Assembly (NCBI RefSeq): GCF_947503705.1
Contig: NZ_CANNES010000005.1
Span: 62,001-126,000 of the forward strand
DNA from: an uncultured Tateyamaria sp.
GTDB lineage: Bacteria; Pseudomonadota; Alphaproteobacteria; Rhodobacterales; Rhodobacteraceae
Direction of reading: 5' to 3'
Length of the DNA stretch: 64,000 nt
Part shown: positions 1 through 64,000 of the stretch, one piece after another
Position numbering within the stretch: position 1 is the stretch's first letter
Layout of the letters: each line of letters starts with the position of its first letter
Translations under genes and position numbers: made by a program
Notes under the pieces: model-generated
Database searches by the model: none
What the model was told of the DNA's origin: nothing
Seen by the model: the letters and a program-made list of their open reading frames with translations, nothing else

Positions 1-415
1 GTTCGATCCGGACAAGGCGCGCCTGGTCGTTCGGCATCTCGACCAGTACTTCGCCTTCGCCCACAATCGGTTGATAAAGCTGGGAAATCTGGTAACCCTG
101 CGGCAGGTCGGGATAGAAATAATTCTTGCGGTCAAAGGCCGATGTCAGGTTGATCGCGGCCTTTAATCCCAACCCCGTGCGCACCGCCTGTTCCACGCAA
201 AACTCGTTGATCACAGGCAGCATCCCAGGCATCGCCGCATCCACAAAGGCCACGTTGGAATTGGGTTCTGCCCCAAAGGTCGTGGAGGCGCCAGAAAACA
301 GTTTCGCGTTCGAGCTGATCTGCGCATGCACTTCCATCCCGATGACCAATTCCCAGTCATGTTTCGCGCCAGCAATCGTTTTGGGCGTCGGGGTCTCGTA
401 TGTCAGATCAAGCAT
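1..415 (-). CDS. gatB: Asp-tRNA(Asn)/Glu-tRNA(Gln) amidotransferase subunit B, N-terminal part
   Basis: The gene begins at the ATG complementary to 413-415 and runs off the left edge, so only about the first 138 codons are present. GatB is the subunit of the GatCAB complex that binds tRNA and, with GatA, converts mischarged Glu-tRNA(Gln) or Asp-tRNA(Asn) to the amidated form in the cytoplasm. The visible part has the family's N-terminal hallmarks: IGMEVHAQ, the Ser-rich KLFSGAS stretch, a PNSNV-like segment and the [18 protein letters not shown] block. The reading frame is clean. The upstream 116 bases separate it from a gene on the opposite strand, so the two probably have divergent promoters. 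Confidence 0.95.
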
Positions 416-531
416 TGTCTCACCGCGTCAGTTGGGGCCGGTTTGGGGTGTAGTTCAGGTGGGGGTGCCCCGCAAGAGGGCGCGGCGTTCAGGCCCCTTG
501 GTTTTGCGGGCAAGGCGTGCAAACTGGGCAG

Positions 532-1014
532 ATGATCATCGACGAACGCCCGGTGCCCGAGGGCACGCTCATCGCCCCCTTTGCTGTGGCCGAGGGGCAT
601 CATGTCGATTGTTTTGAGTGTGCCGTTTCGGCGCCAGTATCGTTACCCGCGTTCATCACCGCCTTCTACACCCAGCCGCTGTTCCGGGCCGAGCGTTTGG
701 TGCTTCGCGTGCTGGCCCGCGCGCCCTCGACCGATGCGGATGTGGCCGCGCTTGCTGCGGGGCAGGCAGACCGCTTTGCCGTGTGGCAGGTTGCGGGGCG
801 CACAGGGGCCGAACTGCTGATGGGCGACCAAAACGGGCGCACGCTGTCGTGGTTGCAGGCAGAGGGGGGGACGCTGCGCTTTGGGTCCGTTGTGGTGCCG
901 GTGCGTGGGCGGCGCGGGAAGCTGACGCTGGGCCCGGTGTTCCTTAGCTTGCTGGGCGCGCACAAAGTCTATTCCCGGGCCCTGTTGTCCGGGGCGGCGC
1001 GGCGTCTGAGATAG
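532..1014 (+). CDS. Hypothetical protein (about 160 aa)
   Basis: I do not recognise this family with certainty. The protein is acidic at its N terminus (IIDERPVPEG) and strongly basic at the C terminus (GRRGKLTLG, ending AARRLR). It has no signal peptide and no clear membrane segment. It contains FYTQPLFRAERLVLR, a pattern I associate only with uncharacterised Rhodobacterales proteins. ATG at 532 is preferred; a GTG at 517 in the same frame would add five residues. It is transcribed away from gatB and ends at a strong bidirectional terminator-like hairpin. Codon use is typical of its neighbours, so it is probably a real gene. Confidence 0.65.
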   Translation: MIIDERPVPEGTLIAPFAVAEGHHVDCFECAVSAPVSLPAFITAFYTQPLFRAERLVLRVLARAPSTDADVAALAAGQADRFAVWQVAGRTGAELLMGDQNGRTLSWLQAEGGTLRFGSVVVPVRGRRGKLTLGPVFLSLLGAHKVYSRALLSGAARRLR

Positions 1015-1024
1015 ACGGCAAAAA

Positions 1025-1064
1025 CCCTGACGATGCCATTTCTGCACCGTCAGGGCCAAATTTT
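1025..1064. terminator. Bidirectional intrinsic terminator between convergent genes
   Basis: A perfect 8-bp stem, CCCTGACG (1025-1032) and CGTCAGGG (1048-1055), encloses a 15-base loop. An A-run precedes it and a TTTT run follows at about 1061, so it could stop transcription from both the upstream plus-strand gene and the downstream minus-strand gene. Confidence 0.75.
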
Positions 1065-1073
1065 CCCGTCGGA

Positions 1074-2204
<1,131 letters not shown>

Positions 2205-2245
2205 ATCAGTACTCCGATTTTTTCACGTAAAGTCAGATGTGTGGG

Positions 2246-2809
2246 TTAGCTGCCTGGGGTGTTGCGGACAAAATCGTTGCCCCGCTCTGCCGTGGCGGTA
2301 AAGGTCATGGCGTTAACCATCCAACCGGCCTCTGTTTGGGAAAAGCCGTGCACATAGGTGCCCCAGACTTCCCACATGGCATCGCCACCATTTTCCTCCA
2401 ATGCGCCGCGTTCCATCCGGTTCCAGGCATAGCCGTGCGAGTACATCGTGGCGCTGCCATCATCCTCGAAAGTCACGCGGTGATTGCCGCGCAGGTGGAA
2501 GGACGCCTTTTCCGCGGTCAGATTGGCGGACCACCCCGCGATAAGCGCATCGGCCGGGATTGTGGCCGGATCACCGCCAACCAATGAGGTGAAATCCACG
2601 TCGATCATGTCGGTGAAAAAGCTGCGGGCCAGCGTCCAGTCCTTGGCATCGACCGCTGCATCCAGCGCATCGGCAATGCGGATCATTTCAGCCTGTGCCA
2701 CAAGGGTCTCGGCGGTTATCGGCGTGCCGGCCTTGGGGGCCTCGGCCTGCGCGGCAAAGGGCAGGGAAAGTGCTGTGGCGAGCAGGGTGCCGGTCAGTCT
2801 GCGTTTCAT
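2246..2809 (-). CDS. Secreted SnoaL/NTF2-like protein
   Basis: About 187 residues starting at MKRRLTG, chosen because it opens a classic Sec signal peptide (basic start, hydrophobic core, AQA cleavage site near residue 22). An in-frame ATG four codons earlier is possible. The mature part looks like the SnoaL/NTF2 cone fold: an N-terminal helix pair (IADALDAAVDAKDW), FFTDMIDVDF, then a strand-rich half with HRVTFEDDG and a terminal strand (GWMVNAMTFTAT). Members are either small enzymes or binding proteins, so no reaction is claimed. The gene lies 41 bases ahead of the exported aldo/keto reductase and is probably co-transcribed with it. Confidence 0.75.
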   Translation of the reverse strand: MKRRLTGTLLATALSLPFAAQAEAPKAGTPITAETLVAQAEMIRIADALDAAVDAKDWTLARSFFTDMIDVDFTSLVGGDPATIPADALIAGWSANLTAEKASFHLRGNHRVTFEDDGSATMYSHGYAWNRMERGALEENGGDAMWEVWGTYVHGFSQTEAGWMVNAMTFTATAERGNDFVRNTPGS

Positions 2810-2860
2810 CGTAGCCTCCATCGTGTTGCTGTGATGGGACTAATCTGGCGATGTCATCGC

Positions 2861-2880
2861 ATAATTAAAAATTCTAATAA
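2861..2880. promoter_or_regulatory. AT-rich palindromic site, possible LysR-type operator/promoter
   Basis: The short gap between the LysR gene and the NTF2-like gene holds a strikingly AT-rich stretch in which TAAT and its inverse ATTA flank an AT core. LysR regulators bind T-N11-A dyads of this sort, so it may be the control site of the NTF2-like/aldo-keto reductase genes. This is inference from position and symmetry only. Confidence 0.35.
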
Positions 2881-2899
2881 GATATGAAGGTGATACCTT

Positions 2900-3787
2900 C
2901 TAGGCATCAATGTCGGCAACCACATTGCGCAGCCGTTCTGTCAGCTTTCCAGGCGTCTTGCCTGTGACAAAGAGAAACTCAATCGGCACCGAGAGCCCGG
3001 CCACCCGACGAAACTGCACCTGTTTCGGGGGGCGAGCCATATTGGCCGAGTTGACAAAGGCACAGCCGACGCCTGCGGACACCAGGCTGAGAATCGTGGT
3101 TTCGTTTTCCGCCTCTTGCACCACAAGCGGATCAAATCCGATGTGGGCCAAGGCGCCAAACAAGGCGTCATGATAGGCCGGTGCGACGCGGCGCGGAAAG
3201 GCCACGACGGGCAGGCCGTCAATGTCGTCGAGGTCCAGCGGCCCGTCCTTGTCAAAGTCCAGATCAGTGGAGGCGGCCAGCACCACATCGTCCACCCGAA
3301 GGGACAGGATGTTCAATGTATCCTCGACCAGATTGTCCTGGCGATAGACAAAGGCCGCGTCCAACTCATCCGCCAATAGGGCATCAATCTGGTCAACCGA
3401 GCCCATGGGTCGCACGTCGAGCCGGACATTGGGATAGGCGCGGGCATATCGGCTGAGGGCCTGCGGCATGTGCCCGGCCCAAGAGGCACTTTCCAACAGG
3501 CCGATCCTCAGGTGGCCTGCCTCGCCCTTGTCGATGCGCCGCGCTTCATCCGCAGCCTTGGTTGAAGCGGCCAGAATTGCGCGCGCCCGGTTGGAAAAGG
3601 CGCGACCCGCATCCGTCAGCACCACCCGCCGTCCCTCGCGCAAAAGAAGGTCAACGCCCAATTCCGCCTCGAGGTCGCGGATCTGACGCGACACCGCAGG
3701 CTGGGCGATCCGCAAGCGTTCAGCCGCATGGCTGATGCCACCATGATCGGCGACGGCCACGAAATAGCGCAGGTGGCGAAGCTCCAT
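2900..3787 (-). CDS. LysR-family transcriptional regulator
   Basis: About 295 residues from MELRHLRYF, the standard LysR opening; longer in-frame starts upstream would add residues not seen in the family. Residues 1-60 form the winged helix-turn-helix (HAAERLRIAQPAVSRQIRDLE), followed by the linker helix and a periplasmic-binding-protein-like effector domain (LRIGLLESASW, then AFVNSANM). It lies upstream of, and on the same strand as, the NTF2-like and aldo/keto reductase genes, and it faces away from the EamA exporter gene. It could control either set; the inducer is unknown. Confidence 0.92.
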   Translation of the reverse strand: MELRHLRYFVAVADHGGISHAAERLRIAQPAVSRQIRDLEAELGVDLLLREGRRVVLTDAGRAFSNRARAILAASTKAADEARRIDKGEAGHLRIGLLESASWAGHMPQALSRYARAYPNVRLDVRPMGSVDQIDALLADELDAAFVYRQDNLVEDTLNILSLRVDDVVLAASTDLDFDKDGPLDLDDIDGLPVVAFPRRVAPAYHDALFGALAHIGFDPLVVQEAENETTILSLVSAGVGCAFVNSANMARPPKQVQFRRVAGLSVPIEFLFVTGKTPGKLTERLRNVVADIDA

Positions 3788-3884
3788 AATCCATGCCTCA
3801 TGAGTATTGGTTTGGGTATTTATTAGCATTGGAGAGTATCAGTTCAAGGCTTCAATCTAGGGCGACCCTTGGATGGAGACCGAA

Positions 3885-4820
3885 ATGACCCTGAAACATC
3901 TGACTGGACCCCTGTTAGGGTTTGCCACGATCCTGTGTTGGTCCAGCTACAATGTTGCCGCGAAACATGGCATCGACACCGGTATTTCGCCTCAGGCGCT
4001 AACCTTTTTGCGCTTTGCGGTTCCGGGGGTGATCGCGGTTCCACTGCTGTTGGTCCTGTGGCTGCGGGGGCGGTCTTTGGGCATCACACTGCGGCGCTTG
4101 GCTGTACTGGTGCTGCTCGGCGGTCCAGTTTTTGGCCTCGTGGCGGTCAGCGGTTATGTTCACGCGCCTTTGTCCCACGGGCTATTATTTGCGCCGGTGG
4201 CGGTCTTTGTCACCACCAGCGTTCTGGGCCGCATCCTGTTGGCGGAACCGCTACGCGCTCGGCGGCTGGCTGGGGCAGGCATTATGTTTACGGGCCTCGG
4301 GGTGCTGGTCGGTTTTGGCCTTGGCGATCTGGGGGCAGATTGGGGGCAGGGCGTCGTGCTGTTTGTTGCGGCGGGGGCCATGTGGGGCGGTTATACCGTG
4401 TTGCTGCGCCACTGGCGCGTGCCCATGATCCAGGGGACGGTGGCTGTGGCCGCAGGATCGGCCCTGACGGCCATTCCAGCCTTGGGGTGGGTCGCGGCCG
4501 AAAGTTTGCTCAGCGCGCCGACCGGGGCTTTGATCCTTCAAGCGGTGATGCAAGGGCTGGTCGGTGGCGTTATCAGCGTCGTCGCCCTGATCGGGGCCGT
4601 GCGTCTGATGCCGGTGCAGGTGGCGGGCCTTTTACCGATATTTACGCCCGTGGTGGCACTCGCCCTTGCGGCAGCAGCCTTTGGCACAATGCCCACCGGG
4701 GCAGAGATCATCGGCGTGACGATCATCGCTGCGGGCTTTTTGTTCAGCTTTGGCGTCAGGCTGAGCCAGCCATTTTCGTGGTCCCAAACCGGGTCAAAAT
4801 CGCGCAGACTGCGCTCATGA
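3885..4820 (+). CDS. EamA/DMT-family transporter
   Basis: About 311 residues with some ten hydrophobic segments arranged as two five-helix EamA repeats (first from LLGFATILCWSSYNVAA, second from the GGAMWGGYTVLLRH region). Such proteins export or import metabolites such as amino acids and nucleotides. ATG at 3885 is chosen because a GGAG sits six bases upstream; an ATG at 3873 would add METE. The stop codon overlaps the start of the following cyclase gene in an ATGA, which implies translational coupling. No substrate can be inferred. It is divergent from the LysR gene, which could regulate it. Confidence 0.88.
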   Translation: MTLKHLTGPLLGFATILCWSSYNVAAKHGIDTGISPQALTFLRFAVPGVIAVPLLLVLWLRGRSLGITLRRLAVLVLLGGPVFGLVAVSGYVHAPLSHGLLFAPVAVFVTTSVLGRILLAEPLRARRLAGAGIMFTGLGVLVGFGLGDLGADWGQGVVLFVAAGAMWGGYTVLLRHWRVPMIQGTVAVAAGSALTAIPALGWVAAESLLSAPTGALILQAVMQGLVGGVISVVALIGAVRLMPVQVAGLLPIFTPVVALALAAAAFGTMPTGAEIIGVTIIAAGFLFSFGVRLSQPFSWSQTGSKSRRLRS

Positions 4821-6154
4821 CGACCGCTGACACTGATCCGTTTGCCGCAGAATCTGCGGCGCGCTTGATCCGGGCCGAGCAAAATGGCCTGCGTCTGGCC
4901 ATCGCCTGCCGGACGCTGGTTACCGGGCTTGCTTTTGCTTGGTATGTGGGCGCACCGATCCTCTTTGACGGGTTTGAACCGCGTCTGGCCGCTGTACTTG
5001 TCTTGTTGCTCTTTACCGCCGTGGGGGTGGCGCATTTGGCGGTGATCGGCACGCGCTTTGATCGGTCCTGGATGAAATATGCCGTGTACGCCCTTGATAC
5101 TCTGTCCATCTGTGCGACTTTTGCTCTGATCCCGATCAGTCGGGCGGACGACGTGCCCCAGATCATCGCCTTTCGGGCCTACGGCATTTACTACCTCTTT
5201 CCGCTTGTCGCGATTGCCTGCCTCAGCCTGTCATGGCGTCTGGTGCTGTGGACCGGTGCGCTTTGTGTTGCAGGGTGGTGGGCGGCGTTTGGGTGGGTGA
5301 TCACGGGGATGCAAACCTACCTGTCTTGGGCCGATATCCCGGCCAATGCCACACGCGCCGATTACGAGCGTGTGTTCTTGTCCATCGACTTTGTCGGGCG
5401 GGGCAACCGGATCGAAGAAACCGCGATGCTGATGTTTGGCGCAATGATCCTGGCGGTGGCCGTGTACCGGGCGCGGGGCGTCTTCTTTGCCCAAGTGGCC
5501 TCGGACCTTGCAGAGCGACGCGAACGCGATGCGCGCCAGAAAGTCAGCGCGCTCTTGGGAAAATACGTGCCGGCCGAGATTGCGCAAAGGCTGATTGCGA
5601 ATGATGGCCCGATGCGGCCGCAACGAACGGCGGGCACCGCCCTTGTCATGGATATCGCTGGCTTTACCGCCTTTTCCGCCCAGAATGCGCCGGAACATGT
5701 CATCCGCGTTTTGGATGCCTTTTTGTCCGATGCCACGGATGTAGTATCAAAGCATGGCGGCATCGTGATGTCCTATCTTGGGGATGGATTTCTGGTGACG
5801 TTCAACGCGCCTATTGGCATTCCGAACCCCGAGCAGGCGGCGATGCAGGCGGCCCGCGCCCTTTTGGGCATTGGGCAGGGACACGGTTTTGACATTCGGG
5901 TGGGAATTGCCAGCGGCGATCTGGTCACGGGGACAATCGGCTCGTCTGAACGCCAGTCCTTTACGGTTTATGGGGACGCTGTGAACCTGGCTGCCCGCCT
6001 TGAAGGGCAGTGCAAGATCTTGGGCGTATCGGTGTTGGTCGATGCGGCGACGCAAGCGGCCGTGACGGACATCGAACTGGAGGCCTGCGGCGCTCAAAAC
6101 ATCGCAGGGCTTGCATCCCAAGTGCCCGTCTACTGCCTGAGTGGGGAAGGCTGA
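4817..6154 (+). CDS. Membrane-anchored class III adenylate/guanylate cyclase
   Basis: A 445-residue protein with about six membrane segments (residues 25-215), a short coiled linker (LAERRERDARQK) and a C-terminal class III cyclase domain (about 270-440). The metal-binding Asp lies in VMDIAGFTAFS (D279) and the second in GDG (D323). N390 and R394 in VNLAARLE supply the transition-state pair. The substrate-specifying position three residues before GDG, usually Lys, is Ser here (S319), and its partner is Thr (T383), so whether the product is cAMP, cGMP or something else is open. The start overlaps the exporter stop by four bases. Confidence 0.9.
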   Translation: MTTADTDPFAAESAARLIRAEQNGLRLAIACRTLVTGLAFAWYVGAPILFDGFEPRLAAVLVLLLFTAVGVAHLAVIGTRFDRSWMKYAVYALDTLSICATFALIPISRADDVPQIIAFRAYGIYYLFPLVAIACLSLSWRLVLWTGALCVAGWWAAFGWVITGMQTYLSWADIPANATRADYERVFLSIDFVGRGNRIEETAMLMFGAMILAVAVYRARGVFFAQVASDLAERRERDARQKVSALLGKYVPAEIAQRLIANDGPMRPQRTAGTALVMDIAGFTAFSAQNAPEHVIRVLDAFLSDATDVVSKHGGIVMSYLGDGFLVTFNAPIGIPNPEQAAMQAARALLGIGQGHGFDIRVGIASGDLVTGTIGSSERQSFTVYGDAVNLAARLEGQCKILGVSVLVDAATQAAVTDIELEACGAQNIAGLASQVPVYCLSGEG

Positions 6155-6161
6155 GCCTGCG

Positions 6162-7463
6162 TCATACCGCGTGCGTTTCGGCCCCGTTTTCGGTAAAGAC
6201 CACCCGCTTGCCCGCCGCCAGTTCGCGACGGAAGAGATCCGTCAGATAACGCAGCGCGTCCGCATAGCCCGAGGCGGCAAAACGGTCGGCACAGCGCACC
6301 TTGAGCGCATTATCAAACCCGCGTGCGGCATGGGCCCACAACATCGGATGCAACTCGGTCAGGTGGTCCTTGACCACCCATGCCGCGGCAGAGGCGATCT
6401 GTGCACGGATGTAATCCGCCTCGTCATGACCCGTGGGCGTGGCGCCCATGGTATTGGCGCAATAGGCCGCGATCAGGTTCACGGTGTACTGGTCCGGCGA
6501 GACGCGCAGGATGTCGCGCAATCCGTCGAGGAAAAAGTCGAGGTCAAGGCGGGCGCAGGCCTCCGTATCGGCGGAAATGGCGTCGAACATGACCCACGCA
6601 TAGGCCCCGGCCCCCCAGACATCGTGGGTCCGCCCGGCGGCACGGCGGGCCTCAAGCTCAAGCCGGTCGTAATCGCCATGCCAGCGGGGCAGCAGGTGGC
6701 CACCCAAAGCGCGCAGGGCGCGGGGGTCACGGGGATCAATGTCGATCCAGGCCTCGTAATCAGCAACGATCTTGCGGGCGGGGCCGCCGATGCCACCGAT
6801 GAGCGCGCACCGGGCTGACGCGAGCAGTGTCAGAGTGTGGTGCTTGGTGTCAAATGCAGCGACAATATCGGCGGCCCGGTCGAAATGGGCGGCGAAGGCT
6901 TCGCGGTTGCGCGCGGGTACTTCGATGTCCCAGGCGGTCCCGCGCCAGGCCCAGCCGATGTCCATATGCGCCTTGGCCACGATGGCGGCAATGACCGGAT
7001 CCTCGGGGTGGTCGGCCAGAACCTCTTCGAGCGCTTCGATACCCGCCAAGAGTGGGGCATCGCGGTCGGGACGGCCCGACAAGAGGGCGTGTTCGGCAGC
7101 GCCAACAACATCGGCGCGTGCGCCATAGGCCATGAGTTCGGAGATGGGCATGCCGCCCTGCGTCTTGAGCCGTGCGGCATCCGCCTCTGCGATTGCCTTT
7201 GACAGGCCTGCCCAATCTTCTTGCCGGGCCAATCGGAGGCCCCGCAATTGCTGGGCATCGCGGTCGCGGTCTTCGGCCGTGGGGTCGGGGCAGGGGATCG
7301 TCAGCGCGCTTTCCAGCGCAGTTGCCATCTGCCTGCGGTTAAACTTCGGTTTCGGTTTCGGCGCAGTTTGCAGAACGCCGTCTAATGCCATGTCGCCAAA
7401 AGGGTCCCGCAGTTTGCTGCGGAATTGCGCCAAAGGCGCTAGAATGCGTTCTGCAAATGCCAT
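6162..7463 (-). CDS. Hypothetical protein, helical-repeat-like (433 aa)
   Basis: No family recognised with confidence. The protein is mostly predicted helix, rich in Ala, Asp and Trp, without a signal peptide or membrane span. Segments such as PEDPVIAAIVAKAHMDIGWAW and DPRDPRALRALGGHLLPRW resemble TPR-like helical repeats, suggesting a binding or scaffold role. It ends only seven bases from the cyclase stop on the opposite strand, so the two genes are convergent with no room for separate terminators. Its start lies in a divergent gap shared with the lytic transglycosylase-like gene. The intact long frame and typical codon use support a real gene. Confidence 0.75.
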   Translation of the reverse strand: MAFAERILAPLAQFRSKLRDPFGDMALDGVLQTAPKPKPKFNRRQMATALESALTIPCPDPTAEDRDRDAQQLRGLRLARQEDWAGLSKAIAEADAARLKTQGGMPISELMAYGARADVVGAAEHALLSGRPDRDAPLLAGIEALEEVLADHPEDPVIAAIVAKAHMDIGWAWRGTAWDIEVPARNREAFAAHFDRAADIVAAFDTKHHTLTLLASARCALIGGIGGPARKIVADYEAWIDIDPRDPRALRALGGHLLPRWHGDYDRLELEARRAAGRTHDVWGAGAYAWVMFDAISADTEACARLDLDFFLDGLRDILRVSPDQYTVNLIAAYCANTMGATPTGHDEADYIRAQIASAAAWVVKDHLTELHPMLWAHAARGFDNALKVRCADRFAASGYADALRYLTDLFRRELAAGKRVVFTENGAETHAV

Positions 7464-7700
7464 CGTAAAAACAATCCGTCACTGGTTACTGAGCACGTTG
7501 TGGCAGGGAATTGAGACGCAAACAGGGCAGGCTGGCGTCAACAAAGGGCAATTGCCGCGAAGAATTTTTGCACTTACCCGCAGGTGGCGAAACAATGCAA
7601 TCTGGGGTCGTGGATTGTCCTGATTTGAGCAGGGAATGCCACAGGGCCCGCCAGATTCTATCGTGGACAGCGCGGGCAAGACCCCGCCATATTCGCGGTC

Positions 7701-8351
7701 ATGTTACGTGTTTTGAGCCTTGTTTGCCTGTTCTGGTCTGTTGTGGCCTCTGCCGAAGTGGCAAGCCCCGAACCGGTGCGCCCTGTGGCGCGCGAGGGGG
7801 CCTTGCCCCACACCCGCTGGACCCACCAACCGGGACATGCGGTGTGGAACCGTGCGGCGATTTCTGCCCTCAAGACACATGGTCGTGCGCTGGTTGAGAT
7901 GGTGCCCGGTGACATATCAAACTGGTGCCCGGCATATGATGGCGCGGATGGGGCGGGACGTCGTGCGTTTTGGGTCGGATTTTTGTCGGCTCTGGCCAAA
8001 CACGAAAGCACGTACCGGCCCGCGGCGATCGGGGGGGGCGGCAAATGGTATGGCCTGCTGCAAATCCTGCCCGCCACGGCCCGGGGATATAAGTGTAACG
8101 TCGGTACGGGTGAGGCGCTCAAGAACGGCGCTGCGAACCTCAGCTGTGCCGTGCGTATCATGGCCGTCACTGTGCCCCGTGACGGTGTGATCCACGGCCG
8201 TGATCGCAAATGGCGCGGGGTAAGTGCGGATTGGGGCCCCATGCGCTCGCGCGCCAAGCGCGCCGACATTGCAGGCTGGTTGCGCCGCCAGCCCTATTGT
8301 CAGGCTTTGGCCCAGACCCGACCCGTCGCCCGTCCGGCTCTATCGGATTGA
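7701..8351 (+). CDS. Lytic transglycosylase-like (SLT domain) secreted protein
   Basis: A 216-residue protein with an N-terminal signal sequence (MLRVLSLVCLFWSVVASAEV, cleavage about residue 18). The core shows the goose-lysozyme/SLT pattern: a catalytic Glu in KHESTYRP (E102), followed by GKWYGLLQILPATARGY and a Cys-containing helix (NLSCAVRIM). These enzymes cleave peptidoglycan between MurNAc and GlcNAc in the periplasm. It is shorter than Slt70-type enzymes and lacks LysM or other anchoring domains, so a specialised role is likely. It ends just before an intergenic hairpin repeat that may act as its terminator. Confidence 0.85.
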   Translation: MLRVLSLVCLFWSVVASAEVASPEPVRPVAREGALPHTRWTHQPGHAVWNRAAISALKTHGRALVEMVPGDISNWCPAYDGADGAGRRAFWVGFLSALAKHESTYRPAAIGGGGKWYGLLQILPATARGYKCNVGTGEALKNGAANLSCAVRIMAVTVPRDGVIHGRDRKWRGVSADWGPMRSRAKRADIAGWLRRQPYCQALAQTRPVARPALSD

Positions 8352-8404
8352 GCGCCTTTCGGCGCGCACGATGTTTTGCATCTGCCTCCGGCAACTGCGT
8401 TTTG

Positions 8405-8450
8405 TGGGGGCCAGCCCCCACACCCCCGGGATATTTATAGCCAAAAGAAG
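8405..8450. repeat. Hairpin repeat, family R2, copy 1
   Basis: A perfect GC hairpin (TGGGGGC-CA-GCCCCCA, 8405-8420) is followed by a C-rich spacer, CCGGGATATTTATAG and CCAAAAGAAG. The same order of blocks appears at 16996-17040 and, diverged, at 10247-10294. It lies in the convergent gap after the transglycosylase-like gene, so it may also terminate transcription. Confidence 0.75.
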
Positions 8451-8465
8451 AACGGGAGTGCCGCG

Positions 8466-8897
8466 TCAGCCCATGAGCGAGAAGTGGTGTCTTTCGACTT
8501 TGATACCGCGCTCGGTCAGTTCGGTCTCAAACAGGTCCGCGGGCGGGGTGGTTTCCAGCGGCAATCTTATTTTACGGCCCGTGATCAGTACCACCGTTGT
8601 ACGGATCGACAGGTCGAGCCGCGTGTCGAGCCGTAGGTGGCTGATCTGATCCCAGGTGATCGTCCCTTTGCGTCGGCCAGAGAAAAAACTGAGCCCGTCA
8701 CTGCCCAGCCGCAGCCCGGACCTGCGCGCGCTGATCAGGTCGTAGAGTGCCGGTAGGGTGAAAAGGCCCAAAACCCCCATCAGCCAAGGCGCCGCCTCGA
8801 GTTGGGTGACCGCCAGAATAAGCGCCCCCCAGACCAGGATCAGCGTGATCAGGGTGGCCCGGTTTCGGCCAGTGGTTTCAAAAGAATAGGGTTTCAT
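8466..8897 (-). CDS. Hypothetical inner-membrane protein (143 aa)
   Basis: Two adjacent hydrophobic segments (about residues 15-52: TLITLILVWGALILAV and WLMGVLGLFTLPALYDLI) precede a soluble strand-rich half with GLRLGSDGLSFFSGRR and KGTITWDQISHLRLD. That layout, a two-helix anchor followed by a PH-like beta domain, is shared by many small uncharacterised membrane proteins. No catalytic motif is visible. Its stop is 15 bases after the R2 repeat, and its start lies five bases from the stop of the SDR gene upstream, so the two are probably one transcript. Confidence 0.7.
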   Translation of the reverse strand: MKPYSFETTGRNRATLITLILVWGALILAVTQLEAAPWLMGVLGLFTLPALYDLISARRSGLRLGSDGLSFFSGRRKGTITWDQISHLRLDTRLDLSIRTTVVLITGRKIRLPLETTPPADLFETELTERGIKVERHHFSLMG

Positions 8898-8902
8898 GCC
8901 CT

Positions 8903-9646
8903 CTAGCGCCCACCTGTAACATCCAGCGCGGAACCGGTGATATAGCTCGCCTTGGCGGAGGCGAGCCAGAGGATGGCTTCAGCGACTTCCTCGGCCGTGC
9001 CCGCCCGTTTCATGGGCACCATCGGCCCAAGCCGTTCGGCCCTGTCAGGTTGACCGCCCTTGCCGTGAATGTCCGTCAGGATGATTCCGGGGCGCACGGA
9101 CATGACCCTGATGTTGTCCGGGGCGACCTCGTCCGACAGCCCTTTGGTGAAGGTGTCAATGGCCCCTTTGGAGGCGGCATAGTCCAGGTATTGATTGCCT
9201 GATCCCAACCGGGCGGCGGCGGATGACAGATTGATGATTGCACCACCGTCGCCCTGAGCCTGCATGCGGATCACGGCTTCTTTGGCGACCAGTATGGCGC
9301 CGATGACGTTGACGTTCATCATCCGCGTCAGACGGGCATGGCCGATCTGAGTCAGAGGGGCGGCATCGGCCACGATCCCTGCATTGTTGATCAGCACGTC
9401 GATGCGGCCAAAGCTGTCGTCTGCTGCCTTAAAGATGGTTTGGATATCGTCCGGGTTTGCGACGTCCCCTTGCACGATGACACATTTCGCGCCAGCGGCC
9501 TCGACGTCCTTCTGGACCGCTTCGGCATCGGATCGCGAAGCGCGGTAATTCAGCACGAGGTCGTAATCCGGGGCAGCCAGGCGCGCGCAGGCAGCGCCGA
9601 TCCCGGCAGAACCGCCGGTGATGAGGCAAACGGGGCGTTGGGTCAT
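8903..9646 (-). CDS. Short-chain dehydrogenase/reductase (classical SDR)
   Basis: A 247-residue classical SDR with a Rossmann fold. The cofactor loop TGGSAGIG lies at residues 10-17, NNAG follows the fourth strand, the catalytic Ser is in NLSSAAARLG, and Tyr and Lys are in YAASKG. The C terminus ends SALDVTGGR as usual. The loop region after the first strand (NYRASRSDAE, with basic residues) suggests NADP(H). Substrate is unknown; it resembles sugar- or oxoacyl-reductase-like members. Upstream of its start sits the GTCGGT periodic element, which lies where its promoter would be expected. Confidence 0.9.
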   Translation of the reverse strand: MTQRPVCLITGGSAGIGAACARLAAPDYDLVLNYRASRSDAEAVQKDVEAAGAKCVIVQGDVANPDDIQTIFKAADDSFGRIDVLINNAGIVADAAPLTQIGHARLTRMMNVNVIGAILVAKEAVIRMQAQGDGGAIINLSSAAARLGSGNQYLDYAASKGAIDTFTKGLSDEVAPDNIRVMSVRPGIILTDIHGKGGQPDRAERLGPMVPMKRAGTAEEVAEAILWLASAKASYITGSALDVTGGR

Positions 9647-9664
9647 TTCGGGGCCTTTTTTGAT

Positions 9665-9692
9665 GTCGGTATTTGGTCGGTATAGCGTCGGT
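9665..9692 (+). repeat. GTCGGT periodic direct-repeat element, copy 1
   Basis: GTCGGT occurs three times at exactly 11-bp spacing (9665, 9676, 9687), with a degenerate GTCAGT at 9699. The spacers ATTTG and ATAGC are nearly shared with a second copy at 52523-52550. It lies between the SDR start and the DUF1993 stop, both on the minus strand. Confidence 0.8.
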
Positions 9693-9699
9693 GCAAATG

Positions 9700-10218
9700 T
9701 CAGTGTGATACGGTGCCGCGCTGGGCAAAATTTGTGCCGGGACTGTAGACATGAAACCCGTCAAGGTCCCCTTTGCCCACATTTGCTCCTGCGGCGCGCA
9801 GCGTGGCATAGCCGAGCGTCAAATGGAACTGCGCGTTGGGAAGAGCATAGAGCAATGCGTAATCCTGGCCTGTCTGCGTCAGTTCGGCCTCGCCCGCGAC
9901 ATGAGTGATCTCACGGGCTTCGGCCCCCTCGAAATTCAATGGCGTGAGAGAGCCGAGCAGAAAGTGCATGTCCTGGGCCAGTGCCACGATGGCCCCCGCC
10001 GATGGGTCGAAAGGCAAGTCAGGTACGTCGTCGCCTTGCAGCGGCATGACGGTGCGGGCCACATAGCCTAAAGCGACGCAGAAGTGTTCCCCACCAGTGA
10101 AGCCGTCCTCGGCCAGGCGGTGCCCCAAAGGACCCTCATCGTCGAGTTTTCTGATCAGGCGGGGGATGGCCTGGGTCAGCCGTTTCAGCGGGGGGACTGT
10201 GACGTCAAAAAGGGTCAT
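9700..10218 (-). CDS. DUF1993-like protein
   Basis: A 172-residue protein that fits the DUF1993 pattern: MTLFDVTVPPLKRLTQAIPRL at the start, a GGEHFCVALGYVARTV helix in the middle and FHLTLGYATLRAAGANVGKGD near the C terminus, where the family has its conserved Tyr-Ala-Arg-x2-Gly-x3-Gly. The fold is a DinB-like four-helix bundle in known relatives; function is unknown and no metal-binding His triad is obvious. It follows pepN on the minus strand with an 86-base gap that contains a diverged R2 hairpin repeat. Family call is by eye only. Confidence 0.65.
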   Translation of the reverse strand: MTLFDVTVPPLKRLTQAIPRLIRKLDDEGPLGHRLAEDGFTGGEHFCVALGYVARTVMPLQGDDVPDLPFDPSAGAIVALAQDMHFLLGSLTPLNFEGAEAREITHVAGEAELTQTGQDYALLYALPNAQFHLTLGYATLRAAGANVGKGDLDGFHVYSPGTNFAQRGTVSH

Positions 10219-10246
10219 GATCTGGCTTTGCTTGAGAGGGTGGGAG

Positions 10247-10294
10247 CAGGGCAGCAGCCCCGCACCCGCCCCGGGATTTTTTTCGAACAGAGAA
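10247..10294. repeat. Hairpin repeat, family R2, diverged copy
   Basis: The blocks GGGCAGCAGCCCC, CACCCGCCCCGGGAT, a T-run and GAACAGAGAAC align in order with the two better copies at 8405 and 16996. The stem is weaker. It lies between pepN and the DUF1993 gene. Confidence 0.5.
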
Positions 10295-10304
10295 CAAAGG
10301 CGCG

Positions 10305-12848
10305 CTAGGCTTCTCTGATCCGCGTGATCATTTCGGTAGTGTCGCGGCTCAGGCCCGGGGTGTTTGCAATCCGTTCCAATTCCTTTTGGATCATCGACTG
10401 GCGAATGCCATCATAGCGTCGCCAGGTCTGGAATGCCGCGCACATGCGCGCCGTCGTTTGCGGGTTCACCGGGTCAAGCGTGATCAGCCAGTCGGCCAGC
10501 AAGGCATAGCCGGAGCCGTCCTTGGCGTGAAAGCCCGCGTGATGCCCGGCCAGTGCGCCCAGAGTGGCCCGGAAGCGATTGGGGTTTTTCCAGTTGAACG
10601 CCTTGAGCTTGGTCAGCGCCTTGGCGGTGTCGGCTGCATCGTCAGGGTCGGCGGTGGACACTTGCAGGCCAAACCATTTGTCCATCACCAGCCGGTCGTC
10701 TTTCCACTGTGCCTCGAATTGCGACAGGGCCGCGTCGCCGCGCCCGGCACGGATCAAGTTGGCCAGCGCGCTGAGTTGAAGCGTCATGTTGTCGGCGTTG
10801 TCATATTGCGCCTGAGCCTGATCGCCGCCGTCCTGCCGGGTCAGCAAGGTCAAAAGGGTACTGCCAAGCGCGCGCATTCCGGATTGGGCGGCGTCGGGCG
10901 CGTAGGCCTCTTGGACCTGATTGGCAGCATAGAGAGCGGGCAGGTCATCGGCCATCAAGTCCGAAAGTGCGTATTTCAGCGCGTGCCCTGCGTCCCAGAT
11001 TGCATCCGGGTCAGGCGTGTGCCCGGTGCGGTGCAATTCGGCGGCCAAGGCCGACTGGCTTGGCAGGTCCAGCATGAGCGACCGATAGGCCGGGTCGAGC
11101 GTGTCGTCAGCCAAGAGTTTAGCGATGCCGCTCAACCACGCCTCGTCCGGTGCCTTGCCCTTGGTGATCGTCGAGATCAACGAGGCTCGCGCGAGGTTTT
11201 GCGCGGCCTCCCACCGGTTGAACGGGTCCGTATCATGGGCAAGCAGGAACGCGTGATCGGCGGCGTGATCCAGCACCACCGGGGCCGAGAACCCGCGCAG
11301 GATCGAGGGCACGGGTTTTGCCGCCATGCCCGGGAACGTGAAGGTTTGGCTCGCATCCGTCAGTTCCAGGATTTGGGTGCCCATCGCCTCGGTTCCGTCC
11401 GGGGCAAGCAGGCCCACGGCCAAGGGGATCACTTGCGGTTTTGGGTCGGGCGTTGTGGCGCTGGGCGGCAGGGATTGGGTCACCGTCAGGGTGTAGGTTC
11501 CATCCGCGAACCCATCTGTGACGCTGACCGTTGGCGTGCCCGCCTGGCTATACCATCGTTTGAATTGTGTGAGGTCGCGGCCGGTGCTGTCCTCAAACAC
11601 CCTGAGCCAGTCCTCGATCGTGCAAGCTTGCCCGTCGTGCCGGTCGAAATAGAGGTCCACGGCCTTGGAATATGCATCAGCCCCCACGAGCGTTTGCAGC
11701 ATCCGGATGACCTCGGCCCCTTTTTCATAGACCGTGGCAGTGTAGAAGTTGTTGATCTCCTGAAAGCTTTCGGGGCGCACCGGGTGCGAGAGCGGCCCTT
11801 GATCTTCGGGGAATTGCCGCCCGCGCAGGTCGATCACGTCCGAAATCCGTTTCACCGGCGCGCTGCGCATGTCAGCGGTGAACTGGCTGTCGCGGAAGAC
11901 CGTCAGCCCTTCCTTGAGGCACAGCTGAAACCAGTCGCGGCAGGTGATCCGGTTGCCCGTCCAGTTGTGGAAATACTCATGCGCGATGATCGCCTCGATC
12001 CGCTCAAAGTTCATATCGGTGGAGGTTTCGGGCGAGGCGAGCACCGCAGAGGCGTTGAAGATGTTCAGCCCCTTGTTCTCCATCGCCCCCATGTTGAAAT
12101 CATCCACTGCCACGATGTTGAACACATCCAGATCATAGGCCCGGCCATAGACCTTTTCGTCCCAGATCATGCTGTCTTTGAGGGCCTGCATGCCAAAGGC
12201 ACATTTGCCTTCATCGCCGGGGCGGACATAGAGGGCGAGGTCGACCTTGCGCCCCTCGTTCGTGGTAAAGGTGTCGCGGTGGGCGACGAGTTCGCCGGCT
12301 ACGAGCGCAAAGAGGTAGGCGGGCTTGGGCCATGGGTCATGCCATTCAGCCCAGCCGTCGCCCGAAGCCACGGGGTTGCCGTTGGACAGCAGTGTGCCGT
12401 GCGGTCCGTTGATCCGCACGGTGAAGGTGCTCATCACATCCGGACGGTCGGGGTAATAGGTGATCTTGCGAAAGCCCTCGGCCTCGCATTGCGTGCAGTA
12501 CATACCTCCCGAAAGGTACAACCCTTCCAGCGCCGTATTGGCCTCCGGGTCGATCTGGACCTCGCATTCCCAGGTGAAGGGGATGGAGGGGACGTCACAG
12601 GTCAGCCCTTCGGGCGACACGTTGGGCGAAACCGCCTCTCCATCGATCTTGGCGCTGATCAAGGACAGATTCTCACCGTGCAGAAAAAACGTCTGGTCCG
12701 TGGCTTGCGCGTTCGGGGCAAAGCGGATCCGGGATGTGACCCGCGTGGCCGACGGGGCCAGATCAAAGGTCAGGTGCACCTCTTCGATCCGAAAGCCGAA
12801 GGGGGTGTAGTCAGCAAGAAAGATCGTCTGTGGGCTCGCGTCGCGCAT
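10305..12848 (-). CDS. pepN: Aminopeptidase N (M1 family)
   Basis: About 847 residues, the usual length of the alphaproteobacterial M1 aminopeptidase that trims N-terminal residues from peptides in the cytoplasm. Visible motifs are the exopeptidase GAMEN block (NMGAMENKGLNIF) and the zinc site HEYFHNWTGNR with its downstream Glu in LKEGLTVFRD. The start at 12848 (MRDASPQTIF) gives a family-like N terminus; further in-frame sequence upstream crosses into the photolyase promoter and is not credible. It is divergent from the photolyase gene with 117 bases between the starts. Confidence 0.95.
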   Translation of the reverse strand: MRDASPQTIFLADYTPFGFRIEEVHLTFDLAPSATRVTSRIRFAPNAQATDQTFFLHGENLSLISAKIDGEAVSPNVSPEGLTCDVPSIPFTWECEVQIDPEANTALEGLYLSGGMYCTQCEAEGFRKITYYPDRPDVMSTFTVRINGPHGTLLSNGNPVASGDGWAEWHDPWPKPAYLFALVAGELVAHRDTFTTNEGRKVDLALYVRPGDEGKCAFGMQALKDSMIWDEKVYGRAYDLDVFNIVAVDDFNMGAMENKGLNIFNASAVLASPETSTDMNFERIEAIIAHEYFHNWTGNRITCRDWFQLCLKEGLTVFRDSQFTADMRSAPVKRISDVIDLRGRQFPEDQGPLSHPVRPESFQEINNFYTATVYEKGAEVIRMLQTLVGADAYSKAVDLYFDRHDGQACTIEDWLRVFEDSTGRDLTQFKRWYSQAGTPTVSVTDGFADGTYTLTVTQSLPPSATTPDPKPQVIPLAVGLLAPDGTEAMGTQILELTDASQTFTFPGMAAKPVPSILRGFSAPVVLDHAADHAFLLAHDTDPFNRWEAAQNLARASLISTITKGKAPDEAWLSGIAKLLADDTLDPAYRSLMLDLPSQSALAAELHRTGHTPDPDAIWDAGHALKYALSDLMADDLPALYAANQVQEAYAPDAAQSGMRALGSTLLTLLTRQDGGDQAQAQYDNADNMTLQLSALANLIRAGRGDAALSQFEAQWKDDRLVMDKWFGLQVSTADPDDAADTAKALTKLKAFNWKNPNRFRATLGALAGHHAGFHAKDGSGYALLADWLITLDPVNPQTTARMCAAFQTWRRYDGIRQSMIQKELERIANTPGLSRDTTEMITRIREA

Positions 12849-12965
12849 GTGGGAAATACCGCCATTGGGGAAATCAGTTGGGCAGACGTTAGGCGGATGG
12901 CTGTCGGGCTGCAAGATCGCTGCGGATGGCTGGCGCGCAGGCGCCTGCGCCCTAGATCGGTCGTT

Positions 12966-14492
12966 ATGACAACGGTTGTTTGGTTCAAACGGGATTTGCG
13001 TGTGACAGATCATGCGGCGCTGGCGCGGGCGGCGGCGCTGGGCGACGTCGTGCCGCTCTATATATATGAGCCGGACTATTGGGCACTGCCGGATGTGTCG
13101 GGGAGACAGTTCGACTTTGTCGCTGAAAGCGTGGCGGCGTTGGACACGGCATTACAAGGCCTGGGGCTTGGGTTGAGCGTGCGGGTGGGCCGCGTTGTTG
13201 ACGTGCTGGCCGAATTGCGTCGCGATATCGGATTTGACCGGATGACCAGTCACGAGGAAACCGGCAACGGCTGGACCTATGCCCGCGACCTTGAGGTGGG
13301 CGACTGGTGTCGGGCCAATGGGGTCATCTGGGAAGAGTTGGCACAATCGGGCGTCGTGCGCCGCTTGAACGGGCGCGATGGCTGGGCGGTGCAACGCAAT
13401 GCATTCATGCGCCAGGCGCAGATAGAAATGCCCGGCGCGCTGAGTGGCCCAATCATGACCTCAGACCCGGTCCCGCGCCTGGTCGCGGATGACCCCTGCA
13501 CTGCGCGGCAGTTCGGTGGGCGGCCCATGGCGCTGTCCCTTCTGGGTAGTTTCCTGACCGAGCGGGGCAAGACCTATCGCCGCGACATGTCCTCGCCTCT
13601 GACCGGAGAGCGGGCCTGTTCCCGGTTGTCACCTTACTTGGCCTTTGGGTGCCTGAGCGGGCGCGAGGCGGCCCAAGCCGCAGCGGCGCGCCAGCGCGAG
13701 GTCAAAGGCACGCGCGAGGACTGGGGCGGGTCGCTGAAGTCCTTTCAGGCGCGTCTCGCTTGGCGGGACCATTTCATGCAAAAGCTGGAGGATCAGCCGA
13801 GCCTTGAGCATCAATGCCTGCATTCCGCCTATGAAGGGCTGCGACCGCTGGACCCGGACGCAGCGCGGCTGGCGGCTTGGGAAAAGGGCGAGACGGGGCT
13901 GCCCTTTGTGGATTCATGCATGCGCTATCTGAACGCGACGGGCTGGTTGAATTTTCGGATGCGGTCGATGGTGATGGCGGTGGCATCCTATCACCTTTGG
14001 CTGGACTGGCGGGTAACGGGGTTGCATCTGGCGCGGCAATTCACGGATTTTGAGCCGGGCATCCACTGGCCGCAGGTGCAGATGCAATCGGGTACGACCG
14101 GGATGAACACCGTGCGGATCTACAACCCGGTCAAACAGGGGCGGGATCAGGACCCGGATGGGGTGTTCACGCGGGCGTGGCTGCCCGAGCTGGCGGCGGT
14201 GCCAGATGAGTACCTGCAGGAACCGTGGCGCTGGGCGGGGGCAGGGCAGGTGCTGGGCCGCGTTTATCCTGCACCGATCGTGGATGTGACGGCGGCGGCG
14301 CGTGCGGCACGGGACAAGGTTTGGGCCGTGCGCAAGGGCGGGGCGTTCCGGGCCGAGGCGTCGCGGGTGATCGAAAAACATGCCAGCCGCAAAGACCCGC
14401 AGCGGCATTTCCTAAACGACCGCGCGCCCAGGCCCCGTAAGGCGGGGGTGTCCGCCGCTCGCGACACCCGCCAGATGGGATTTGATTTCTGA
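12966..14492 (+). CDS. Cryptochrome/deoxyribodipyrimidine photolyase family protein
   Basis: A 508-residue flavoprotein. The N-terminal alpha/beta domain starts TTVVWFKRDLRVTDH, as in light-harvesting-antenna domains. The C-terminal helical FAD domain shows SRLSPYLAFGCLS, the GWLNFRMRSMVM helix, and FEPGIHWPQVQMQSGTTGMNT. Members split pyrimidine dimers using blue light or act as light sensors. The Asn-Thr-Val-Arg-Ile-Tyr-Asn-Pro segment suggests a cryptochrome-like subgroup rather than plain CPD photolyase, so I leave the symbol blank. The C-terminal tail is encoded partly by a REP hairpin (14433-14459). Its stop overlaps the start of a DUF2256 gene by one base. Confidence 0.88.
   Translation: MTTVVWFKRDLRVTDHAALARAAALGDVVPLYIYEPDYWALPDVSGRQFDFVAESVAALDTALQGLGLGLSVRVGRVVDVLAELRRDIGFDRMTSHEETGNGWTYARDLEVGDWCRANGVIWEELAQSGVVRRLNGRDGWAVQRNAFMRQAQIEMPGALSGPIMTSDPVPRLVADDPCTARQFGGRPMALSLLGSFLTERGKTYRRDMSSPLTGERACSRLSPYLAFGCLSGREAAQAAAARQREVKGTREDWGGSLKSFQARLAWRDHFMQKLEDQPSLEHQCLHSAYEGLRPLDPDAARLAAWEKGETGLPFVDSCMRYLNATGWLNFRMRSMVMAVASYHLWLDWRVTGLHLARQFTDFEPGIHWPQVQMQSGTTGMNTVRIYNPVKQGRDQDPDGVFTRAWLPELAAVPDEYLQEPWRWAGAGQVLGRVYPAPIVDVTAAARAARDKVWAVRKGGAFRAEASRVIEKHASRKDPQRHFLNDRAPRPRKAGVSAARDTRQMGFDF
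14433..14459 (+). repeat. REP hairpin A (type 2)
   Basis: CCCC-GTAA followed by GGCGGGGG, loop TGT and CCGCCGCT. Seven of the eight stem positions pair (one by a G-T wobble) and one is a mismatch. It is read inside the photolyase-family gene, near its 3' end, and is the inverted partner of REP B at 14649. Confidence 0.7.
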
Positions 14493-14644
14493 TGGGGCGG
14501 ATGCGGCGCAAGGCAGACCTGCCGCAAAAGATGTGTCCGGTCTGTGCCCGGCCTTTCACTTGGCGGAAAAAGTGGGACAAGGTCTGGGACGAGATCAAAT
14601 ACTGTTCTGACCGCTGCCGTCGCGACGCAAAATCCAGCCGTTAG
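14492..14644 (+). CDS. DUF2256 small zinc-finger-like protein (50 aa)
   Basis: A 50-residue basic protein whose ATG shares its A with the stop codon of the photolyase-family gene. It has Cys-X2-Cys (MCPVCARPF) and Cys-X3-Cys (YCSDRCRRD) around a Trp-rich centre (TWRKKWDKVWDEI), the standard DUF2256 layout expected to bind one zinc. DUF2256 proteins are commonly found beside, or fused to, cryptochrome/photolyase genes, and the one-base overlap here argues for coupled translation. A role as a nucleic-acid-binding partner is plausible but unproven. It is flanked by an inverted pair of REP hairpins. Confidence 0.9.
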   Translation: MGRMRRKADLPQKMCPVCARPFTWRKKWDKVWDEIKYCSDRCRRDAKSSR

Positions 14645-14648
14645 GCAT

Positions 14649-14676
14649 GGCGCACCAATAGGTACGCCTTACGGGG
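14649..14676 (-). repeat. REP hairpin B (type 1, inverted)
   Basis: Read on the minus strand it is CCCC-GTAA followed by GGCGTACC, loop TATT and GGTGCGCC: an 8-bp stem with one mismatch. It starts four bases after the DUF2256 stop and could act as that operon's terminator. Confidence 0.85.
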
Positions 14677-14820
14677 ATTTTGCCGGACTTTGATCGCAAA
14701 AATTGAATCGCGTCGAAATCTCATCATTTTGGTAATATTTTCGGACCAATGCTGTTTACGATAGGAAACAGCGGCACTAGGTATGCCCGCGTATACCAAG
14801 GACTGGGCGAGGGGCCGACC

Positions 14821-16977
14821 ATGACAAATTACGTTGAACGCGCTGAATTGCAGGTGGCCGATGCCCTTGCAGAGTTCATTGAAACGCGCGCGCTGCCGGG
14901 TACGGGTATTGATGTCGCTGACTTCTGGGCCGGGTTTTCCGGCATCGTCCATGATCTTGGTCCCAAGAACCGGGCCCTGTTGGCGGAACGCGCGAGCATG
15001 CAGGCAAAGATTGACGCCTGGCATGTGGCCCACCGGGCCGAAGACTTCGACGCCGTTGCCTACCGTGCCTTTCTGAGCGAGATCGGGTATTTGGTGCCGG
15101 AGGGGCCGGATTTCGAGATCGAAACCGCCAATGTGGACCCCGAGATCGCGCAAATCCCCGGGCCGCAATTGGTTGTGCCGATCATGAATGCCCGCTTTGC
15201 CCTGAATGCGGCCAATGCCCGGTGGGGCAGCCTTTATGATGCTGTGTATGGCACCGATGTGCTGGGCGACCTGCCTGCGGGCAAGGGCTATGACACGGCA
15301 CGCGGCGCGCGCGTTGTGGCTTGGGCCAAATCGTTCATGGACGATGCTATGCCACTGAGCGGTGCCAAATGGGCCGATGTGGACGGCATTGATCTGGACG
15401 GTGACGCGTTGACTTTGACCGCGGGCGGTAATTCGGTCCATTTGGTGGACCCAGCCCAATATGCAGGCCATGCCACCAGCGACGCTGGGCAATGCTATCT
15501 CTTTAAACGCAACGGCCTGGGTATCGAGGTGGTGGTGAACCCAAGTGACACCATCGGCGCGACCGACCCGGCTGGTATCGCCACGATCAACCTTGAATCG
15601 GCCTTGTCGACGATCATGGATTGCGAAGACAGCGTGGCGGCTGTCGATGCCGAGGACAAAGTTCTGGCTTATGGCAATTGGCTTGGCCTGATGAAGGGCG
15701 ATCTGAGCGAGACCTTTGAAAAGGGTGGCAAAACGATCACCCGCCAGATGCGTGCAGATGCACCCTATACCGGCCCTGACGGTGCGCCATTTGACGTCAA
15801 GGGGCGCAGCCTGATGTTGGTCCGCAATGTGGGCCATCTGATGACCAACCCCGCCATACTGGACCGCGATGGCCTGGAAGTGGGCGAGGGATTGATGGAT
15901 GCGATGTGCACCACGCTGATCGCCATGCATGATCTGCAAAAAACGGGTGGACTGCGTAACTCCGTCACCCGCTCGGTCTATGTGGTCAAGCCCAAGATGC
16001 ATGGGCCGACCGAGGTCGCCTTTGCTGACGAGATTTTCACCCGCGTGGAAACTGTGCTGGGCCTGCCTGCCAATACTGTGAAACTGGGGATCATGGATGA
16101 GGAACGGCGCACAAGCGCCAACCTAAAGGAATGCATTCGCGCGGCGAAATCCCGCGTCGCCTTTATCAACACCGGTTTCCTGGACCGGACCGGCGATGAA
16201 ATCCACACCTCTATGGAAGCCGGGCCCATGGTGCCAAAGGGCGAGATGAAAGGGGCTGCCTGGATCGCGTCCTATGAGGATCGCAATGTCGATATCGGTC
16301 TGGCCTGTGGCTTGCAGGGGCGCGCACAGATCGGCAAGGGCATGTGGGCCATGCCCGACCTGATGGCCGAGATGCTGGAGGCCAAGATCGGCCATCCCAA
16401 ATCAGGCGCAAACTGCGCCTGGGTGCCATCGCCCACTGCAGCCACCTTGCACGCCACGCATTATCACCATGTCGACGTGCTGGCCCGGCAGGCCGAGCTG
16501 AAGGCTGGGGGGGCGCGCGGCACGCTGGACGATCTGTTGACTATCCCGGTGGCTTTGGGTCGCAATTTCTCGGATCAGGAAATTGCCCGCGAGTTGGAGA
16601 ACAACGCCCAGGGCATTCTGGGCTATGTGGTGCGTTGGGTCGATCAAGGGGTCGGATGTTCGAAAGTGCCTGACATCAATGATGTGGCCCTCATGGAAGA
16701 CCGCGCCACCTGCCGCATCAGTGCGCAGGCCATGGCCAACTGGTTGCATCACGGAGTTGTCTCCGAGCAGCAGGTTATGGCGGCGCTGAAAAAGATGGCT
16801 GCGGTTGTGGATCAGCAGAATGCAGGTGATGGGGCCTATGTGCCAATGGCGCCGGGCTTTGACGGTGTTGCCTTTCAGGCAGCCTGTGATCTGGTGTTGA
16901 AAGGTCGCGTGCAGCCCTCGGGTTACACCGAGCCTGTTCTTCATGCCCGCCGGTTGGAGTTCAAAGCCGCCGGTTGA
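14821..16977 (+). CDS. glcB: Malate synthase G
   Basis: 718 residues, the usual size of the monomeric G-isoform, which condenses glyoxylate with acetyl-CoA to malate and CoA in the cytoplasm. Characteristic segments include [58 protein letters not shown]-type sequence, [10 protein letters not shown] and [17 protein letters not shown]. The start at 14821 is preferred over an upstream in-frame ATG because [11 protein letters not shown] matches the family N terminus. The upstream 176 bases hold REP B and presumably the promoter. A GlcG-like gene follows after an R2 hairpin repeat. Confidence 0.97.
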
Positions 16978-16995
16978 GTAGGTCGCTCCGTTGGA

Positions 16996-17040
16996 CCGGG
17001 GGCAGCCCCCGGACTCCGGGATATATTTGGCCGAGAGAAA
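16996..17040. repeat. Hairpin repeat, family R2, copy 2
   Basis: CCGGGGG-CAG-CCCCCGG (16996-17012) forms a perfect 7-bp stem, followed by ACTCCGGGATATATTTGG and CCGAGAGAAA. Block order and bases match the copy at 8405. It sits between glcB and the GlcG-like gene and may attenuate or end glcB transcription. Confidence 0.75.
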
Positions 17041-17075
17041 TGGGGCGCGAGAAGCGCTTGAGGGAAGGAAATAAT

Positions 17076-17501
17076 ATGTCGATTTCATTGGAACAGGCGC
17101 GGATCATGATTGCGCAGGCTTTGGCAAAAGGCGCTGAGATGGGCCTTAAACCCCTGTCGGTGGTGGTGCTGGACGCTGGCGGTCACTGCAAAGCGTTTGA
17201 ACGTCAGGACGGCGCGGCCCCCGGTCGGTTCGGGATTGCTCAGGGTAAGGCCTATGGCTCTGTCATGCTGGGCATGGCGGGCACGGCGCAACTGGCCCGG
17301 GCTGAACAACAGGGGTTTTTCATGGCGGCCGTCAACGGCGTTTATGGCGGTCAGGTTGTGCCGGTGCCCGGTGGCGTTTTGGTGCGCGACCAGGCGGGTG
17401 AGATCGTCGGCGCCGTGGGCGTAACAGGCGACACCTCGGACAATGACGCGGCTGTGGCGGCATTTGGTATCGCTCAGGCGGGGTTTGTGGCGGAAATTTA
17501 G
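17076..17501 (+). CDS. GlcG/HbpS-family protein
   Basis: A 141-residue single-domain protein of the GlcG/HbpS (DUF336) fold, showing VVVLDAGGHCKAFERQDGA, a GIAQGKAYGSVM helix, GGVLVRDQAGEIVGAVGVTGDTSDND and a final Ala-rich helix. Members bind haem or small ligands; in many bacteria one lies beside glycolate oxidase or malate synthase genes, as here after glcB, but its biochemical job in glyoxylate metabolism is not established. The ATG at 17076 follows a good AGGGAAGGA ribosome site, which rules out the longer in-frame starts that would run through the R2 repeat. Confidence 0.88.
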   Translation: MSISLEQARIMIAQALAKGAEMGLKPLSVVVLDAGGHCKAFERQDGAAPGRFGIAQGKAYGSVMLGMAGTAQLARAEQQGFFMAAVNGVYGGQVVPVPGGVLVRDQAGEIVGAVGVTGDTSDNDAAVAAFGIAQAGFVAEI

Positions 17502-17611
17502 GCGATTTGTTCAGTTGCGGCTTTGCGCACAGGCACTTGCGCGCGGGTCGCTCTGTTCACAAATGGCAGCTTTGACTATATCTGCGTCACGCGCAAATTA
17601 AGAGGTTGTTC

Positions 17612-18391
17612 ATGGCAAGGCCCATCATCGGCATCATCGCAAATCACCATGTCATCAATGAAGAGTATTGTGTGCAAGCGGCGGGAATGATCAACACCTC
17701 CGCTGTTGCGGATGTGGCTGAAGGCCTGCCGCTGCTTGTACCTGCCGAGCCTGACAAAGTGCGCATCGCCGACCTTTTGGAGCATTGTGCAGGCTTTGTC
17801 TTTACAGGCGGGCGCGCAAACGTGCATCCCGAGGAATATGGTGAAGAACCGACCGACGCCCACGGGGATTTTGACCGCGCGCGCGATCAGGTCACCTTGC
17901 CCTTGATCCGGGCCCTGGTCGAACGCGGCCAGCCTTTTCTGGGCATCTGCCGCGGTTTTCAGGAGGTCAACGTGGCCATGGGCGGTTCGCTCTATCCCGA
18001 GATCCGCGAATTGCCGGGCCGCGACAATCACCGGATGCCGCCTGACGGGACGTTGGACGAGAAATTTGCCCTCCGCCATGACGTGACCTTTTCCGAAGGG
18101 GGCGTGTTTCACAGGTTGATGGGGCGCCAGTCGGTGCCCACGAACACCTTGCACGGGCAGGGGATCAAGACGGCGGGCCCTCGTGTTGTTGTCGACGGTC
18201 ATGCCCCGGATGGGACGCCCGAGGCGATCTATATTGACGGCGCGCCGGGCTTTACCCTTTCGGTGCAGTGGCACCCGGAATGGAATGCAAAGGCAGACCC
18301 CGTGTCGCGCCCCCTATTCGAGGCTTTTGGTGCGGCGTGCCGCGATTGGTCTAACGGCAAACACGCGCACCCGGTGTTGCGAAGTGCCTGA
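17612..18391 (+). CDS. Peptidase C26 / gamma-glutamyl-GABA hydrolase-like class I amidotransferase
   Basis: About 259 residues of the class I glutamine-amidotransferase fold. The nucleophile elbow is FLGICRGFQEVNVAMGG (Cys), and the His-Glu pair is in WHPEWNAK near the C terminus, with GFVFTGGRANVHPEEYG forming the oxyanion strand. This layout fits PuuD-like enzymes that hydrolyse gamma-glutamyl amides such as gamma-glutamyl-GABA in putrescine breakdown. No other putrescine gene is adjacent, so the exact substrate is uncertain. ATG at 17612 follows AGAGG; an upstream TTG is less likely. Confidence 0.85.
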   Translation: MARPIIGIIANHHVINEEYCVQAAGMINTSAVADVAEGLPLLVPAEPDKVRIADLLEHCAGFVFTGGRANVHPEEYGEEPTDAHGDFDRARDQVTLPLIRALVERGQPFLGICRGFQEVNVAMGGSLYPEIRELPGRDNHRMPPDGTLDEKFALRHDVTFSEGGVFHRLMGRQSVPTNTLHGQGIKTAGPRVVVDGHAPDGTPEAIYIDGAPGFTLSVQWHPEWNAKADPVSRPLFEAFGAACRDWSNGKHAHPVLRSA

Positions 18392-18442
18392 GATGCGGCT
18401 GCGTTAAACAGCGATTAACCTTGGCCCGTTTAGCGTGGGTCC

Positions 18443-19033
18443 ATGCCCAGCTACAATCGCACCGGCCGCGCAGGCGGCCTATATTTTTTCACTGTTCGGT
18501 TGGCCGATCACCGGTCTAGCCTGTTGGTGCGCGAAGTCGCGCAGTTGCGTCAGGTGACGCGCCAGACCCGCGATCGCATGCCGTTCGAGATTGTCGACAT
18601 TGTCGTTCTGCCTGCGGTGATTCACACGATTTGGAAGCTGCCTGTGGACGATTCTGATTTCTCGACCCGCTGGCGGATGTTGAAATCCCTGTTTTCGCGC
18701 GGCTTGCCTGCGCCAGAAGTGAGAGAAGGGGTGCGCTTGCGCCCCGGCGAAAAGGGAATCTGGCAGCGTCGGTTTTGGGAGCATGTGATCCGGGATGCGG
18801 ACGATCTGGCGGCGCACCGCCACATGATCCATAGCGCGCCAGTGCAGGCGGGTTTGGTGAACCGGATGCAGGATTGGCCCTGGTCGTCGGTGCACAGGGC
18901 GATTGCGCGGGGCGAAGTGCCGTCGACAAGTCCAATCGGCGACGGATATCACCCCTTGCCACCCGGGTGGCGCACCACAGGTACACCTTACGGGGATGTG
19001 GCAAGGGCGCGCCCGGAGCGGCGACAGGCGTAA
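18443..19033 (+). CDS. REP-associated tyrosine transposase (RAYT) relative, active site altered
   Basis: A 196-residue protein with the RAYT plan: GGLYFFTVRLADHRSSLL at the start, WRMLKSLFSRGLP, KGIWQRRFWEHVIRD and DWPWSSVHR. RAYTs are HUH-type single-strand nucleases that recognise REP hairpins. In typical members the metal-binding His-x-His lies in LPxHxH; here the stretch is LPAVIHTIW, so the first His is V59 and only H61 remains. The conserved Tyr before the NPV block is M128 (HRHMIHSAPV). The frame is intact, but catalysis as known for the family looks lost. Its last 20-odd residues are encoded through REP C, and REP D lies 49 bases beyond the stop. Confidence 0.85.
   Translation: MPSYNRTGRAGGLYFFTVRLADHRSSLLVREVAQLRQVTRQTRDRMPFEIVDIVVLPAVIHTIWKLPVDDSDFSTRWRMLKSLFSRGLPAPEVREGVRLRPGEKGIWQRRFWEHVIRDADDLAAHRHMIHSAPVQAGLVNRMQDWPWSSVHRAIARGEVPSTSPIGDGYHPLPPGWRTTGTPYGDVARARPERRQA
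18969..18995 (-). repeat. REP hairpin C (type 1, inverted)
   Basis: On the minus strand: CCCC-GTAA then GGTGTACC, loop TGT, GGTGCGCC. The stem is eight positions with a wobble and a mismatch. It lies inside the 3' end of the RAYT gene and faces REP D. Confidence 0.85.
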
Positions 19034-19081
19034 TCCTTGACGCAGTTGTGACATCGCGCCTGAGCTGGCCCTCGGACGTAT

Positions 19082-19108
19082 CCCCGTAAGGCGGAGGTGT
19101 CCTCCGCC
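19082..19108 (+). repeat. REP hairpin D (type 2)
   Basis: CCCC-GTAA followed by a perfect 8-bp stem GGCGGAGG, loop TGT, CCTCCGCC. It sits in the convergent gap between the RAYT gene and the SDR gene, with its GTAA pointing toward that of REP C. Confidence 0.9.
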
Positions 19109-19124
19109 TCGCGCTATCCATCCT

Positions 19125-19892
19125 TTACACCGTTTGCCCGCCAGAGATCTGGATGCTTTGTCCGTTGATGCTTTGAGAGCCGGGGCCAACCAGCCAGAGG
19201 GCTGCGGCAGCGACCTCTTCCACCTCTAGCAAACGCTTGTGGCGGTTTGCCTCTACCATGACCTGGCGTGCGGCTTCGGCGCTCATGCCTGTGCGCGCGG
19301 CGATGGCTGTCTGGTTGCGATCTACAATGGGCGTGTCCACATAGCCCGGGCACAGTGCGTTGAACGTATAGGGCTGGCTCATGTAATCCTCGCTCAGCGA
19401 CCGGACCAACCCGATCAGCCCGTGTTTTGAGGCCGCATATGCGGCAGCACCCGGCAGGCCCCGCAGCCCCGCGATTGAAGAGACTGCAATGACCCGCCCC
19501 CAATCGGTCTGGCGCATACCGCTTAGGCATTCGCGGATCGTCAGGAACGCCCCATCGAGGTTGGTGGCCATCATGTCACGCCAAAATGCCATGTCGGTCT
19601 TGTGCAGGCTGCGCCCTTCGGCAACGCCCGCATTGGGCACGCAAATCTGCACCGGGCCGCGCGCCGCCACGGCCGCCGCGATCACATCACAGACAGAGCT
19701 TTCGTCGCGCACGTCCATGGCCGCGCCGAACATCCTGTCACCGGCCACCTCGTCCAGCACCGACTGCCGCCGTCCCGTGATGGTGACTTGCGCCCCTTGA
19801 GCCGCAAGCGCCTGGGCAATGGCCAGACCAATGCCCGTACCGCCGCCAGTGACCAAAGCGTGTGTGCCGGTAAGTGTCTGTTCCTGAGCCAT
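19125..19892 (-). CDS. Short-chain dehydrogenase, 3-hydroxybutyrate dehydrogenase-like
   Basis: 255 residues of the classical SDR family: TGGGTGIGLAIAQAL at the cofactor loop, NAGVAEG, Ser in VSSIAGLRGLPG, and YAASKH with the catalytic Tyr and Lys. After the active site comes NALCPGYVDTPIVDR, which resembles D-3-hydroxybutyrate dehydrogenases, and the C terminus ends INGQSIQISGGQTV. Substrate assignment is tentative. The ATG at 19892 has AGAGGAA upstream; the in-frame extension to 20129 runs through the divergent promoter region and is rejected. It faces the RAYT gene across REP D. Confidence 0.88.
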   Translation of the reverse strand: MAQEQTLTGTHALVTGGGTGIGLAIAQALAAQGAQVTITGRRQSVLDEVAGDRMFGAAMDVRDESSVCDVIAAAVAARGPVQICVPNAGVAEGRSLHKTDMAFWRDMMATNLDGAFLTIRECLSGMRQTDWGRVIAVSSIAGLRGLPGAAAYAASKHGLIGLVRSLSEDYMSQPYTFNALCPGYVDTPIVDRNQTAIAARTGMSAEAARQVMVEANRHKRLLEVEEVAAAALWLVGPGSQSINGQSIQISGGQTV

Positions 19893-20047
19893 CGGGCGTT
19901 CCTCTGTGTGATGCCATTGAGAGTTGAGCATGGGCTTGCACCGCCCAAGGATCAACCACATCCACGCGGCAGGCCGCCATGTCTGCGCGCAAGGCGTTGA
20001 CAAAGCGTCAAAATCCCCGTCACCATGCCCGCACCACGGGAACACAT

Positions 20048-20500
20048 ATGAAAAGTATTTTGGACATACCGCCGCTTTGGCTGCTGTTTGCGATCCTGAT
20101 CGCTTGGGTTCAGGCGCGGTTTGCGCCAATGGGGCTGAGCCTTGCGTCCGGGGCGACAGACCTGATGGCAGGCGTTTTCATCGGTGGCGGAGTGCTGTTG
20201 ATCGCCTTGGCCGCCTTGGAGTTTCGCAGAGCGCGCACAACGATCCTGCCGCATCAGGTTCCGGCCAAGTTGATCACCAGCGGGATTTTCGCGCGCAGCC
20301 GCAACCCCATCTATCTAGGCGATGCGTTCATTTTGCTTGGCTTTGTCCTGCGCTTTGATGCGGTGCTGTCTCTGGTCCTGGTGCCGATCTTCATCTGGTG
20401 GATCGAACGGCATTTCATCATCCCCGAAGAAGACCGGATGCGTCGTACTTTTCGGTCAGAATTTGCGCGCTATGAACAAAAAGTGCGTCGCTGGGTGTAA
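20048..20500 (+). CDS. Isoprenylcysteine carboxyl methyltransferase-like membrane protein
   Basis: 150 residues with four to five hydrophobic segments. The conserved C-terminal block of the ICMT/phospholipid methyltransferase group is present: LITSGIFARSRNPIYLGDAFILLGF (split here by the membrane helix), then IERHFIIPEEDRMRRTFRSEFARYEQKVRRWV, which supplies the Glu-Glu and Arg residues that bind S-adenosylmethionine in relatives. Bacterial members methylate small or lipid substrates; the acceptor here is unknown. The ATG at 20048 is preferred because a signal-like helix starts directly after it. It is divergent from the SDR gene. Confidence 0.85.
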   Translation: MKSILDIPPLWLLFAILIAWVQARFAPMGLSLASGATDLMAGVFIGGGVLLIALAALEFRRARTTILPHQVPAKLITSGIFARSRNPIYLGDAFILLGFVLRFDAVLSLVLVPIFIWWIERHFIIPEEDRMRRTFRSEFARYEQKVRRWV

Positions 20501-20644
20501 ATCTTTGCATTAATGTCGCGGTGCGCGCGGCCCCACTCCTTGTAACTCTTCGACGAGGGCGATAGTGGATTTCTGCGCAGCGTGCGCCAAGTTGATCGTT
20601 TGGCTTGCCATTCATGACTTTTTAAAGACGGGGGATCTGTTCCC

Positions 20645-22225
20645 ATGAAGATCGGAACACCAAAAGAGACATTTGCCGGAGAGCGCCGCGTCGCAATGAC
20701 GCCTGAAAGCGCCTTGGCTCTGCAAAAGCTGGGCCATGAATGCCTGGTCGAGACGGGTGCGGGGCTTGAGGCCGGATTTGACGACGCGTCCTACAAGGCT
20801 GCAGGCGTCGAGGTGGTCAAGACCGCTGCCGCCCTTTGGAAGGCTGCCGATGTGGTCGCCAAGGTGCGCGCGCCGGACGCGACAGAGATGAAGCGCCTGC
20901 GTGACGGTCAAACACTGATCTCGTTCTTCAGCCCCGTTGCGGACGAAGACAAGATGGGCCAGGCCGCCAAGAAGGGTGCCACCGTTGTCGCGATGGAGAT
21001 GATCCCCCGGATCAGCCGCGCCCAGAAGATGGACGCCCTGTCGTCGATGGCCAATATCGCGGGCTACCGCGCCGTAATTGAGGCGGGCAACAACTTTGGC
21101 CGCTTCTTTACCGGTCAGATCACCGCTGCGGGCAAGGTGCCCCCGGCCAAGGTTCTGGTCGTGGGCGCGGGTGTTGCGGGTCTTGCCGCCATCGGCACAT
21201 CGACCAGCCTGGGTGCCATCACCTACGCCTTTGACGTAAGGCCCGAAGTGGCTGAGCAGGTCGAATCCATGGGCGCCGAGTTTGTCTATCTCGATTTTGA
21301 AGAAGAGCAGACAGATGGGGCCGCTACGGGTGGCTATGCTTCGGTCTCGTCGCCCGAGTTCCGCGAGGCACAGCTGGCCAAGTTCCGCGAACTGGCCCCC
21401 GAAGTTGATATCGTCATCACCACAGCCCTGATCCCCAACCGCGAAGCGCCCGAGCTTTGGACCGAGGACATGGTTGCCTCGATGAAGCCCGGGTCTGTCA
21501 TTGTTGACCTGGCGGCTGAAAAGGGTGGCAACTGCAAATTGACCGTCGCGGACGAGAAAATCGTGACCGAGAATGGCGTGACCATCATCGGCTATACGGA
21601 TTTCCCGAGCCGGATGGCGACGCAAGCCTCGAGCCTTTATGCCACAAATATCCGCCATCTGATGACGGATCTGACACCGGAAAAAGACGGCGTGATCAAT
21701 CACAACATGGAAGATGACGTGATCCGGGGCGCGACCATTACGCATGCGACCGAAGTCACCTTCCCGCCGCCACCACCCAAGGTGGCCGCGATTGCGGCAG
21801 CACCCAAAAAAGAAGCGCCCAAAGAGCTGACGGCCGAGGAAAAACGCGCCAAAGAGGACGCCGCTTTCAAGGCTCAGACGCGCAATCAGTTCACCCTGTT
21901 GGGTGTTGGCGGTGCCTTGGTTCTGGGTGTCGGACTGATCCCTGGCATGCCCGCCAGCTTCATGCAGCACTTCATCGTCTTTGTTCTGAGCGTCTTTATC
22001 GGGTTCCAGGTGATCTGGAACGTGGCGCACTCGCTGCACACGCCACTGATGGCGGTGACCAACGCGATTTCGTCGATCATCATTCTGGGTGCGTTGATCC
22101 AGATCGGATCGACAAGCATGTTGATCACCTTGCTGGGCGCATTGGGTATTTTCATGGCCTCCGTCAACATCTTCGGCGGCTTCCTCGTGACACGGCGCAT
22201 GCTCGCCATGTTCCAGAAATCTTAA
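20645..22225 (+). CDS. pntA: NAD(P) transhydrogenase subunit alpha (fused domain I and membrane part)
   Basis: 526 residues. Residues 1-380 are the soluble NAD(H)-binding domain I ([19 protein letters not shown] start, nucleotide fold [16 protein letters not shown], and [12 protein letters not shown]). A Pro-rich linker ([10 protein letters not shown]) and a charged helix lead to four membrane segments (about 420-520, from [19 protein letters not shown]). With PntB it couples proton entry across the inner membrane to hydride transfer from NADH to NADP+. Some alphaproteobacteria split this into PntAA and PntAB; here it is one chain. It starts after a GGGGGA ribosome site and pntB follows 13 bases later. 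Confidence 0.97.
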
Positions 22226-22238
22226 GAGGGCGGGGACA

Positions 22239-23756
22239 ATGGAAAACGCATTCACCATCGCGGCCTATGTGGTCGCAGCCATTCTGTTCATCCTGTCGCT
22301 GGGCGGCCTTTCGGGGCAGGAAAGCGCCAAGCGGGCTGTCTGGTACGGCATCGTGGGCATGGGTATCGCCGTTCTGGCGACGCTCGTGGGCCCCGGTTCC
22401 GGCCTCTGGTTTGCCTCGCTGGTTCTGATCTCGGGCGGCGCGGCTGTGGGTTATCAGCTGGCCACCAAGGTCGAGATGACGCAGATGCCCGAACTTGTGG
22501 CCATCATGCACTCGCTTGTGGGTCTGGCGGCTGTCTTTGTTGGCTTTAACGCCGATCTGATGATCAATTACATCGCTGACATTTATGCAGCCGAAGGGCT
22601 CGTGATGGGCGCTGTGGGCATTGATGGCGTGACGGCCGTTGGCCTGCCCAAAGAGGTCTATGATGGTCTGTCGGCCTTTGGTCAGCTGATCGCCAAGAAG
22701 TCCAGCGTGGAGATCGGGATTTTGCGGGTTGAACTGGTGCTGGGTATCTGGATCGGCGCGGTCACCTTTACCGGCTCCGTCATCGCCTATGCCAAGCTGG
22801 CGGGCGGGTCGTCCAAACTGCCGTTCGAGATTGATACAGGCGCCAAGAAACTGCCCGGCGGGCATTTCCTGAACGCGGCGGCGGCGGGCTTGTCGGTCCT
22901 GCTTTTGATCCTCTATCTGAGCGGCAGCGGCTCTTGGGCGCTGGTGCTGTTGACGCTGGCGGGTCTGTTCATCGGCTATCACCTGATCATGGGGATCGGC
23001 GGCGCGGACATGCCTGTGGTTGTGTCCATGCTGAACAGCTATTCAGGCTGGGCTGCGGCGGCCATCGGCTTCTCGCTTGGCAATGATCTGTTGATCGTGG
23101 TGGGCGCGCTTGTGGGCTCCTCCGGTGCGATCCTGTCTTACATCATGTGTAAGGCGATGAACCGGTCGTTCGTATCTGTGATCCTGGGCGGATTTGGCGG
23201 CCCAGCGGGGGAGCAGATGGCGGTTGAAGGCGAACAGATAGCGATCGAGGCCGACGGCGTTGCCACGGCCCTGAATGAGGCGGACAGCATCGTGATCATC
23301 CCGGGCTACGGCATGGCGGTGGCGCAGGCACAGCAGGGTGTGGCCGAGTTGACGCGCAAATTGCGCGCGGCGGGCAAAACAGTTCGTTTTGCGATCCACC
23401 CCGTTGCGGGGCGTTTGCCAGGGCACATGAACGTGCTCTTGGCCGAGGCCAAAGTGCCTTACGACATCGTGCTGGAGATGGATGAGATCAACGATGACTT
23501 CCCGGATACGGATGTGGCCATCGTCATCGGCTCGAACGACATCGTGAACCCGGCGGCACAAGACGATCCGAACTCTCCCATTGCCGGTATGCCGGTTCTG
23601 GAATGCTGGAAGGCCAAACAGGTTTTCGTGTCCAAGCGAGGGCAAGGGACCGGCTACTCCGGCATCGAGAACCCGCTGTTCTTCAAGGACAACACACGGA
23701 TGTTCTATGGCGATGCCAAAGCGTCGATCGACAAGCTCTTGCCCATGATCGACTGA
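22239..23756 (+). CDS. pntB: NAD(P) transhydrogenase subunit beta
   Basis: 505 residues. The first two thirds are about eight or nine membrane helices forming the proton channel with PntA; the last third is the NADP(H)-binding domain III, with [54 protein letters not shown] and the [16 protein letters not shown] loop. Length and order are standard. It is the second gene of pntAB and is followed after 26 bases by a GC-rich hairpin with a T-run, so the operon probably ends here. Confidence 0.97.
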
Positions 23757-23782
23757 CCTTTGGTTGGATATGGAATTTCGGA

Positions 23783-23810
23783 AGGGCGGGCCAACCAGGT
23801 CCGCCCTTTT
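23783..23810 (+). terminator. Intrinsic terminator of pntAB
   Basis: AGGGCGG (23783-23789 region) pairs with CCGCCCT (23801-23807) across an 11-base loop and is followed by TTTT. It lies 26 bases after the pntB stop. Confidence 0.8.
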
Positions 23811-24072
23811 GCATTGTGATGCGGGCAATGGCGCGCACGGAAGTGTGCCTTGCGCAGATGCGAATGCGGCACGCGGCAATGATCCCTGTAAGCCCAAACT
23901 GTCCTGCGTCACGCGCGAAGCTGCTGATTTGCTTGTGACTTTGCTCAATCCACGTCGCTCAAGACGTTCGGCATACCATTGCATTCTTTTAACACGTTGA
24001 AATACATGTGAAATTTTGTTTGCTTTGCAAATGTGTTGCGTTATGTCTGTCCCATCAGGCACGGAGCAGATC
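23811..24072. other. Intergenic region before the DUF3422 gene
   Basis: After the pntB terminator this stretch holds no convincing gene. Its last 100 bases are notably AT-rich for this genome (CATTCTTTTAACACG, GAAATTTTGTTTGC) and probably contain the promoter of the DUF3422 gene. I could not place a -35/-10 pair with confidence. Confidence 0.5.
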
Positions 24073-25356
24073 ATGGCCCCCATCGAAGACCACCCGCTGC
24101 GTTATAAGCTGGCCAATGAGTTGCACGCGCGCCCTTTCCCGTCCATGCGCGCGCCCTGTGCCGCGGCTTATGTAGCGTTCAAACAGCCCGAAATGGCAGC
24201 GAACCGGGACAGGGATGCTGATGTGCAGCACTTGTTTCAACTGCTCGACCGCCACGGTGCGCCACATCCGCAACCCGGTGCCACCCATTATTATGGCCAG
24301 ATCGGGCGCCATTGGCTCAAGTGGGAGCAGCACACCGAATTCGTAACCTACACGATCTTTTCGGAAGGGGTGCAGGACACTCCTTTTGATCCGCGCGCCT
24401 TTGATCCCTTTCCCCAAGACTGGCTGGAAACGGCCCCGGGGCAGCGCATCACCTCGATCCTGTTGCGGGTGGAGGAGCGTCCCAAGGTTGACGCGATTCG
24501 CGCCAAACTCCGCGACTGGTTTGTGCCCGAAAGCCTCGCTGTCAGTGCGGTGCTGGATGATGCTGCGGTAATGGCGGGCGATTTTCGGATCGATCAGAAC
24601 GGGCACATGCGCTTTGCCGTTTTTGCCTCTGAGACGACGGGCCAGCGTCGGGTTGGACGCATCGTGCAGCGTCTGTGCGAGATCGAGACCTATAAATCCA
24701 TGTCCATGCTTGGCTTTGCCCGGGTGCGCGGGATGGGGTCGCAACTGGGCTCGCTGGACACGCGGTTGACCGAACTGGTCGGCATGATGTCAGAGCCGGG
24801 TTCCAAGGCGGAGGAAACGCTGGAATCCCTCCTCGCGATCTCGGCTGAGTTGGAGACGCTTTCGGCGCAATCCTCGTTTCGCTTTGGGGCTACGTGGGCC
24901 TATGAGGCGCTGGTGAACCAGCGCATCACCTCGCTGCGCGAGGAACGCTATGACGGCCGCCAAAGCTTTGGTGAGTTCATGATGCGCCGCTACCAACCCG
25001 CCATGCGAACGGTTAAATCGGCCCAAGAGCGTCTGGATGCGATGTCGAGCCGGGGCGTGCGCGCGGCGAATTTGCTGCGGACCCGCGTCGACGTGGAACG
25101 TTCTGCCGAGAACCAGGCGCTGCTGGAAAGCATGGACCGCCGGTCGGACCTGCAACTGCGCTTGCAGCGCACCGTTGAGGGCCTGTCGGTCGTGGCGATC
25201 AGCTACTATGCGGTCTCGCTTGCGGGCTACCTGATCTATCCGCTTGAGGCCCCCACTGGCCTGTCCAAGAACTACCTCACGGCGCTTGTGACCCTGCCGG
25301 TGGTCTTTGCCGTGTGGTGGCTCGTCCGGCGCCTACGCCAGTCGGTCGAGAAATAG
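24073..25356 (+). CDS. DUF3422 family membrane-associated protein
   Basis: 427 residues. The start HPLRYKLANELHARPFP is the DUF3422 signature. A long soluble part (to about residue 360) with helical, coiled-coil-like character (KSAQERLDAMSSRGVR, SAENQALLESMDRR) is followed by two membrane helices (VVAISYYAVSLAGYL and ALVTLPVVFAVWWLV) and a basic tail. That order resembles CorA-like proteins in outline, but a GMN motif is not visible and function is unknown. ATG at 24073 has GGAG upstream. The gene is single and is followed by REP E. Confidence 0.85.
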   Translation: MAPIEDHPLRYKLANELHARPFPSMRAPCAAAYVAFKQPEMAANRDRDADVQHLFQLLDRHGAPHPQPGATHYYGQIGRHWLKWEQHTEFVTYTIFSEGVQDTPFDPRAFDPFPQDWLETAPGQRITSILLRVEERPKVDAIRAKLRDWFVPESLAVSAVLDDAAVMAGDFRIDQNGHMRFAVFASETTGQRRVGRIVQRLCEIETYKSMSMLGFARVRGMGSQLGSLDTRLTELVGMMSEPGSKAEETLESLLAISAELETLSAQSSFRFGATWAYEALVNQRITSLREERYDGRQSFGEFMMRRYQPAMRTVKSAQERLDAMSSRGVRAANLLRTRVDVERSAENQALLESMDRRSDLQLRLQRTVEGLSVVAISYYAVSLAGYLIYPLEAPTGLSKNYLTALVTLPVVFAVWWLVRRLRQSVEK

Positions 25357-25367
25357 GGTAGGGCGCG

Positions 25368-25396
25368 GGCGTACCAACAGGTACGCCTTACGGGGG
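25368..25396 (-). repeat. REP hairpin E (type 1, inverted)
   Basis: On the minus strand: CCCCC-GTAA then a perfect 8-bp stem GGCGTACC, loop TGTT, GGTACGCC. It starts 12 bases after the DUF3422 stop. On the plus strand a G-run and then TTTTT follow, so it may also terminate that gene. Confidence 0.92.
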
Positions 25397-25418
25397 TTTT
25401 TGAAACGTCAGTCTCTTG

Positions 25419-25443
25419 CCCGTAAGGCGGATCTTGATCCGCC
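25419..25443 (+). repeat. REP hairpin F (type 2)
   Basis: CCC-GTAA then a perfect 8-bp stem GGCGGATC, loop TT, GATCCGCC. It is the inverted partner of REP E and ends nine bases before the stop of the permease gene on the minus strand. Confidence 0.92.
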
Positions 25444-25451
25444 ACCACGCC

Positions 25452-26423
25452 TCAGCGACCGCGGATACGGGGATCAAGAGCGTCGCGCAGGCCGTCGCCA
25501 AGGTAGTTCACACCAAGCACCGTCAGCGAGATCAGGATACCGGGCAGAACGACACGCTCGGGATACTGCTCCATCCGTTGCACGGCATCCGCCAGCAGTT
25601 TGCCCCATGTTGGGAAGTCCGAGGGAAAGCCCACACCCAAAAAGCTGAGCGCGCTTTCGGTGATGATCGCGGTGGCGAGGCCCAAAGTGGCCGACACCAT
25701 GATGGGAGATACGACGTTGGGCAGCAGGTGCCGAGCGATGATCTTGCCCGGCGTGGTTCCGATGGACCGCGCGGCAAGGATGAACTCGCGTTCTTTCAGC
25801 GCCAGAATATCGCCGCGCACGATCCGTGCCGTCTGCATCCAACTGGTGAGGCCTATGACGCTGACGATCAGGACAAACATGCCGCCCTCAGGCCCGAACG
25901 CCTCGTTCAGCGGTTGCCGGAACAGGGTGACAGCCACCAGCAGCAAGGGCAGGATCGGCAGCGACAAGACCAGATCGGTAAAGCGCATCAGCCAGAAGTC
26001 GGCTTTCTTGAAATAGCCAGAGACGACACCGACGCCCGCGCCAATGACCAACGCCAGGACCATCGCGGCCCAGCCCACAGCCATGGAGGCGCGGCCGCCT
26101 GCGATCAACTGTGCGAGAATATCGCGCCCAAGTTGGTCCGAGCCCAGCGGCTTGTTCCAGCCCACTTTGGCCGAACTGTCCCAAAGTCCCACATAGATCG
26201 GGCGCATGTCCTTGTTGCGGATGTCGATCTGGGTCGCGTCCACGGTATAAATGTAGGGACCAAAGAGCACCGCGAGGGTGATGAAAATCAGGAACCCACC
26301 GCCGAACATCGCACCCTTGTGGTGCTTGAGTTGATCCCACACGTCGATCCATTGGGATCGGGGCGGCTTGGACGGTTCCTTGTCCTGCAGGGCGGCGAGC
26401 GGATCTGTCACTTGATCAGTCAT
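25452..26423 (-). CDS. Peptide-type ABC transporter permease (OppC/DppC-like)
   Basis: About 323 residues. A cytoplasmic N-terminal tail is followed by one membrane helix (GGGFLIFITLAVLFGPY), a periplasmic loop with the family's HPLGTDxxGRD-like signature (NKPLGSDQLGRDILAQL) and five more helices. The EAA loop that docks the ATPase reads REFILAARSIGTTPGKIIARHLLPN. It works with the OppB-like permease upstream, whose stop overlaps this ATG by eight bases, so the pair is translationally coupled. It is the last gene of the importer's minus-strand transcript, and REP E/F lie beyond it. Confidence 0.93.
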   Translation of the reverse strand: MTDQVTDPLAALQDKEPSKPPRSQWIDVWDQLKHHKGAMFGGGFLIFITLAVLFGPYIYTVDATQIDIRNKDMRPIYVGLWDSSAKVGWNKPLGSDQLGRDILAQLIAGGRASMAVGWAAMVLALVIGAGVGVVSGYFKKADFWLMRFTDLVLSLPILPLLLVAVTLFRQPLNEAFGPEGGMFVLIVSVIGLTSWMQTARIVRGDILALKEREFILAARSIGTTPGKIIARHLLPNVVSPIMVSATLGLATAIITESALSFLGVGFPSDFPTWGKLLADAVQRMEQYPERVVLPGILISLTVLGVNYLGDGLRDALDPRIRGR

Positions 26424-27423
26424 AGCGGATCCTTGGGTCGAGGACGCCGTAGAGGACGTCGGCAATCAGGTTGAAAAACACGATCAGGATCGCAAAGATG
26501 AAGGTTAGCGTCATGACCATTGGAATGTCGCTGGCAAATAGCGCCGTTAGCAAAAGTTGCCCGATCCCGTTCACCTTGAACACGTTCTCGGTGATGATCG
26601 CGCCGCCAAAGATTGCGGGCACGCCCAGAGCAATGACAGTGATCACCGGGATCATCGAGTTGCGCAGGACGTGCTGCATGACCACGACACCCTCGCGCAG
26701 GCCTTTGGCGCGGGCGGTGCGTACATAATCCTGGCCCAGATTGTCGAGCATCGAGGACCGCATGTAGCGGCTGAGCTGGGCAGTGGTTTGCAGGGCCAGC
26801 ACCATCACGGGCATGATCATCTGCATGAACTGGACTTTGAAGCTGGCCCAATCGGTGACAACGTGGGTGGTGTCATAGATCGACGGGAACCAGCCCAGTT
26901 GGACCGAAAAGATCACGATCAACAACGGCCCGGTGAAGAAGGGGGGGATCGAAAATCCGATCATCGTGATGAACGTGCCCGACTGATCAAAGACGGAATA
27001 TTGCCGATAGGCGGAGTAAATCCCGATGGGCAGGGCGATCAGGATGCCGACCACATAGGACAGGCCCACCACCCAGAGAGTCTGGGGAATACGCTGCACT
27101 ACGATGTCCATGACGGGGCTGCGGGTCTGCCAGGAGATCACGCGTTGCTTGCCTTCGGCAAAGCTGGTGCCGAACCAGTGGTCAATCAGCACCTGCGGCT
27201 CGATCCAGAAGAACTGCACCATCCACTTGTAATATTGAACCATGATGGGTTCGCCCAGGCCAAGCGCTTCGCGCATCTTCTCTTTGACTTCGGGCGGGAC
27301 TGTCAGTGGCACCTGGCTCATGGGGTCGCCAGGGGCCAGCTGCAACAGCATGAAAATGGCAAAACTAATGAACAAAAGCGTCGGAATGGAGAGGACCAAT
27401 CGTCGGATGATATAGGTCTGCAT
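26416..27423 (-). CDS. Peptide-type ABC transporter permease (OppB/DppB-like)
   Basis: About 335 residues with six membrane helices. It opens QTYIIRRLVLSIPTLLFISF and carries the OppB-type signature LAPGDPMSQVP, a long periplasmic loop (residues 45-100), and the ATPase-docking loop DYVRTARAKGLREGVVVMQHVLRN. ATG at 27423 is preferred over a GTG two codons upstream because GAGG lies at the right distance. It is located between the binding-protein gene and the OppC-like gene and must form a heterodimer with the latter. It imports peptides or similarly sized ligands across the inner membrane. Confidence 0.93.
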   Translation of the reverse strand: MQTYIIRRLVLSIPTLLFISFAIFMLLQLAPGDPMSQVPLTVPPEVKEKMREALGLGEPIMVQYYKWMVQFFWIEPQVLIDHWFGTSFAEGKQRVISWQTRSPVMDIVVQRIPQTLWVVGLSYVVGILIALPIGIYSAYRQYSVFDQSGTFITMIGFSIPPFFTGPLLIVIFSVQLGWFPSIYDTTHVVTDWASFKVQFMQMIMPVMVLALQTTAQLSRYMRSSMLDNLGQDYVRTARAKGLREGVVVMQHVLRNSMIPVITVIALGVPAIFGGAIITENVFKVNGIGQLLLTALFASDIPMVMTLTFIFAILIVFFNLIADVLYGVLDPRIRYD

Positions 27424-27534
27424 CGACACCTCGGGGCATTGGTTTCAGGACAAGTAAAGGGTGGTCAGGCACATGCGCGCACGCGCCTGACCGGAAATGA
27501 AAAGGGCGACAGGATTACTCCTGCCGCCGCGTCA

Positions 27535-29259
27535 TCAGTTCGACTTGATGCGATACCAGTCTGCGATGTTCCACAGTTCGGAATCCCAGACGTTCAGGTC
27601 CACACCGCCCAGCGTGACGGCATGGGCCGCGTTCCGACCACGGTGCGTCAGCGGGATGATGACATATTCCTGCATCAGGATGTCGTTCATCGCCTTGGCC
27701 AGCTCAGCGCGCTTTTCAAGCTCGCCTGTGACGGCCATTTCAGCAATCAGCGCCTCGTATTCCTCCGAGCAGAAGCGCATCATGTTGGTGCCCTGCCATT
27801 GTGTTTCAGGACGTGGCCGCTTGTCACAAGCCCAACCTGCCATATACGATTCAGGGTCGGTGCCATCGAAGTTGTTGGTGTACATTTCAACGTCGGCATA
27901 GAACTTCTGGAACGTGTCAGGCGAACCGGGGTCAGAGCCAAAGAAGACCGACGCGTCGATGTTGCGCAATTCGGTTTCGATGCCGATCTGGCTCCACCAG
28001 TCTTTGACAAGCGCCTGATAGTCCTGACGGACGGCGTTGGTCGATGTTTGGTACAGAACCGACAATTCGATGCCGTCCTTTTCGCGGATGCCGTCGCCGT
28101 TGCTGTCAACCCAACCGGCAGCGTCCAGCACCGCGTTGGCACCTGCGATGTCCTGGGTTTTGCAGCTTTCGTTCGCCGTGGACGCGTAGATCGCCGGCGC
28201 AGGCAGCACGTTGCAGGTCAGTCGGCCAAAATCGCCATAGCCGATCTCTGTCAGCAGAGCCACGTCAATGGCCATCGACATTGCTTGGCGGACCGCCTTG
28301 TCGGTCAGGAAGGGATGCGGATGCGCAATTGTCGCGCGCTCGCCTTCGGGCAAGTCGGGCGATGGGTTGGTCAGGTTGATGTGAATACGCTCGACCGATG
28401 TGCCAAAGGACACAACGTTCTTGCCACGGCCTGCTTCTTCCATGCGGGTCAGTACGTCAGGCGCGAGTTGCAGGTTCCAGGCATAATCGTACTCGCCCGT
28501 TTCATGCACGGCGCGGCCTGCTGCTGCGGCATCGCCACCACCTTTGAAGGTCACGGTCGCAAAGGCGGGTTTGCTTGGATCGCGGTAGTTTTCGTTGGCC
28601 GCGAAGGTGATCACGTCATTTGGACGGAATTCCGTTACGGTGAAGGGGCCTGTGCCGATCGGGCCAAAGTTGGCCTCGGTGCACTCGGGCGCCTTGGGTC
28701 CGAGGCATTCGGCAAACTGCGCTTTTTGGATGATCGGCGCCTGGGCACCGACAAATGGGCCGTAGGGGAAGGGCTTGGGTACGCCAAAGGTCACGACAAC
28801 TGTCTGTGCGTCCGGCGTGTCCACAGAAACCACGTCGTTGTATTTTTCGGCCTGGGCACAACCGCCGCCTTCAGCGGTGCAGTACTCCCACGAGAACTTG
28901 ACGTCTTCGGATGTCACCGGCGTGCCATCGGACCACAGTAGCCCATCGGACAGAACCCATGTGATCTGTGTCAGGTCTTCGCTCACGCCGCCGTTTTCGA
29001 CGGTGGGCACTTCGTCAACCAGCCAAGGTACAAGTGCACCTTCGGTGTCGTAGCGTGCCAGGGGCTCGATCACGAGGCTGGATGATTCCAGTTCCTTGGT
29101 GCCGCCGGACAGATACGGGTTCAAAATGGATGGCGCTTGCCAATAAATGATCTTCAGCTCGCCATCGCGGCCACGGTCGCCGGAATGACCATCGGCATAG
29201 GCGAACGGCGCACATGCGACGCTTGCGGCTGCGCCGAGCAGCAGGGTTTTCAGTTTCAT
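27535..29259 (-). CDS. Peptide/opine ABC transporter substrate-binding protein (SBP family 5)
   Basis: 574 residues with a signal peptide ending about residue 22 (LLLGAAASVACAPFAYA). The mature protein shows family 5 features: a GELKIIYWQAPSILNPYLSG start, the DGLLWSDGTPVTSEDVKFSWE motif, and NMMRFCSEEYEALIAEM near the end. It delivers ligand to the two permeases encoded just downstream. A strong AAGGAG ribosome site precedes the ATG, as expected for a protein made in excess. Its gene and the ATPase gene diverge from a common 303-base control region. Confidence 0.93.
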   Translation of the reverse strand: MKLKTLLLGAAASVACAPFAYADGHSGDRGRDGELKIIYWQAPSILNPYLSGGTKELESSSLVIEPLARYDTEGALVPWLVDEVPTVENGGVSEDLTQITWVLSDGLLWSDGTPVTSEDVKFSWEYCTAEGGGCAQAEKYNDVVSVDTPDAQTVVVTFGVPKPFPYGPFVGAQAPIIQKAQFAECLGPKAPECTEANFGPIGTGPFTVTEFRPNDVITFAANENYRDPSKPAFATVTFKGGGDAAAAGRAVHETGEYDYAWNLQLAPDVLTRMEEAGRGKNVVSFGTSVERIHINLTNPSPDLPEGERATIAHPHPFLTDKAVRQAMSMAIDVALLTEIGYGDFGRLTCNVLPAPAIYASTANESCKTQDIAGANAVLDAAGWVDSNGDGIREKDGIELSVLYQTSTNAVRQDYQALVKDWWSQIGIETELRNIDASVFFGSDPGSPDTFQKFYADVEMYTNNFDGTDPESYMAGWACDKRPRPETQWQGTNMMRFCSEEYEALIAEMAVTGELEKRAELAKAMNDILMQEYVIIPLTHRGRNAAHAVTLGGVDLNVWDSELWNIADWYRIKSN

Positions 29260-29562
29260 GTTTCACTCCTTGTTGGACGCCAGGCCAAGGCCTGATGCCG
29301 GTCTTGCGCCGCATTCACTGCGATCGCGTTTCGTTTCCGGCGGGATCGTGAGCGCACTCTTGCCGCGTAAACCTGTGGTTTCACTTCGGTTTTCAAACAG
29401 TCCCCCGGATGAACACCTGCCATCGAAACAGAACTTGATGAAAATGCAAGCCTCGGTTGCTCGAATTACTAAGAAAACCGTATGCGGGGTTTGACAGTGC
29501 TGCAAGCTTGGCCATAGCCTCAATCAACGGCCCTCGCGGGGCCCTTTCGGGGATAGTTCAGA
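29260..29562. promoter_or_regulatory. Divergent control region of the peptide importer
   Basis: This gap separates the binding-protein gene (minus) from the ATPase gene (plus). No gene is seen in it. A TTGACA at 29491-29496 has the right orientation for the ATPase gene with a weak -10-like CATAGCC 16-17 bases on. The minus-strand promoter is not obvious. Confidence 0.5.
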
Positions 29563-31395
29563 ATGCTTGACGAGACGGGTAGCACGCCCATTGCAGATAT
29601 CCGTGGCCTGCGGGTCGAATTCCAGACCAAGGATGGCCCGGTTGTCGGCGTCGAGGATGTGTCATTCACCGTCAACGCAGGCGAAACCGTTTGTATTGTT
29701 GGCGAATCCGGGTCGGGCAAGTCGGTATCTTCGCTATCGCTGATGCGTTTGGTCGAGTTTGGCGGGGGCGAAATCGCGGGCGGCCAACTGATCTTTGACC
29801 GCAAGGATGCCGATAACATCGACCTCGCCCAGACCGATCAGGACCTGATGCGCACTATTCGCGGCAACGAGATTGGGATGATCTTTCAAGAGCCGATGAC
29901 CGCCCTGAACCCCGTCTTTACCGTGGGGCGCCAACTCACCGAAGGGTTGCGCTTGCATCGCGGTATGTCCAAGGCGCAGGCCGAGGAACGCGCGCTTGAA
30001 CTGATGAACCAGGTCCGCATCCCCGAGCCTGAGCGCCGCTTGGTTCAGTACCCGCACGAGTTGTCAGGCGGCATGCGTCAGCGTGTAGTCATTGCCATGG
30101 CGCTGGCGTGCAAACCGCGGCTTTTGATTGCGGACGAACCTACCACCGCCTTGGATGTGACCATCCAGGCCGAGATTCTGGCGTTGATGGACCGCCTCAA
30201 GCGTGAAACGGGCACGGCCGTGATGTTCATCACCCACGACATGGCCGTCGTTGCCCAGATGGCGGACCGCGTCGTTGTCATGTTCCGCGGCAAAAAGGTC
30301 GAGGAAGGCCCCGTCGCCGAGATTTTCGAGAACCCTCAGCACCCCTACACCAAGGCGCTGCTGGCCGCCGTCCCCAAATTGGGCGAGATGAGCGGCAAGG
30401 CCTATCCTGAACCGATGAAGCTGATGGGCCGCGACCAAAAGGCCATTATGCCGATCCCCGGCACCGAAGAACCGCTCTTGGTGGTCAAGGGTCTGACAAC
30501 GCGCTTTCCGGTCAAGGGCGGCTTTTTCCGCCGTCTGGTGGCCAATGTGCATGCGGTCGAGGATCTGTCCTTTACCATCAACAAGGGCCAGACCCTGAGT
30601 CTGGTGGGCGAAAGTGGTTGCGGCAAATCCACGGCAGGTCGGTCGATCCTGCGCCTTGTAGACCCTCAAGAGGGTCAGATCATGCTGGACGGCAAGGACA
30701 TCATGGCGCTCAGCGATCGTGATCTGCGCACCGCGCGGTTGGACATGCAAATGATCTTTCAAGATCCCTTTGCCTCGCTGAACCCCCAGATGCAGTTGGC
30801 CGATCAGGTGGCCGAACCGATGCATAACTATGGCATGTTCAAAGGGGAGGAAGGGCGAAAACGGGTCGAAATGCTTTTTGACCGGGTTGAGCTGCCGCGC
30901 AGTTTCATGCGCCGTTTTCCCCATGAATTGTCGGGTGGGCAGCGTCAGCGGGTGGCCATCGCACGCGCACTTGCGTTGAACCCCAAGCTGATCATCGCGG
31001 ACGAGGCTGTATCAGCCCTCGACGTGTCGGTGCAGGCGCAGGTATTGAACCTTATGATGGAGTTGCAGGCCGAAATGGGGCTGTCCTTCCTGTTTATCAG
31101 CCACGATATGGCGGTGGTCGAAAGGGTCAGCCATCATGTGGGCGTCATGTATCTGGGCCGCATCGTGGAGCTGGGCCCGCGCGCCCGCGTCTTCGAAAAC
31201 CCGCAACACCCCTATACCCAAGCCTTGATGAAGGCGGTGCCCATTGCCGACCCGCGCAGGCGCAAGGAAGAAAAAGATCTGAATTTCAAGCCGATCCCGT
31301 CGCCGATTCACCCCGCAGGCTATGATCCGGCCCCGTCAGAATATGACGAGGTCGAGCCGGGCCATTTCGTGCTCACCACTGATAGCGGTTATTGA
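29563..31395 (+). CDS. Fused dual-domain peptide ABC transporter ATPase (OppD-OppF type)
   Basis: 610 residues containing two complete ABC domains. Domain 1: Walker A GESGSGKS (about residue 48), signature LSGGMRQRV, Walker B LLIADEPTTALDV and switch His in FITHDMAVV. Domain 2: Walker A GESGCGKS (about 350), signature LSGGQRQRV, Walker B LIIADEAVSALDV and SHDMAVV. Both domains end with the ENPQHPYT(K/Q)AL motif typical of Opp/Dpp ATPases. Having D and F in one chain is common in Rhodobacterales importers of this type. It is divergent from its cognate binding protein and heads the transcript that continues into the catabolic genes. Confidence 0.95.
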   Translation: MLDETGSTPIADIRGLRVEFQTKDGPVVGVEDVSFTVNAGETVCIVGESGSGKSVSSLSLMRLVEFGGGEIAGGQLIFDRKDADNIDLAQTDQDLMRTIRGNEIGMIFQEPMTALNPVFTVGRQLTEGLRLHRGMSKAQAEERALELMNQVRIPEPERRLVQYPHELSGGMRQRVVIAMALACKPRLLIADEPTTALDVTIQAEILALMDRLKRETGTAVMFITHDMAVVAQMADRVVVMFRGKKVEEGPVAEIFENPQHPYTKALLAAVPKLGEMSGKAYPEPMKLMGRDQKAIMPIPGTEEPLLVVKGLTTRFPVKGGFFRRLVANVHAVEDLSFTINKGQTLSLVGESGCGKSTAGRSILRLVDPQEGQIMLDGKDIMALSDRDLRTARLDMQMIFQDPFASLNPQMQLADQVAEPMHNYGMFKGEEGRKRVEMLFDRVELPRSFMRRFPHELSGGQRQRVAIARALALNPKLIIADEAVSALDVSVQAQVLNLMMELQAEMGLSFLFISHDMAVVERVSHHVGVMYLGRIVELGPRARVFENPQHPYTQALMKAVPIADPRRRKEEKDLNFKPIPSPIHPAGYDPAPSEYDEVEPGHFVLTTDSGY

Positions 31396-31408
31396 GGCGG
31401 CGCTGGCC

Positions 31409-32119
31409 GTGACGCAACCGCATGCGCAAAAGGTGGCCCTGATCACCGGTGCGGCCCGGGGGATCGGGCGAGCCATGGCTTTGGACATGTCCCGGGACCA
31501 CGGCGTCGCGATCACCTATCGAAATACGCTGCCAGATGGGCTCAGTGACGATATTCTTGCAGTACACTGCGATCTGACGGACGCCGCGCACCCGGCGGCG
31601 GTTGTAGAGGCAGTTATAGATCATTTTGGCCGGATTGACGTGCTGATCAACAACGCAGGCAGTGCTGTGGCCTCGCCGGTTGATACCTTTGACATGACAG
31701 GTGCCCGCGCCATGATGGACGTGAATGTGCTCGCCCCTCATGGCCTGTTGGTCGCGGCCCTGCCGCATTTGCAGGCAGGTGCCGCCGTGATCAACATTTC
31801 ATCCGTCAATGCCGTCTTGCCGCCCGGCGGTGCCAGCCTATTTGGCGCCAGCAAGGCGGCACTAGAGCTGTGGACGCGTGGCATTGCCAAGGAATTGGGG
31901 CCGCGCGGCATTCGCGTGAATGCCATTGCCCCCGGGGCCATAGACGTCGAGGATGCAGACCGCCCCGAGGCGCTGCGCCAACTCTTTATCGACGCCACCG
32001 CCCTGGGCCGCCTTGGCACGCCCAAAGACATCGCCGCCACTGTCCGCTTTCTGGCCAGTGAACATGCGGCCTTTATCACCGGTGAAGTTCTCACCGTGTC
32101 CGGAGGATACAGACTGTGA
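31409..32119 (+). CDS. Short-chain dehydrogenase/reductase
   Basis: About 236 residues starting at a GTG at 31409, 13 bases after the ATPase stop. Motifs: TGAARGIGRAMALD, NNAGSAVASP, INISSVNAVLPPGGASLFGASKAA. The usual catalytic Tyr of YxxxK appears as Phe in LFGASKA, while Lys and Ser are kept; this would weaken standard SDR chemistry. The C terminus is family-like (GEVLTVSGGYRL). Its stop overlaps the GTG of the following deacetylase gene, so the two are tightly coupled. Substrate unknown. Confidence 0.82.
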   Translation: MTQPHAQKVALITGAARGIGRAMALDMSRDHGVAITYRNTLPDGLSDDILAVHCDLTDAAHPAAVVEAVIDHFGRIDVLINNAGSAVASPVDTFDMTGARAMMDVNVLAPHGLLVAALPHLQAGAAVINISSVNAVLPPGGASLFGASKAALELWTRGIAKELGPRGIRVNAIAPGAIDVEDADRPEALRQLFIDATALGRLGTPKDIAATVRFLASEHAAFITGEVLTVSGGYRL

Positions 32120-33276
32120 CTGCCCGCCTTACCCCGCTTGAGCTGATGACCAAGCTGATCAGCTTTCCCACGGTGAGCCGCGATACGAATCTGCCCTTGG
32201 TGGAGTGGGTTGAAGACTACCTGAACAGCCACGGCATCACATCGCATCGCTATCCGCATCCCGATCAACCCAAAGCAGCGCTGTTTGCTCATGTGGGGCC
32301 TGAGGTCGAGGGGGCGGTTGTCCTTTCGGGGCACACGGACGTGGTGCCGGTGGATGGCCAACCTTGGGATACGGACCCGTTTGTGGTGACCGAACGGGAT
32401 GGCAAATATTTCGGGCGCGGAACCTGCGACATGAAAGGGTTTGATGCGCTGGCCCTTTGGGCGCTGGTCGAGGCACATTATGCAGGCGTGTCCAAACCCT
32501 TGCAGCTGGCGTTCAGCTTTGACGAGGAAATCGGCTGTCTGGGCGCCCCGCCCATGATTGCCGCCATGCAGGGGGTGGTTCCCAAGGGTGGCCCGGTAAT
32601 CGTGGGCGAGCCGTCGATGATGCAGGCCGTGACCGGGCACAAAGGCGGGCAGGGGTTTGACACGCGAGTTGTGGGTTTCGAGGTGCACTCCTCGATAATG
32701 CACACCGGCGTCAGCGCCATCCTCGAAGGGGTGAAGATCATCGATTTTGCCAATCAGCGCAATGCCGCGGTCTTTGCCTCGGAGCCGACGACGCTGGGGG
32801 CGATGTTTGATCCGCCCTATACCACATGGCATGTCGGCCAGGTCTCGGGTGGGACGGCGCATAATATCACGGCCAAAGAGTGTAGGTTTTCCATGGACTT
32901 CCGCGCGGTGCCTGGGGACAACACCGAAGCACTCAAAAAGGCGTATCTGGATCACGTTTCGGCCATTGAGGCAAACATGCAGGCCGTGCACCCGGATACG
33001 CGGGTGGAGATCGACATTCGCTTTGCCGTACCGCCACTGGAGCCGGAAGAAAACGGCGTTGCCGAAGCCTTGGTGCGCCAGATTACCGGTGATAACGCGA
33101 GCCATGTTGTAAGCTACGGTACAGAGGCGGGGCAGTTCCAGCAGGCGGGTTATTCTGCCGTTGTTTGCGGGCCTGGTGATATTGCGCAGGCGCACCAACC
33201 CAATGAGTTTATCACGGTTGCGCAGTTCGAGGCAGGGCATGCCTTTATGCGTGATCTGGTTGGACGGCTTGCCTGA
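32116..33276 (+). CDS. argE: ArgE/DapE-family deacetylase (acetylornithine deacetylase-like)
   Basis: 386 residues of the M20 metallopeptidase family, closest in plan to acetylornithine deacetylase ArgE. Metal ligands are visible in SGHTDVVPVDGQPW (His, then Asp), GRGTCDMKGFDALAL (Asp), FDEEIGCLG (catalytic Glu-Glu) and the C-terminal GPGDIAQAHQPNEFI (His). It removes acyl groups from amino acids in the cytoplasm. It starts with GTG overlapping the SDR stop. In this setting, beside an importer and two other M20 enzymes, it may serve N-acyl amino-acid breakdown rather than arginine synthesis, so the symbol reflects similarity only. Confidence 0.87.
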   Translation: MTARLTPLELMTKLISFPTVSRDTNLPLVEWVEDYLNSHGITSHRYPHPDQPKAALFAHVGPEVEGAVVLSGHTDVVPVDGQPWDTDPFVVTERDGKYFGRGTCDMKGFDALALWALVEAHYAGVSKPLQLAFSFDEEIGCLGAPPMIAAMQGVVPKGGPVIVGEPSMMQAVTGHKGGQGFDTRVVGFEVHSSIMHTGVSAILEGVKIIDFANQRNAAVFASEPTTLGAMFDPPYTTWHVGQVSGGTAHNITAKECRFSMDFRAVPGDNTEALKKAYLDHVSAIEANMQAVHPDTRVEIDIRFAVPPLEPEENGVAEALVRQITGDNASHVVSYGTEAGQFQQAGYSAVVCGPGDIAQAHQPNEFITVAQFEAGHAFMRDLVGRLA

Positions 33277-33281
33277 GAAAG

Positions 33282-33326
33282 CGTTTTCCGACACGGAAAA
33301 CGGGCCGGAAAACGGCTCATTTTCCG
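33282..33326. repeat. Twin-hairpin element T, copy 1
   Basis: Hairpin 1 is CGTTTTCCG-ACA-CGGAAAACG (perfect 9-bp stem, 33282-33302). After GGC it runs into hairpin 2, CGGAAAA with TTTTCCG (33306-33326). The plan matches the element at 56036-56096 with different stem bases. It lies just after the ArgE-like stop. Confidence 0.8.
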
Positions 33327-33417
33327 ATGGCGCCCAGCGGTGGTGGTGGCGCGTGACCTCTGTCGCTCGCGCCATTTTCTGCGTGGGGAAATGGGCCAAA
33401 GACCGCGTCGGTCTCCG

Positions 33418-34761
33418 ATGAGCTTCCCGATTTCCAATACCTCGCCCGTGACCTATCCAGGTGCGCCACCGCCCGAGACCGATGTGGTCGTTATAGGTGG
33501 TGGCGTCATCGGGGTTTGCACGGCCCTTTATCTCGCCCGCGCGGGTCGTCGCGTCGTCCTTTTGGAAAAGGGGCGTATAGCCGGGGAACAATCCAGCCGA
33601 AACTGGGGCTGGATCCGTCAAACGGGCCGCGATCCGGATGAACTGCCGATTATGGTCGAGGCGAACCACCTTTGGCGGGCATTGGCGGATGAAACCAATG
33701 TTGACATTGGTTTGCGGCAAAGTGGCGTCACCTATCTTGCCCGAACGGAAGCAGAGTTGGCAGGTTACGCCGGTTGGTTGCCCCATGCTCAGGCACTGAA
33801 CATCGATAGCTGCCTTCTCAGCCGAAGAGAAACGGCGCACCTCATCCCTGCCATGTCTCAAAGCTATGCCGGTGCCTTGCACACGCCGAGTGACATGCGC
33901 GCCGAACCTTGGGTCGCCGTTCCGGCCCTGGCGGGGATCGCCACCCGGGCGGGCGCGCAAATTGTCGAAAACTGTGCCGCCCGGACGTTGGACATACAAG
34001 ACGGGCGCGTCGCAGGTGTTGTAACCGAGGCAGGCCGCATTGCTGCTGGGGAGGTTGTTGTGGCAGGCGGTGCCTGGTCGGCGCTGTTCCTGCGCCGCCA
34101 TGGTGTAGCATTGCCGCAATTGTCCGTGCGCGCCACAGTGGCCGCAACAGCGCCCATGCCCAAGGTCCATCTCGGTGCAGCTGCCGACAGCCGTATTGCC
34201 TTTCGTCGTCGGCAGGATGGCGGCTACACCCTCGCTGCAGGTGGCTTTCACGAGCTTTTTGTCGGACCCGATGCCTTTCGCGCATTTCCCAAATTTATCG
34301 CACAGCTCAGGGCTGATCCATTTGGCACGCGATTTCTGCCCGCAGCACCTGCCGGCTACCCCGATGCATGGGGCACGCCACGCCACTGGGCTGCAGATCA
34401 AGAATCGCCCTTTGAGCGGATGCGGGTGCTGGACCCGACACCCAATCGGGGCAAGCTCAAGGCGCTGGCCCGCGACTTTGGCGCATTGTTTCCCGGTCTT
34501 GGGCCGGTGCAAATTGCCAGCGCGTGGGCAGGGATGATCGACACGATGCCCGATACCGTTCCAGTGGTGGACCGTGTGACCGCCCTTCCGGGTCTGTCCA
34601 TTGGCACGGGGATGAGCGGTCACGGCTTTGGCATCGGCCCAGGCATGGGCCGGGTGCTGGCCGCTCTGGTCACCGGCGGCGATGTGGGTCATGATCTGAC
34701 GCGGTTCCGTCTGAGCCGATTTTCCGATGGAACTGCCGTTCACATCGGCCCCTCTCTCTGA
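33418..34761 (+). CDS. FAD-dependent oxidoreductase, D-amino-acid dehydrogenase (DadA)-like
   Basis: About 447 residues of the DAO/GlcD family. The FAD-binding Rossmann motif is VVVIGGGVIGVCTALYLARAG near residue 25, followed by an acidic strand end (VVLLEKGRIAGEQSS). The stretch RNWGWIRQTGRDPDELP and the C-terminal GMSGHGFGIGPGMGRV complete the flavin site. It probably oxidises an amino acid or secondary amine to the oxo acid. The ATG at 33418 is chosen; an in-frame ATG at 33391 would add nine residues with a poorly spaced ribosome site. Twin-hairpin element T lies in the gap before it. Confidence 0.88.
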   Translation: MSFPISNTSPVTYPGAPPPETDVVVIGGGVIGVCTALYLARAGRRVVLLEKGRIAGEQSSRNWGWIRQTGRDPDELPIMVEANHLWRALADETNVDIGLRQSGVTYLARTEAELAGYAGWLPHAQALNIDSCLLSRRETAHLIPAMSQSYAGALHTPSDMRAEPWVAVPALAGIATRAGAQIVENCAARTLDIQDGRVAGVVTEAGRIAAGEVVVAGGAWSALFLRRHGVALPQLSVRATVAATAPMPKVHLGAAADSRIAFRRRQDGGYTLAAGGFHELFVGPDAFRAFPKFIAQLRADPFGTRFLPAAPAGYPDAWGTPRHWAADQESPFERMRVLDPTPNRGKLKALARDFGALFPGLGPVQIASAWAGMIDTMPDTVPVVDRVTALPGLSIGTGMSGHGFGIGPGMGRVLAALVTGGDVGHDLTRFRLSRFSDGTAVHIGPSL

Positions 34762-34782
34762 GCGACCAAAAGGAGTGCGCTG

Positions 34783-35949
34783 ATGCCGATCAAGAACCGC
34801 CTGGCCGAGACCCATGCCGAGATTACCGGCTGGCGTCATCATCTGCATGCGCATCCCGAACTGGACTTTGATGTGCATGAAACAGCGGCCTTTGTCGTGG
34901 ACAAGCTGCGAGCGATGGGCGTCGATGACATCACCACCGGCATCGGCCGAACCGGCGTGGTCGCCGTGATCAAGGGGCGAACGGACACCAAGGGCCGGGT
35001 CATTGGCCTGCGGGCGGATATGGACGCGCTGCCGATCATGGAGGCGTCAGGCGTCGAATTTGCCTCGACCGTTCCCGGCAAGATGCATGCGTGCGGCCAT
35101 GACGGGCATACCTCGATGTTGTTGGGAGCGGCCCAATACCTCGCTGAGACCCGCAATTTCGACGGCACTGCCGTGATGATCTTTCAACCCGCCGAAGAGG
35201 GCGGCGGCGGTGGCCGCGAAATGGTCAATGACGGCATGCTAGACCGCTGGAACATCCAAGAGGTTTACGGACTGCACAATATGCCCGGCCTGCCCACCGG
35301 GCAATTCGCGATCCGGCCCGGGCCCATCATGGCCGCAGCCGATGAGTTCGAGATTACTGTCACGGGCCTTGGCGGCCATGCCGCGGCGCCCCACACCGCA
35401 ATCGACCCAAACGTGGCGGCGGCCCATATTATCCTCGGATTGCAAAGTATCGCCAGCCGCAACGTGGACCCGTTAGAGGCGTCGGTTGTGTCGGTGTGCG
35501 CGCTGCATTCGGATGTGGACACACACAATATCATCCCGCAAACGACGCGGATGACGGGTACGGTGCGCGCCCTCAAACCCGAGATCCGCGACCAGGTCGA
35601 GGCGCGGGTGATCAAGATCGCGACAGCCACGGCAGAGGCCTATGATTGCGTGGCGGAGGTAGAATACCGTCTTGGCTATCCCGTGACCATCAATGACGAC
35701 ACACATACCGATTATGCAGCGGCGGCCGCGCGGGCGGTTGCTGGGGATGTGATCACCGACATGCCGCCCATTATGGCGGCGGAAGATTTTTCCTTTATGC
35801 TGAACGAGCGCCCCGGGGCCTATATCATGCTGGGCAACGGTGAAGGTGCGACGCTGCATCACCCCGAATACCGCTTTGATGATGATGCAATACCGGCCGG
35901 ATGCAGCTGGTTTGTCGAAGTGATCGAACAACGGATGCCCGCACAATAA
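34783..35949 (+). CDS. M20 amidohydrolase (hippurate hydrolase-like), copy 1
   Basis: 388 residues of the M20D group that removes acyl or aryl groups from amino acids. The binuclear metal site is complete: MHACGHDGHTSM (Cys and His), FQPAEEGGGGG (Glu), GLHNMPG (His) and the C-terminal LHHPEYRFDDDAI (His). The dimerisation domain lies in the middle (FEITVTGLGGHAAAPH). It begins MPIKNR and is followed 30 bases later by a close paralogue with the same start and length. It has a good AGGAG site before its ATG. It belongs to the transcript led by the importer ATPase. Confidence 0.93.
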   Translation: MPIKNRLAETHAEITGWRHHLHAHPELDFDVHETAAFVVDKLRAMGVDDITTGIGRTGVVAVIKGRTDTKGRVIGLRADMDALPIMEASGVEFASTVPGKMHACGHDGHTSMLLGAAQYLAETRNFDGTAVMIFQPAEEGGGGGREMVNDGMLDRWNIQEVYGLHNMPGLPTGQFAIRPGPIMAAADEFEITVTGLGGHAAAPHTAIDPNVAAAHIILGLQSIASRNVDPLEASVVSVCALHSDVDTHNIIPQTTRMTGTVRALKPEIRDQVEARVIKIATATAEAYDCVAEVEYRLGYPVTINDDTHTDYAAAAARAVAGDVITDMPPIMAAEDFSFMLNERPGAYIMLGNGEGATLHHPEYRFDDDAIPAGCSWFVEVIEQRMPAQ

Positions 35950-35979
35950 TTGCCCGCGCGCCAGACAAAGGAACAGTTT

Positions 35980-37146
35980 ATGCCGATCAAGAACCGATTT
36001 GCCGAAATGCAGGCCGATATCACCGCCTGGCGCCGCGACATTCACCAACATCCCGAGATCTTGTTCGAAACCCATCGTACCAGCGCATTGGTGGCGGATA
36101 AGCTGCGGGAATTTGGCTGTGATGAGGTGGTCGAAGGCATCGGACGCACGGGCGTTGTCGGTTTGATCAAGGGCCGGACGGATGCGTCGGGAAAGGTGAT
36201 TGGGCTCCGCGCGGATATGGACGCACTGCCGATCCACGAGGAAACCGGTGTGGACTATGCCTCCAAAACCGACGGGGCAATGCATGCCTGCGGGCATGAC
36301 GGGCATACGGCGATGCTGCTGGGCGCTGCGCGTTATCTGGCGGAGACGCGGAATTTCGACGGTACGGCGGTGGTAATCTTTCAACCCGCCGAAGAGGGCG
36401 GCGGCGGCGGTCGCGAGATGTGCGACGATGGCATGATGGACCGTTGGAACATCGACGAGGTCTATGGCATGCACAATTGGCCGGGGATGCCAGTGGGTAC
36501 TTTTTCGATCCGCCCGGGCGTGTTTTTTGCGGCGACCGACCTTTTGAAAATCGAATTTGAGGGTTTGGGCGGGCACGCAGCCAAACCGCATGAGACGGTA
36601 GATACGACCCTGATGGCGGCCCATGCGGTTACCGCTCTGCAAAGTATCGTCAGCCGCAACGCAGACCCCATCGAGCGGATTGTGGTATCGATCACCGCGT
36701 TCGAAACTTCGTCCAAAGCCTTCAACGTGATCCCGCAAAAGGTACAAATCATGGGCACCGTGCGTACTATGTCGCCGGAGATTCGGGACTTGGCCGAAAA
36801 GCGGGTCACCGAGATTTGCGAAGGCACGGCCGCCATGTTCGGTGGTGTGGCCCGTGTCGATTACAATCGGAACTACCCTGCGATGGTCAATCATGACGAG
36901 CAGACAGCCTTTGCGGCGGATGTGGCCCGCTCGATTTCAGGGCAATGCGATGAAGCGCCTTTGGTCATGGGCGGCGAGGATTTCGCCTTTATGCTCGAAG
37001 AACGGCCCGGGGCCTATATTCTGGTCGGGAATGGCGACACGGCGATGGTACATCATCCAAAGTATAACTTTAATGACGAGGCGATCCCGGCAGGCTGTTC
37101 CTGGTGGGCAGAGATAGTCGAGCAGCGTCTGCCTGCGGCATCCTGA
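35980..37146 (+). CDS. M20 amidohydrolase (hippurate hydrolase-like), copy 2
   Basis: 388 residues, clearly a duplicate of the preceding gene, with all metal ligands kept (MHACGHDGHTAM, FQPAEEGGGGG, GMHNWPG, VHHPKYNFNDEAI). The substrate-facing lid differs most (VFFAATDLLKIEFEGLGGHAAKPH and AFETSSKAFNVIPQ in place of copy 1's sequence), so the two may cut different acyl-amino acids. An in-frame ATG at 35950 would add ten residues but MPIKNR at 35980 matches copy 1 and follows AAAGGA. It is the last gene of the cluster and is followed by a hairpin in the convergent gap. Confidence 0.93.
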   Translation: MPIKNRFAEMQADITAWRRDIHQHPEILFETHRTSALVADKLREFGCDEVVEGIGRTGVVGLIKGRTDASGKVIGLRADMDALPIHEETGVDYASKTDGAMHACGHDGHTAMLLGAARYLAETRNFDGTAVVIFQPAEEGGGGGREMCDDGMMDRWNIDEVYGMHNWPGMPVGTFSIRPGVFFAATDLLKIEFEGLGGHAAKPHETVDTTLMAAHAVTALQSIVSRNADPIERIVVSITAFETSSKAFNVIPQKVQIMGTVRTMSPEIRDLAEKRVTEICEGTAAMFGGVARVDYNRNYPAMVNHDEQTAFAADVARSISGQCDEAPLVMGGEDFAFMLEERPGAYILVGNGDTAMVHHPKYNFNDEAIPAGCSWWAEIVEQRLPAAS

Positions 37147-37154
37147 CTTCGTTT

Positions 37155-37195
37155 GGGGCGGCGGGTGACGCTCCTGCCATTCGGCAGGTCGCCCC
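37155..37195. terminator. Hairpin in convergent gap, possible terminator
   Basis: An outer GGGGCG/CGCCCC stem (37155-37160, 37190-37195) encloses CCTGCC-ATTC-GGCAGG (37173-37188). There is no T-run, so intrinsic termination is uncertain, but the place between convergent genes fits. Confidence 0.45.
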
Positions 37196-37207
37196 ACCCA
37201 CCGTCCC

Positions 37208-38257
37208 TCAGGCGCTCCGCAATTGCAGGTAAATCGCCGTGATCGCGTCCGCTTCCTGCTGCAATTGGAAATTCTGCACCATGTGCTTGCGCGCGTTGTC
37301 GGACCATTGGGCCAACATCTCTGGGTTTGAGAGGATGGCATCGGCGGCCTCTGCCATCTGGGTCACATCGCCTGCGTCGATCAACGTGCCTGTTTTGCCG
37401 TCCACGATTAATTCTTCGAACGCGCCGACGCGCGTTGCGATGCTGGGCGCGCCACAAGCCATCGCCTCAAGCGGGGTTAACCCGAACCCTTCCCAGCGTT
37501 GCGGCGCGATATACAGATCAAGCGCCTGGTAGAAACGCGGCGTCTCCCAAACCGGCACTTCTGGCAAAAAGAGAATCCGGTCGCCGAGACCCGCTGCGGA
37601 GACCCGTTTTTTGAGGTCGTCCAGAAAGCCCTGGTCCTTGTCCACCGCGCGCCCCATGACAATGCCAGTCACAGTGGGATGTCGCGGCAATAGCGCAATC
37701 ATCGCCTCCACAAACACATCCGTGCCCTTTTGTGCGCGGATCCGTCCGAAACAGCCTATGAGCGCCCCTTGGGGCAAGCCAAGTTCGGCGCGCAGCGCAG
37801 TCTTGTCGGGATGGGGCGCAAAGGTTTCGGTGTCTATCCCATGGTGAATGACGGTCGAGGTCCGTTCGAGGTATCCTGCCGTTTTGGCAGAGGTCGAAAT
37901 CACCGCGTCCATCCGCGCAATGAGCGCTTTGGTCAGGCCCGAATGGTGCCGCTGGCTGGCAGAGGTGAAAAGCAGTTTGAGCTGTTTGCCCAAGAGCCAT
38001 TTGAGCGCGAGACCCGCGATCATTTCCACATTGCGGCGGGCATGCCAGACTCGTGCTCCCGAGGGACCCTTGCGCGACATGGTCAAAAGCTTGATCCAAC
38101 CCACGTTGGGCACGTGCTCGGGCATGTCCGGTGCGCAGGCGGTGATCGCGATGGATCGTGCTTGCAAGGGCACCAGCCGGATCACGGTCGACGTCACTCC
38201 GGACAGACGCCGTTTGAAATTGGGCGCGATCACGTCGATGTCGTTGAGGTCAGCCAT
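37208..38257 (-). CDS. Glycosyltransferase family 4 (GT-B), probably lipopolysaccharide core
   Basis: About 349 residues with the GT-B two-domain fold. The C-terminal nucleotide-sugar-binding half shows GRIRAQKGTDVFVEA, then the diagnostic EGFGLTPLEAMACGAPSIAT (E-x7-E type motif) and GKTGTLID. It transfers a sugar to an acceptor on the cytoplasmic face of the inner membrane. Its ATG at 38257 overlaps the end of the waaA gene upstream by eight bases, which strongly suggests a role in the same pathway, LPS core assembly. The exact sugar is unknown. Confidence 0.87.
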   Translation of the reverse strand: MADLNDIDVIAPNFKRRLSGVTSTVIRLVPLQARSIAITACAPDMPEHVPNVGWIKLLTMSRKGPSGARVWHARRNVEMIAGLALKWLLGKQLKLLFTSASQRHHSGLTKALIARMDAVISTSAKTAGYLERTSTVIHHGIDTETFAPHPDKTALRAELGLPQGALIGCFGRIRAQKGTDVFVEAMIALLPRHPTVTGIVMGRAVDKDQGFLDDLKKRVSAAGLGDRILFLPEVPVWETPRFYQALDLYIAPQRWEGFGLTPLEAMACGAPSIATRVGAFEELIVDGKTGTLIDAGDVTQMAEAADAILSNPEMLAQWSDNARKHMVQNFQLQQEADAITAIYLQLRSA

Positions 38258-39545
38258 GCGTCTCTTTGGCCTCAATGCCTGCCAGAGACAAGAGTTGGTC
38301 ACTGATGTCAGCCAATGCCGCATCTCCGGCCTGTGCCAAGGGGCGCGCATTGGCGGCCAGTTGTGCGGCGCGGCTGGGATGGATTAACAGGGTGTCGATT
38401 TCAGATGCCAGGGCTGTCGCATCGGCCACTTCCACGCTTGCATCTTTTAAGCGGAAAACGGCGTATGCTTCGGAAAAGTTGACGTATTTCGGGCCGTGCA
38501 GGATGGCGGAATGGGCGGCGGCCGGCTCAAAGGGCGTGTGGCCGCCTACTGCGCTCCACGAGCCGCCAAGAAAGACGATCGGGCTGAGCGCATACCACAA
38601 ATCAGTCTCGCCCATTGTGTCGGCCAGATAGACTTGTGCCTTGTCTGACAGTGTACCGCCAGTGCTGCGCTGCGCGACGCTCAGGTCCTTGCCCTCGATC
38701 AGGCCCATCACCTCCGGGGCGCGCTCGGGATGGCGTGGCACCAGTATCAGGCACAGGTTCGGGTGATCTTGCAACAGGCGCTTGTGCGCATCCAAAACCC
38801 CCTCTTCTTCGCCCGGATGGGTCGAGGCGGCGACCCAAACAGAGCGCCCGCCGAGTTCGGTATGTGCCGTATCCAGAGCCTTGGGACCAAGTGTCGATGG
38901 ACCAGGCATCGCCTTGAGGTTCTGGCCCTGCTCGGCGATGTCCAGGCCCATTTCGCGGAGGTGATCACGGCTGCGCCGATCCTGGCAATGGGCAAATCGG
39001 ACGCCACGCAGAACATAGCGCGCGGTGCCCGCAAACCGTTTCCAGCCTTGTGCGCTTTTGTCCGACAGCCGCGCGTTCAGCAAAGCCACCGGCAGGTCGC
39101 GCCGTGCGCAGGCGTCAAGCAGGTTCGGCCAAAGCTCTGATTCGACCAACACACACAAATCCGGCCGCCAATGATCCAGAAATCGGTTCAGCGGTCCGAC
39201 GCCATCCAACGGGCTGAACTGGTGCACAGCATCTTGGGGCAGTCGGCTTGCCACGGCTTGGGCCGAGGTGGCCGTGCCAGACGTTAGCAAGAGCCGCAGT
39301 TCGGGATGGGCTTGGGCCATATAGGCCATCAAAGGAAGGACCGATTTCGCCTCACCGACGCTTGCCCCATGCAGCCAGATCAGGGGGCCAAGCCTGCGCG
39401 ATTCCGTTGCATGGCCAAGACGCTCATGGGCGCGCTCAACGGGCACGCCTGCGCCGCGCAGCTTAGACACGGCGCTGCGTGCGGCAAAGGGCAGGGCCAA
39501 GGCCGACAGCGCACGATAGAGCACAAACAGGGCCGTGGGCCGCAC
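38250..39545 (-). CDS. waaA: 3-deoxy-D-manno-octulosonic acid transferase
   Basis: 431 residues of the WaaA/KdtA family, which adds Kdo to lipid IVA at the inner membrane. Visible features: an N-terminal hydrophobic anchor (LFVLYRALSALALPFAA), WLHGASVGEAKSVLPL with the catalytic Glu, LLLTSGTATSAQ, VLVESELWPNLL, VWVAASTHPGEEE, LVPRHPERAPEV and GGSWSAVGGHTPFEPAA. Start is a GTG five bases beyond the moaA stop; no better ATG exists in frame near it. The following glycosyltransferase gene overlaps its stop. Confidence 0.94.
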   Translation of the reverse strand: MRPTALFVLYRALSALALPFAARSAVSKLRGAGVPVERAHERLGHATESRRLGPLIWLHGASVGEAKSVLPLMAYMAQAHPELRLLLTSGTATSAQAVASRLPQDAVHQFSPLDGVGPLNRFLDHWRPDLCVLVESELWPNLLDACARRDLPVALLNARLSDKSAQGWKRFAGTARYVLRGVRFAHCQDRRSRDHLREMGLDIAEQGQNLKAMPGPSTLGPKALDTAHTELGGRSVWVAASTHPGEEEGVLDAHKRLLQDHPNLCLILVPRHPERAPEVMGLIEGKDLSVAQRSTGGTLSDKAQVYLADTMGETDLWYALSPIVFLGGSWSAVGGHTPFEPAAAHSAILHGPKYVNFSEAYAVFRLKDASVEVADATALASEIDTLLIHPSRAAQLAANARPLAQAGDAALADISDQLLSLAGIEAKETHG

Positions 39546-39550
39546 GAGGC

Positions 39551-40555
39551 TCAGCCGCCCGTGTGGCTCATATGGCGTGGCATCTGGCCGTCCAGCCGCT
39601 GGCGGGAGTAGTCAAAGTCGTGCCCCTTGGGTTTGAGGTTGATGGCCGCGCGAATTGCGTCCTCCAACGGGCCGTCCGACTCAGATGAGCGCAACGGGGC
39701 GCGCAGGTCAGCCATGTCTTCTTGGCCCAGACACATGTAAATCTCACCGGTGCAGGTCACGCGGACGCGGTTGCAGCTTTCGCAGAAATTGTGGCTGAGC
39801 GGGGTGATGAACCCGATCTTTTGCCCGGTTTCCTCAAGGCGGACATAGCGGGCGGGTCCGCCGGTGCGTTCGTCCAGTTGAGTGACACTGAAATGGTTCG
39901 CATAAGCCGCCTCCACCTCTTTCAAGGACCAGTATTGGCCAAGCCGGTCCTCATTGCCGATGTCGCCCATGGGCATGACTTCGATCCAGGTCAGGTCCAT
40001 CCCACGCTCGGCGCACCATTGGGTAATGGTGGGCAATTCGTCCTCGTTGAAGCCTTTGAGGGCGACAGCGTTGATTTTGACTTTGAGACCTGCGGCAAGG
40101 GCGGCGTCGACACCGCGCAACACCTGGGGCAAGCGGCCCCAACGCGTGATATCGGCGAATTTCTGTTCGTCCAGCGTGTCGAGGGAAATGTTCACCCTGC
40201 GCACGCCCGCCGCATAAAGATCGGTGGCAAATCGTTCCAGCTGGCTGCCATTTGTTGTCAGTGTCAGCTCTTTGAGCGCGCCGCTCTCCAGATGCCGTCC
40301 CATGGAGTTGAAGAACGTCATGATATCCCGGCGTACCAACGGCTCGCCGCCGGTGATCCGCAGTTTTTCCACGCCCAAGCGAACAAAAGTGGAGCACATG
40401 CGATCCAGCTCTTCGAGCGTCAAAAGCTCTTTTTTGGGCAGAAAAGTCATGTTTTCGGACATGCAATAGACGCAACGGAAATCGCAGCGGTCTGTCACAG
40501 AGACGCGCAGGTACGTGATGGCGCGTTGAAACGGGTCAATCAAAGGGGCTGTCAT
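39551..40555 (-). CDS. moaA: GTP 3',8-cyclase (molybdenum cofactor synthesis)
   Basis: 334 residues. This radical-SAM enzyme starts molybdopterin synthesis by rearranging GTP with MoaC. The SAM cluster motif is CDFRCVYC (Cys-X3-Cys-X2-Cys) with GGEPLVRRD nearby, and the second cluster is formed by [11 protein letters not shown] and a later Cys in EIYMCLG. The C terminus ends in Gly-Gly, which is needed for activity in studied MoaA. No other moa gene is adjacent. It precedes waaA on the same strand with a five-base gap, an unusual but tight pairing. Confidence 0.96.
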
Positions 40556-40631
40556 GGTTCAATTGGTAGGCATGCGCGGGGCGCACCGCAAGGGGCATTG
40601 CGTGTCAAATCGGGTGCACTATGCTGCCGTC

Positions 40632-41060
40632 ATGCGTTGGATGATGATCACGGCTGTAAGTTTGACGGGTTGCGGGTTGGTGCCTGAGCGGTGGACGGCG
40701 GACCCTGCAGATCCGGTGGGCGAAGCACGCGGCGGCGTCAGTGCAGACGTATTGGTGCGCCCACAAGCACGTCCGGCGGTGCCGCCTGTTGCGCCAGTGT
40801 TGGCGGATGGCGCCTTGGGACGCACCATTGCAACCTTGGGCAATGCAGGTGAGCCGGGCCTGTGGTTGCGGACCCCATTGGTGCCTGTTGAAAGTGCGGG
40901 GCGAGTAAAGGATGCAGGGACGGGGGCGGAAGTCTCTGTCACGCTGATCCCGATTGATGGGCCTGCCACGGCGGGCAGTCGGATGTCATTGCAGGCCATG
41001 CAGGCGCTTGGCGTGGGCTTGACCGATCTTGTTGAAATCGATGTATTTGTGGACAGCTAG
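40632..41060 (+). CDS. Putative lipoprotein, unknown function
   Basis: About 142 residues from MRWMMITAVSL. The signal ends in a lipobox (SLTGC), so the mature Cys would be lipidated and anchored in a membrane facing the periplasm. The body is Pro/Ala/Val rich at first, then forms a compact C-terminal part (LGRTIATLGNAGEPGLWLRTP, SVTLIPIDGPATAGSRMSLQAMQALGV, ending VEIDVFVDS). I have no function for it. An earlier in-frame start at 40554 is rejected because it buries the signal peptide. It is divergent from moaA. Confidence 0.78.
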   Translation: MRWMMITAVSLTGCGLVPERWTADPADPVGEARGGVSADVLVRPQARPAVPPVAPVLADGALGRTIATLGNAGEPGLWLRTPLVPVESAGRVKDAGTGAEVSVTLIPIDGPATAGSRMSLQAMQALGVGLTDLVEIDVFVDS

Positions 41061-41170
41061 AGCCGCTTTCCGATCCCCGCCCTTGGCAAAGAGACCGGAA
41101 CGTCGCCACTGGCGCGCCGCGCTTTTCTTTTCGGAAGTCAGTTGAATATCGGATCGATATCCGACACCCC

Positions 41171-41854
41171 TCAAGGCTTTGACAGATATTTTGCCGCCAC
41201 TTTGGCTGCAAAAGGTTTCATTGCCGCCCCATAAGTCTTTAGAAACGCCTGCGCACGATCCGCATCATGTTTGCTGAGGTCGCGCACCCACCAGGCGATG
41301 GCTTTTTGAATAAACCACTGCTTATCGTCCACATAAGTGGCCGCCCAGCCCAGTACACGTTCGCGTACCGCCTCTTCTTCGGGTTTGGGAAAGTTCTGTT
41401 TCGTCCAGGGCAGAGTGATGACCAACGCCGCGCGCCGCGTCCACATGTGCTCCGATCTGGTCCAGGCCTCGACCGTCTCCAGACGCGACGGGTCAGTGAT
41501 CAAGCGCTTTTGCCCTGCAATACAGGCGTGATCGGCGATGGCCCAACTGTCGAAATCAGGCACCCAGGACGTGATCAACTCCCAGACTTCGACGTCGGGG
41601 CGCATCCGGGCCTGGGTCAACAATTTGGCCGCCGCCAGTCGCGCCTCAAAAATATCGCTGTCCCAAAGTGCGCGCGCCAAGGTGACGCGTGCCGAGACGT
41701 CAAGGTTCTGGCGCCAGGTCTTGGCCAGATCGTTAAGGATGGGGTTCGCGACGCCGAGGTGAACACGGTTTGACTTGTGATAGGCCTTGGCCCCAAGCGC
41801 GCGCTCTGGATCGGCATGGGCTTGGATCGCCTCTAGTGCGGCTTCGGGCTTCAT
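41171..41854 (-). CDS. DNA alkylation repair protein (AlkD-like HEAT repeats)
   Basis: About 227 residues, entirely helical. It shows the AlkD-family pattern of HEAT-like repeats: VHLGVANPILNDLAKTW, ALWDSDIFEARLAAAKLL, ITSWVPDFDSWAIADHACI and a repeat with Trp/Asp pairs (DDKQWFIQKAIAWWVRDLSKHD) near the C terminus. Relatives remove alkylated bases from DNA by a glycosylase mechanism that does not flip the base. ATG at 41854 is preferred; longer in-frame extension upstream has no family similarity. It lies downstream of glmS on the same strand but with a 35-base gap. Confidence 0.85.
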   Translation of the reverse strand: MKPEAALEAIQAHADPERALGAKAYHKSNRVHLGVANPILNDLAKTWRQNLDVSARVTLARALWDSDIFEARLAAAKLLTQARMRPDVEVWELITSWVPDFDSWAIADHACIAGQKRLITDPSRLETVEAWTRSEHMWTRRAALVITLPWTKQNFPKPEEEAVRERVLGWAATYVDDKQWFIQKAIAWWVRDLSKHDADRAQAFLKTYGAAMKPFAAKVAAKYLSKP

Positions 41855-41889
41855 GATGAGCAGCAGAACGATGGCGTGGGCATCCGCAC

Positions 41890-43710
41890 TTATTCCACCG
41901 TCACAGACTTGGCCAGGTTGCGCGGCTGATCCACATCCGTGCCTTTGGCAACTGCGGTGTGATAGGCCAGCAATTGGGCGGGCACAGCATAAAGTATCGG
42001 GGCAACGATGTCCGGACAAACCGGCATTTCAATCTGTTCCCAGACACCATCACCGGCCTCTGACAGGCCCGCCGCATCAGAGATCAAGACGACCTTGCCC
42101 TTGCGCGCCATCACCTCCTGCATGTTCGACACGGTTTTTTCAAACAGCGGGTCCTTGGGAGCCATGACAACCACAGGCACGTGCTTGTCGATCAGTGCAA
42201 TGGGACCATGCTTTAGCTCACCTGATGCATAAGCTTCGGCATGTATATAACTGATTTCCTTTAATTTTAACGCCCCTTCATGGGCTAGCGGATACATGAT
42301 CCCGCGCCCCAGAAACAGGATATCACGCGCTTCCGCGAGCTTGCGTGCCGTGCGTTGCATCGCGCCGCTCTGCTCGATCCCGAGGTTTATCAAGGCGGGT
42401 ACGCTGCGCACGGCAGAAACGTGATCGGCCATCGTGTCCGCATTGATCACGCCACGCGTGGAAGCCGCGCGCAACGCCAGCATCAACAAGACCGTCAATT
42501 GACAGGTGAACGCTTTGGTCGAGGCGACGCCGACCTCAACGCCCGCGTAGATCGGCAAAACCAGATCGCTTTCGCGGGCGATGGAGCTTTCGGGAACATT
42601 CACTACCGATACGATCTTGTCCGCCTTTCCCTGGCAATAGCGCAGGGCGGCGAGGGTATCGGCTGTCTCGCCCGATTGGCTGACAAAGATGGCCAGGGTG
42701 CGCGTCGGAATGGGCGGCTCACGGTAGCGGAATTCCGAGGCCACGTCGATTTCAACGGGCAGGCGCGCGATCTGTTCGAACCAGTACTTGGCGGTCATGC
42801 ATGCATAAAATGCCGTACCGCAGGCAACCATTGTGACCCGGTCGAAGGCGGTGAAATCGATGCCCAGGTCGGGCAGGTTGATCTGACCGTCAACGCCCAG
42901 ATAGTGCGTCAATGTGTTGCCCAGCACGGCGGGCTGCTCTGCAATTTCCTTGGCCATGAAGTGCTTGTGGCCTGCCTTGTCGACACGGGTCGCATCGATC
43001 TGGATCTGGCGTATAGCGCGGTTTGCCAGAGACCCGTTGGCATCAGTGATCACGACGCTTTGGCGGGTCACAACCGCGCGGTCGCCTTCTTCAAGATAGG
43101 TGATCCGGTCTGTGAGCGGTGCCAGAGCAATCGCATCAGAGCCGACGAACATCTCGCCATCTCCATGCCCGATGGCGAGGGGGGAGCCCTTGCGCGCGGC
43201 AACGATCAGATCGTCCTCTCCGTGAAACAGAAAGGCGAGCGCAAAGGCTCCGTGTAGCCGGTCAAGCGTAGCATAGGCCGCATCGACCGGTGCCTGACCC
43301 TGGTTCATATGGTGTTGGGTCAGCAGGGCGACGGTTTCGGTATCAGTCTCGGTCTGAAAGTTGATCCCAGCAGCCGCCAGTTCGGCACGCAATTCGCGGA
43401 AGTTTTCGATAATTCCGTTATGGACCACTGCCACCGGCCCTGCCTGATGCGGGTGGGCGTTGGTTTCGGTTGGGGCACCATGGGTGGCCCAGCGGGTGTG
43501 ACCGATGCCAGCTTTGCCTGCCAGCGGTTCGTGAACCAGTCGGTCACTGAGATTTGCCAGTTTGCCAACGGCACGCCTGCGGTCCAGGACACCACCATTT
43601 ACTGTGGCGATGCCCGCGCTGTCGTAACCGCGATATTCCAGCCGTTTGAGGGCTTCAACAAGGATCGGCGCGGCTTCATGATTGCCCAGCACCCCTACAA
43701 TTCCGCACAT
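41890..43710 (-). CDS. glmS: Glutamine-fructose-6-phosphate aminotransferase (isomerising)
   Basis: 606 residues. The enzyme makes glucosamine-6-phosphate from fructose-6-phosphate and glutamine for peptidoglycan and LPS. The N-terminal nucleophile Cys follows Met in MCGIVGVLGNHEAAP, the glutaminase domain runs to about residue 240 (GIGHTRWATHG), and two SIS domains follow (SQSGETADTLAALR and GRGIMYPLAHEGALKLKEIS). The C terminus reads NLAKSVTVE as expected. It starts one base after the glmU stop, so the two are one operon feeding UDP-GlcNAc synthesis. The waaA and GT genes nearby use the same precursor route. Confidence 0.97.
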   Translation of the reverse strand: MCGIVGVLGNHEAAPILVEALKRLEYRGYDSAGIATVNGGVLDRRRAVGKLANLSDRLVHEPLAGKAGIGHTRWATHGAPTETNAHPHQAGPVAVVHNGIIENFRELRAELAAAGINFQTETDTETVALLTQHHMNQGQAPVDAAYATLDRLHGAFALAFLFHGEDDLIVAARKGSPLAIGHGDGEMFVGSDAIALAPLTDRITYLEEGDRAVVTRQSVVITDANGSLANRAIRQIQIDATRVDKAGHKHFMAKEIAEQPAVLGNTLTHYLGVDGQINLPDLGIDFTAFDRVTMVACGTAFYACMTAKYWFEQIARLPVEIDVASEFRYREPPIPTRTLAIFVSQSGETADTLAALRYCQGKADKIVSVVNVPESSIARESDLVLPIYAGVEVGVASTKAFTCQLTVLLMLALRAASTRGVINADTMADHVSAVRSVPALINLGIEQSGAMQRTARKLAEARDILFLGRGIMYPLAHEGALKLKEISYIHAEAYASGELKHGPIALIDKHVPVVVMAPKDPLFEKTVSNMQEVMARKGKVVLISDAAGLSEAGDGVWEQIEMPVCPDIVAPILYAVPAQLLAYHTAVAKGTDVDQPRNLAKSVTVE

Positions 43711-43711
43711 T

Positions 43712-45058
43712 TTAACTGCCTCTGCTCTGTCTGGCCTTTTTGGCCTTTAACATTTCGAACAATTTGCGGGCCATGCCCGGTTTTTCGACTTGTGGAGCGC
43801 GGGCCAGGGCCAAGGCGCCTGCATCCACGTCTGATGTGATGACAGAGCCAGAGCCCGTCATTGCCTCGTCCCCCACGGAAACCGGGGCGACGAGCATTGT
43901 GTTTGATCCGATGAATGCCCGCGCCCCAATCTCGGTCCGATGCTTCATCACGCCATCATAGTTGCAGGTGATGGTGCCCGCGCCGATGTTGCTGGCCTCG
44001 CCGATCGATGCGTCCCCGATATAGCTGAGGTGGTTAACTTTGGCCCCCGCCGCCAGGGTTGCATTTTTGATCTCGACAAAGTTGCCGACGCGTACGTCTT
44101 CGGCCAGTTCGGTGCCCGGGCGCAGGCGCGCATAGGGGCCAATGATTGCACCCTGTGACACATGGCAGCCCTCCAGATGGGAAAAGGCGCGAATGGTGGC
44201 GCCCGATTCGACCGTGACACCGGGGCCAAAGACGACGTTGGGTTCAATCAGTGCATCGCGCCCGATGATGGTGTCGAGTGACAGATAGACACTGTCAGGT
44301 GCCATCATGGTTACCCCATCCTCCATCATCTGGATGCGCGCGCTGCGTTGAAACTGGGCGTCGGCCGCGGCCAGTTCGGCGCGCGAGTTGATGCCGAGTG
44401 TTTCCGCCTCGTCGCACTGGACAACCGTGACGCTCAGGTCGCGGGCGCGGGCAAGGCGGGGCAGGTCGGTGAGGTAGTATTCGCCTTGCGCGTTGTCATT
44501 ATCCAGCGCATCGATCAGGTCGAACATGAGCGGAGCCGGAGCCGCCACGACACCTGAGTTGCAAAGTGTGATGGCCCGCTCTGCCTCAGAGGCATCCTTG
44601 AACTCGACGATCCGGGCCAACTGATCCGCTTCCATCACCAAGCGGCCATATCGGCCAGGGTCAGCGGCCTCGAAGCCCAGAACGGTGACGTCCGCGGTGC
44701 TAGCTGCGATGGCCTCAAGTGTCTCCGGCCGCAAGAAAGGTGTGTCGCCGAAAAGGACGATAGCCAGACCGTCAAAACCTTTCAGTGCATCCTTGGCCTG
44801 TGCCGTAGCATGGCCTGTGCCCAACTGTTCTTTTTGCAGAACGACCCTCGCCGTAGGGTCAAACGCATTGGCCGAGGCGGTCACCAGGTCTGCGCCAAAC
44901 CCTGCAACGACAACCACATGGGCAGGGTCCAAAACGGTGCCGGTGGCCATGGCGTGGTGCAGCATGGGCGCGCCTGCGATGGGGTGTAAAACCTTGGGAA
45001 GGTCGGAGTTCATCCGGGTGCCTTTGCCTGCGGCCAGGATGATAAGTGCGACGCTCAT
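43712..45058 (-). CDS. glmU: Bifunctional UDP-GlcNAc pyrophosphorylase / GlcN-1-P acetyltransferase
   Basis: 448 residues. The N-terminal half is the uridyltransferase (LAAGKGTRMNSDLPKVLHP, GDTPFLRPETLE); the C-terminal half is a left-handed beta helix with hexapeptide turns that acetylates GlcN-1-phosphate (ARLRPGTELAEDVRVGNFVE, NHLSYIGDASIG, GAGTITCNYDG). It completes UDP-GlcNAc for cell-wall and LPS synthesis in the cytoplasm. The first gene of the glmU-glmS pair, it is divergent from a phosphoglycolate phosphatase-like gene with a 141-base gap that holds both promoters. Confidence 0.97.
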   Translation of the reverse strand: MSVALIILAAGKGTRMNSDLPKVLHPIAGAPMLHHAMATGTVLDPAHVVVVAGFGADLVTASANAFDPTARVVLQKEQLGTGHATAQAKDALKGFDGLAIVLFGDTPFLRPETLEAIAASTADVTVLGFEAADPGRYGRLVMEADQLARIVEFKDASEAERAITLCNSGVVAAPAPLMFDLIDALDNDNAQGEYYLTDLPRLARARDLSVTVVQCDEAETLGINSRAELAAADAQFQRSARIQMMEDGVTMMAPDSVYLSLDTIIGRDALIEPNVVFGPGVTVESGATIRAFSHLEGCHVSQGAIIGPYARLRPGTELAEDVRVGNFVEIKNATLAAGAKVNHLSYIGDASIGEASNIGAGTITCNYDGVMKHRTEIGARAFIGSNTMLVAPVSVGDEAMTGSGSVITSDVDAGALALARAPQVEKPGMARKLFEMLKAKKARQSRGS

Positions 45059-45199
45059 GCTGTTTCTCTTTGTTTTTTGCTTCTGCCCTGTTTATCCGCT
45101 GGGAAACCACGCGCAAGCGGGCGGCACATCAAACAAAATTGCGGGTTGCAACACGGATCGGCGGTTCATCGCCTTTGCGCACCCGGTCAGAGGCAGGGC

Positions 45200-45862
45200 A
45201 TGACGGCAGTAATTTTCGACCTGGATGGAACTTTGGCGGACACCAGCGGTGACTTGCTGGCCGCGGCGAACCATTGTTTTCGCGATATGGGCTTGGGCGA
45301 TGTCTTGGGTCCAGCGGATGCGGGGGTCGCCTTGCGGGGCGGGCGGGCGATGCTGCGAGCCGGGCTCGCGCGGGTGGACCAAATGGATGAGGCCATTGTG
45401 GATCGCTATTACGGTGTGCTGCTTGAGGCATATGGTGCTGCCATTTCTGTCCATACGCGGATGTATGACGGGGCCATGGATGCGGTCGAAGTGCTGAAGT
45501 CACAAGGCTACGGTGTGGGCATCTGCACCAACAAGCCCGAAGGTCTGGCCGAGCAATTGTTGCGCAACCTGGGTGTGCGCGATGCTTTTGGTAGCCTTGT
45601 CGGCGCAGATACACTGCCTGTGCGCAAACCGGACCCCGAACCGCTGTTCGAGGCAACGCGCCGTTTGGGACATGACCCGCGCGCCTGCATCCTGATTGGT
45701 GACAGCGACACGGATCGTAACACCGCCAGGGCGGCAGGCGTGCCGTCGGTTCTGGTAACCTTTGGCCCGGCAGGGGGCGACATGGCAGCGTTGGAGCCCG
45801 AGGCGCTGCTCGATGATTTTGCGGCCTTGCCATCGGTGGCCGCAACGCTTTTGCCCCGCTGA
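45200..45862 (+). CDS. gph: HAD hydrolase, phosphoglycolate phosphatase-like
   Basis: 220 residues of the HAD superfamily with a helical cap. Motif I is FDLDGTLADT (nucleophile Asp), motif II is in ICTNKPEGLAEQL (Thr), Lys lies in VRKPDPEPL and motif IV is LIGDSDTDRNTARAAG. This fits phosphoglycolate phosphatase, which clears 2-phosphoglycolate and gives glycolate, a route to glyoxylate and malate synthase G. Related phosphatases share these motifs, so the symbol is tentative. The ATG at 45200 follows AGGCAGGG; earlier in-frame starts run into the glmU promoter. Confidence 0.85.
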   Translation: MTAVIFDLDGTLADTSGDLLAAANHCFRDMGLGDVLGPADAGVALRGGRAMLRAGLARVDQMDEAIVDRYYGVLLEAYGAAISVHTRMYDGAMDAVEVLKSQGYGVGICTNKPEGLAEQLLRNLGVRDAFGSLVGADTLPVRKPDPEPLFEATRRLGHDPRACILIGDSDTDRNTARAAGVPSVLVTFGPAGGDMAALEPEALLDDFAALPSVAATLLPR

Positions 45863-45943
45863 TCGGCAAAGACCCGATTTCGAGTTGTGGAATGGGTGCG
45901 CTCCATCTTGACGTGATGCAGGCGGGACACCACAACTTTGCCC

Positions 45944-47140
45944 ATGACAGAGACTTTTACCGGCAGCTTCACCCAGCAAGACCCGATCCCTGAAACCGGG
46001 ATCGAAGCCGCATTGGCCGTTTTGCGCCACGGCCGCTTGCACCGCTATAACACCGCCCCCGGCGAGGTGTCGGAAACGGCCCTGCTGGAGCAGGAGTTTG
46101 CCGCAAGCGTCGGCGCGCAATATTGCCTTGCGGTTGCCTCTGGCGGGTATGCGATGGCTACGGCATTGCGGGCTGTAGGCGTGAAACCGGGCGATCACGT
46201 GCTCAGCAACGCCTTTACCCTGGCCCCTGTGCCAGGAGCGATTGCAGCGGTGGGGGCGGTTCCGGTCTTTGTCGGCGTGACCGAAAGCCTGACAATTGAT
46301 CTGGATGATCTTGAGGCCAAGCTGGATCAGGCCCGCGTTTTGCTGCTCAGCCATATGCGTGGGCATATCTGCGATATGGATCGGTTGATGGCGATGTGCG
46401 ATGCGGCGAGCGTCACCGTAATCGAGGATTGCGCACATACGATGGGGGCCGCCTGGAACGGAGTGCCTTCGGGGCGGCATGGGGCCATCGGTTGCTATTC
46501 CTGCCAGACCTATAAACATGTGAATTCGGGCGAGGGCGGCTTTCTGGTCACGGACGATCCGCATCTGGCGGCGAAATCCGTGATGCTGTCGGGCAGCTAT
46601 ATGCTGTTTGAGCGGCACTTGGCGGCCCCGCCCAAAGAGGCCTTTGCCGATCTGAAATACGACACGCCCAACATCTCGGGCCGGATGGATAACCTGCGCG
46701 CGGCGATCCTGCGCCCGCAAGTGGCGGATCTGGCGGCGCAATGCGCCCGTTGGAACGAACGGTATTATGCGCTTGAGGCTGGGTTGCGCGATACGCCCGG
46801 CCTGAAGGTCATTGACCGCCCTGCCCAGGAAACGATTGTGGGGTCGTCCATCCAATTCCTGCTGCTCGATTGGACGGCTGCGGCCGTTCAGGAGGTGATC
46901 AAGCGGTGCCTTGCCCGCGGGGTCGAGCTGAAATGGTTTGGCGCTGCTGAACCGGTTGCCTTCACCAGTCGCTATGACAGCTGGCGGTATGCGCCGTCCA
47001 CGCCTATGGCCGCGAGCGACCGCATTCTGGCAGGCGTGGTCGACATGCGCGTACCCCTGACTTTCAGCCTGGACGACTGCGCACTGATCGCGCGGATCAT
47101 CCGGGGCGAGGTATCGGCGGTCTATCAGGCGACGGCCTAG
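45944..47140 (+). CDS. DegT/DnrJ/EryC1-family aminotransferase
   Basis: About 398 residues of the PLP-dependent DegT family (fold type I). The pyridoxal Lys is likely in YSCQTYKHVNSGEGG (about residue 187), the Asp that pairs with the pyridine N is in VIEDCAHTMGA, and the family turn EFAASVGAQYCLAVASGG is near the start. Members transaminate nucleotide-linked sugars or related keto compounds. No sugar cluster surrounds this gene, so the substrate is open. ATG at 45944 is preferred over a TTG two codons upstream. It overlaps the convergent yciB gene by four bases. Confidence 0.87.
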   Translation: MTETFTGSFTQQDPIPETGIEAALAVLRHGRLHRYNTAPGEVSETALLEQEFAASVGAQYCLAVASGGYAMATALRAVGVKPGDHVLSNAFTLAPVPGAIAAVGAVPVFVGVTESLTIDLDDLEAKLDQARVLLLSHMRGHICDMDRLMAMCDAASVTVIEDCAHTMGAAWNGVPSGRHGAIGCYSCQTYKHVNSGEGGFLVTDDPHLAAKSVMLSGSYMLFERHLAAPPKEAFADLKYDTPNISGRMDNLRAAILRPQVADLAAQCARWNERYYALEAGLRDTPGLKVIDRPAQETIVGSSIQFLLLDWTAAAVQEVIKRCLARGVELKWFGAAEPVAFTSRYDSWRYAPSTPMAASDRILAGVVDMRVPLTFSLDDCALIARIIRGEVSAVYQATA

Positions 47141-47766
47141 CGGGCAGAGCCCTCCTTGCGTTTCTTTTTCGCGGGCTTCAGCGACACGTGATCGACGAAC
47201 AGTCCGATCTGGGTGAGGAAGAAGACAAGGATTATGACCGGCATCACTACGGTCTCGAATATCACCCAGACCGTTTCGGATTGCGTGCGCCAAACCAGTT
47301 CGTTTGCACCTGCGGACAGAAAAAACAGAAGCGTCACGCGCTTGGTCAGGATCATCCAACCCTTGCGCTTGAGTGGTATCATGTCCTCCATAATGTATTT
47401 CAGCCAGGATTGCCCGCGCAACAGCCCGATGGACAGCAGGATCGCGAGGGTCAGGTAAATCGCGGTCGGCTTCACCTTGAACAGCCGGGGATCGTTGAGC
47501 CAGACGCTGAGACCGCCAAAGACGAGCACCATCGCCGCCGTTGCCACCTGGATCCGGGCGATCTGCCCTGTCAGATACCCGAGCGTCGCAATGGCGATTA
47601 CAAAGACGGGGAGAAACGCGGCTATGACGACGACCAAACCGGAATACTCCGTGTTCGCCACAACAAAGCTGTCATTGCGAAAAACCAGATAGGCCAGGAC
47701 AAAGCCTATGATCGGGCCGAACTCCAACACAGTCTTGAGCCCCGCGCGCAACGGTTTTGATGTCAT
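47137..47766 (-). CDS. yciB: Inner-membrane septation protein YciB/IspZ
   Basis: 209 residues with five to six membrane helices. It opens with the family block TVLEFGPIIGFVLAYLVF and continues with the charged-helix signature LFKVKPTAIYLTLAILL and DMIPLKRKGWMILTKRVTLLFF, ending ANELVWR and a basic tail (KPAKKKRKEG). YciB helps cell-envelope growth and division; in Shigella it is needed for intercellular spread. Location is the inner membrane. It converges with the aminotransferase gene. Confidence 0.92.
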   Translation of the reverse strand: MTSKPLRAGLKTVLEFGPIIGFVLAYLVFRNDSFVVANTEYSGLVVVIAAFLPVFVIAIATLGYLTGQIARIQVATAAMVLVFGGLSVWLNDPRLFKVKPTAIYLTLAILLSIGLLRGQSWLKYIMEDMIPLKRKGWMILTKRVTLLFFLSAGANELVWRTQSETVWVIFETVVMPVIILVFFLTQIGLFVDHVSLKPAKKKRKEGSAR

Positions 47767-47912
47767 TGTTTGGGTCTTACCTTCGTGGCTGATCTCTCAA
47801 GCGTCCATGTAGCGCACCCATCAAGGTTTGCCGAGCATATCCGCGATGTCGCTGACGGCGCCTTTGCGGTTGATCTAGATACTGGACAGACTGCGCAGTA
47901 TTCCATATAAAT

Positions 47913-47926
47913 TGAACAAGCGTTCA
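47913..47926. promoter_or_regulatory. Palindrome upstream of ivd, possible operator
   Basis: TGAAC-AAGC-GTTCA is a 5+5 dyad centred about 27 bases before the ivd ATG, just upstream of its GGGGAGG ribosome site. Its place suggests a TetR- or MerR-type operator controlling the leucine operon; the protein is not in this window. Confidence 0.45.
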
Positions 47927-47946
47927 TTAAATCGGGGAGGCGCGCC

Positions 47947-49110
47947 ATGTTCACTCAATCCATGCAGTTTGATTTGGGCGAGGACGTCAATGCATTGCGG
48001 GATATGGTGCATCGTTGGGCGCAAGAACGGGTCAAGCCGATGGCGGCCGAGATTGACGCCAGCAACAGCTTCCCGCCCGAACTCTGGCCCGAAATGGGCG
48101 AACTGGGCCTTTTGGGCATTACCGTTGAGGAAGAGTTTGGCGGGTCGGGCTTGTCCTACCTTGCCCACACCGTCGCGGTTGAGGAACTCGCGCGCGCCAG
48201 CGCATCTGTCTCGCTGTCTTATGGCGCGCATTCGAACCTGTGCGTAAACCAGATCAAACTGAACGGAACCCCCGAACAAAAGGCGAAATACCTGCCCGGT
48301 TTGGTCAGTGGTCAGCATGTGGGCGCGCTGGCCATGTCCGAAGCGGGCGCCGGGTCTGACGTGGTGTCGATGAAGCTGTCGGCTGAAAAACGCAACGATC
48401 GGTATATTCTGAACGGCAACAAATACTGGATCACCAATGGCCCTGACGCCGACACGCTGGTGGTTTATGCCAAGACGGACGCCGACGCGGGTTCCAAGGG
48501 CATCACGGCCTTCCTCATTGAAAAGTCCATGAAAGGTTTCACCACGTCACCCCATTTCGACAAGCTTGGGATGCGGGGGTCGAACACGGCTGAGCTGATC
48601 TTTGACGACGTTGAGGTGCCTTTCGAGAACGTGCTGGGCGAGGAAGGACGCGGTGTTGCGGTCCTGATGTCGGGACTGGATTACGAGCGCGTCGTGCTGG
48701 CGGGCATTGGCCTAGGGATCATGGCCGCCTGCCTGGACGAGATCATGCCCTACATGGCCGAGCGCCGCCAATTCGGCCAACCCATCGGGTCGTTCCAACT
48801 GATGCAGGGCAAAATTGCGGATATGTATACCGCTATGAACTCCGCCCGCGCCTACGTCTACGAAGTCGCGAAGGCCTGTGATCGGGGCGATGTGACGCGG
48901 CAGGACGCGGCGGCCTGCTGTCTTTATGCCTCCGAGGAGGCGATGAAGCAGGCGCATCAGGCGGTGCAAGCGATGGGAGGTGCCGGGTTCCTGAACGACG
49001 CCCCAGTGGCCCGCATATTCCGCGACGCCAAACTGATGGAAATCGGTGCCGGCACGTCGGAAATCCGGCGCATGCTTGTGGGCCGCGAATTGGTTACGGC
49101 GATGGGCTGA
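47947..49110 (+). CDS. ivd: Isovaleryl-CoA dehydrogenase
   Basis: 387 residues of the acyl-CoA dehydrogenase family. It oxidises isovaleryl-CoA to 3-methylcrotonyl-CoA in leucine breakdown, passing electrons to ETF. Features: the [15 protein letters not shown] and [17 protein letters not shown] blocks, the [13 protein letters not shown] segment holding the catalytic Glu position seen in isovaleryl-CoA dehydrogenases, and the [10 protein letters not shown] end. Its stop overlaps the next small gene (TGATG), and it heads an operon with acyl-CoA synthetase and methylcrotonyl-CoA carboxylase genes, which fixes its substrate. Confidence 0.95.
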
Positions 49111-49382
49111 TGCCACGCTCCGTGCTCATCACCACCTCGACACTGGTTCTTTTGGCGGCTCTTGGCGGCTATTGGCTGGGCCAACGACAGCTCACGCTGG
49201 AGGCCAGCGGTGTGATCGAAGCTGTGGCAACACTTCATGCCCAGATGCACGGTGTGGACACCGCAGACTGTGCCGGTTGGCCGGGCGAGGGCGGCGCCGT
49301 GTTTCAAGTGCGCTGTGGCGTGACCTTGTATCAAGTGGACAGGATGGGCCGTACTTCGGTGGTTGAGGATGGCGGGATATGA
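49110..49382 (+). CDS. Small membrane-anchored hypothetical protein (90 aa)
   Basis: It starts on the A of the ivd stop (TGATG), so it is co-translated. One N-terminal helix (VLITTSTLVLLAALGGYWLG) would anchor it in, or direct it across, the inner membrane. The remaining 65 residues hold two Cys (DTADCAGW and FQVRCGV) that could form a disulphide. I know no family or function. Its place between ivd and the acyl-CoA synthetase gene with intact frame suggests a conserved operon member. Confidence 0.65.
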   Translation: MPRSVLITTSTLVLLAALGGYWLGQRQLTLEASGVIEAVATLHAQMHGVDTADCAGWPGEGGAVFQVRCGVTLYQVDRMGRTSVVEDGGI

Positions 49383-49428
49383 AGCTTCCACGTCCATGGC
49401 AGTCCACCGTACCGCAACAGGTGCAGCC

Positions 49429-50901
49429 ATGAACATGGCCGCCCAAGCACTCGATCATCCCGCTGACCAGACTGCGATTATCGATCTGTCAAGCGGCGCA
49501 CGTCGTGACGTGACCTACGGCGATCTATCCGAAAAAGTTGACAGTTTGGCCCGGTTTTTGCGGACCAAAGTGGCAGCAGGTGACCGCGTCGGTGTGCTGT
49601 TGGGTCAAACGACCTGGTGTGCAGCGGCACATCTTGCGATCTGGAAAATTGGTGCGATTTCAGTACCTTTGTTCAAACTCTTCAAGCATGATGCATTGGC
49701 CTCGCGGATCGGTGACGCGGGGATCACATTCGTGCTGACGGACGAGGATGGGGTGGATTTGGTGGGCGATCTGGCAAAGCCTTTGCGGGCTGATCAGCTA
49801 GGTATTTCGGGCGACCCGCTGCCGTTCACGTCGGCGACCTCGCAAACGCCTGCTGTGCTGATCTACACGTCTGGTACCACCGGGACGCCCAAGGGCGCGC
49901 TGCATGGCCATGGGGTTCTCGGCGGGCACCTTCCGGGCGTCGTGCTGAGTCATGATGATCTGGGCCGACCGGGCGATTGTCTCTGGACGCCTGCGGATTG
50001 GGCGTGGATCGGCGGGCTCTTTGATGTGCTGATGCCGGGTCTTGCCTTGGGCGTACCTGTCGTGGCGGCGCGGATGCCGAAGTTTAGCGTCGAGAATTGC
50101 GTGAAAATCATCGCACAAGGCAATGTAAAAAATGTATTTTTTCCACCAACAGCCTTGCGGATGCTCAAGGCGGCGGATGCCCGGATCGACGGCTTGCGAT
50201 CTGTCGCCAGCGGTGGTGAGCCTCTGGGGGCCGAGATGCTGGCCTGGGGGCGCGACGCATTGGGTCTAACGATCAACGAATTCTACGGCCAGACCGAATG
50301 CAACATGGTGGTGTCGAGCTGCGGGGCCAGGTTCGCGGCGCGGCCCGGGTTTATGGGGCGGCCAGTGCCCGGCTTTGACGTGCAAGTCATTGATTCCGAA
50401 GGACACGTGACCATGGACGAAGGCGATATTGCAGTGCGTCGTGGCGCACCCTCCATGATGTTGGGGTATTGGCAGCGGCCCGATGAAACGGCTGCGAAAT
50501 TCCGCGGAGACTGGATGCTGACCGGCGATCGGGGGCAACGCGATGGGCAGGACATCCGCTTTTTTGGCCGAGAGGATGATGTGATCACATCCGCTGGCTA
50601 CCGTATCGGGCCGGCCGAGATTGAGGATTGCCTGATGACTCATCCGGATGTGGCCACGGTGGGGGTTGTAGGTAAGCCAGACCCGCTGCGCACGCAGATT
50701 GTCAAAGCCTATGTTGTCCGTAAACCGGAGGCGACAGCGACGGTTGAGGAACTTAAGGTATATGTTCAGGAACGTCTCGCAACGTATTCATATCCTAGAG
50801 AAATAGAGTTCTTGAACGAATTGCCGATGACCGTACCGGGCAAGGTAATCCGCAAGGCACTAAAAGCCCGCGCCGAAGAAGAAATCGGAGAGAGTACATG
50901 A
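49429..50901 (+). CDS. Acyl-CoA synthetase (AMP-forming)
   Basis: About 490 residues of the ANL superfamily. ATP-binding P-loop [11 protein letters not shown], the EFYGQTECN acyl-binding motif, [13 protein letters not shown] and the C-terminal hinge and Lys ([13 protein letters not shown]) are all present. It joins a fatty acid to CoA through an acyl-adenylate. In this operon it probably activates isovalerate or another branched acid before ivd. Start is uncertain: ATG at 49429 is used; in-frame ATGs at 49396 and 49369 and a TTG at 49363 are also possible. Its stop overlaps the mccB ATG by four bases. Confidence 0.9.
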
Positions 50902-52502
50902 AACTGACATCTCAGGCCCTGATCGGATCCGAGAGCTTTCGCGCCAATCGGTTGGCCCATCTTGATGCGCTGGCTCAAGTGCGAGCGGCGGCTGAGCTGG
51001 CAGCGCATGGCGGCGGGGAACGATCGCGTGCGCGCCATGTTAGCCGCGGCAAAATGTTGCCGCGTGACAGGGTGGCAAATTTGCTTGACCCCGGCTCGTC
51101 CTTTCTTGAGGTGGGCGCGACCGCTGCGCATGGCTTGTATGATGGCGCAGCCCCTTGCGCAGGCGTCATTGCGGGCATTGGGCAGGTGATGGGCCATGAC
51201 GTTATGGTCATTTGCAATGACGCCACAGTCAAAGGCGGCACCTACTACCCGATGACCGTCAAAAAGCATCTGCGCGCTCAGGAGATCGCCGAACAGAACC
51301 ACCTGCCATGCATCTATCTTGTGGACAGCGGTGGGGCGAACTTGCCCAACCAGGACGAAGTGTTCCCCGACCGCGATCACTTTGGCCGCATCTTCTTCAA
51401 CCAGGCGCAAATGAGCGCAAAGGGCATTCCGCAGATTGCCGTTGTCATGGGGTCTTGTACGGCAGGCGGGGCCTATGTGCCTGCGATGTCGGATGTGACG
51501 ATTATCGTTAAAGAACAAGGCACTATCTTTCTTGCGGGTCCCCCTTTGGTCAAGGCAGCCACGGGTGAGGTGGTCAGCGCCGAGGACCTCGGCGGCGGCG
51601 ATGTGCACACCCGCCTGTCTGGCGTGGCGGATTATCTGGCTCGGGATGATGCACATGCTTTGGCCTTGGCACGCAGAAGTGTCGCAAACCTTAACCTTTG
51701 CAAACCCAGTACTGTCACTTTGCAAAGTTCCGAAGAGCCGGCCTTTGACCCTGACGAAATCCTGGGCGTCGTTCCGGCTGATTTGCGCACCCCTTACGAC
51801 ATTCACGAGGTCATCGCCCGCATCGTTGACGGGTCACGTTTCGACGCGTTCAAGGCCCGCTTTGGCGAAACGCTGGTTTGCGGGTTTGCGCATATCAAGG
51901 GGTGTCCAGTGGGCATCATCGCCAACAATGGCGTGCTTTTCTCCGAAGCCGCCCAGAAGGGCGCGCATTTTATCGAATTGTGCAGTCAACGCCGTATCCC
52001 ATTGGTTTTCCTGCAAAACATTACTGGTTTTATGGTGGGGCGCAAATACGAGAATGAGGGTATCGCGCGGCATGGCGCCAAGATGGTGACGGCCGTCGCG
52101 ACGACGTCCGTGCCCAAGGTTACGATGCTCGTCGGCGGATCTTTTGGCGCTGGCAATTACGGCATGGCCGGTCGGGCCTACAGCCCCCGTTTTTTGTGGT
52201 CCTGGCCAAACTCTCGGATCAGCGTGATGGGGGGCGCGCAAGCGGCTGGCGTTTTGGCAACGGTCAAACGCGACGGGATTGAGCGGGCGGGCGGCACGTG
52301 GTCGGCCGAGGAAGAGGCCGCCTTCAAGCAGCCAACCATCGACATGTTCGAAGAACAGGCCCATCCACTCTATGCATCGGCCCGATTGTGGGACGATGGT
52401 GTCATCGACCCGCGCAAGGCGCGCGACGTGCTGCATTTGAGCCTGAGTGCCGCCCTGAATGCCCCGATTGAGGAGACACGCTTTGGCGTGTTTCGGATGT
52501 GA
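50898..52502 (+). CDS. mccB: Methylcrotonyl-CoA carboxylase, carboxyltransferase (beta) subunit
   Basis: 534 residues of the acyl-CoA carboxyltransferase family, the non-biotinylated subunit that moves carboxyl from biotin to 3-methylcrotonyl-CoA. It has the N-terminal half motifs [21 protein letters not shown] and [18 protein letters not shown]-type sequence, and the C-terminal [15 protein letters not shown] with [16 protein letters not shown]. It pairs with the biotinylated subunit encoded 75 bases downstream. The gap between them holds the GTCGGT periodic element, an unusual break inside an otherwise tightly packed operon. Confidence 0.96.
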
Positions 52503-52511
52503 AAATGGCCT

Positions 52512-52550
52512 GTCTGTATCACGTCGGTTTTTTGTCGGTATTGCGTCGGT
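52512..52550 (+). repeat. GTCGGT periodic direct-repeat element, copy 2
   Basis: GTCGGT at 52523, 52534 and 52545 with a degenerate GTCTGT at 52512, all on an 11-bp period. Spacers TTTTT and ATTGC resemble those of copy 1 at 9665. It fills the gap between mccB and mccA. Confidence 0.85.
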
Positions 52551-52577
52551 GTTTGCGCCGCCCCAGCGAGGTCGCCC

Positions 52578-54517
<1,940 letters not shown>

Positions 54518-54521
<4 letters not shown>

Positions 54522-55183
54522 TCAGGCTGCATCATTGTCCGCAATCACGCTCTATGCGGACGCTTTGGCTGCTGCACGAGCTGGACGTCGATTTCCGCGT
54601 TGTCATACACCCGTTCGACAAGTCCCTCCGCCGTCCCGAATACCTGAGCCTTAGTCCTGCGGGGCGTGTGCCCGCTCTTGAGATCGAGGGCGAGCGGATG
54701 TTCGAGACCGGTGCAATCACCGAATATCTTTGCGAAAGGTTTAGCCCCGACCGGTTGGGCCGCAGCACTGGCAGCCCGGACCGGATGGCCTGGCTGGTCT
54801 GGGTGCATTTTGCCGAAACCATCAGCCAACACGCCGCAGCCCTGACCCAGCAACATGTGGTCCTTTACACGGATGAAATGCGCAGCCCGACGGTGATGAA
54901 GCTGGAAGCCGCACGCCTCGCCAAATGCTATGATGCGCTGGAGGCGCGGCTGTCGACGCCGGTGGAAAACCGGGATTATTTGCTGACGTCGGGGTTTTCT
55001 GCTGCGGATGTCTCAGTGGGGCAGGCAGTCTATATGGCGCGTCATTTTCGCGGGTTGGACGGCCACCCGGAGGTCGCCAAATGGTACACCCGCATCACCG
55101 AACGGCCGGCCTTTCAGGCCAGTTTGCCGATGGACAGCGAGCGCCTTTATGCCCAAGACTTCTATCCAGCATGGGAGGATTGA
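54518..55183 (+). CDS. Glutathione S-transferase family protein
   Basis: 221 residues. The N-terminal thioredoxin-like half (about 1-78) reads HHCPQSRSMRTLWLLHELD with a Ser in the position that activates glutathione, then the cis-Pro region GRVPALEIEG and ETGAITEYLCERF. The C-terminal half is the all-helical GST domain. It may conjugate or reduce an electrophile. It is wedged between mccA (four-base overlap) and the HMG-CoA lyase gene (adjacent bases), so it is translated with the leucine pathway; a role there is not known. Confidence 0.88.
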
Positions 55184-56035
55184 ATGGCAGGTGCAGTCGA
55201 GATTTTCGAAGTGGGTCCGCGCGACGGCCTGCAAAACGAGCCGGGTGAGATATCGGTGGCCGACAAGGTTGCGCTTGTCGATGTGCTGAGCGATGCGGGT
55301 TTTGGCCGGATCGAATGTGCCAGTTTCGTGAACCCCAAACGGGTGCCCCAGATGGCAGGCAGCGCAGAGGTGCTGGCGGGTATCACACGTGCGCCCGGCG
55401 TGCGCTATGCCGCTCTGACGCCCAATATGCGCGGGTTCGAGGACGCGCGGGCGGCTGGAGCGGATGAGATTTCCGTCTTTGGATCCGCGAGCGAAGGGTT
55501 TTCCAAGGCCAATATCAACGCCTCCATCGAGGAATCGCTTGAGCGGTTTGCGCCCGTGATCGAAGCGGCGCGGGCCATTGATCTGCCGGTGCGGGGCTAT
55601 GTGTCTTGCGTGGTCGAGTGTCCCTATGACGGGGTCGTTGATCCGACAGCCGTTGCGCGGGTGGCAGACAGGCTCTTTGCCATGGGATGCTACGAGATCA
55701 GTCTGGGTGACACGCTGGGACGCGGAACACCTGATGCTATCGCACGGATGCTGTTGGCCGTGCGCGACGTGGTACCTGTTGGACGGTTGGCGGGCCATTA
55801 CCATGACACCGATGGCAGAGCCCTAGATAATATAGATGCCTCGCTCAGCCTTGGTATGCGGGTGTTTGACGCCGCTGTGGGCGGTCTGGGCGGATGCCCG
55901 TTTGCGCCGGGAGCTGCGGGCAATGTGGCGACCGAGGCGGTTGACGAACATTTGACGCGGCTGGGCTATGAGACGGGCCTCTCACCGGAAAAGATCGCGA
56001 AGGCCGCTGATATAGCGCGGGCGCTACGACACTGA
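55184..56035 (+). CDS. mvaB: Hydroxymethylglutaryl-CoA lyase
   Basis: 283 residues. The TIM-barrel enzyme splits HMG-CoA into acetyl-CoA and acetoacetate, the last step of leucine breakdown. It has EVGPRDGLQNEPG at the start (Asp-binding region), the metal-binding GHYHDTDGRALDN (His, Asp) and the catalytic Cys loop GGLGGCPFAPGAAGNVATE. Length matches bacterial members. A GGAGG ribosome site lies inside the end of the GST gene, directly upstream of this ATG. Twin-hairpin element T lies between it and the next gene. Confidence 0.95.
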   Translation: MAGAVEIFEVGPRDGLQNEPGEISVADKVALVDVLSDAGFGRIECASFVNPKRVPQMAGSAEVLAGITRAPGVRYAALTPNMRGFEDARAAGADEISVFGSASEGFSKANINASIEESLERFAPVIEAARAIDLPVRGYVSCVVECPYDGVVDPTAVARVADRLFAMGCYEISLGDTLGRGTPDAIARMLLAVRDVVPVGRLAGHYHDTDGRALDNIDASLSLGMRVFDAAVGGLGGCPFAPGAAGNVATEAVDEHLTRLGYETGLSPEKIAKAADIARALRH

Positions 56036-56096
56036 GCGGGCGGAAACCGACACGGTTTCCGGGCCGATTTCCGCGCCGGAAATCGCCACCGCCCGC
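56036..56096. repeat. Twin-hairpin element T, copy 2
   Basis: An outer 8-bp inverted repeat GCGGGCGG (56036-56043) and CCGCCCGC (56089-56096) encloses two perfect 9-bp hairpins: CGGAAACCG-ACA-CGGTTTCCG (56041-56061) and CGATTTCCG-CGC-CGGAAATCG (56065-56085). It starts just after the HMG-CoA lyase stop. Confidence 0.88.
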
Positions 56097-56111
56097 AGGA
56101 AAGGGAGCGTT

Positions 56112-56894
56112 ATGTTCGACACGATTTCTATCTCGACCGATGCACGTGGCGTGGCGACGCTCACTTTGAATCGCCCTGAAAAACACAATGCGCTCAGCGC
56201 CCAGATGTTGGCAGAGCTGACCCAGGCCGCCGCTGATCTGGGGGCGAATGATGGTGTGCGCGTTGTGGTTCTGACAGGGGCGGGCAAAAGTTTTTGCGCC
56301 GGTGGCGATCTGGGTTGGATGCGCGAACAGATGCATGCGGATGCAGAGACCCGCGCCCGCGAGGCGGCAAAACTGGCCCATATGCTGCAAGCCCTCAACA
56401 CAATGCCCAAGCCGCTGATCGGGGCACTACAAGGCAACGCCTTTGGCGGTGGTGTCGGCATGGCCTCGATTTGCGACGTGGCCATTGGCGTGGATCATCT
56501 GCGCATGGGTCTGACCGAAACGCGACTGGGCATCATCCCGGCAACCATTGGCCCCTACGTCTTGGCCCGAATGGGCGAGGGACGCGCGCGCCGGATCTTC
56601 ATGTCGGCCCGCTTGTTCGATGCGTCAGAGGCTGTCGATCTGGGCCTCTTGGCCCGTTCCGTGCCCGGCGACGCGTTGGCCGAGGCGATCGAGGCAGAGG
56701 TTGCGCCCTATCTGACCTGCGCGCCCGGTGCCGTGGCAGCCGCCAAGGCTTTGGCCCGCCAGTTGGGTCCGCGCATAGATGCTGAAACGATTGAAATGAC
56801 AATTCAGGCCCTCAAATCCCGCTGGGAAACAGAAGAGGCCGCCGAGGGCATCGGCGCGTTTTTTGACAAACGCAAAGCGGCTTGGATGCCCTAA
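56112..56894 (+). CDS. Methylglutaconyl-CoA hydratase (enoyl-CoA hydratase family)
   Basis: 260 residues of the crotonase family. The oxyanion loop is in AGKSFCAGGDLGWMREQM and the second in GNAFGGGVGMASICDVAIG, followed by TETRLGIIPATIGPYVL. The first loop matches the LiuC/AtuE type that hydrates methylglutaconyl-CoA to HMG-CoA. Position at the end of the ivd-mcc-HMG-CoA lyase series completes that path. A strong AGGAAAGGGAG site precedes the ATG. It overlaps a convergent LysR gene by four bases. Confidence 0.9.
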   Translation: MFDTISISTDARGVATLTLNRPEKHNALSAQMLAELTQAAADLGANDGVRVVVLTGAGKSFCAGGDLGWMREQMHADAETRAREAAKLAHMLQALNTMPKPLIGALQGNAFGGGVGMASICDVAIGVDHLRMGLTETRLGIIPATIGPYVLARMGEGRARRIFMSARLFDASEAVDLGLLARSVPGDALAEAIEAEVAPYLTCAPGAVAAAKALARQLGPRIDAETIEMTIQALKSRWETEEAAEGIGAFFDKRKAAWMP

Positions 56895-57760
56895 TCCCCC
56901 AGAAACGCAGGCCGCATTGACCGCATCGCCGTCCACACAAAATCTGTGAAGGCTGCAATGCGTGGAACATGCCGCATGTCGGAATGGGTCAGAATCCAGA
57001 TCGGCGTATAGGGCTGTAGTGGAATGCCCGGCACGCGGATCAGCTCGGAGTCGCTATCCCCCAAAAAACAAGGCAGGCGAGACGCCCCGATGCCCGCCCG
57101 CAGCGCACCGAGCATCGCCACCATATCGTCAAGATGCATTGCGATACGCATGTTGGGATAGGCCGCTTCGACCGCAGCACCTGGCCTTTGCCAATGCAGG
57201 AACCGAATCCATTCCAACCTTTGATCAGGATCTGCCTGCAACTGTGCGACATAGCTATGACTTGCATAAACGGCCGCGCGCTGTTCAGCGACCTTGCGGC
57301 CAAAAAGGTCCGGGTCGGGATCGTTTGAAATGCGAATGGCCACATCTGCTTCGCGGTGGGCCAGGTTCAACGGCGCGTTTGCCCCAAGCGCGGTGACCTG
57401 CACATCCGGATAGGCGGCGGCAAAGTCGCGCAGGACAGGTGCGAGCGTATACTGAATCAGCAATTGCGGTGCCGTGATTGTCAACGGACCACTGATCATG
57501 GCGTCACGTGCGGCGATGGCGCGGGTCAGGGCGGCGTGACGCGCTTCGATATCTTCGGCGGCGCGGGCCGCGTCTTGGCCCGCCTCGGTCGGCACGTACC
57601 CGGTCAATCGGCGGTCAAAGAGCGGGGTGCCAAGGCTGTCTTCTGCGGCCGTAATCCGGCGCGCGACCGTAGCGTGGTTCACCCCCAAGGCCCGGGCCGC
57701 ACCACTCAACCCGCCTTGGCGCACAGTTTCGAGCACATATCGCAGATCGTCCCAGTTCAT
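56891..57760 (-). CDS. LysR-family transcriptional regulator
   Basis: About 289 residues from MNWDDLRYVLE. The winged helix-turn-helix is GLSGAARALGVNHATVARRITAAEDSLG, followed by the effector-binding domain (ISGPLTITAPQLLI to WILTHSDMRHVP). It is of the VttA-/short LysR type with a C-terminal PRIAAFTDFVWTAMRSM. An in-frame ATG eight codons upstream is less likely. It faces the leucine operon end-on and is divergent from the DUF1330 gene, its most likely target. Confidence 0.9.
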   Translation of the reverse strand: MNWDDLRYVLETVRQGGLSGAARALGVNHATVARRITAAEDSLGTPLFDRRLTGYVPTEAGQDAARAAEDIEARHAALTRAIAARDAMISGPLTITAPQLLIQYTLAPVLRDFAAAYPDVQVTALGANAPLNLAHREADVAIRISNDPDPDLFGRKVAEQRAAVYASHSYVAQLQADPDQRLEWIRFLHWQRPGAAVEAAYPNMRIAMHLDDMVAMLGALRAGIGASRLPCFLGDSDSELIRVPGIPLQPYTPIWILTHSDMRHVPRIAAFTDFVWTAMRSMRPAFLGD

Positions 57761-57865
57761 TGCGTACCCTGATCGTTTTTGCACAGCCAGCCCGCATCTA
57801 TCATCAGTTATCGCTCAGGGATAGAGCCAGTACATTTGCCTCAGCACGTCAGAAAGGACCCTGCG

Positions 57866-58147
57866 ATGACCACTCATGCTGTTGTACTGCTCAAAGTGAG
57901 CAATCCCGAAACCCTTGCGCTGTATCGTGAAAAGGCCGCCGAAGCATTGGCCCGCCACGGTGGTTCGGTTGTGCAAGCCTCGCCAGAGCCAAGCGTGTTG
58001 GAAGGCACCGCGCCCACACCCGATATGATGGCGCTTTTGCAATTCCCGGACAGAGCGGCGGCGCAAGCCTGGAAGGCTGATCCGGATTTGCAGGATATCC
58101 ATGCCTTGCGGATGGGGATCGGTGCGTCAGACATTTTGTTGCTTTGA
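57866..58147 (+). CDS. DUF1330-type small protein
   Basis: 93 residues with a ferredoxin-like (dimeric alpha/beta barrel) look: AVVLLKVSNPETLALYREKAAEAL, a central VLEGTAPTPDMMALLQFPDRAAAQAWKADPDLQ block and a short end. The Tyr-Arg-Glu helix and the LLQFPD strand match DUF1330. Function unknown. AGAAAGGA before the ATG is a good ribosome site. It is divergent from the LysR gene and ends at a clear terminator. Confidence 0.82.
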   Translation: MTTHAVVLLKVSNPETLALYREKAAEALARHGGSVVQASPEPSVLEGTAPTPDMMALLQFPDRAAAQAWKADPDLQDIHALRMGIGASDILLL

Positions 58148-58170
58148 GCCAGGCACACACTTCCCTGATG

Positions 58171-58200
58171 CGTCGTGCGAATGTCGTGCGGCGTTTTTTT
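58171..58200 (+). terminator. Intrinsic terminator after DUF1330 gene
   Basis: CGTCGTGCG (58171-58179) pairs with CGTGCGGCG (58185-58193), with G-U wobbles, around loop AATGT, followed by a run of seven T. Confidence 0.8.
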
Positions 58201-58357
58201 GTGTCTGGATTCAACTTGTGGCGGGATATTTCGCTAAAATGAAAGGGCTTTGGTAATTTAATTTTGATTTTTGATCCCCTGGGGTTATTTTATTTCGTAT
58301 ATAATTTGTTTCTGTTTCTCAGTCGGTACAAACAGCGCGCTTTATGGGACCGGACGG

Positions 58358-59134
58358 ATGACGCATTATTCAATTGATTTCAGCAATATGGCTGAGTTCT
58401 CAGCTCTTGCGCACTCGGTTCAGGCCGCATTGAATTGCAAAGGTTGCCTGATCAGCATCGTGCACGAGGATGCATTGGTCGCTCTGGGACGCCCGCCAGA
58501 GGTCAATACCGCCGCCAACCGCGCCGTATCGGCCCGCGACCTGATTTGTGCCCATACGGTCCGCCAAGGCGCGCCCGTGCGCGTGGCCGACATTGCAAAA
58601 GACCTCGCCCTGCGAAACACCCCCGCTGTCGCCGCGCTGGGGATCGGGGCCTATGTCGGTGTACCCTTGCGGCTGGAAAGTGGCGAGGTCGTGGGCGCGA
58701 TGTGCGGCCTGTCTTCTGAGCCGCGATTGTGGACCCAGGGCGAGGTGGAATACATGCTGGCGGTTGCCGACCTGGCCGAAAGCAAGATCGAACGCCACAT
58801 CCTGCGTTTCGAACAAAGGGCGCTCAGTGCGGCATTGGCTGAAACCGATGCGATATTGTCCGTGCTTGCGGAATTGCGCGACCGCGCGTTGACGGTACAA
58901 AATACAGATGGCGACCTGGTCTTTGCCAATCTGGCAGTGCGCAGCCAACTGGGCCTGAGTTACCTCGACGTTATGCGTTTGCCGCCGCGTGTCGCGGCTG
59001 TGCTGGAAGAGGGCCATCCAGAGGCCGAAATGACACTAACTGTGCCGGGACGGGGGGCAATCCGCGTGCTTGTACGGGTGTCGCCGGTCAAGAGCGGGTT
59101 GATATTGGCAGACTGGACTGTGCTCAATTCCTGA
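58358..59134 (+). CDS. GAF-domain protein with a C-terminal PAS-like region
   Basis: About 258 residues from MTHYSIDFSNM. The GAF domain spans about 12-160 (LICAHTVRQGAPVRVADIAKDL, GAYVGVPLRLESGEVVGAMCGLS), followed by a helical linker and a PAS-like tail (LTVQNTDGDLVFANLAVRSQLGLSYLD). No kinase, cyclase, GGDEF or DNA-binding domain follows, so it is either a standalone sensor or a partner of one encoded elsewhere. It lies in an AT-rich stretch and ends at a small hairpin before nuoA. The earlier in-frame ATG at 58271 falls in the AT-rich promoter zone. Confidence 0.8.
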   Translation: MTHYSIDFSNMAEFSALAHSVQAALNCKGCLISIVHEDALVALGRPPEVNTAANRAVSARDLICAHTVRQGAPVRVADIAKDLALRNTPAVAALGIGAYVGVPLRLESGEVVGAMCGLSSEPRLWTQGEVEYMLAVADLAESKIERHILRFEQRALSAALAETDAILSVLAELRDRALTVQNTDGDLVFANLAVRSQLGLSYLDVMRLPPRVAAVLEEGHPEAEMTLTVPGRGAIRVLVRVSPVKSGLILADWTVLNS

Positions 59135-59153
59135 GCGGGTGACAAAGCTGCGT

Positions 59154-59173
59154 CAAAAACAACCATGTTTTTG
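59154..59173 (+). terminator. Possible terminator after the GAF gene
   Basis: CAAAAAC (59154-59160) and GTTTTTG (59167-59173) form a 7-bp stem around AACCAT. The T-run is part of the stem, so strength is uncertain. Confidence 0.5.
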
Positions 59174-59197
59174 CGTCACTTCCGGCCTTTGCCTTTA

Positions 59198-59226
59198 TTG
59201 ACCCTGCCGGGTCAGAGGCGTAAACC
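59198..59226 (+). promoter_or_regulatory. Candidate promoter of the nuo operon
   Basis: TTGACC (59198-59203) and TAAACC (59221-59226) are separated by 17 bases, about 70 bases before nuoA. The -35 is good but the -10 is weak. Confidence 0.35.
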
Positions 59227-59293
59227 GGTGCGCAGTCAGCCTTGCCAGTTGACCGCATGCGCGGGCCTGCCGCGCAACACTGAAGGAGCCATC

Positions 59294-59659
59294 ATGGAAG
59301 AGATGCTGCGGGAGTACCTCCCCATTCTCGTTTTTCTGGCCGTCGCCATCGGCCTCGGCCTTGTCCTGATCCTTGCCGCTGTGATCGTTGCGGTCCGCAA
59401 TCCGGACCCCGAAAAAGTCAGCGCCTATGAATGCGGGTTCAACGCCTTTGACGATGCCCGGATGAAGTTTGATGTTCGGTTTTATCTGGTGTCGATCCTG
59501 TTCATCATCTTTGACCTCGAAATTGCTTTCCTGTTCCCTTGGGCCGTCGCCTTTCAGGACATCAGCATGGTTGGGTTCTGGTCGATGATGGTCTTTCTTG
59601 GGGTCCTGACCATCGGCTTTGCCTATGAGTGGAAGAAGGGGGCACTGGAATGGCAGTAA
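59294..59659 (+). CDS. nuoA: NADH-quinone oxidoreductase subunit A
   Basis: 121 residues with three membrane helices, a small membrane-arm subunit of complex I. The highly conserved loop [26 protein letters not shown] carries the flexible TMH1-2 sequence near the quinone site, followed by [20 protein letters not shown] at 59294 follows AAGGAG; an extended frame from 59165 is rejected as it lacks family similarity. First gene of the operon; it overlaps nuoB by ten bases. Confidence 0.96.
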
Positions 59660-60195
59660 CAGACGCAGGGTCCTTTGGTCCCGCCGTTGCAGGCGGTGAC
59701 AAGGACCACGCCACGCAGGCCCTGAATGCGGAGTTGCAGGACAAGGGTTTCCTGCTGACCTCGACCGATGACATCATCAACTGGGCGCGCACAGGGTCGC
59801 TGCACTGGATGACCTTTGGTCTGGCCTGCTGCGCGGTCGAAATGATGCACACCGCCATGCCCCGCTATGACATGGAGCGGTTCGGCACAGCGCCCCGCGC
59901 CTCCCCCCGTCAGTCCGACCTGATGATTGTTGCGGGCACGCTGACCAACAAAATGGCGCCCGCCCTGCGCAAGGTCTACGACCAGATGCCGGAGCCGCGC
60001 TACGTGATCTCGATGGGGTCCTGCGCCAATGGCGGCGGGTACTATCACTACAGCTATTCCGTGGTGCGCGGCTGCGACCGCATCGTGCCGGTGGACGTCT
60101 ATGTGCCGGGTTGCCCGCCCACGGCCGAGGCGCTGCTTTATGGCATCATGCAATTGCAGCGCAAAATGCGCCGGACCGGGACGATTGTCCGTTAA
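59650..60195 (+). CDS. nuoB: NADH-quinone oxidoreductase subunit B
   Basis: 181 residues. NuoB carries the terminal 4Fe-4S cluster N2 next to the quinone site. Cluster ligands are in [11 protein letters not shown] (two adjacent Cys), [15 protein letters not shown] and [14 protein letters not shown]. The N terminus to about residue 35 is variable in the family. Its ATG lies inside the end of nuoA. It is followed after 36 bases by nuoC with a strong AAGGAG site. Confidence 0.97.
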
Positions 60196-60231
60196 GCGCC
60201 GCGCGCAAGAATAGTCCTACAAGGAGCGACT

Positions 60232-60840
60232 ATGACCGAAGCACTAAACGAACTCGGCACTTACGTCGAAGCCAAGCGCCCCGATTGCGTGCTGGCCTGG
60301 GATGTGAGTCAAGGCGAGCTGAACGTGGATGTGGCGCCTTCCAGCATCACGGGGCTGGTTGAGTTTTTGAAGACGGACGCGACCTGCAAATTCTCGACCC
60401 TCGTGGATATCACGGCGGTGGACTACACCGGCCGGGCCAAGCGCTTTGACGTCGTTTACCATTTCCTGTCGATGTACCAGAACCATCGCATCCGCCTGCG
60501 TGTGTCGATCCGCGAGGATGAAATGGTGCCCTCGATCACCGACGTACACCCTTCGGCCAACTGGTTTGAGCGGGAAGTGTTCGATATGTTCGGCATCCTG
60601 TTTTCCGGTCACCCGGACCTGCGCCGCATCCTCACCGATTACGGCTTTCGCGGCCATCCGCTGCGCAAGGATTTCCCGACCACGGGCTATACCGAAGTGC
60701 GCTATGACGAGGTGGAAAAGCGGGTGGTTTATGAACCCGTTTCGCTGGTCCAGGAATACCGCCAGTTCGACTTCATGTCTCCCTGGGAAGGGGCCGAATA
60801 TATCCTGCCCGGCGATGAGAAAGACGCGGGGAAAAGCTGA
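60232..60840 (+). CDS. nuoC: NADH-quinone oxidoreductase subunit C
   Basis: 202 residues. NuoC forms the peripheral-arm base with NuoD. The family signature is [25 protein letters not shown] (shown here in pieces: [16 protein letters not shown] and [14 protein letters not shown]), then [25 protein letters not shown]. It is separate from nuoD, unlike the E. coli fusion. Its stop shares one base with an extra small gene. Confidence 0.97.
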
Positions 60841-61016
60841 TGGACGGTGTGCTTTGGTGGGTTTTGATCGCAGCAGCGAGCATCATCCCGATGTTCAAGC
60901 TGTTACCGCATTTCGGGTTCCACAAGTATTACGCAGTGTTCTGCATTCTGCCGGTCGGGACGATCATTCTGCTGTGGCTCATGGCGATCAAGCTGCAAGA
61001 GATGGAGAAGCGGTGA
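60840..61016 (+). CDS. Small membrane protein inserted in nuo operon (58 aa)
   Basis: A 58-residue protein whose ATG overlaps the nuoC stop by one base. It has two hydrophobic helices (VLWWVLIAAASIIPMFKLLP and YYAVFCILPVGTIILLWLMAI) and a charged end (KLQEMEKR), so it is probably inner-membrane. I know no family name. Its TGA overlaps the ATG of the next gene. Placement strictly within nuo with one-base overlaps suggests a complex I accessory or assembly part. Confidence 0.7.
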   Translation: MDGVLWWVLIAAASIIPMFKLLPHFGFHKYYAVFCILPVGTIILLWLMAIKLQEMEKR

Positions 61017-61432
61017 TGCCTGGTTTCGCCAATTTCCCGACAGCGTTTTTCGATGGTTTTTACGCGGCTGAAGCATGGATTCTGATGTTCTTGGCCGTTG
61101 GAGCTTTATTTGCTTTGGCGCACTTCTGTGATGAACGCTATTCAAAAGGGACCCGCCTAAAGTGTCGGCTCTGGGGTTATGGTTTGTTGGGTTTGATCAG
61201 CATGACGAGCATCTCAAAGGGCGGCCCTCTGCAACTCAACGAAGTCTCTGCCGGTTTTTTGATGTCCCCAATCGCATACGTTATGGGTGTGGCTCTTGTC
61301 GGCTGCGCAATCGCTTATTGCGGGGGGATGCTCATGCGATCAATACTCTCCAACTTTCCGCCCGAAGCCGAACGAAACGACTCTGACGGCATACCGTGTG
61401 CCGGTCTCACAACGAAGAAGTGGAGAAGCTAA
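61016..61432 (+). CDS. Membrane protein inserted in nuo operon (138 aa)
   Basis: 138 residues with three to four hydrophobic helices ([56 protein letters not shown]) and a polar C terminus. No family recognised. Base composition is less GC-rich than the flanking nuo genes, and codon choice differs (more TTT, TTG, GAA). This suggests later acquisition, although it overlaps both neighbours by one base (TGATG upstream, TAATG downstream at nuoD), so it is translated with them. Confidence 0.6.
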
Positions 61433-62646
61433 TGGACGGTTCCAAAGGTTTCGAAGACGCCCTGACGGGCGAACAGAAAATCCGCAACTTTAACATCAAC
61501 TTTGGCCCGCAACACCCTGCGGCGCATGGGGTTTTGCGGCTGGTGCTAGAGCTTGACGGCGAGATCGTGGAACGCTGCGACCCGCATATCGGCCTGTTGC
61601 ACCGTGGCACCGAAAAGCTGATGGAAAGCCGGACGTATCTGCAAAACCTGCCCTATTTCGACCGGCTCGACTACGTTGCCCCGATGAACCAGGAACATGC
61701 CTGGTGTCTGGCCATTGAAAAGCTGACAGGCGTGCAAGTGCCCCGCCGCGCCTCACTGATCCGCGTGCTCTACTGCGAAATCGGGCGCATTCTGAACCAC
61801 ATTCTGAACGTGACCACGCAGGCCCTCGATGTGGGCGCGCTGACCCCGCCGCTCTGGGGCTTTGAAGAGCGTGAAAAGCTGATGATCTTTTACGAGCGGG
61901 CCTGCGGTGCGCGTCTGCACGCGGCGTATTTCCGCCCCGGTGGCGTGCATCAGGACCTGCCGGATGACCTGATCGACGATATCGAACAATGGGCCCACGA
62001 GTTTCCGAACGTGCTGGCCGATATCGACGGGCTGCTGACCGAAAACCGCATCTTTAAACAGCGTAACGCCGACATCGGCGTGGTGACCGAGGAAGACATT
62101 CAAAACTATGCCTTCTCTGGTGTGATGGTGCGCGGATCGGGCCTGGCCTGGGACTTGCGCCGTGCGCAACCCTATGAATGCTATGACGAATTCGACTTCC
62201 AGATCCCTGTGGGCAAGAATGGCGACTGCTATGACCGCTACCTGTGCCGCATGGAAGAAATGCGCCAATCGGTGAGCATCATCAAACAGGCCATTGCCAA
62301 GCTGCGCGATTGTCCTGGTGACGTTCTGGCCCGGGGCAAGATCACGCCGCCGTCGCGCTCGGACATGAAAACCTCGATGGAAAGCCTAATCCACCACTTC
62401 AAGCTTTATACCGAAGGGTTCCACGTGCCTGCGGGCGAGGTCTATGTCGCTGTCGAGGCCCCCAAGGGTGAGTTCGGTGTCTATCTGGTGGCGGACGGGT
62501 CGAACAAACCCTACCGCTGTAAGATCCGTGCCCCCGGCTTCCCGCATTTGCAAGCCATGGACTACATCAGCACCGGCCACCAACTGGCTGATGTTGCTGC
62601 CATTATCGGCACCATGGACGTTGTCTTCGGGGAGATTGACCGGTGA
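61432..62646 (+). CDS. nuoD: NADH-quinone oxidoreductase subunit D
   Basis: 404 residues, the 49-kDa-type subunit that with NuoB frames the quinone pocket. Clear motifs: [59 protein letters not shown] and the C-terminal [27 protein letters not shown] (both shown in part). A GGAGAAG ribosome site lies inside the extra gene upstream. Its stop overlaps a GTG-initiated extra gene by four bases. Confidence 0.97.
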
Positions 62647-63077
62647 AACGGTTGACAGCATCCTTGGTGGTTCTTTTGGCTGGCACCGTGCACGCGGCTG
62701 CCAGTGAACCGGCTTGCGGTCCGTCCCCGTTTTCTGACGAATACCGCGCCTATTCCGCCTGCACGATCGACAGCGATTGCGACGCCTCTGCGAAATACCC
62801 GGTCATCGACGCCCGCAATGCGTTCTTGCGTGCGCAGGCCACAGCCGTCTTGTGCACCTTGTTCGATGGGCAAGAGCGCCGGTTCGACGACATGGTCGGG
62901 GATTTGCAGCGCAGCGTGACCGAATGTCGGAAAGACGAGGCGCTCAACACTCTGATACCATTGACCTATTCCTATCTGGGATTGAGGGCGTTGTCCGTTG
63001 AAGACCGCAGGTTTGAGCGCAGAAACGGGCTTGTTGGTCTGGGTGAGCGCACGGACCGTCTGGAACGCCGATGCTGA
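62643..63077 (+). CDS. Periplasmic hypothetical protein inserted in nuo operon (144 aa)
   Basis: 144 residues starting with GTG that overlaps the nuoD stop (GTGA). A signal peptide ([18 protein letters not shown]) precedes a mature region with five or six Cys ([34 protein letters not shown], a C-terminal Cys), implying disulphide bonds in the periplasm. No family recognised. Since complex I's other subunits here are cytoplasmic or membrane, an exported partner is unexpected. Frame is intact, and nuoE follows 74 bases later. Confidence 0.65.
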
Positions 63078-63151
63078 TCCTGCGCGCCAAACATACATAC
63101 TTCCAAGAGGCGGGACATTGGCACGCCTCACCAAAAGGGTTCAACTGATCC

Positions 63152-64000
63152 ATGCTACGTCGACTTCACGCTGAACAACCCGACAGCTTTGCCTTTACCC
63201 CCGCCAACCAGGCCTGGGCCGAAGCGCAGATCACCAAATATCCCGAAGGCCGTCAGGCGTCGGCCATCATCCCGCTGCTGTGGCGTGCCCAAGAGCAGGA
63301 GGGGTGGTTGACACGCCCGGCAATCGAGGCCGTTTGCACCATGCTCGATATGGCGTTCATCCGGGGCCTTGAGGTGGCGTCTTTCTACTTCATGTTCCAA
63401 CTGCAACCTGTTGGCTCTGTTGCCCATATTCAGGTCTGTGGAACCACGTCCTGCATGATCTGCGGGGCCGAAGATCTGGTGGCCGTCTGCAAGGAAAAGA
63501 TCGCCAAGAAGCCGCATCAGTTGAGCGCAGATGGCAAGTTCAGCTGGGAAGAAGTGGAGTGCCTGGGGTCTTGCACCAACGCGCCCATGGCCCAGATCGG
63601 CAAGGATTATTATGAAGATCTGACCGCTGCGCGCATGGGCGAGCTGATCGATGCGCTTGCTGCTGGCGAGGTGCCGACGCCGGGGCCTCAGAATGGCCGG
63701 TATGCGGCGGAGCCTTTGGGCGGTCTGACGACCCTCAAGGATTTCGACAGCGGGCACACGAAATATAACGCCTCCGTCCAACTGGCGACGGATATTGGCG
63801 ACACGGTCAAGCGCATCGACGGCACCGAAGTGCCCCTGATCGCGCCATGGCAGGGCAAAGCTGCCAATGCATCGGCCAAGCCCAAAGCCTCTGCAAAAAG
63901 CAAAAAGCCGGTCAACAAGACACCCCCGACTGATGCGGTTTCCGCAGCCAAACCAGACACCCCTGTGGTTGCCGACGGGCCGGGCACCAAGCCTGAGACT
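63152..64000 (+). CDS. nuoE: NADH-quinone oxidoreductase subunit E, with long tail (partial)
   Basis: At least 283 residues, running off the right edge. NuoE carries the 2Fe-2S cluster N1a. Its ligands are in [12 protein letters not shown] (Cys-X4-Cys) and [11 protein letters not shown] (Cys-X3-Cys). The family core ends about residue 175. After that comes a tail of [16 protein letters not shown], then an Ala/Lys/Pro-rich low-complexity stretch ([18 protein letters not shown]) that typical NuoE lacks but Rhodobacterales versions often have. ATG at 63152 is chosen because [16 protein letters not shown] matches the family start. Confidence 0.95.

Follow-up and report, generated by a model that had tools for sequence, protein, structure and literature searches.

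The window analysed here, a stretch of 64,000 nucleotides from an uncultured Tateyamaria sp. (genome G000; the first-pass annotation had placed it, rightly, in the Roseobacter group), contains a gene for a RAYT-derived protein of 196 amino acids (18443-19033, forward strand). Its fixed upstream neighbour is a Peptidase C26 gene (gamma-glutamyl hydrolase-like; 17609-18391, forward strand; Pfam PF07722, E 5.2e-60) and its fixed neighbour on the other side a short-chain dehydrogenase (SDR) gene of uncertain start (19125-20129, reverse strand; Pfam PF00106, E 1.8e-46). Six REP hairpins, A to F, lie in the same window, two of them at the end of the RAYT gene.

Results

A RAYT-derived protein without three catalytic residues

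The annotation's identification of a RAYT gene is upheld by a match of the open reading frame at 18443-19033 to the RAYT model NF047646 (E 1.3e-43, 148.4 bits against a cut-off of 80), and the protein has the TnpAREP fold; a Pfam search with the protein assigned no family. The catalytic centre is another matter, as alignments with canonical RAYTs and with the E. coli TnpAREP structure 4er8_A find neither an intact HUH motif nor the catalytic Tyr and metal-binding Asn. Val59 (codon 18617-18619) replaces the first His of the HUH motif, which now reads AVIH; Met128 (18824-18826) replaces the nucleophilic Tyr, equivalent to Y115 of E. coli TnpAREP; and Ala132 (18836-18838) replaces the metal-ligand Asn, equivalent to N119 (all forward strand). 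Y115 is given as the catalytic residue in PMC8266576, and N119 a metal-ligand role in PMC6006769. With three catalytic positions replaced, we therefore speak of a RAYT-derived protein and not of an active RAYT, and predict, on the strength of its sequence, that it is catalytically dead (the sense in which we use ‘dead’ hereafter). The REP-contact residues are retained despite these losses. Weak matches of the same protein elsewhere in G000 (C1:1123087 and C3:170682) fall on, or adjoin, REPs.

Six hairpins at gene ends

The first-pass annotation had described the six hairpins as sharing one plan, and all are present where it had placed them, with two departures: the stem of REP A is imperfect, and the head of REP F reads GCCC instead of CCCC. 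REP A (14433-14460, forward strand) sits within the final codons of a gene for a DNA photolyase; the homologous hairpin of G015 has a perfect stem. REP B (14649-14676, reverse strand; 8 stem pairs) begins 4 nt past the stop of a DUF2256 gene. REP C (18969-18995, reverse strand; 8 stem pairs) lies within the final codons of the RAYT gene and codes for part of its C-terminal tail. The SDR gene, which is convergent, stops 16 nt from REP D (19082-19108, forward strand; 8 stem pairs). REP E (25368-25395, reverse strand; 8 stem pairs) lies 11 nt past the stop of a DUF3422 gene, and an OppC-like permease gene stops 8 nt from REP F (25418-25443, forward strand; 7 stem pairs). Two of the REPs are thus translated, REP A as part of the photolyase C-terminus (14433-14492) and REP C as part of the RAYT tail (18969-19033).

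The DUF2256 gene separates REP A from REP B, so that the two do not make up a BIME; they belong to two successive genes. With C inside the end of the RAYT gene and D, E and F each within 16 nt of a stop, C-D and E-F are best described as convergent genes, each with its own REP. The annotation was right to place C-D at the end of the RAYT gene, and what it took for a pair is the meeting of two gene ends. Its further claim of BIME-like pairs, always with one of each type, did not hold: across G000 only about 11 of 37 REP loci contain a close inverted pair (the remainder having none by our rule), and such pairs are not always of two types. Regular alternating inverted arrays, as in BIMEs, are not what these loci present, and strict BIME pairing was ruled out both by this count and by the gene layout of the window.

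The REP family of the window’s genome

Exact copies of CCCCGTAAGGNG number 42 in the 4,430,213 bases (4.43 Mb) of G000, against 1 for a reversed-pattern control, so that the genome-wide excess of the motif is real and a chance origin is ruled out; a search confined to the window that tolerates 2 mismatches (20 matches, 19.3 expected) stays at chance level and is uninformative. With the tag left free, the pattern CCCCNNNNGGCG-loop-CGCC matched 73 times in G000 and 21 times in the control, and the tags of the 73, counted by eye, include GTAA 36 times and GTAG not once, in agreement with the annotation, which had noted GTAA in place of GTAG or GTGG. The family therefore resembles a REPtron in having REPs both at the flank of the RAYT gene (C and D) and dispersed genome-wide, and departs from it in lacking the GTAG (or GTGG) tag. 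Of the RAYT/REP system that the annotation proposed, the data support RAYT-linked GTAA REPs, with one RAYT found and dozens of dispersed copies; they do not support the active mobility that it implied, or the strict BIME pairing.

By our stem rule, 38 of the 42 exact sites have a stem of at least 6 pairs (L256 being included only by allowing a 14-base loop), with L246+, L249, L252 and L270 falling short. The stems covary: in a set of 52 G000 hairpins, each with 5 or more Watson-Crick pairs, positions 5, 7 and 8 of the stem vary among GC, CG and TA, for the most part without loss of pairing. Watson-Crick cells make up 443 of 448 in G001 and 441 of 448 in G002, in 56 of 62 and 56 of 67 rows respectively, a result conditional on our having omitted nested duplicates and rows with no evident hairpin. 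The G000 stems also contain 16 GT and 2 AC pairs, but we rest no argument for a wobble strand on them, since 7 of the 16 GT belong to one pair type and the lists for G001 and G002 contain just 1 and 2 GT pairs.

The hairpins tend toward gene 3′ ends, in one orientation. Taking ORFs of at least 150 codons (a length rule that replaced unreliable greedy ORF calls), 32 of 48 G000 hairpins start 0-25 nt past a stop in the order stop-hairpin-TTACGGGG, as against 9 of 48 on the opposite strand and 149 of 4000 random positions; the latter were drawn from the same loci, coding DNA included, so the opposite strand is the fairer control. This position after stop codons, in a single orientation, is also what would be expected of the main rival to the interpretation developed below, namely that the REPs are kept for themselves as transcript-end hairpins and the dead RAYT functions otherwise or elsewhere, the two having a shared history only. 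We regard this as unlikely, for reasons that emerge when REP abundance is compared between genomes.

The dead RAYT is retained within Tateyamaria

Of 20 Tateyamaria genomes, 17 carry an orthologue whose reading frame is open and in which the same residues are lost, including G009 and G010, where it bears in-frame deletions. As for the others, G014 has a broken remnant, G016 has a canonical RAYT only, and no match was found in G006. Canonical RAYTs (with DHLH, Tyr and Asn) are also present in several genomes of the genus. The Peptidase C26 gene adjoins all 17 orthologues (window included) as well as the G014 remnant, and the SDR gene lies inside the 1.5 kb flank of 15 of the 17 (window included) and of the same remnant.

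NG86 estimates of dN/dS for the RAYT range from 0.081 to 0.209 in the 9 usable pairs of 11 (two were saturated, and the pairs share genomes and are not independent), values that rule out a simple pseudogene and indicate purifying selection in Tateyamaria. The upstream gene gives 0.008-0.046 over 8 pairs at a dS similar to that of the RAYT, which is thus less constrained than its neighbour, yet clearly constrained.

An old clade across Rhodobacteraceae

In a phylogeny of 132 RAYT sequences (9 rows omitted as short or broken; 22 of the 80 loci of one earlier set used), the window protein belongs to a clade of 41 rows with support 99/90, which includes RAYTs from Tateyamaria, a Shimia MAG, Roseobacter, Loktanella and Yoonia. 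The Tyr is absent in 40 of the 41; the Asn has become Ala in 39 and Ser in 2; and the first His is lost in 37, being retained in L127, L128, L135 and L102. All three residues are lost throughout a subclade of 26 rows (support 100/91). The only member of the 41-row clade with a Tyr is L102, from a Flavimaricola MAG (L102:2374-3050), in which HUH and Tyr are kept, the Asn is lost and GTAA REPs stand on both sides; a possible intermediate. Apart from this clade in the tree, a second small group of Rhodobacteraceae RAYTs (L169, L183, L191, L195 and L204) also has no catalytic Tyr.

Outside Tateyamaria a clade member was read in 13 genomes among 295 sampled from the family, the RAYT sequences being taken from 28 returned and 60 fetched loci, with weaker split matches left out. 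The Peptidase C26 and/or the SDR neighbour is shared by 10 of 30 loci outside the genus (9 and 8 loci respectively), and 9 of these 10 fall in the 26-row subclade; the tenth is L048, a fragment left out of the tree, whose HUH is broken in the same way. The dead RAYT occupies this locus in Shimia, Roseobacter and other genera too, so that its place has not changed from genus to genus, though its orientation between the neighbours varies. At L044, L124, L045-L047, L130 and L133 it lies between the same neighbours in the orientation opposite to that in Tateyamaria, perhaps through inversion between inverted REPs. From its distribution we take the dead clade to be old.

These results bear on the idea that the system is a relic, a recently killed RAYT amid decaying REPs. 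Missing active-site residues, the remnant in G014 and the deletions in G009 and G010 are what such a relic might leave behind; a loss common to a clade of many genera, strong coding selection, stems that are mostly paired and REPs more alike than their flanks (see below) are not, and we give this reading hardly any credence.

Residues kept, residues changed and the REP tag

In PMC8266576, Q95, D100 and R104 are named as tag-contact positions of E. coli TnpAREP; 4er8_A itself carries Glu at position 100. Among 42 rows (the 41 of the clade and the weakly placed L205), Q95 is kept in 40, E100 in 38 and R104 in 37. What has gone is the pair GE (or RE) within the last six residues: canonical RAYTs have it in 21 of 58 cases in Rhodobacteraceae and in 29 of 63 elsewhere, the 42 dead-clade rows in none. 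We infer that loss of the C-terminal GE, along with a change to Arg from Asn/Ala in strand beta-1, accompanies the shift from GTAG to GTAA.

Conserved positions specific to the clade do exist (R19, S82, K104, R126, A132 and A136), and they might be thought to have rebuilt an active site with which the protein still cuts. None of them supplies a Tyr or an evident new metal ligand, the three known catalytic residues have gone together, and the RAYTs of G004 and G013 have lost the second His as well; continued cutting by such a route strikes us as very improbable.

Tag and RAYT type go together, with exceptions. A GTAA REP stands at the 3′ end of the gene in 13 of the 17 Tateyamaria orthologues, and GTAG hairpins flank 10 of 12 canonical loci (of 28 family loci), one of them also having GTAA; within Tateyamaria the canonical-type paralogues L029, L033, L035, L036, L039 and L041 have GTAG. 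The exceptions are the canonical-type L032 and the truncated L038, near which a GTAA hairpin lies at about 1.2 kb and 0.1 kb respectively, both in genomes that also carry a dead RAYT. The 22 dead-clade loci outside the genus have GTAA in 8 cases, GTAG in 2 (L125 having both) and neither in 13. Some canonical RAYT genes (L036:1764-1833 and L147:1766-1825) have two GTAG REPs, inverted relative to each other, within the reading frame itself.

REP numbers track the REP-flanked RAYT within the genus

The pattern used to compare abundance, CGTAAGGYGN{8,18}CGCC, is modelled on the Tateyamaria form; REPs of other forms escape it, such as the GGTG..CACC ones of G302, and its counts include non-hairpins and sometimes two matches per site. 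Read in this way, the 13 Tateyamaria genomes whose dead RAYT bears a GTAA REP at its 3′ end have 42-99 matches, the four whose dead RAYT has no 3′-end REP (G008, G009, G010 and G018) have 4-15, and the three without a full dead RAYT have 1, 8 and 8, as against 2-17 for the reversed pattern over all 20. Within the genus, then, REPs are abundant only where the RAYT gene bears its own 3′-end REP, kinship among the genomes being ignored in this comparison. In G001, G004 and G011 (62, 99 and 71 matches) the dead RAYT is the only one at E 1e-5, and a search for a second RAYT in G000 found none. In the RAYT tree G018 (L024) falls within a group of REP-rich relatives; with 9 matches and no REP at its dead RAYT, it has apparently lost its REP population.

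Beyond the genus, more than 11 matches occur in 3 of 293 genomes (from the 295 sampled), namely G178 with 27, G206 with 20 and G182 with 16, all of which carry a dead-clade RAYT; the other 10 of the 13 outside genomes with such a RAYT have at most 11, a background level that counts against the interpretation developed below, though the pattern is fitted to Tateyamaria.

Against REPs kept purely for themselves, then, stand the way in which their abundance tracks a REP-flanked RAYT (13 of 13 genomes in the genus, with background levels in 7 of 7 without it), the presence of a clade RAYT in all three REP-rich genomes outside it, and the conservation of the REP-contact residues. To the credit of that reading are the four of 17 genomes in which a dead RAYT persists with few REPs, among them G018, where its dN/dS is not raised (0.126 against G003), and several dead RAYTs of other genera, such as Roseobacter, that had no flanking REP in our scans. 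Since those four genomes keep the gene without a REP population, its job may not need many REPs.

REP sites between species

Eighteen REP sites of G001 were prepared, and the 10 with cleaner flanks were searched, as joined flanks, in G012, G019 and G017; nine aligned, each with 1-3 genomes, and eight were counted, L322 being omitted for a difference in REP number (two in G001, one in the others). At all eight the REP occupies the same place in every genome fetched (18 comparisons). Over these same sites and comparisons the REP cores are identical at 402 of 416 positions (96.6%), and the flanks at 577 of 720 in the adjacent 20 nt and 1191 of 1440 at 20-60 nt (80-83%), although gene conversion could be an alternative cause of the likeness measured at these eight sites.

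At deeper splits, compared from the sites of G000, occupancy differs. Twenty sites were prepared, 11 searched (together with 19 letters of a twelfth) and seven aligned, with 1-4 genomes each. L310, with separated flank matches only, is counted neither here nor among the G001 sites. A scan for CGTAAGG hairpins found E-F in G000 and G004 and in none of 17 others (G008, where the contig ends, was left out). Besides G000, and among 15 genomes fetched, REP A is present in G004, G015 and G017, degenerate in G005 and absent in the other 11, and REP B is present in G004 and G015. L257 is occupied in G000 and G004 alone and empty in G011, G015 and G012; L245 is shared with G012 and G015; and at L265 one or both of a REP pair are retained in three genomes. 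A REP follows the same gene at L260 in G000, G004, G015 and G011 with four different yet paired stems, as if these REPs had been replaced or compensated in place. G004 and G011 have a REP in the same gap at L258, though it is not clear that the insertion is the same, and no intact REP was found at L276a (in G011 and G012) or at L254 (in G011). As to the dissemination of REPs, sites are stable in one subclade and lineage-restricted at deeper splits, where some have been either gained or lost; given the sites restricted to G000 and G004, REPs may have moved after the catalytic loss.

Might the system, then, be mobile still, the dead RAYT marking REPs that another nuclease, or an active RAYT acting in trans, cuts and moves? 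The limitation of E-F and L257 to G000 and G004 among the genomes examined, with the three empty alleles at L257, speaks for this, as do a CCCC head that is common only in the same two genomes (42 and 25, against 0-9 in the others) and the canonical RAYTs present in several Tateyamaria genomes. Against it, G000 has no second RAYT that we could find, and G001, G004 and G011 are rich in REPs with a dead RAYT only; the REP sites read in G001, G012, G019 and G017 are stable, and canonical RAYTs are mostly paired with GTAG REPs. We hold continued mobility to be improbable.

Discussion

Bringing these findings together, we think it probable that a RAYT/REP system here stopped transposing and was taken over by the host, the transposase turning into a hairpin-binding host factor. 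Three catalytic residues (the leading His of HUH, the Tyr and the metal-binding Asn) are gone from the RAYT, which keeps its fold and the REP-contact residues; the protein probably still binds REP hairpins without cutting them. The REPs would now serve as its fixed binding sites at gene ends, where protein and hairpin would act together on the end of the transcript, whether through termination, 3′ protection or the insulation of convergent genes. A bolder version, which we put forward tentatively and hold to be somewhat less than an even bet, is that of a genome-wide hairpin-binding regulator whose fixed sites, once mobile repeats, mark the 3′ ends of about 40-100 genes, the tag having turned from GTAG into GTAA when the protein ceased to cleave.

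Nunvar et al. 2013 (PMC3686654) proposed that REPs multiply and persist only where an active RAYT sustains them, and decay once it has been inactivated. In the case described here, a RAYT stripped of its catalytic residues has been retained across genera, accompanied in one genus by an intact REP set that is kept from species to species. In the open literature searched, of which our coverage was partial, we came across neither GTAA REPs nor a conserved RAYT clade lacking the catalytic residues. A match to a model named ‘REP-associated tyrosine transposase’ is no guarantee of an active enzyme. If binding has been separated from cutting in nature, as we suggest, then host function becomes testable apart from transposition.

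How does this arrangement compare with known systems? Like the REPs described here, enteric BIMEs are palindromes found at the 3′ ends of genes and at times arranged as inverted pairs; the present REPs differ in that single ones outnumber pairs, that there is a preferred orientation to the gene, and that the pairs of the window arise where genes meet. The transposases of IS200/IS605 (IS608, 2a6o; ISDra2, 2xo6) are HUH enzymes of mobile elements, whereas just one His is left here of the HUH His pair, Tyr and Asn. Set against E. coli TnpAREP (PDB 4er8) with its GTAG REPs, the present protein has no first HUH His, no Tyr and no metal Asn; and set against the RAYT/TnpAREP REPtron more generally, the tag is GTAA and not GTAG, the C-terminal GE motif is absent, and REP sites (in the subclade tested) are conserved, with no evident spread. 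A further parallel is with the REPIN/RAYT systems described as domesticated transposases in PMC8049555, which calls their exact function unknown. According to that paper, such RAYTs go on replicating REPINs at very low rates, whereas the catalytic residues are missing in the clade considered here; in common with them, the RAYT considered here is single-copy, vertically inherited and kept by its host.
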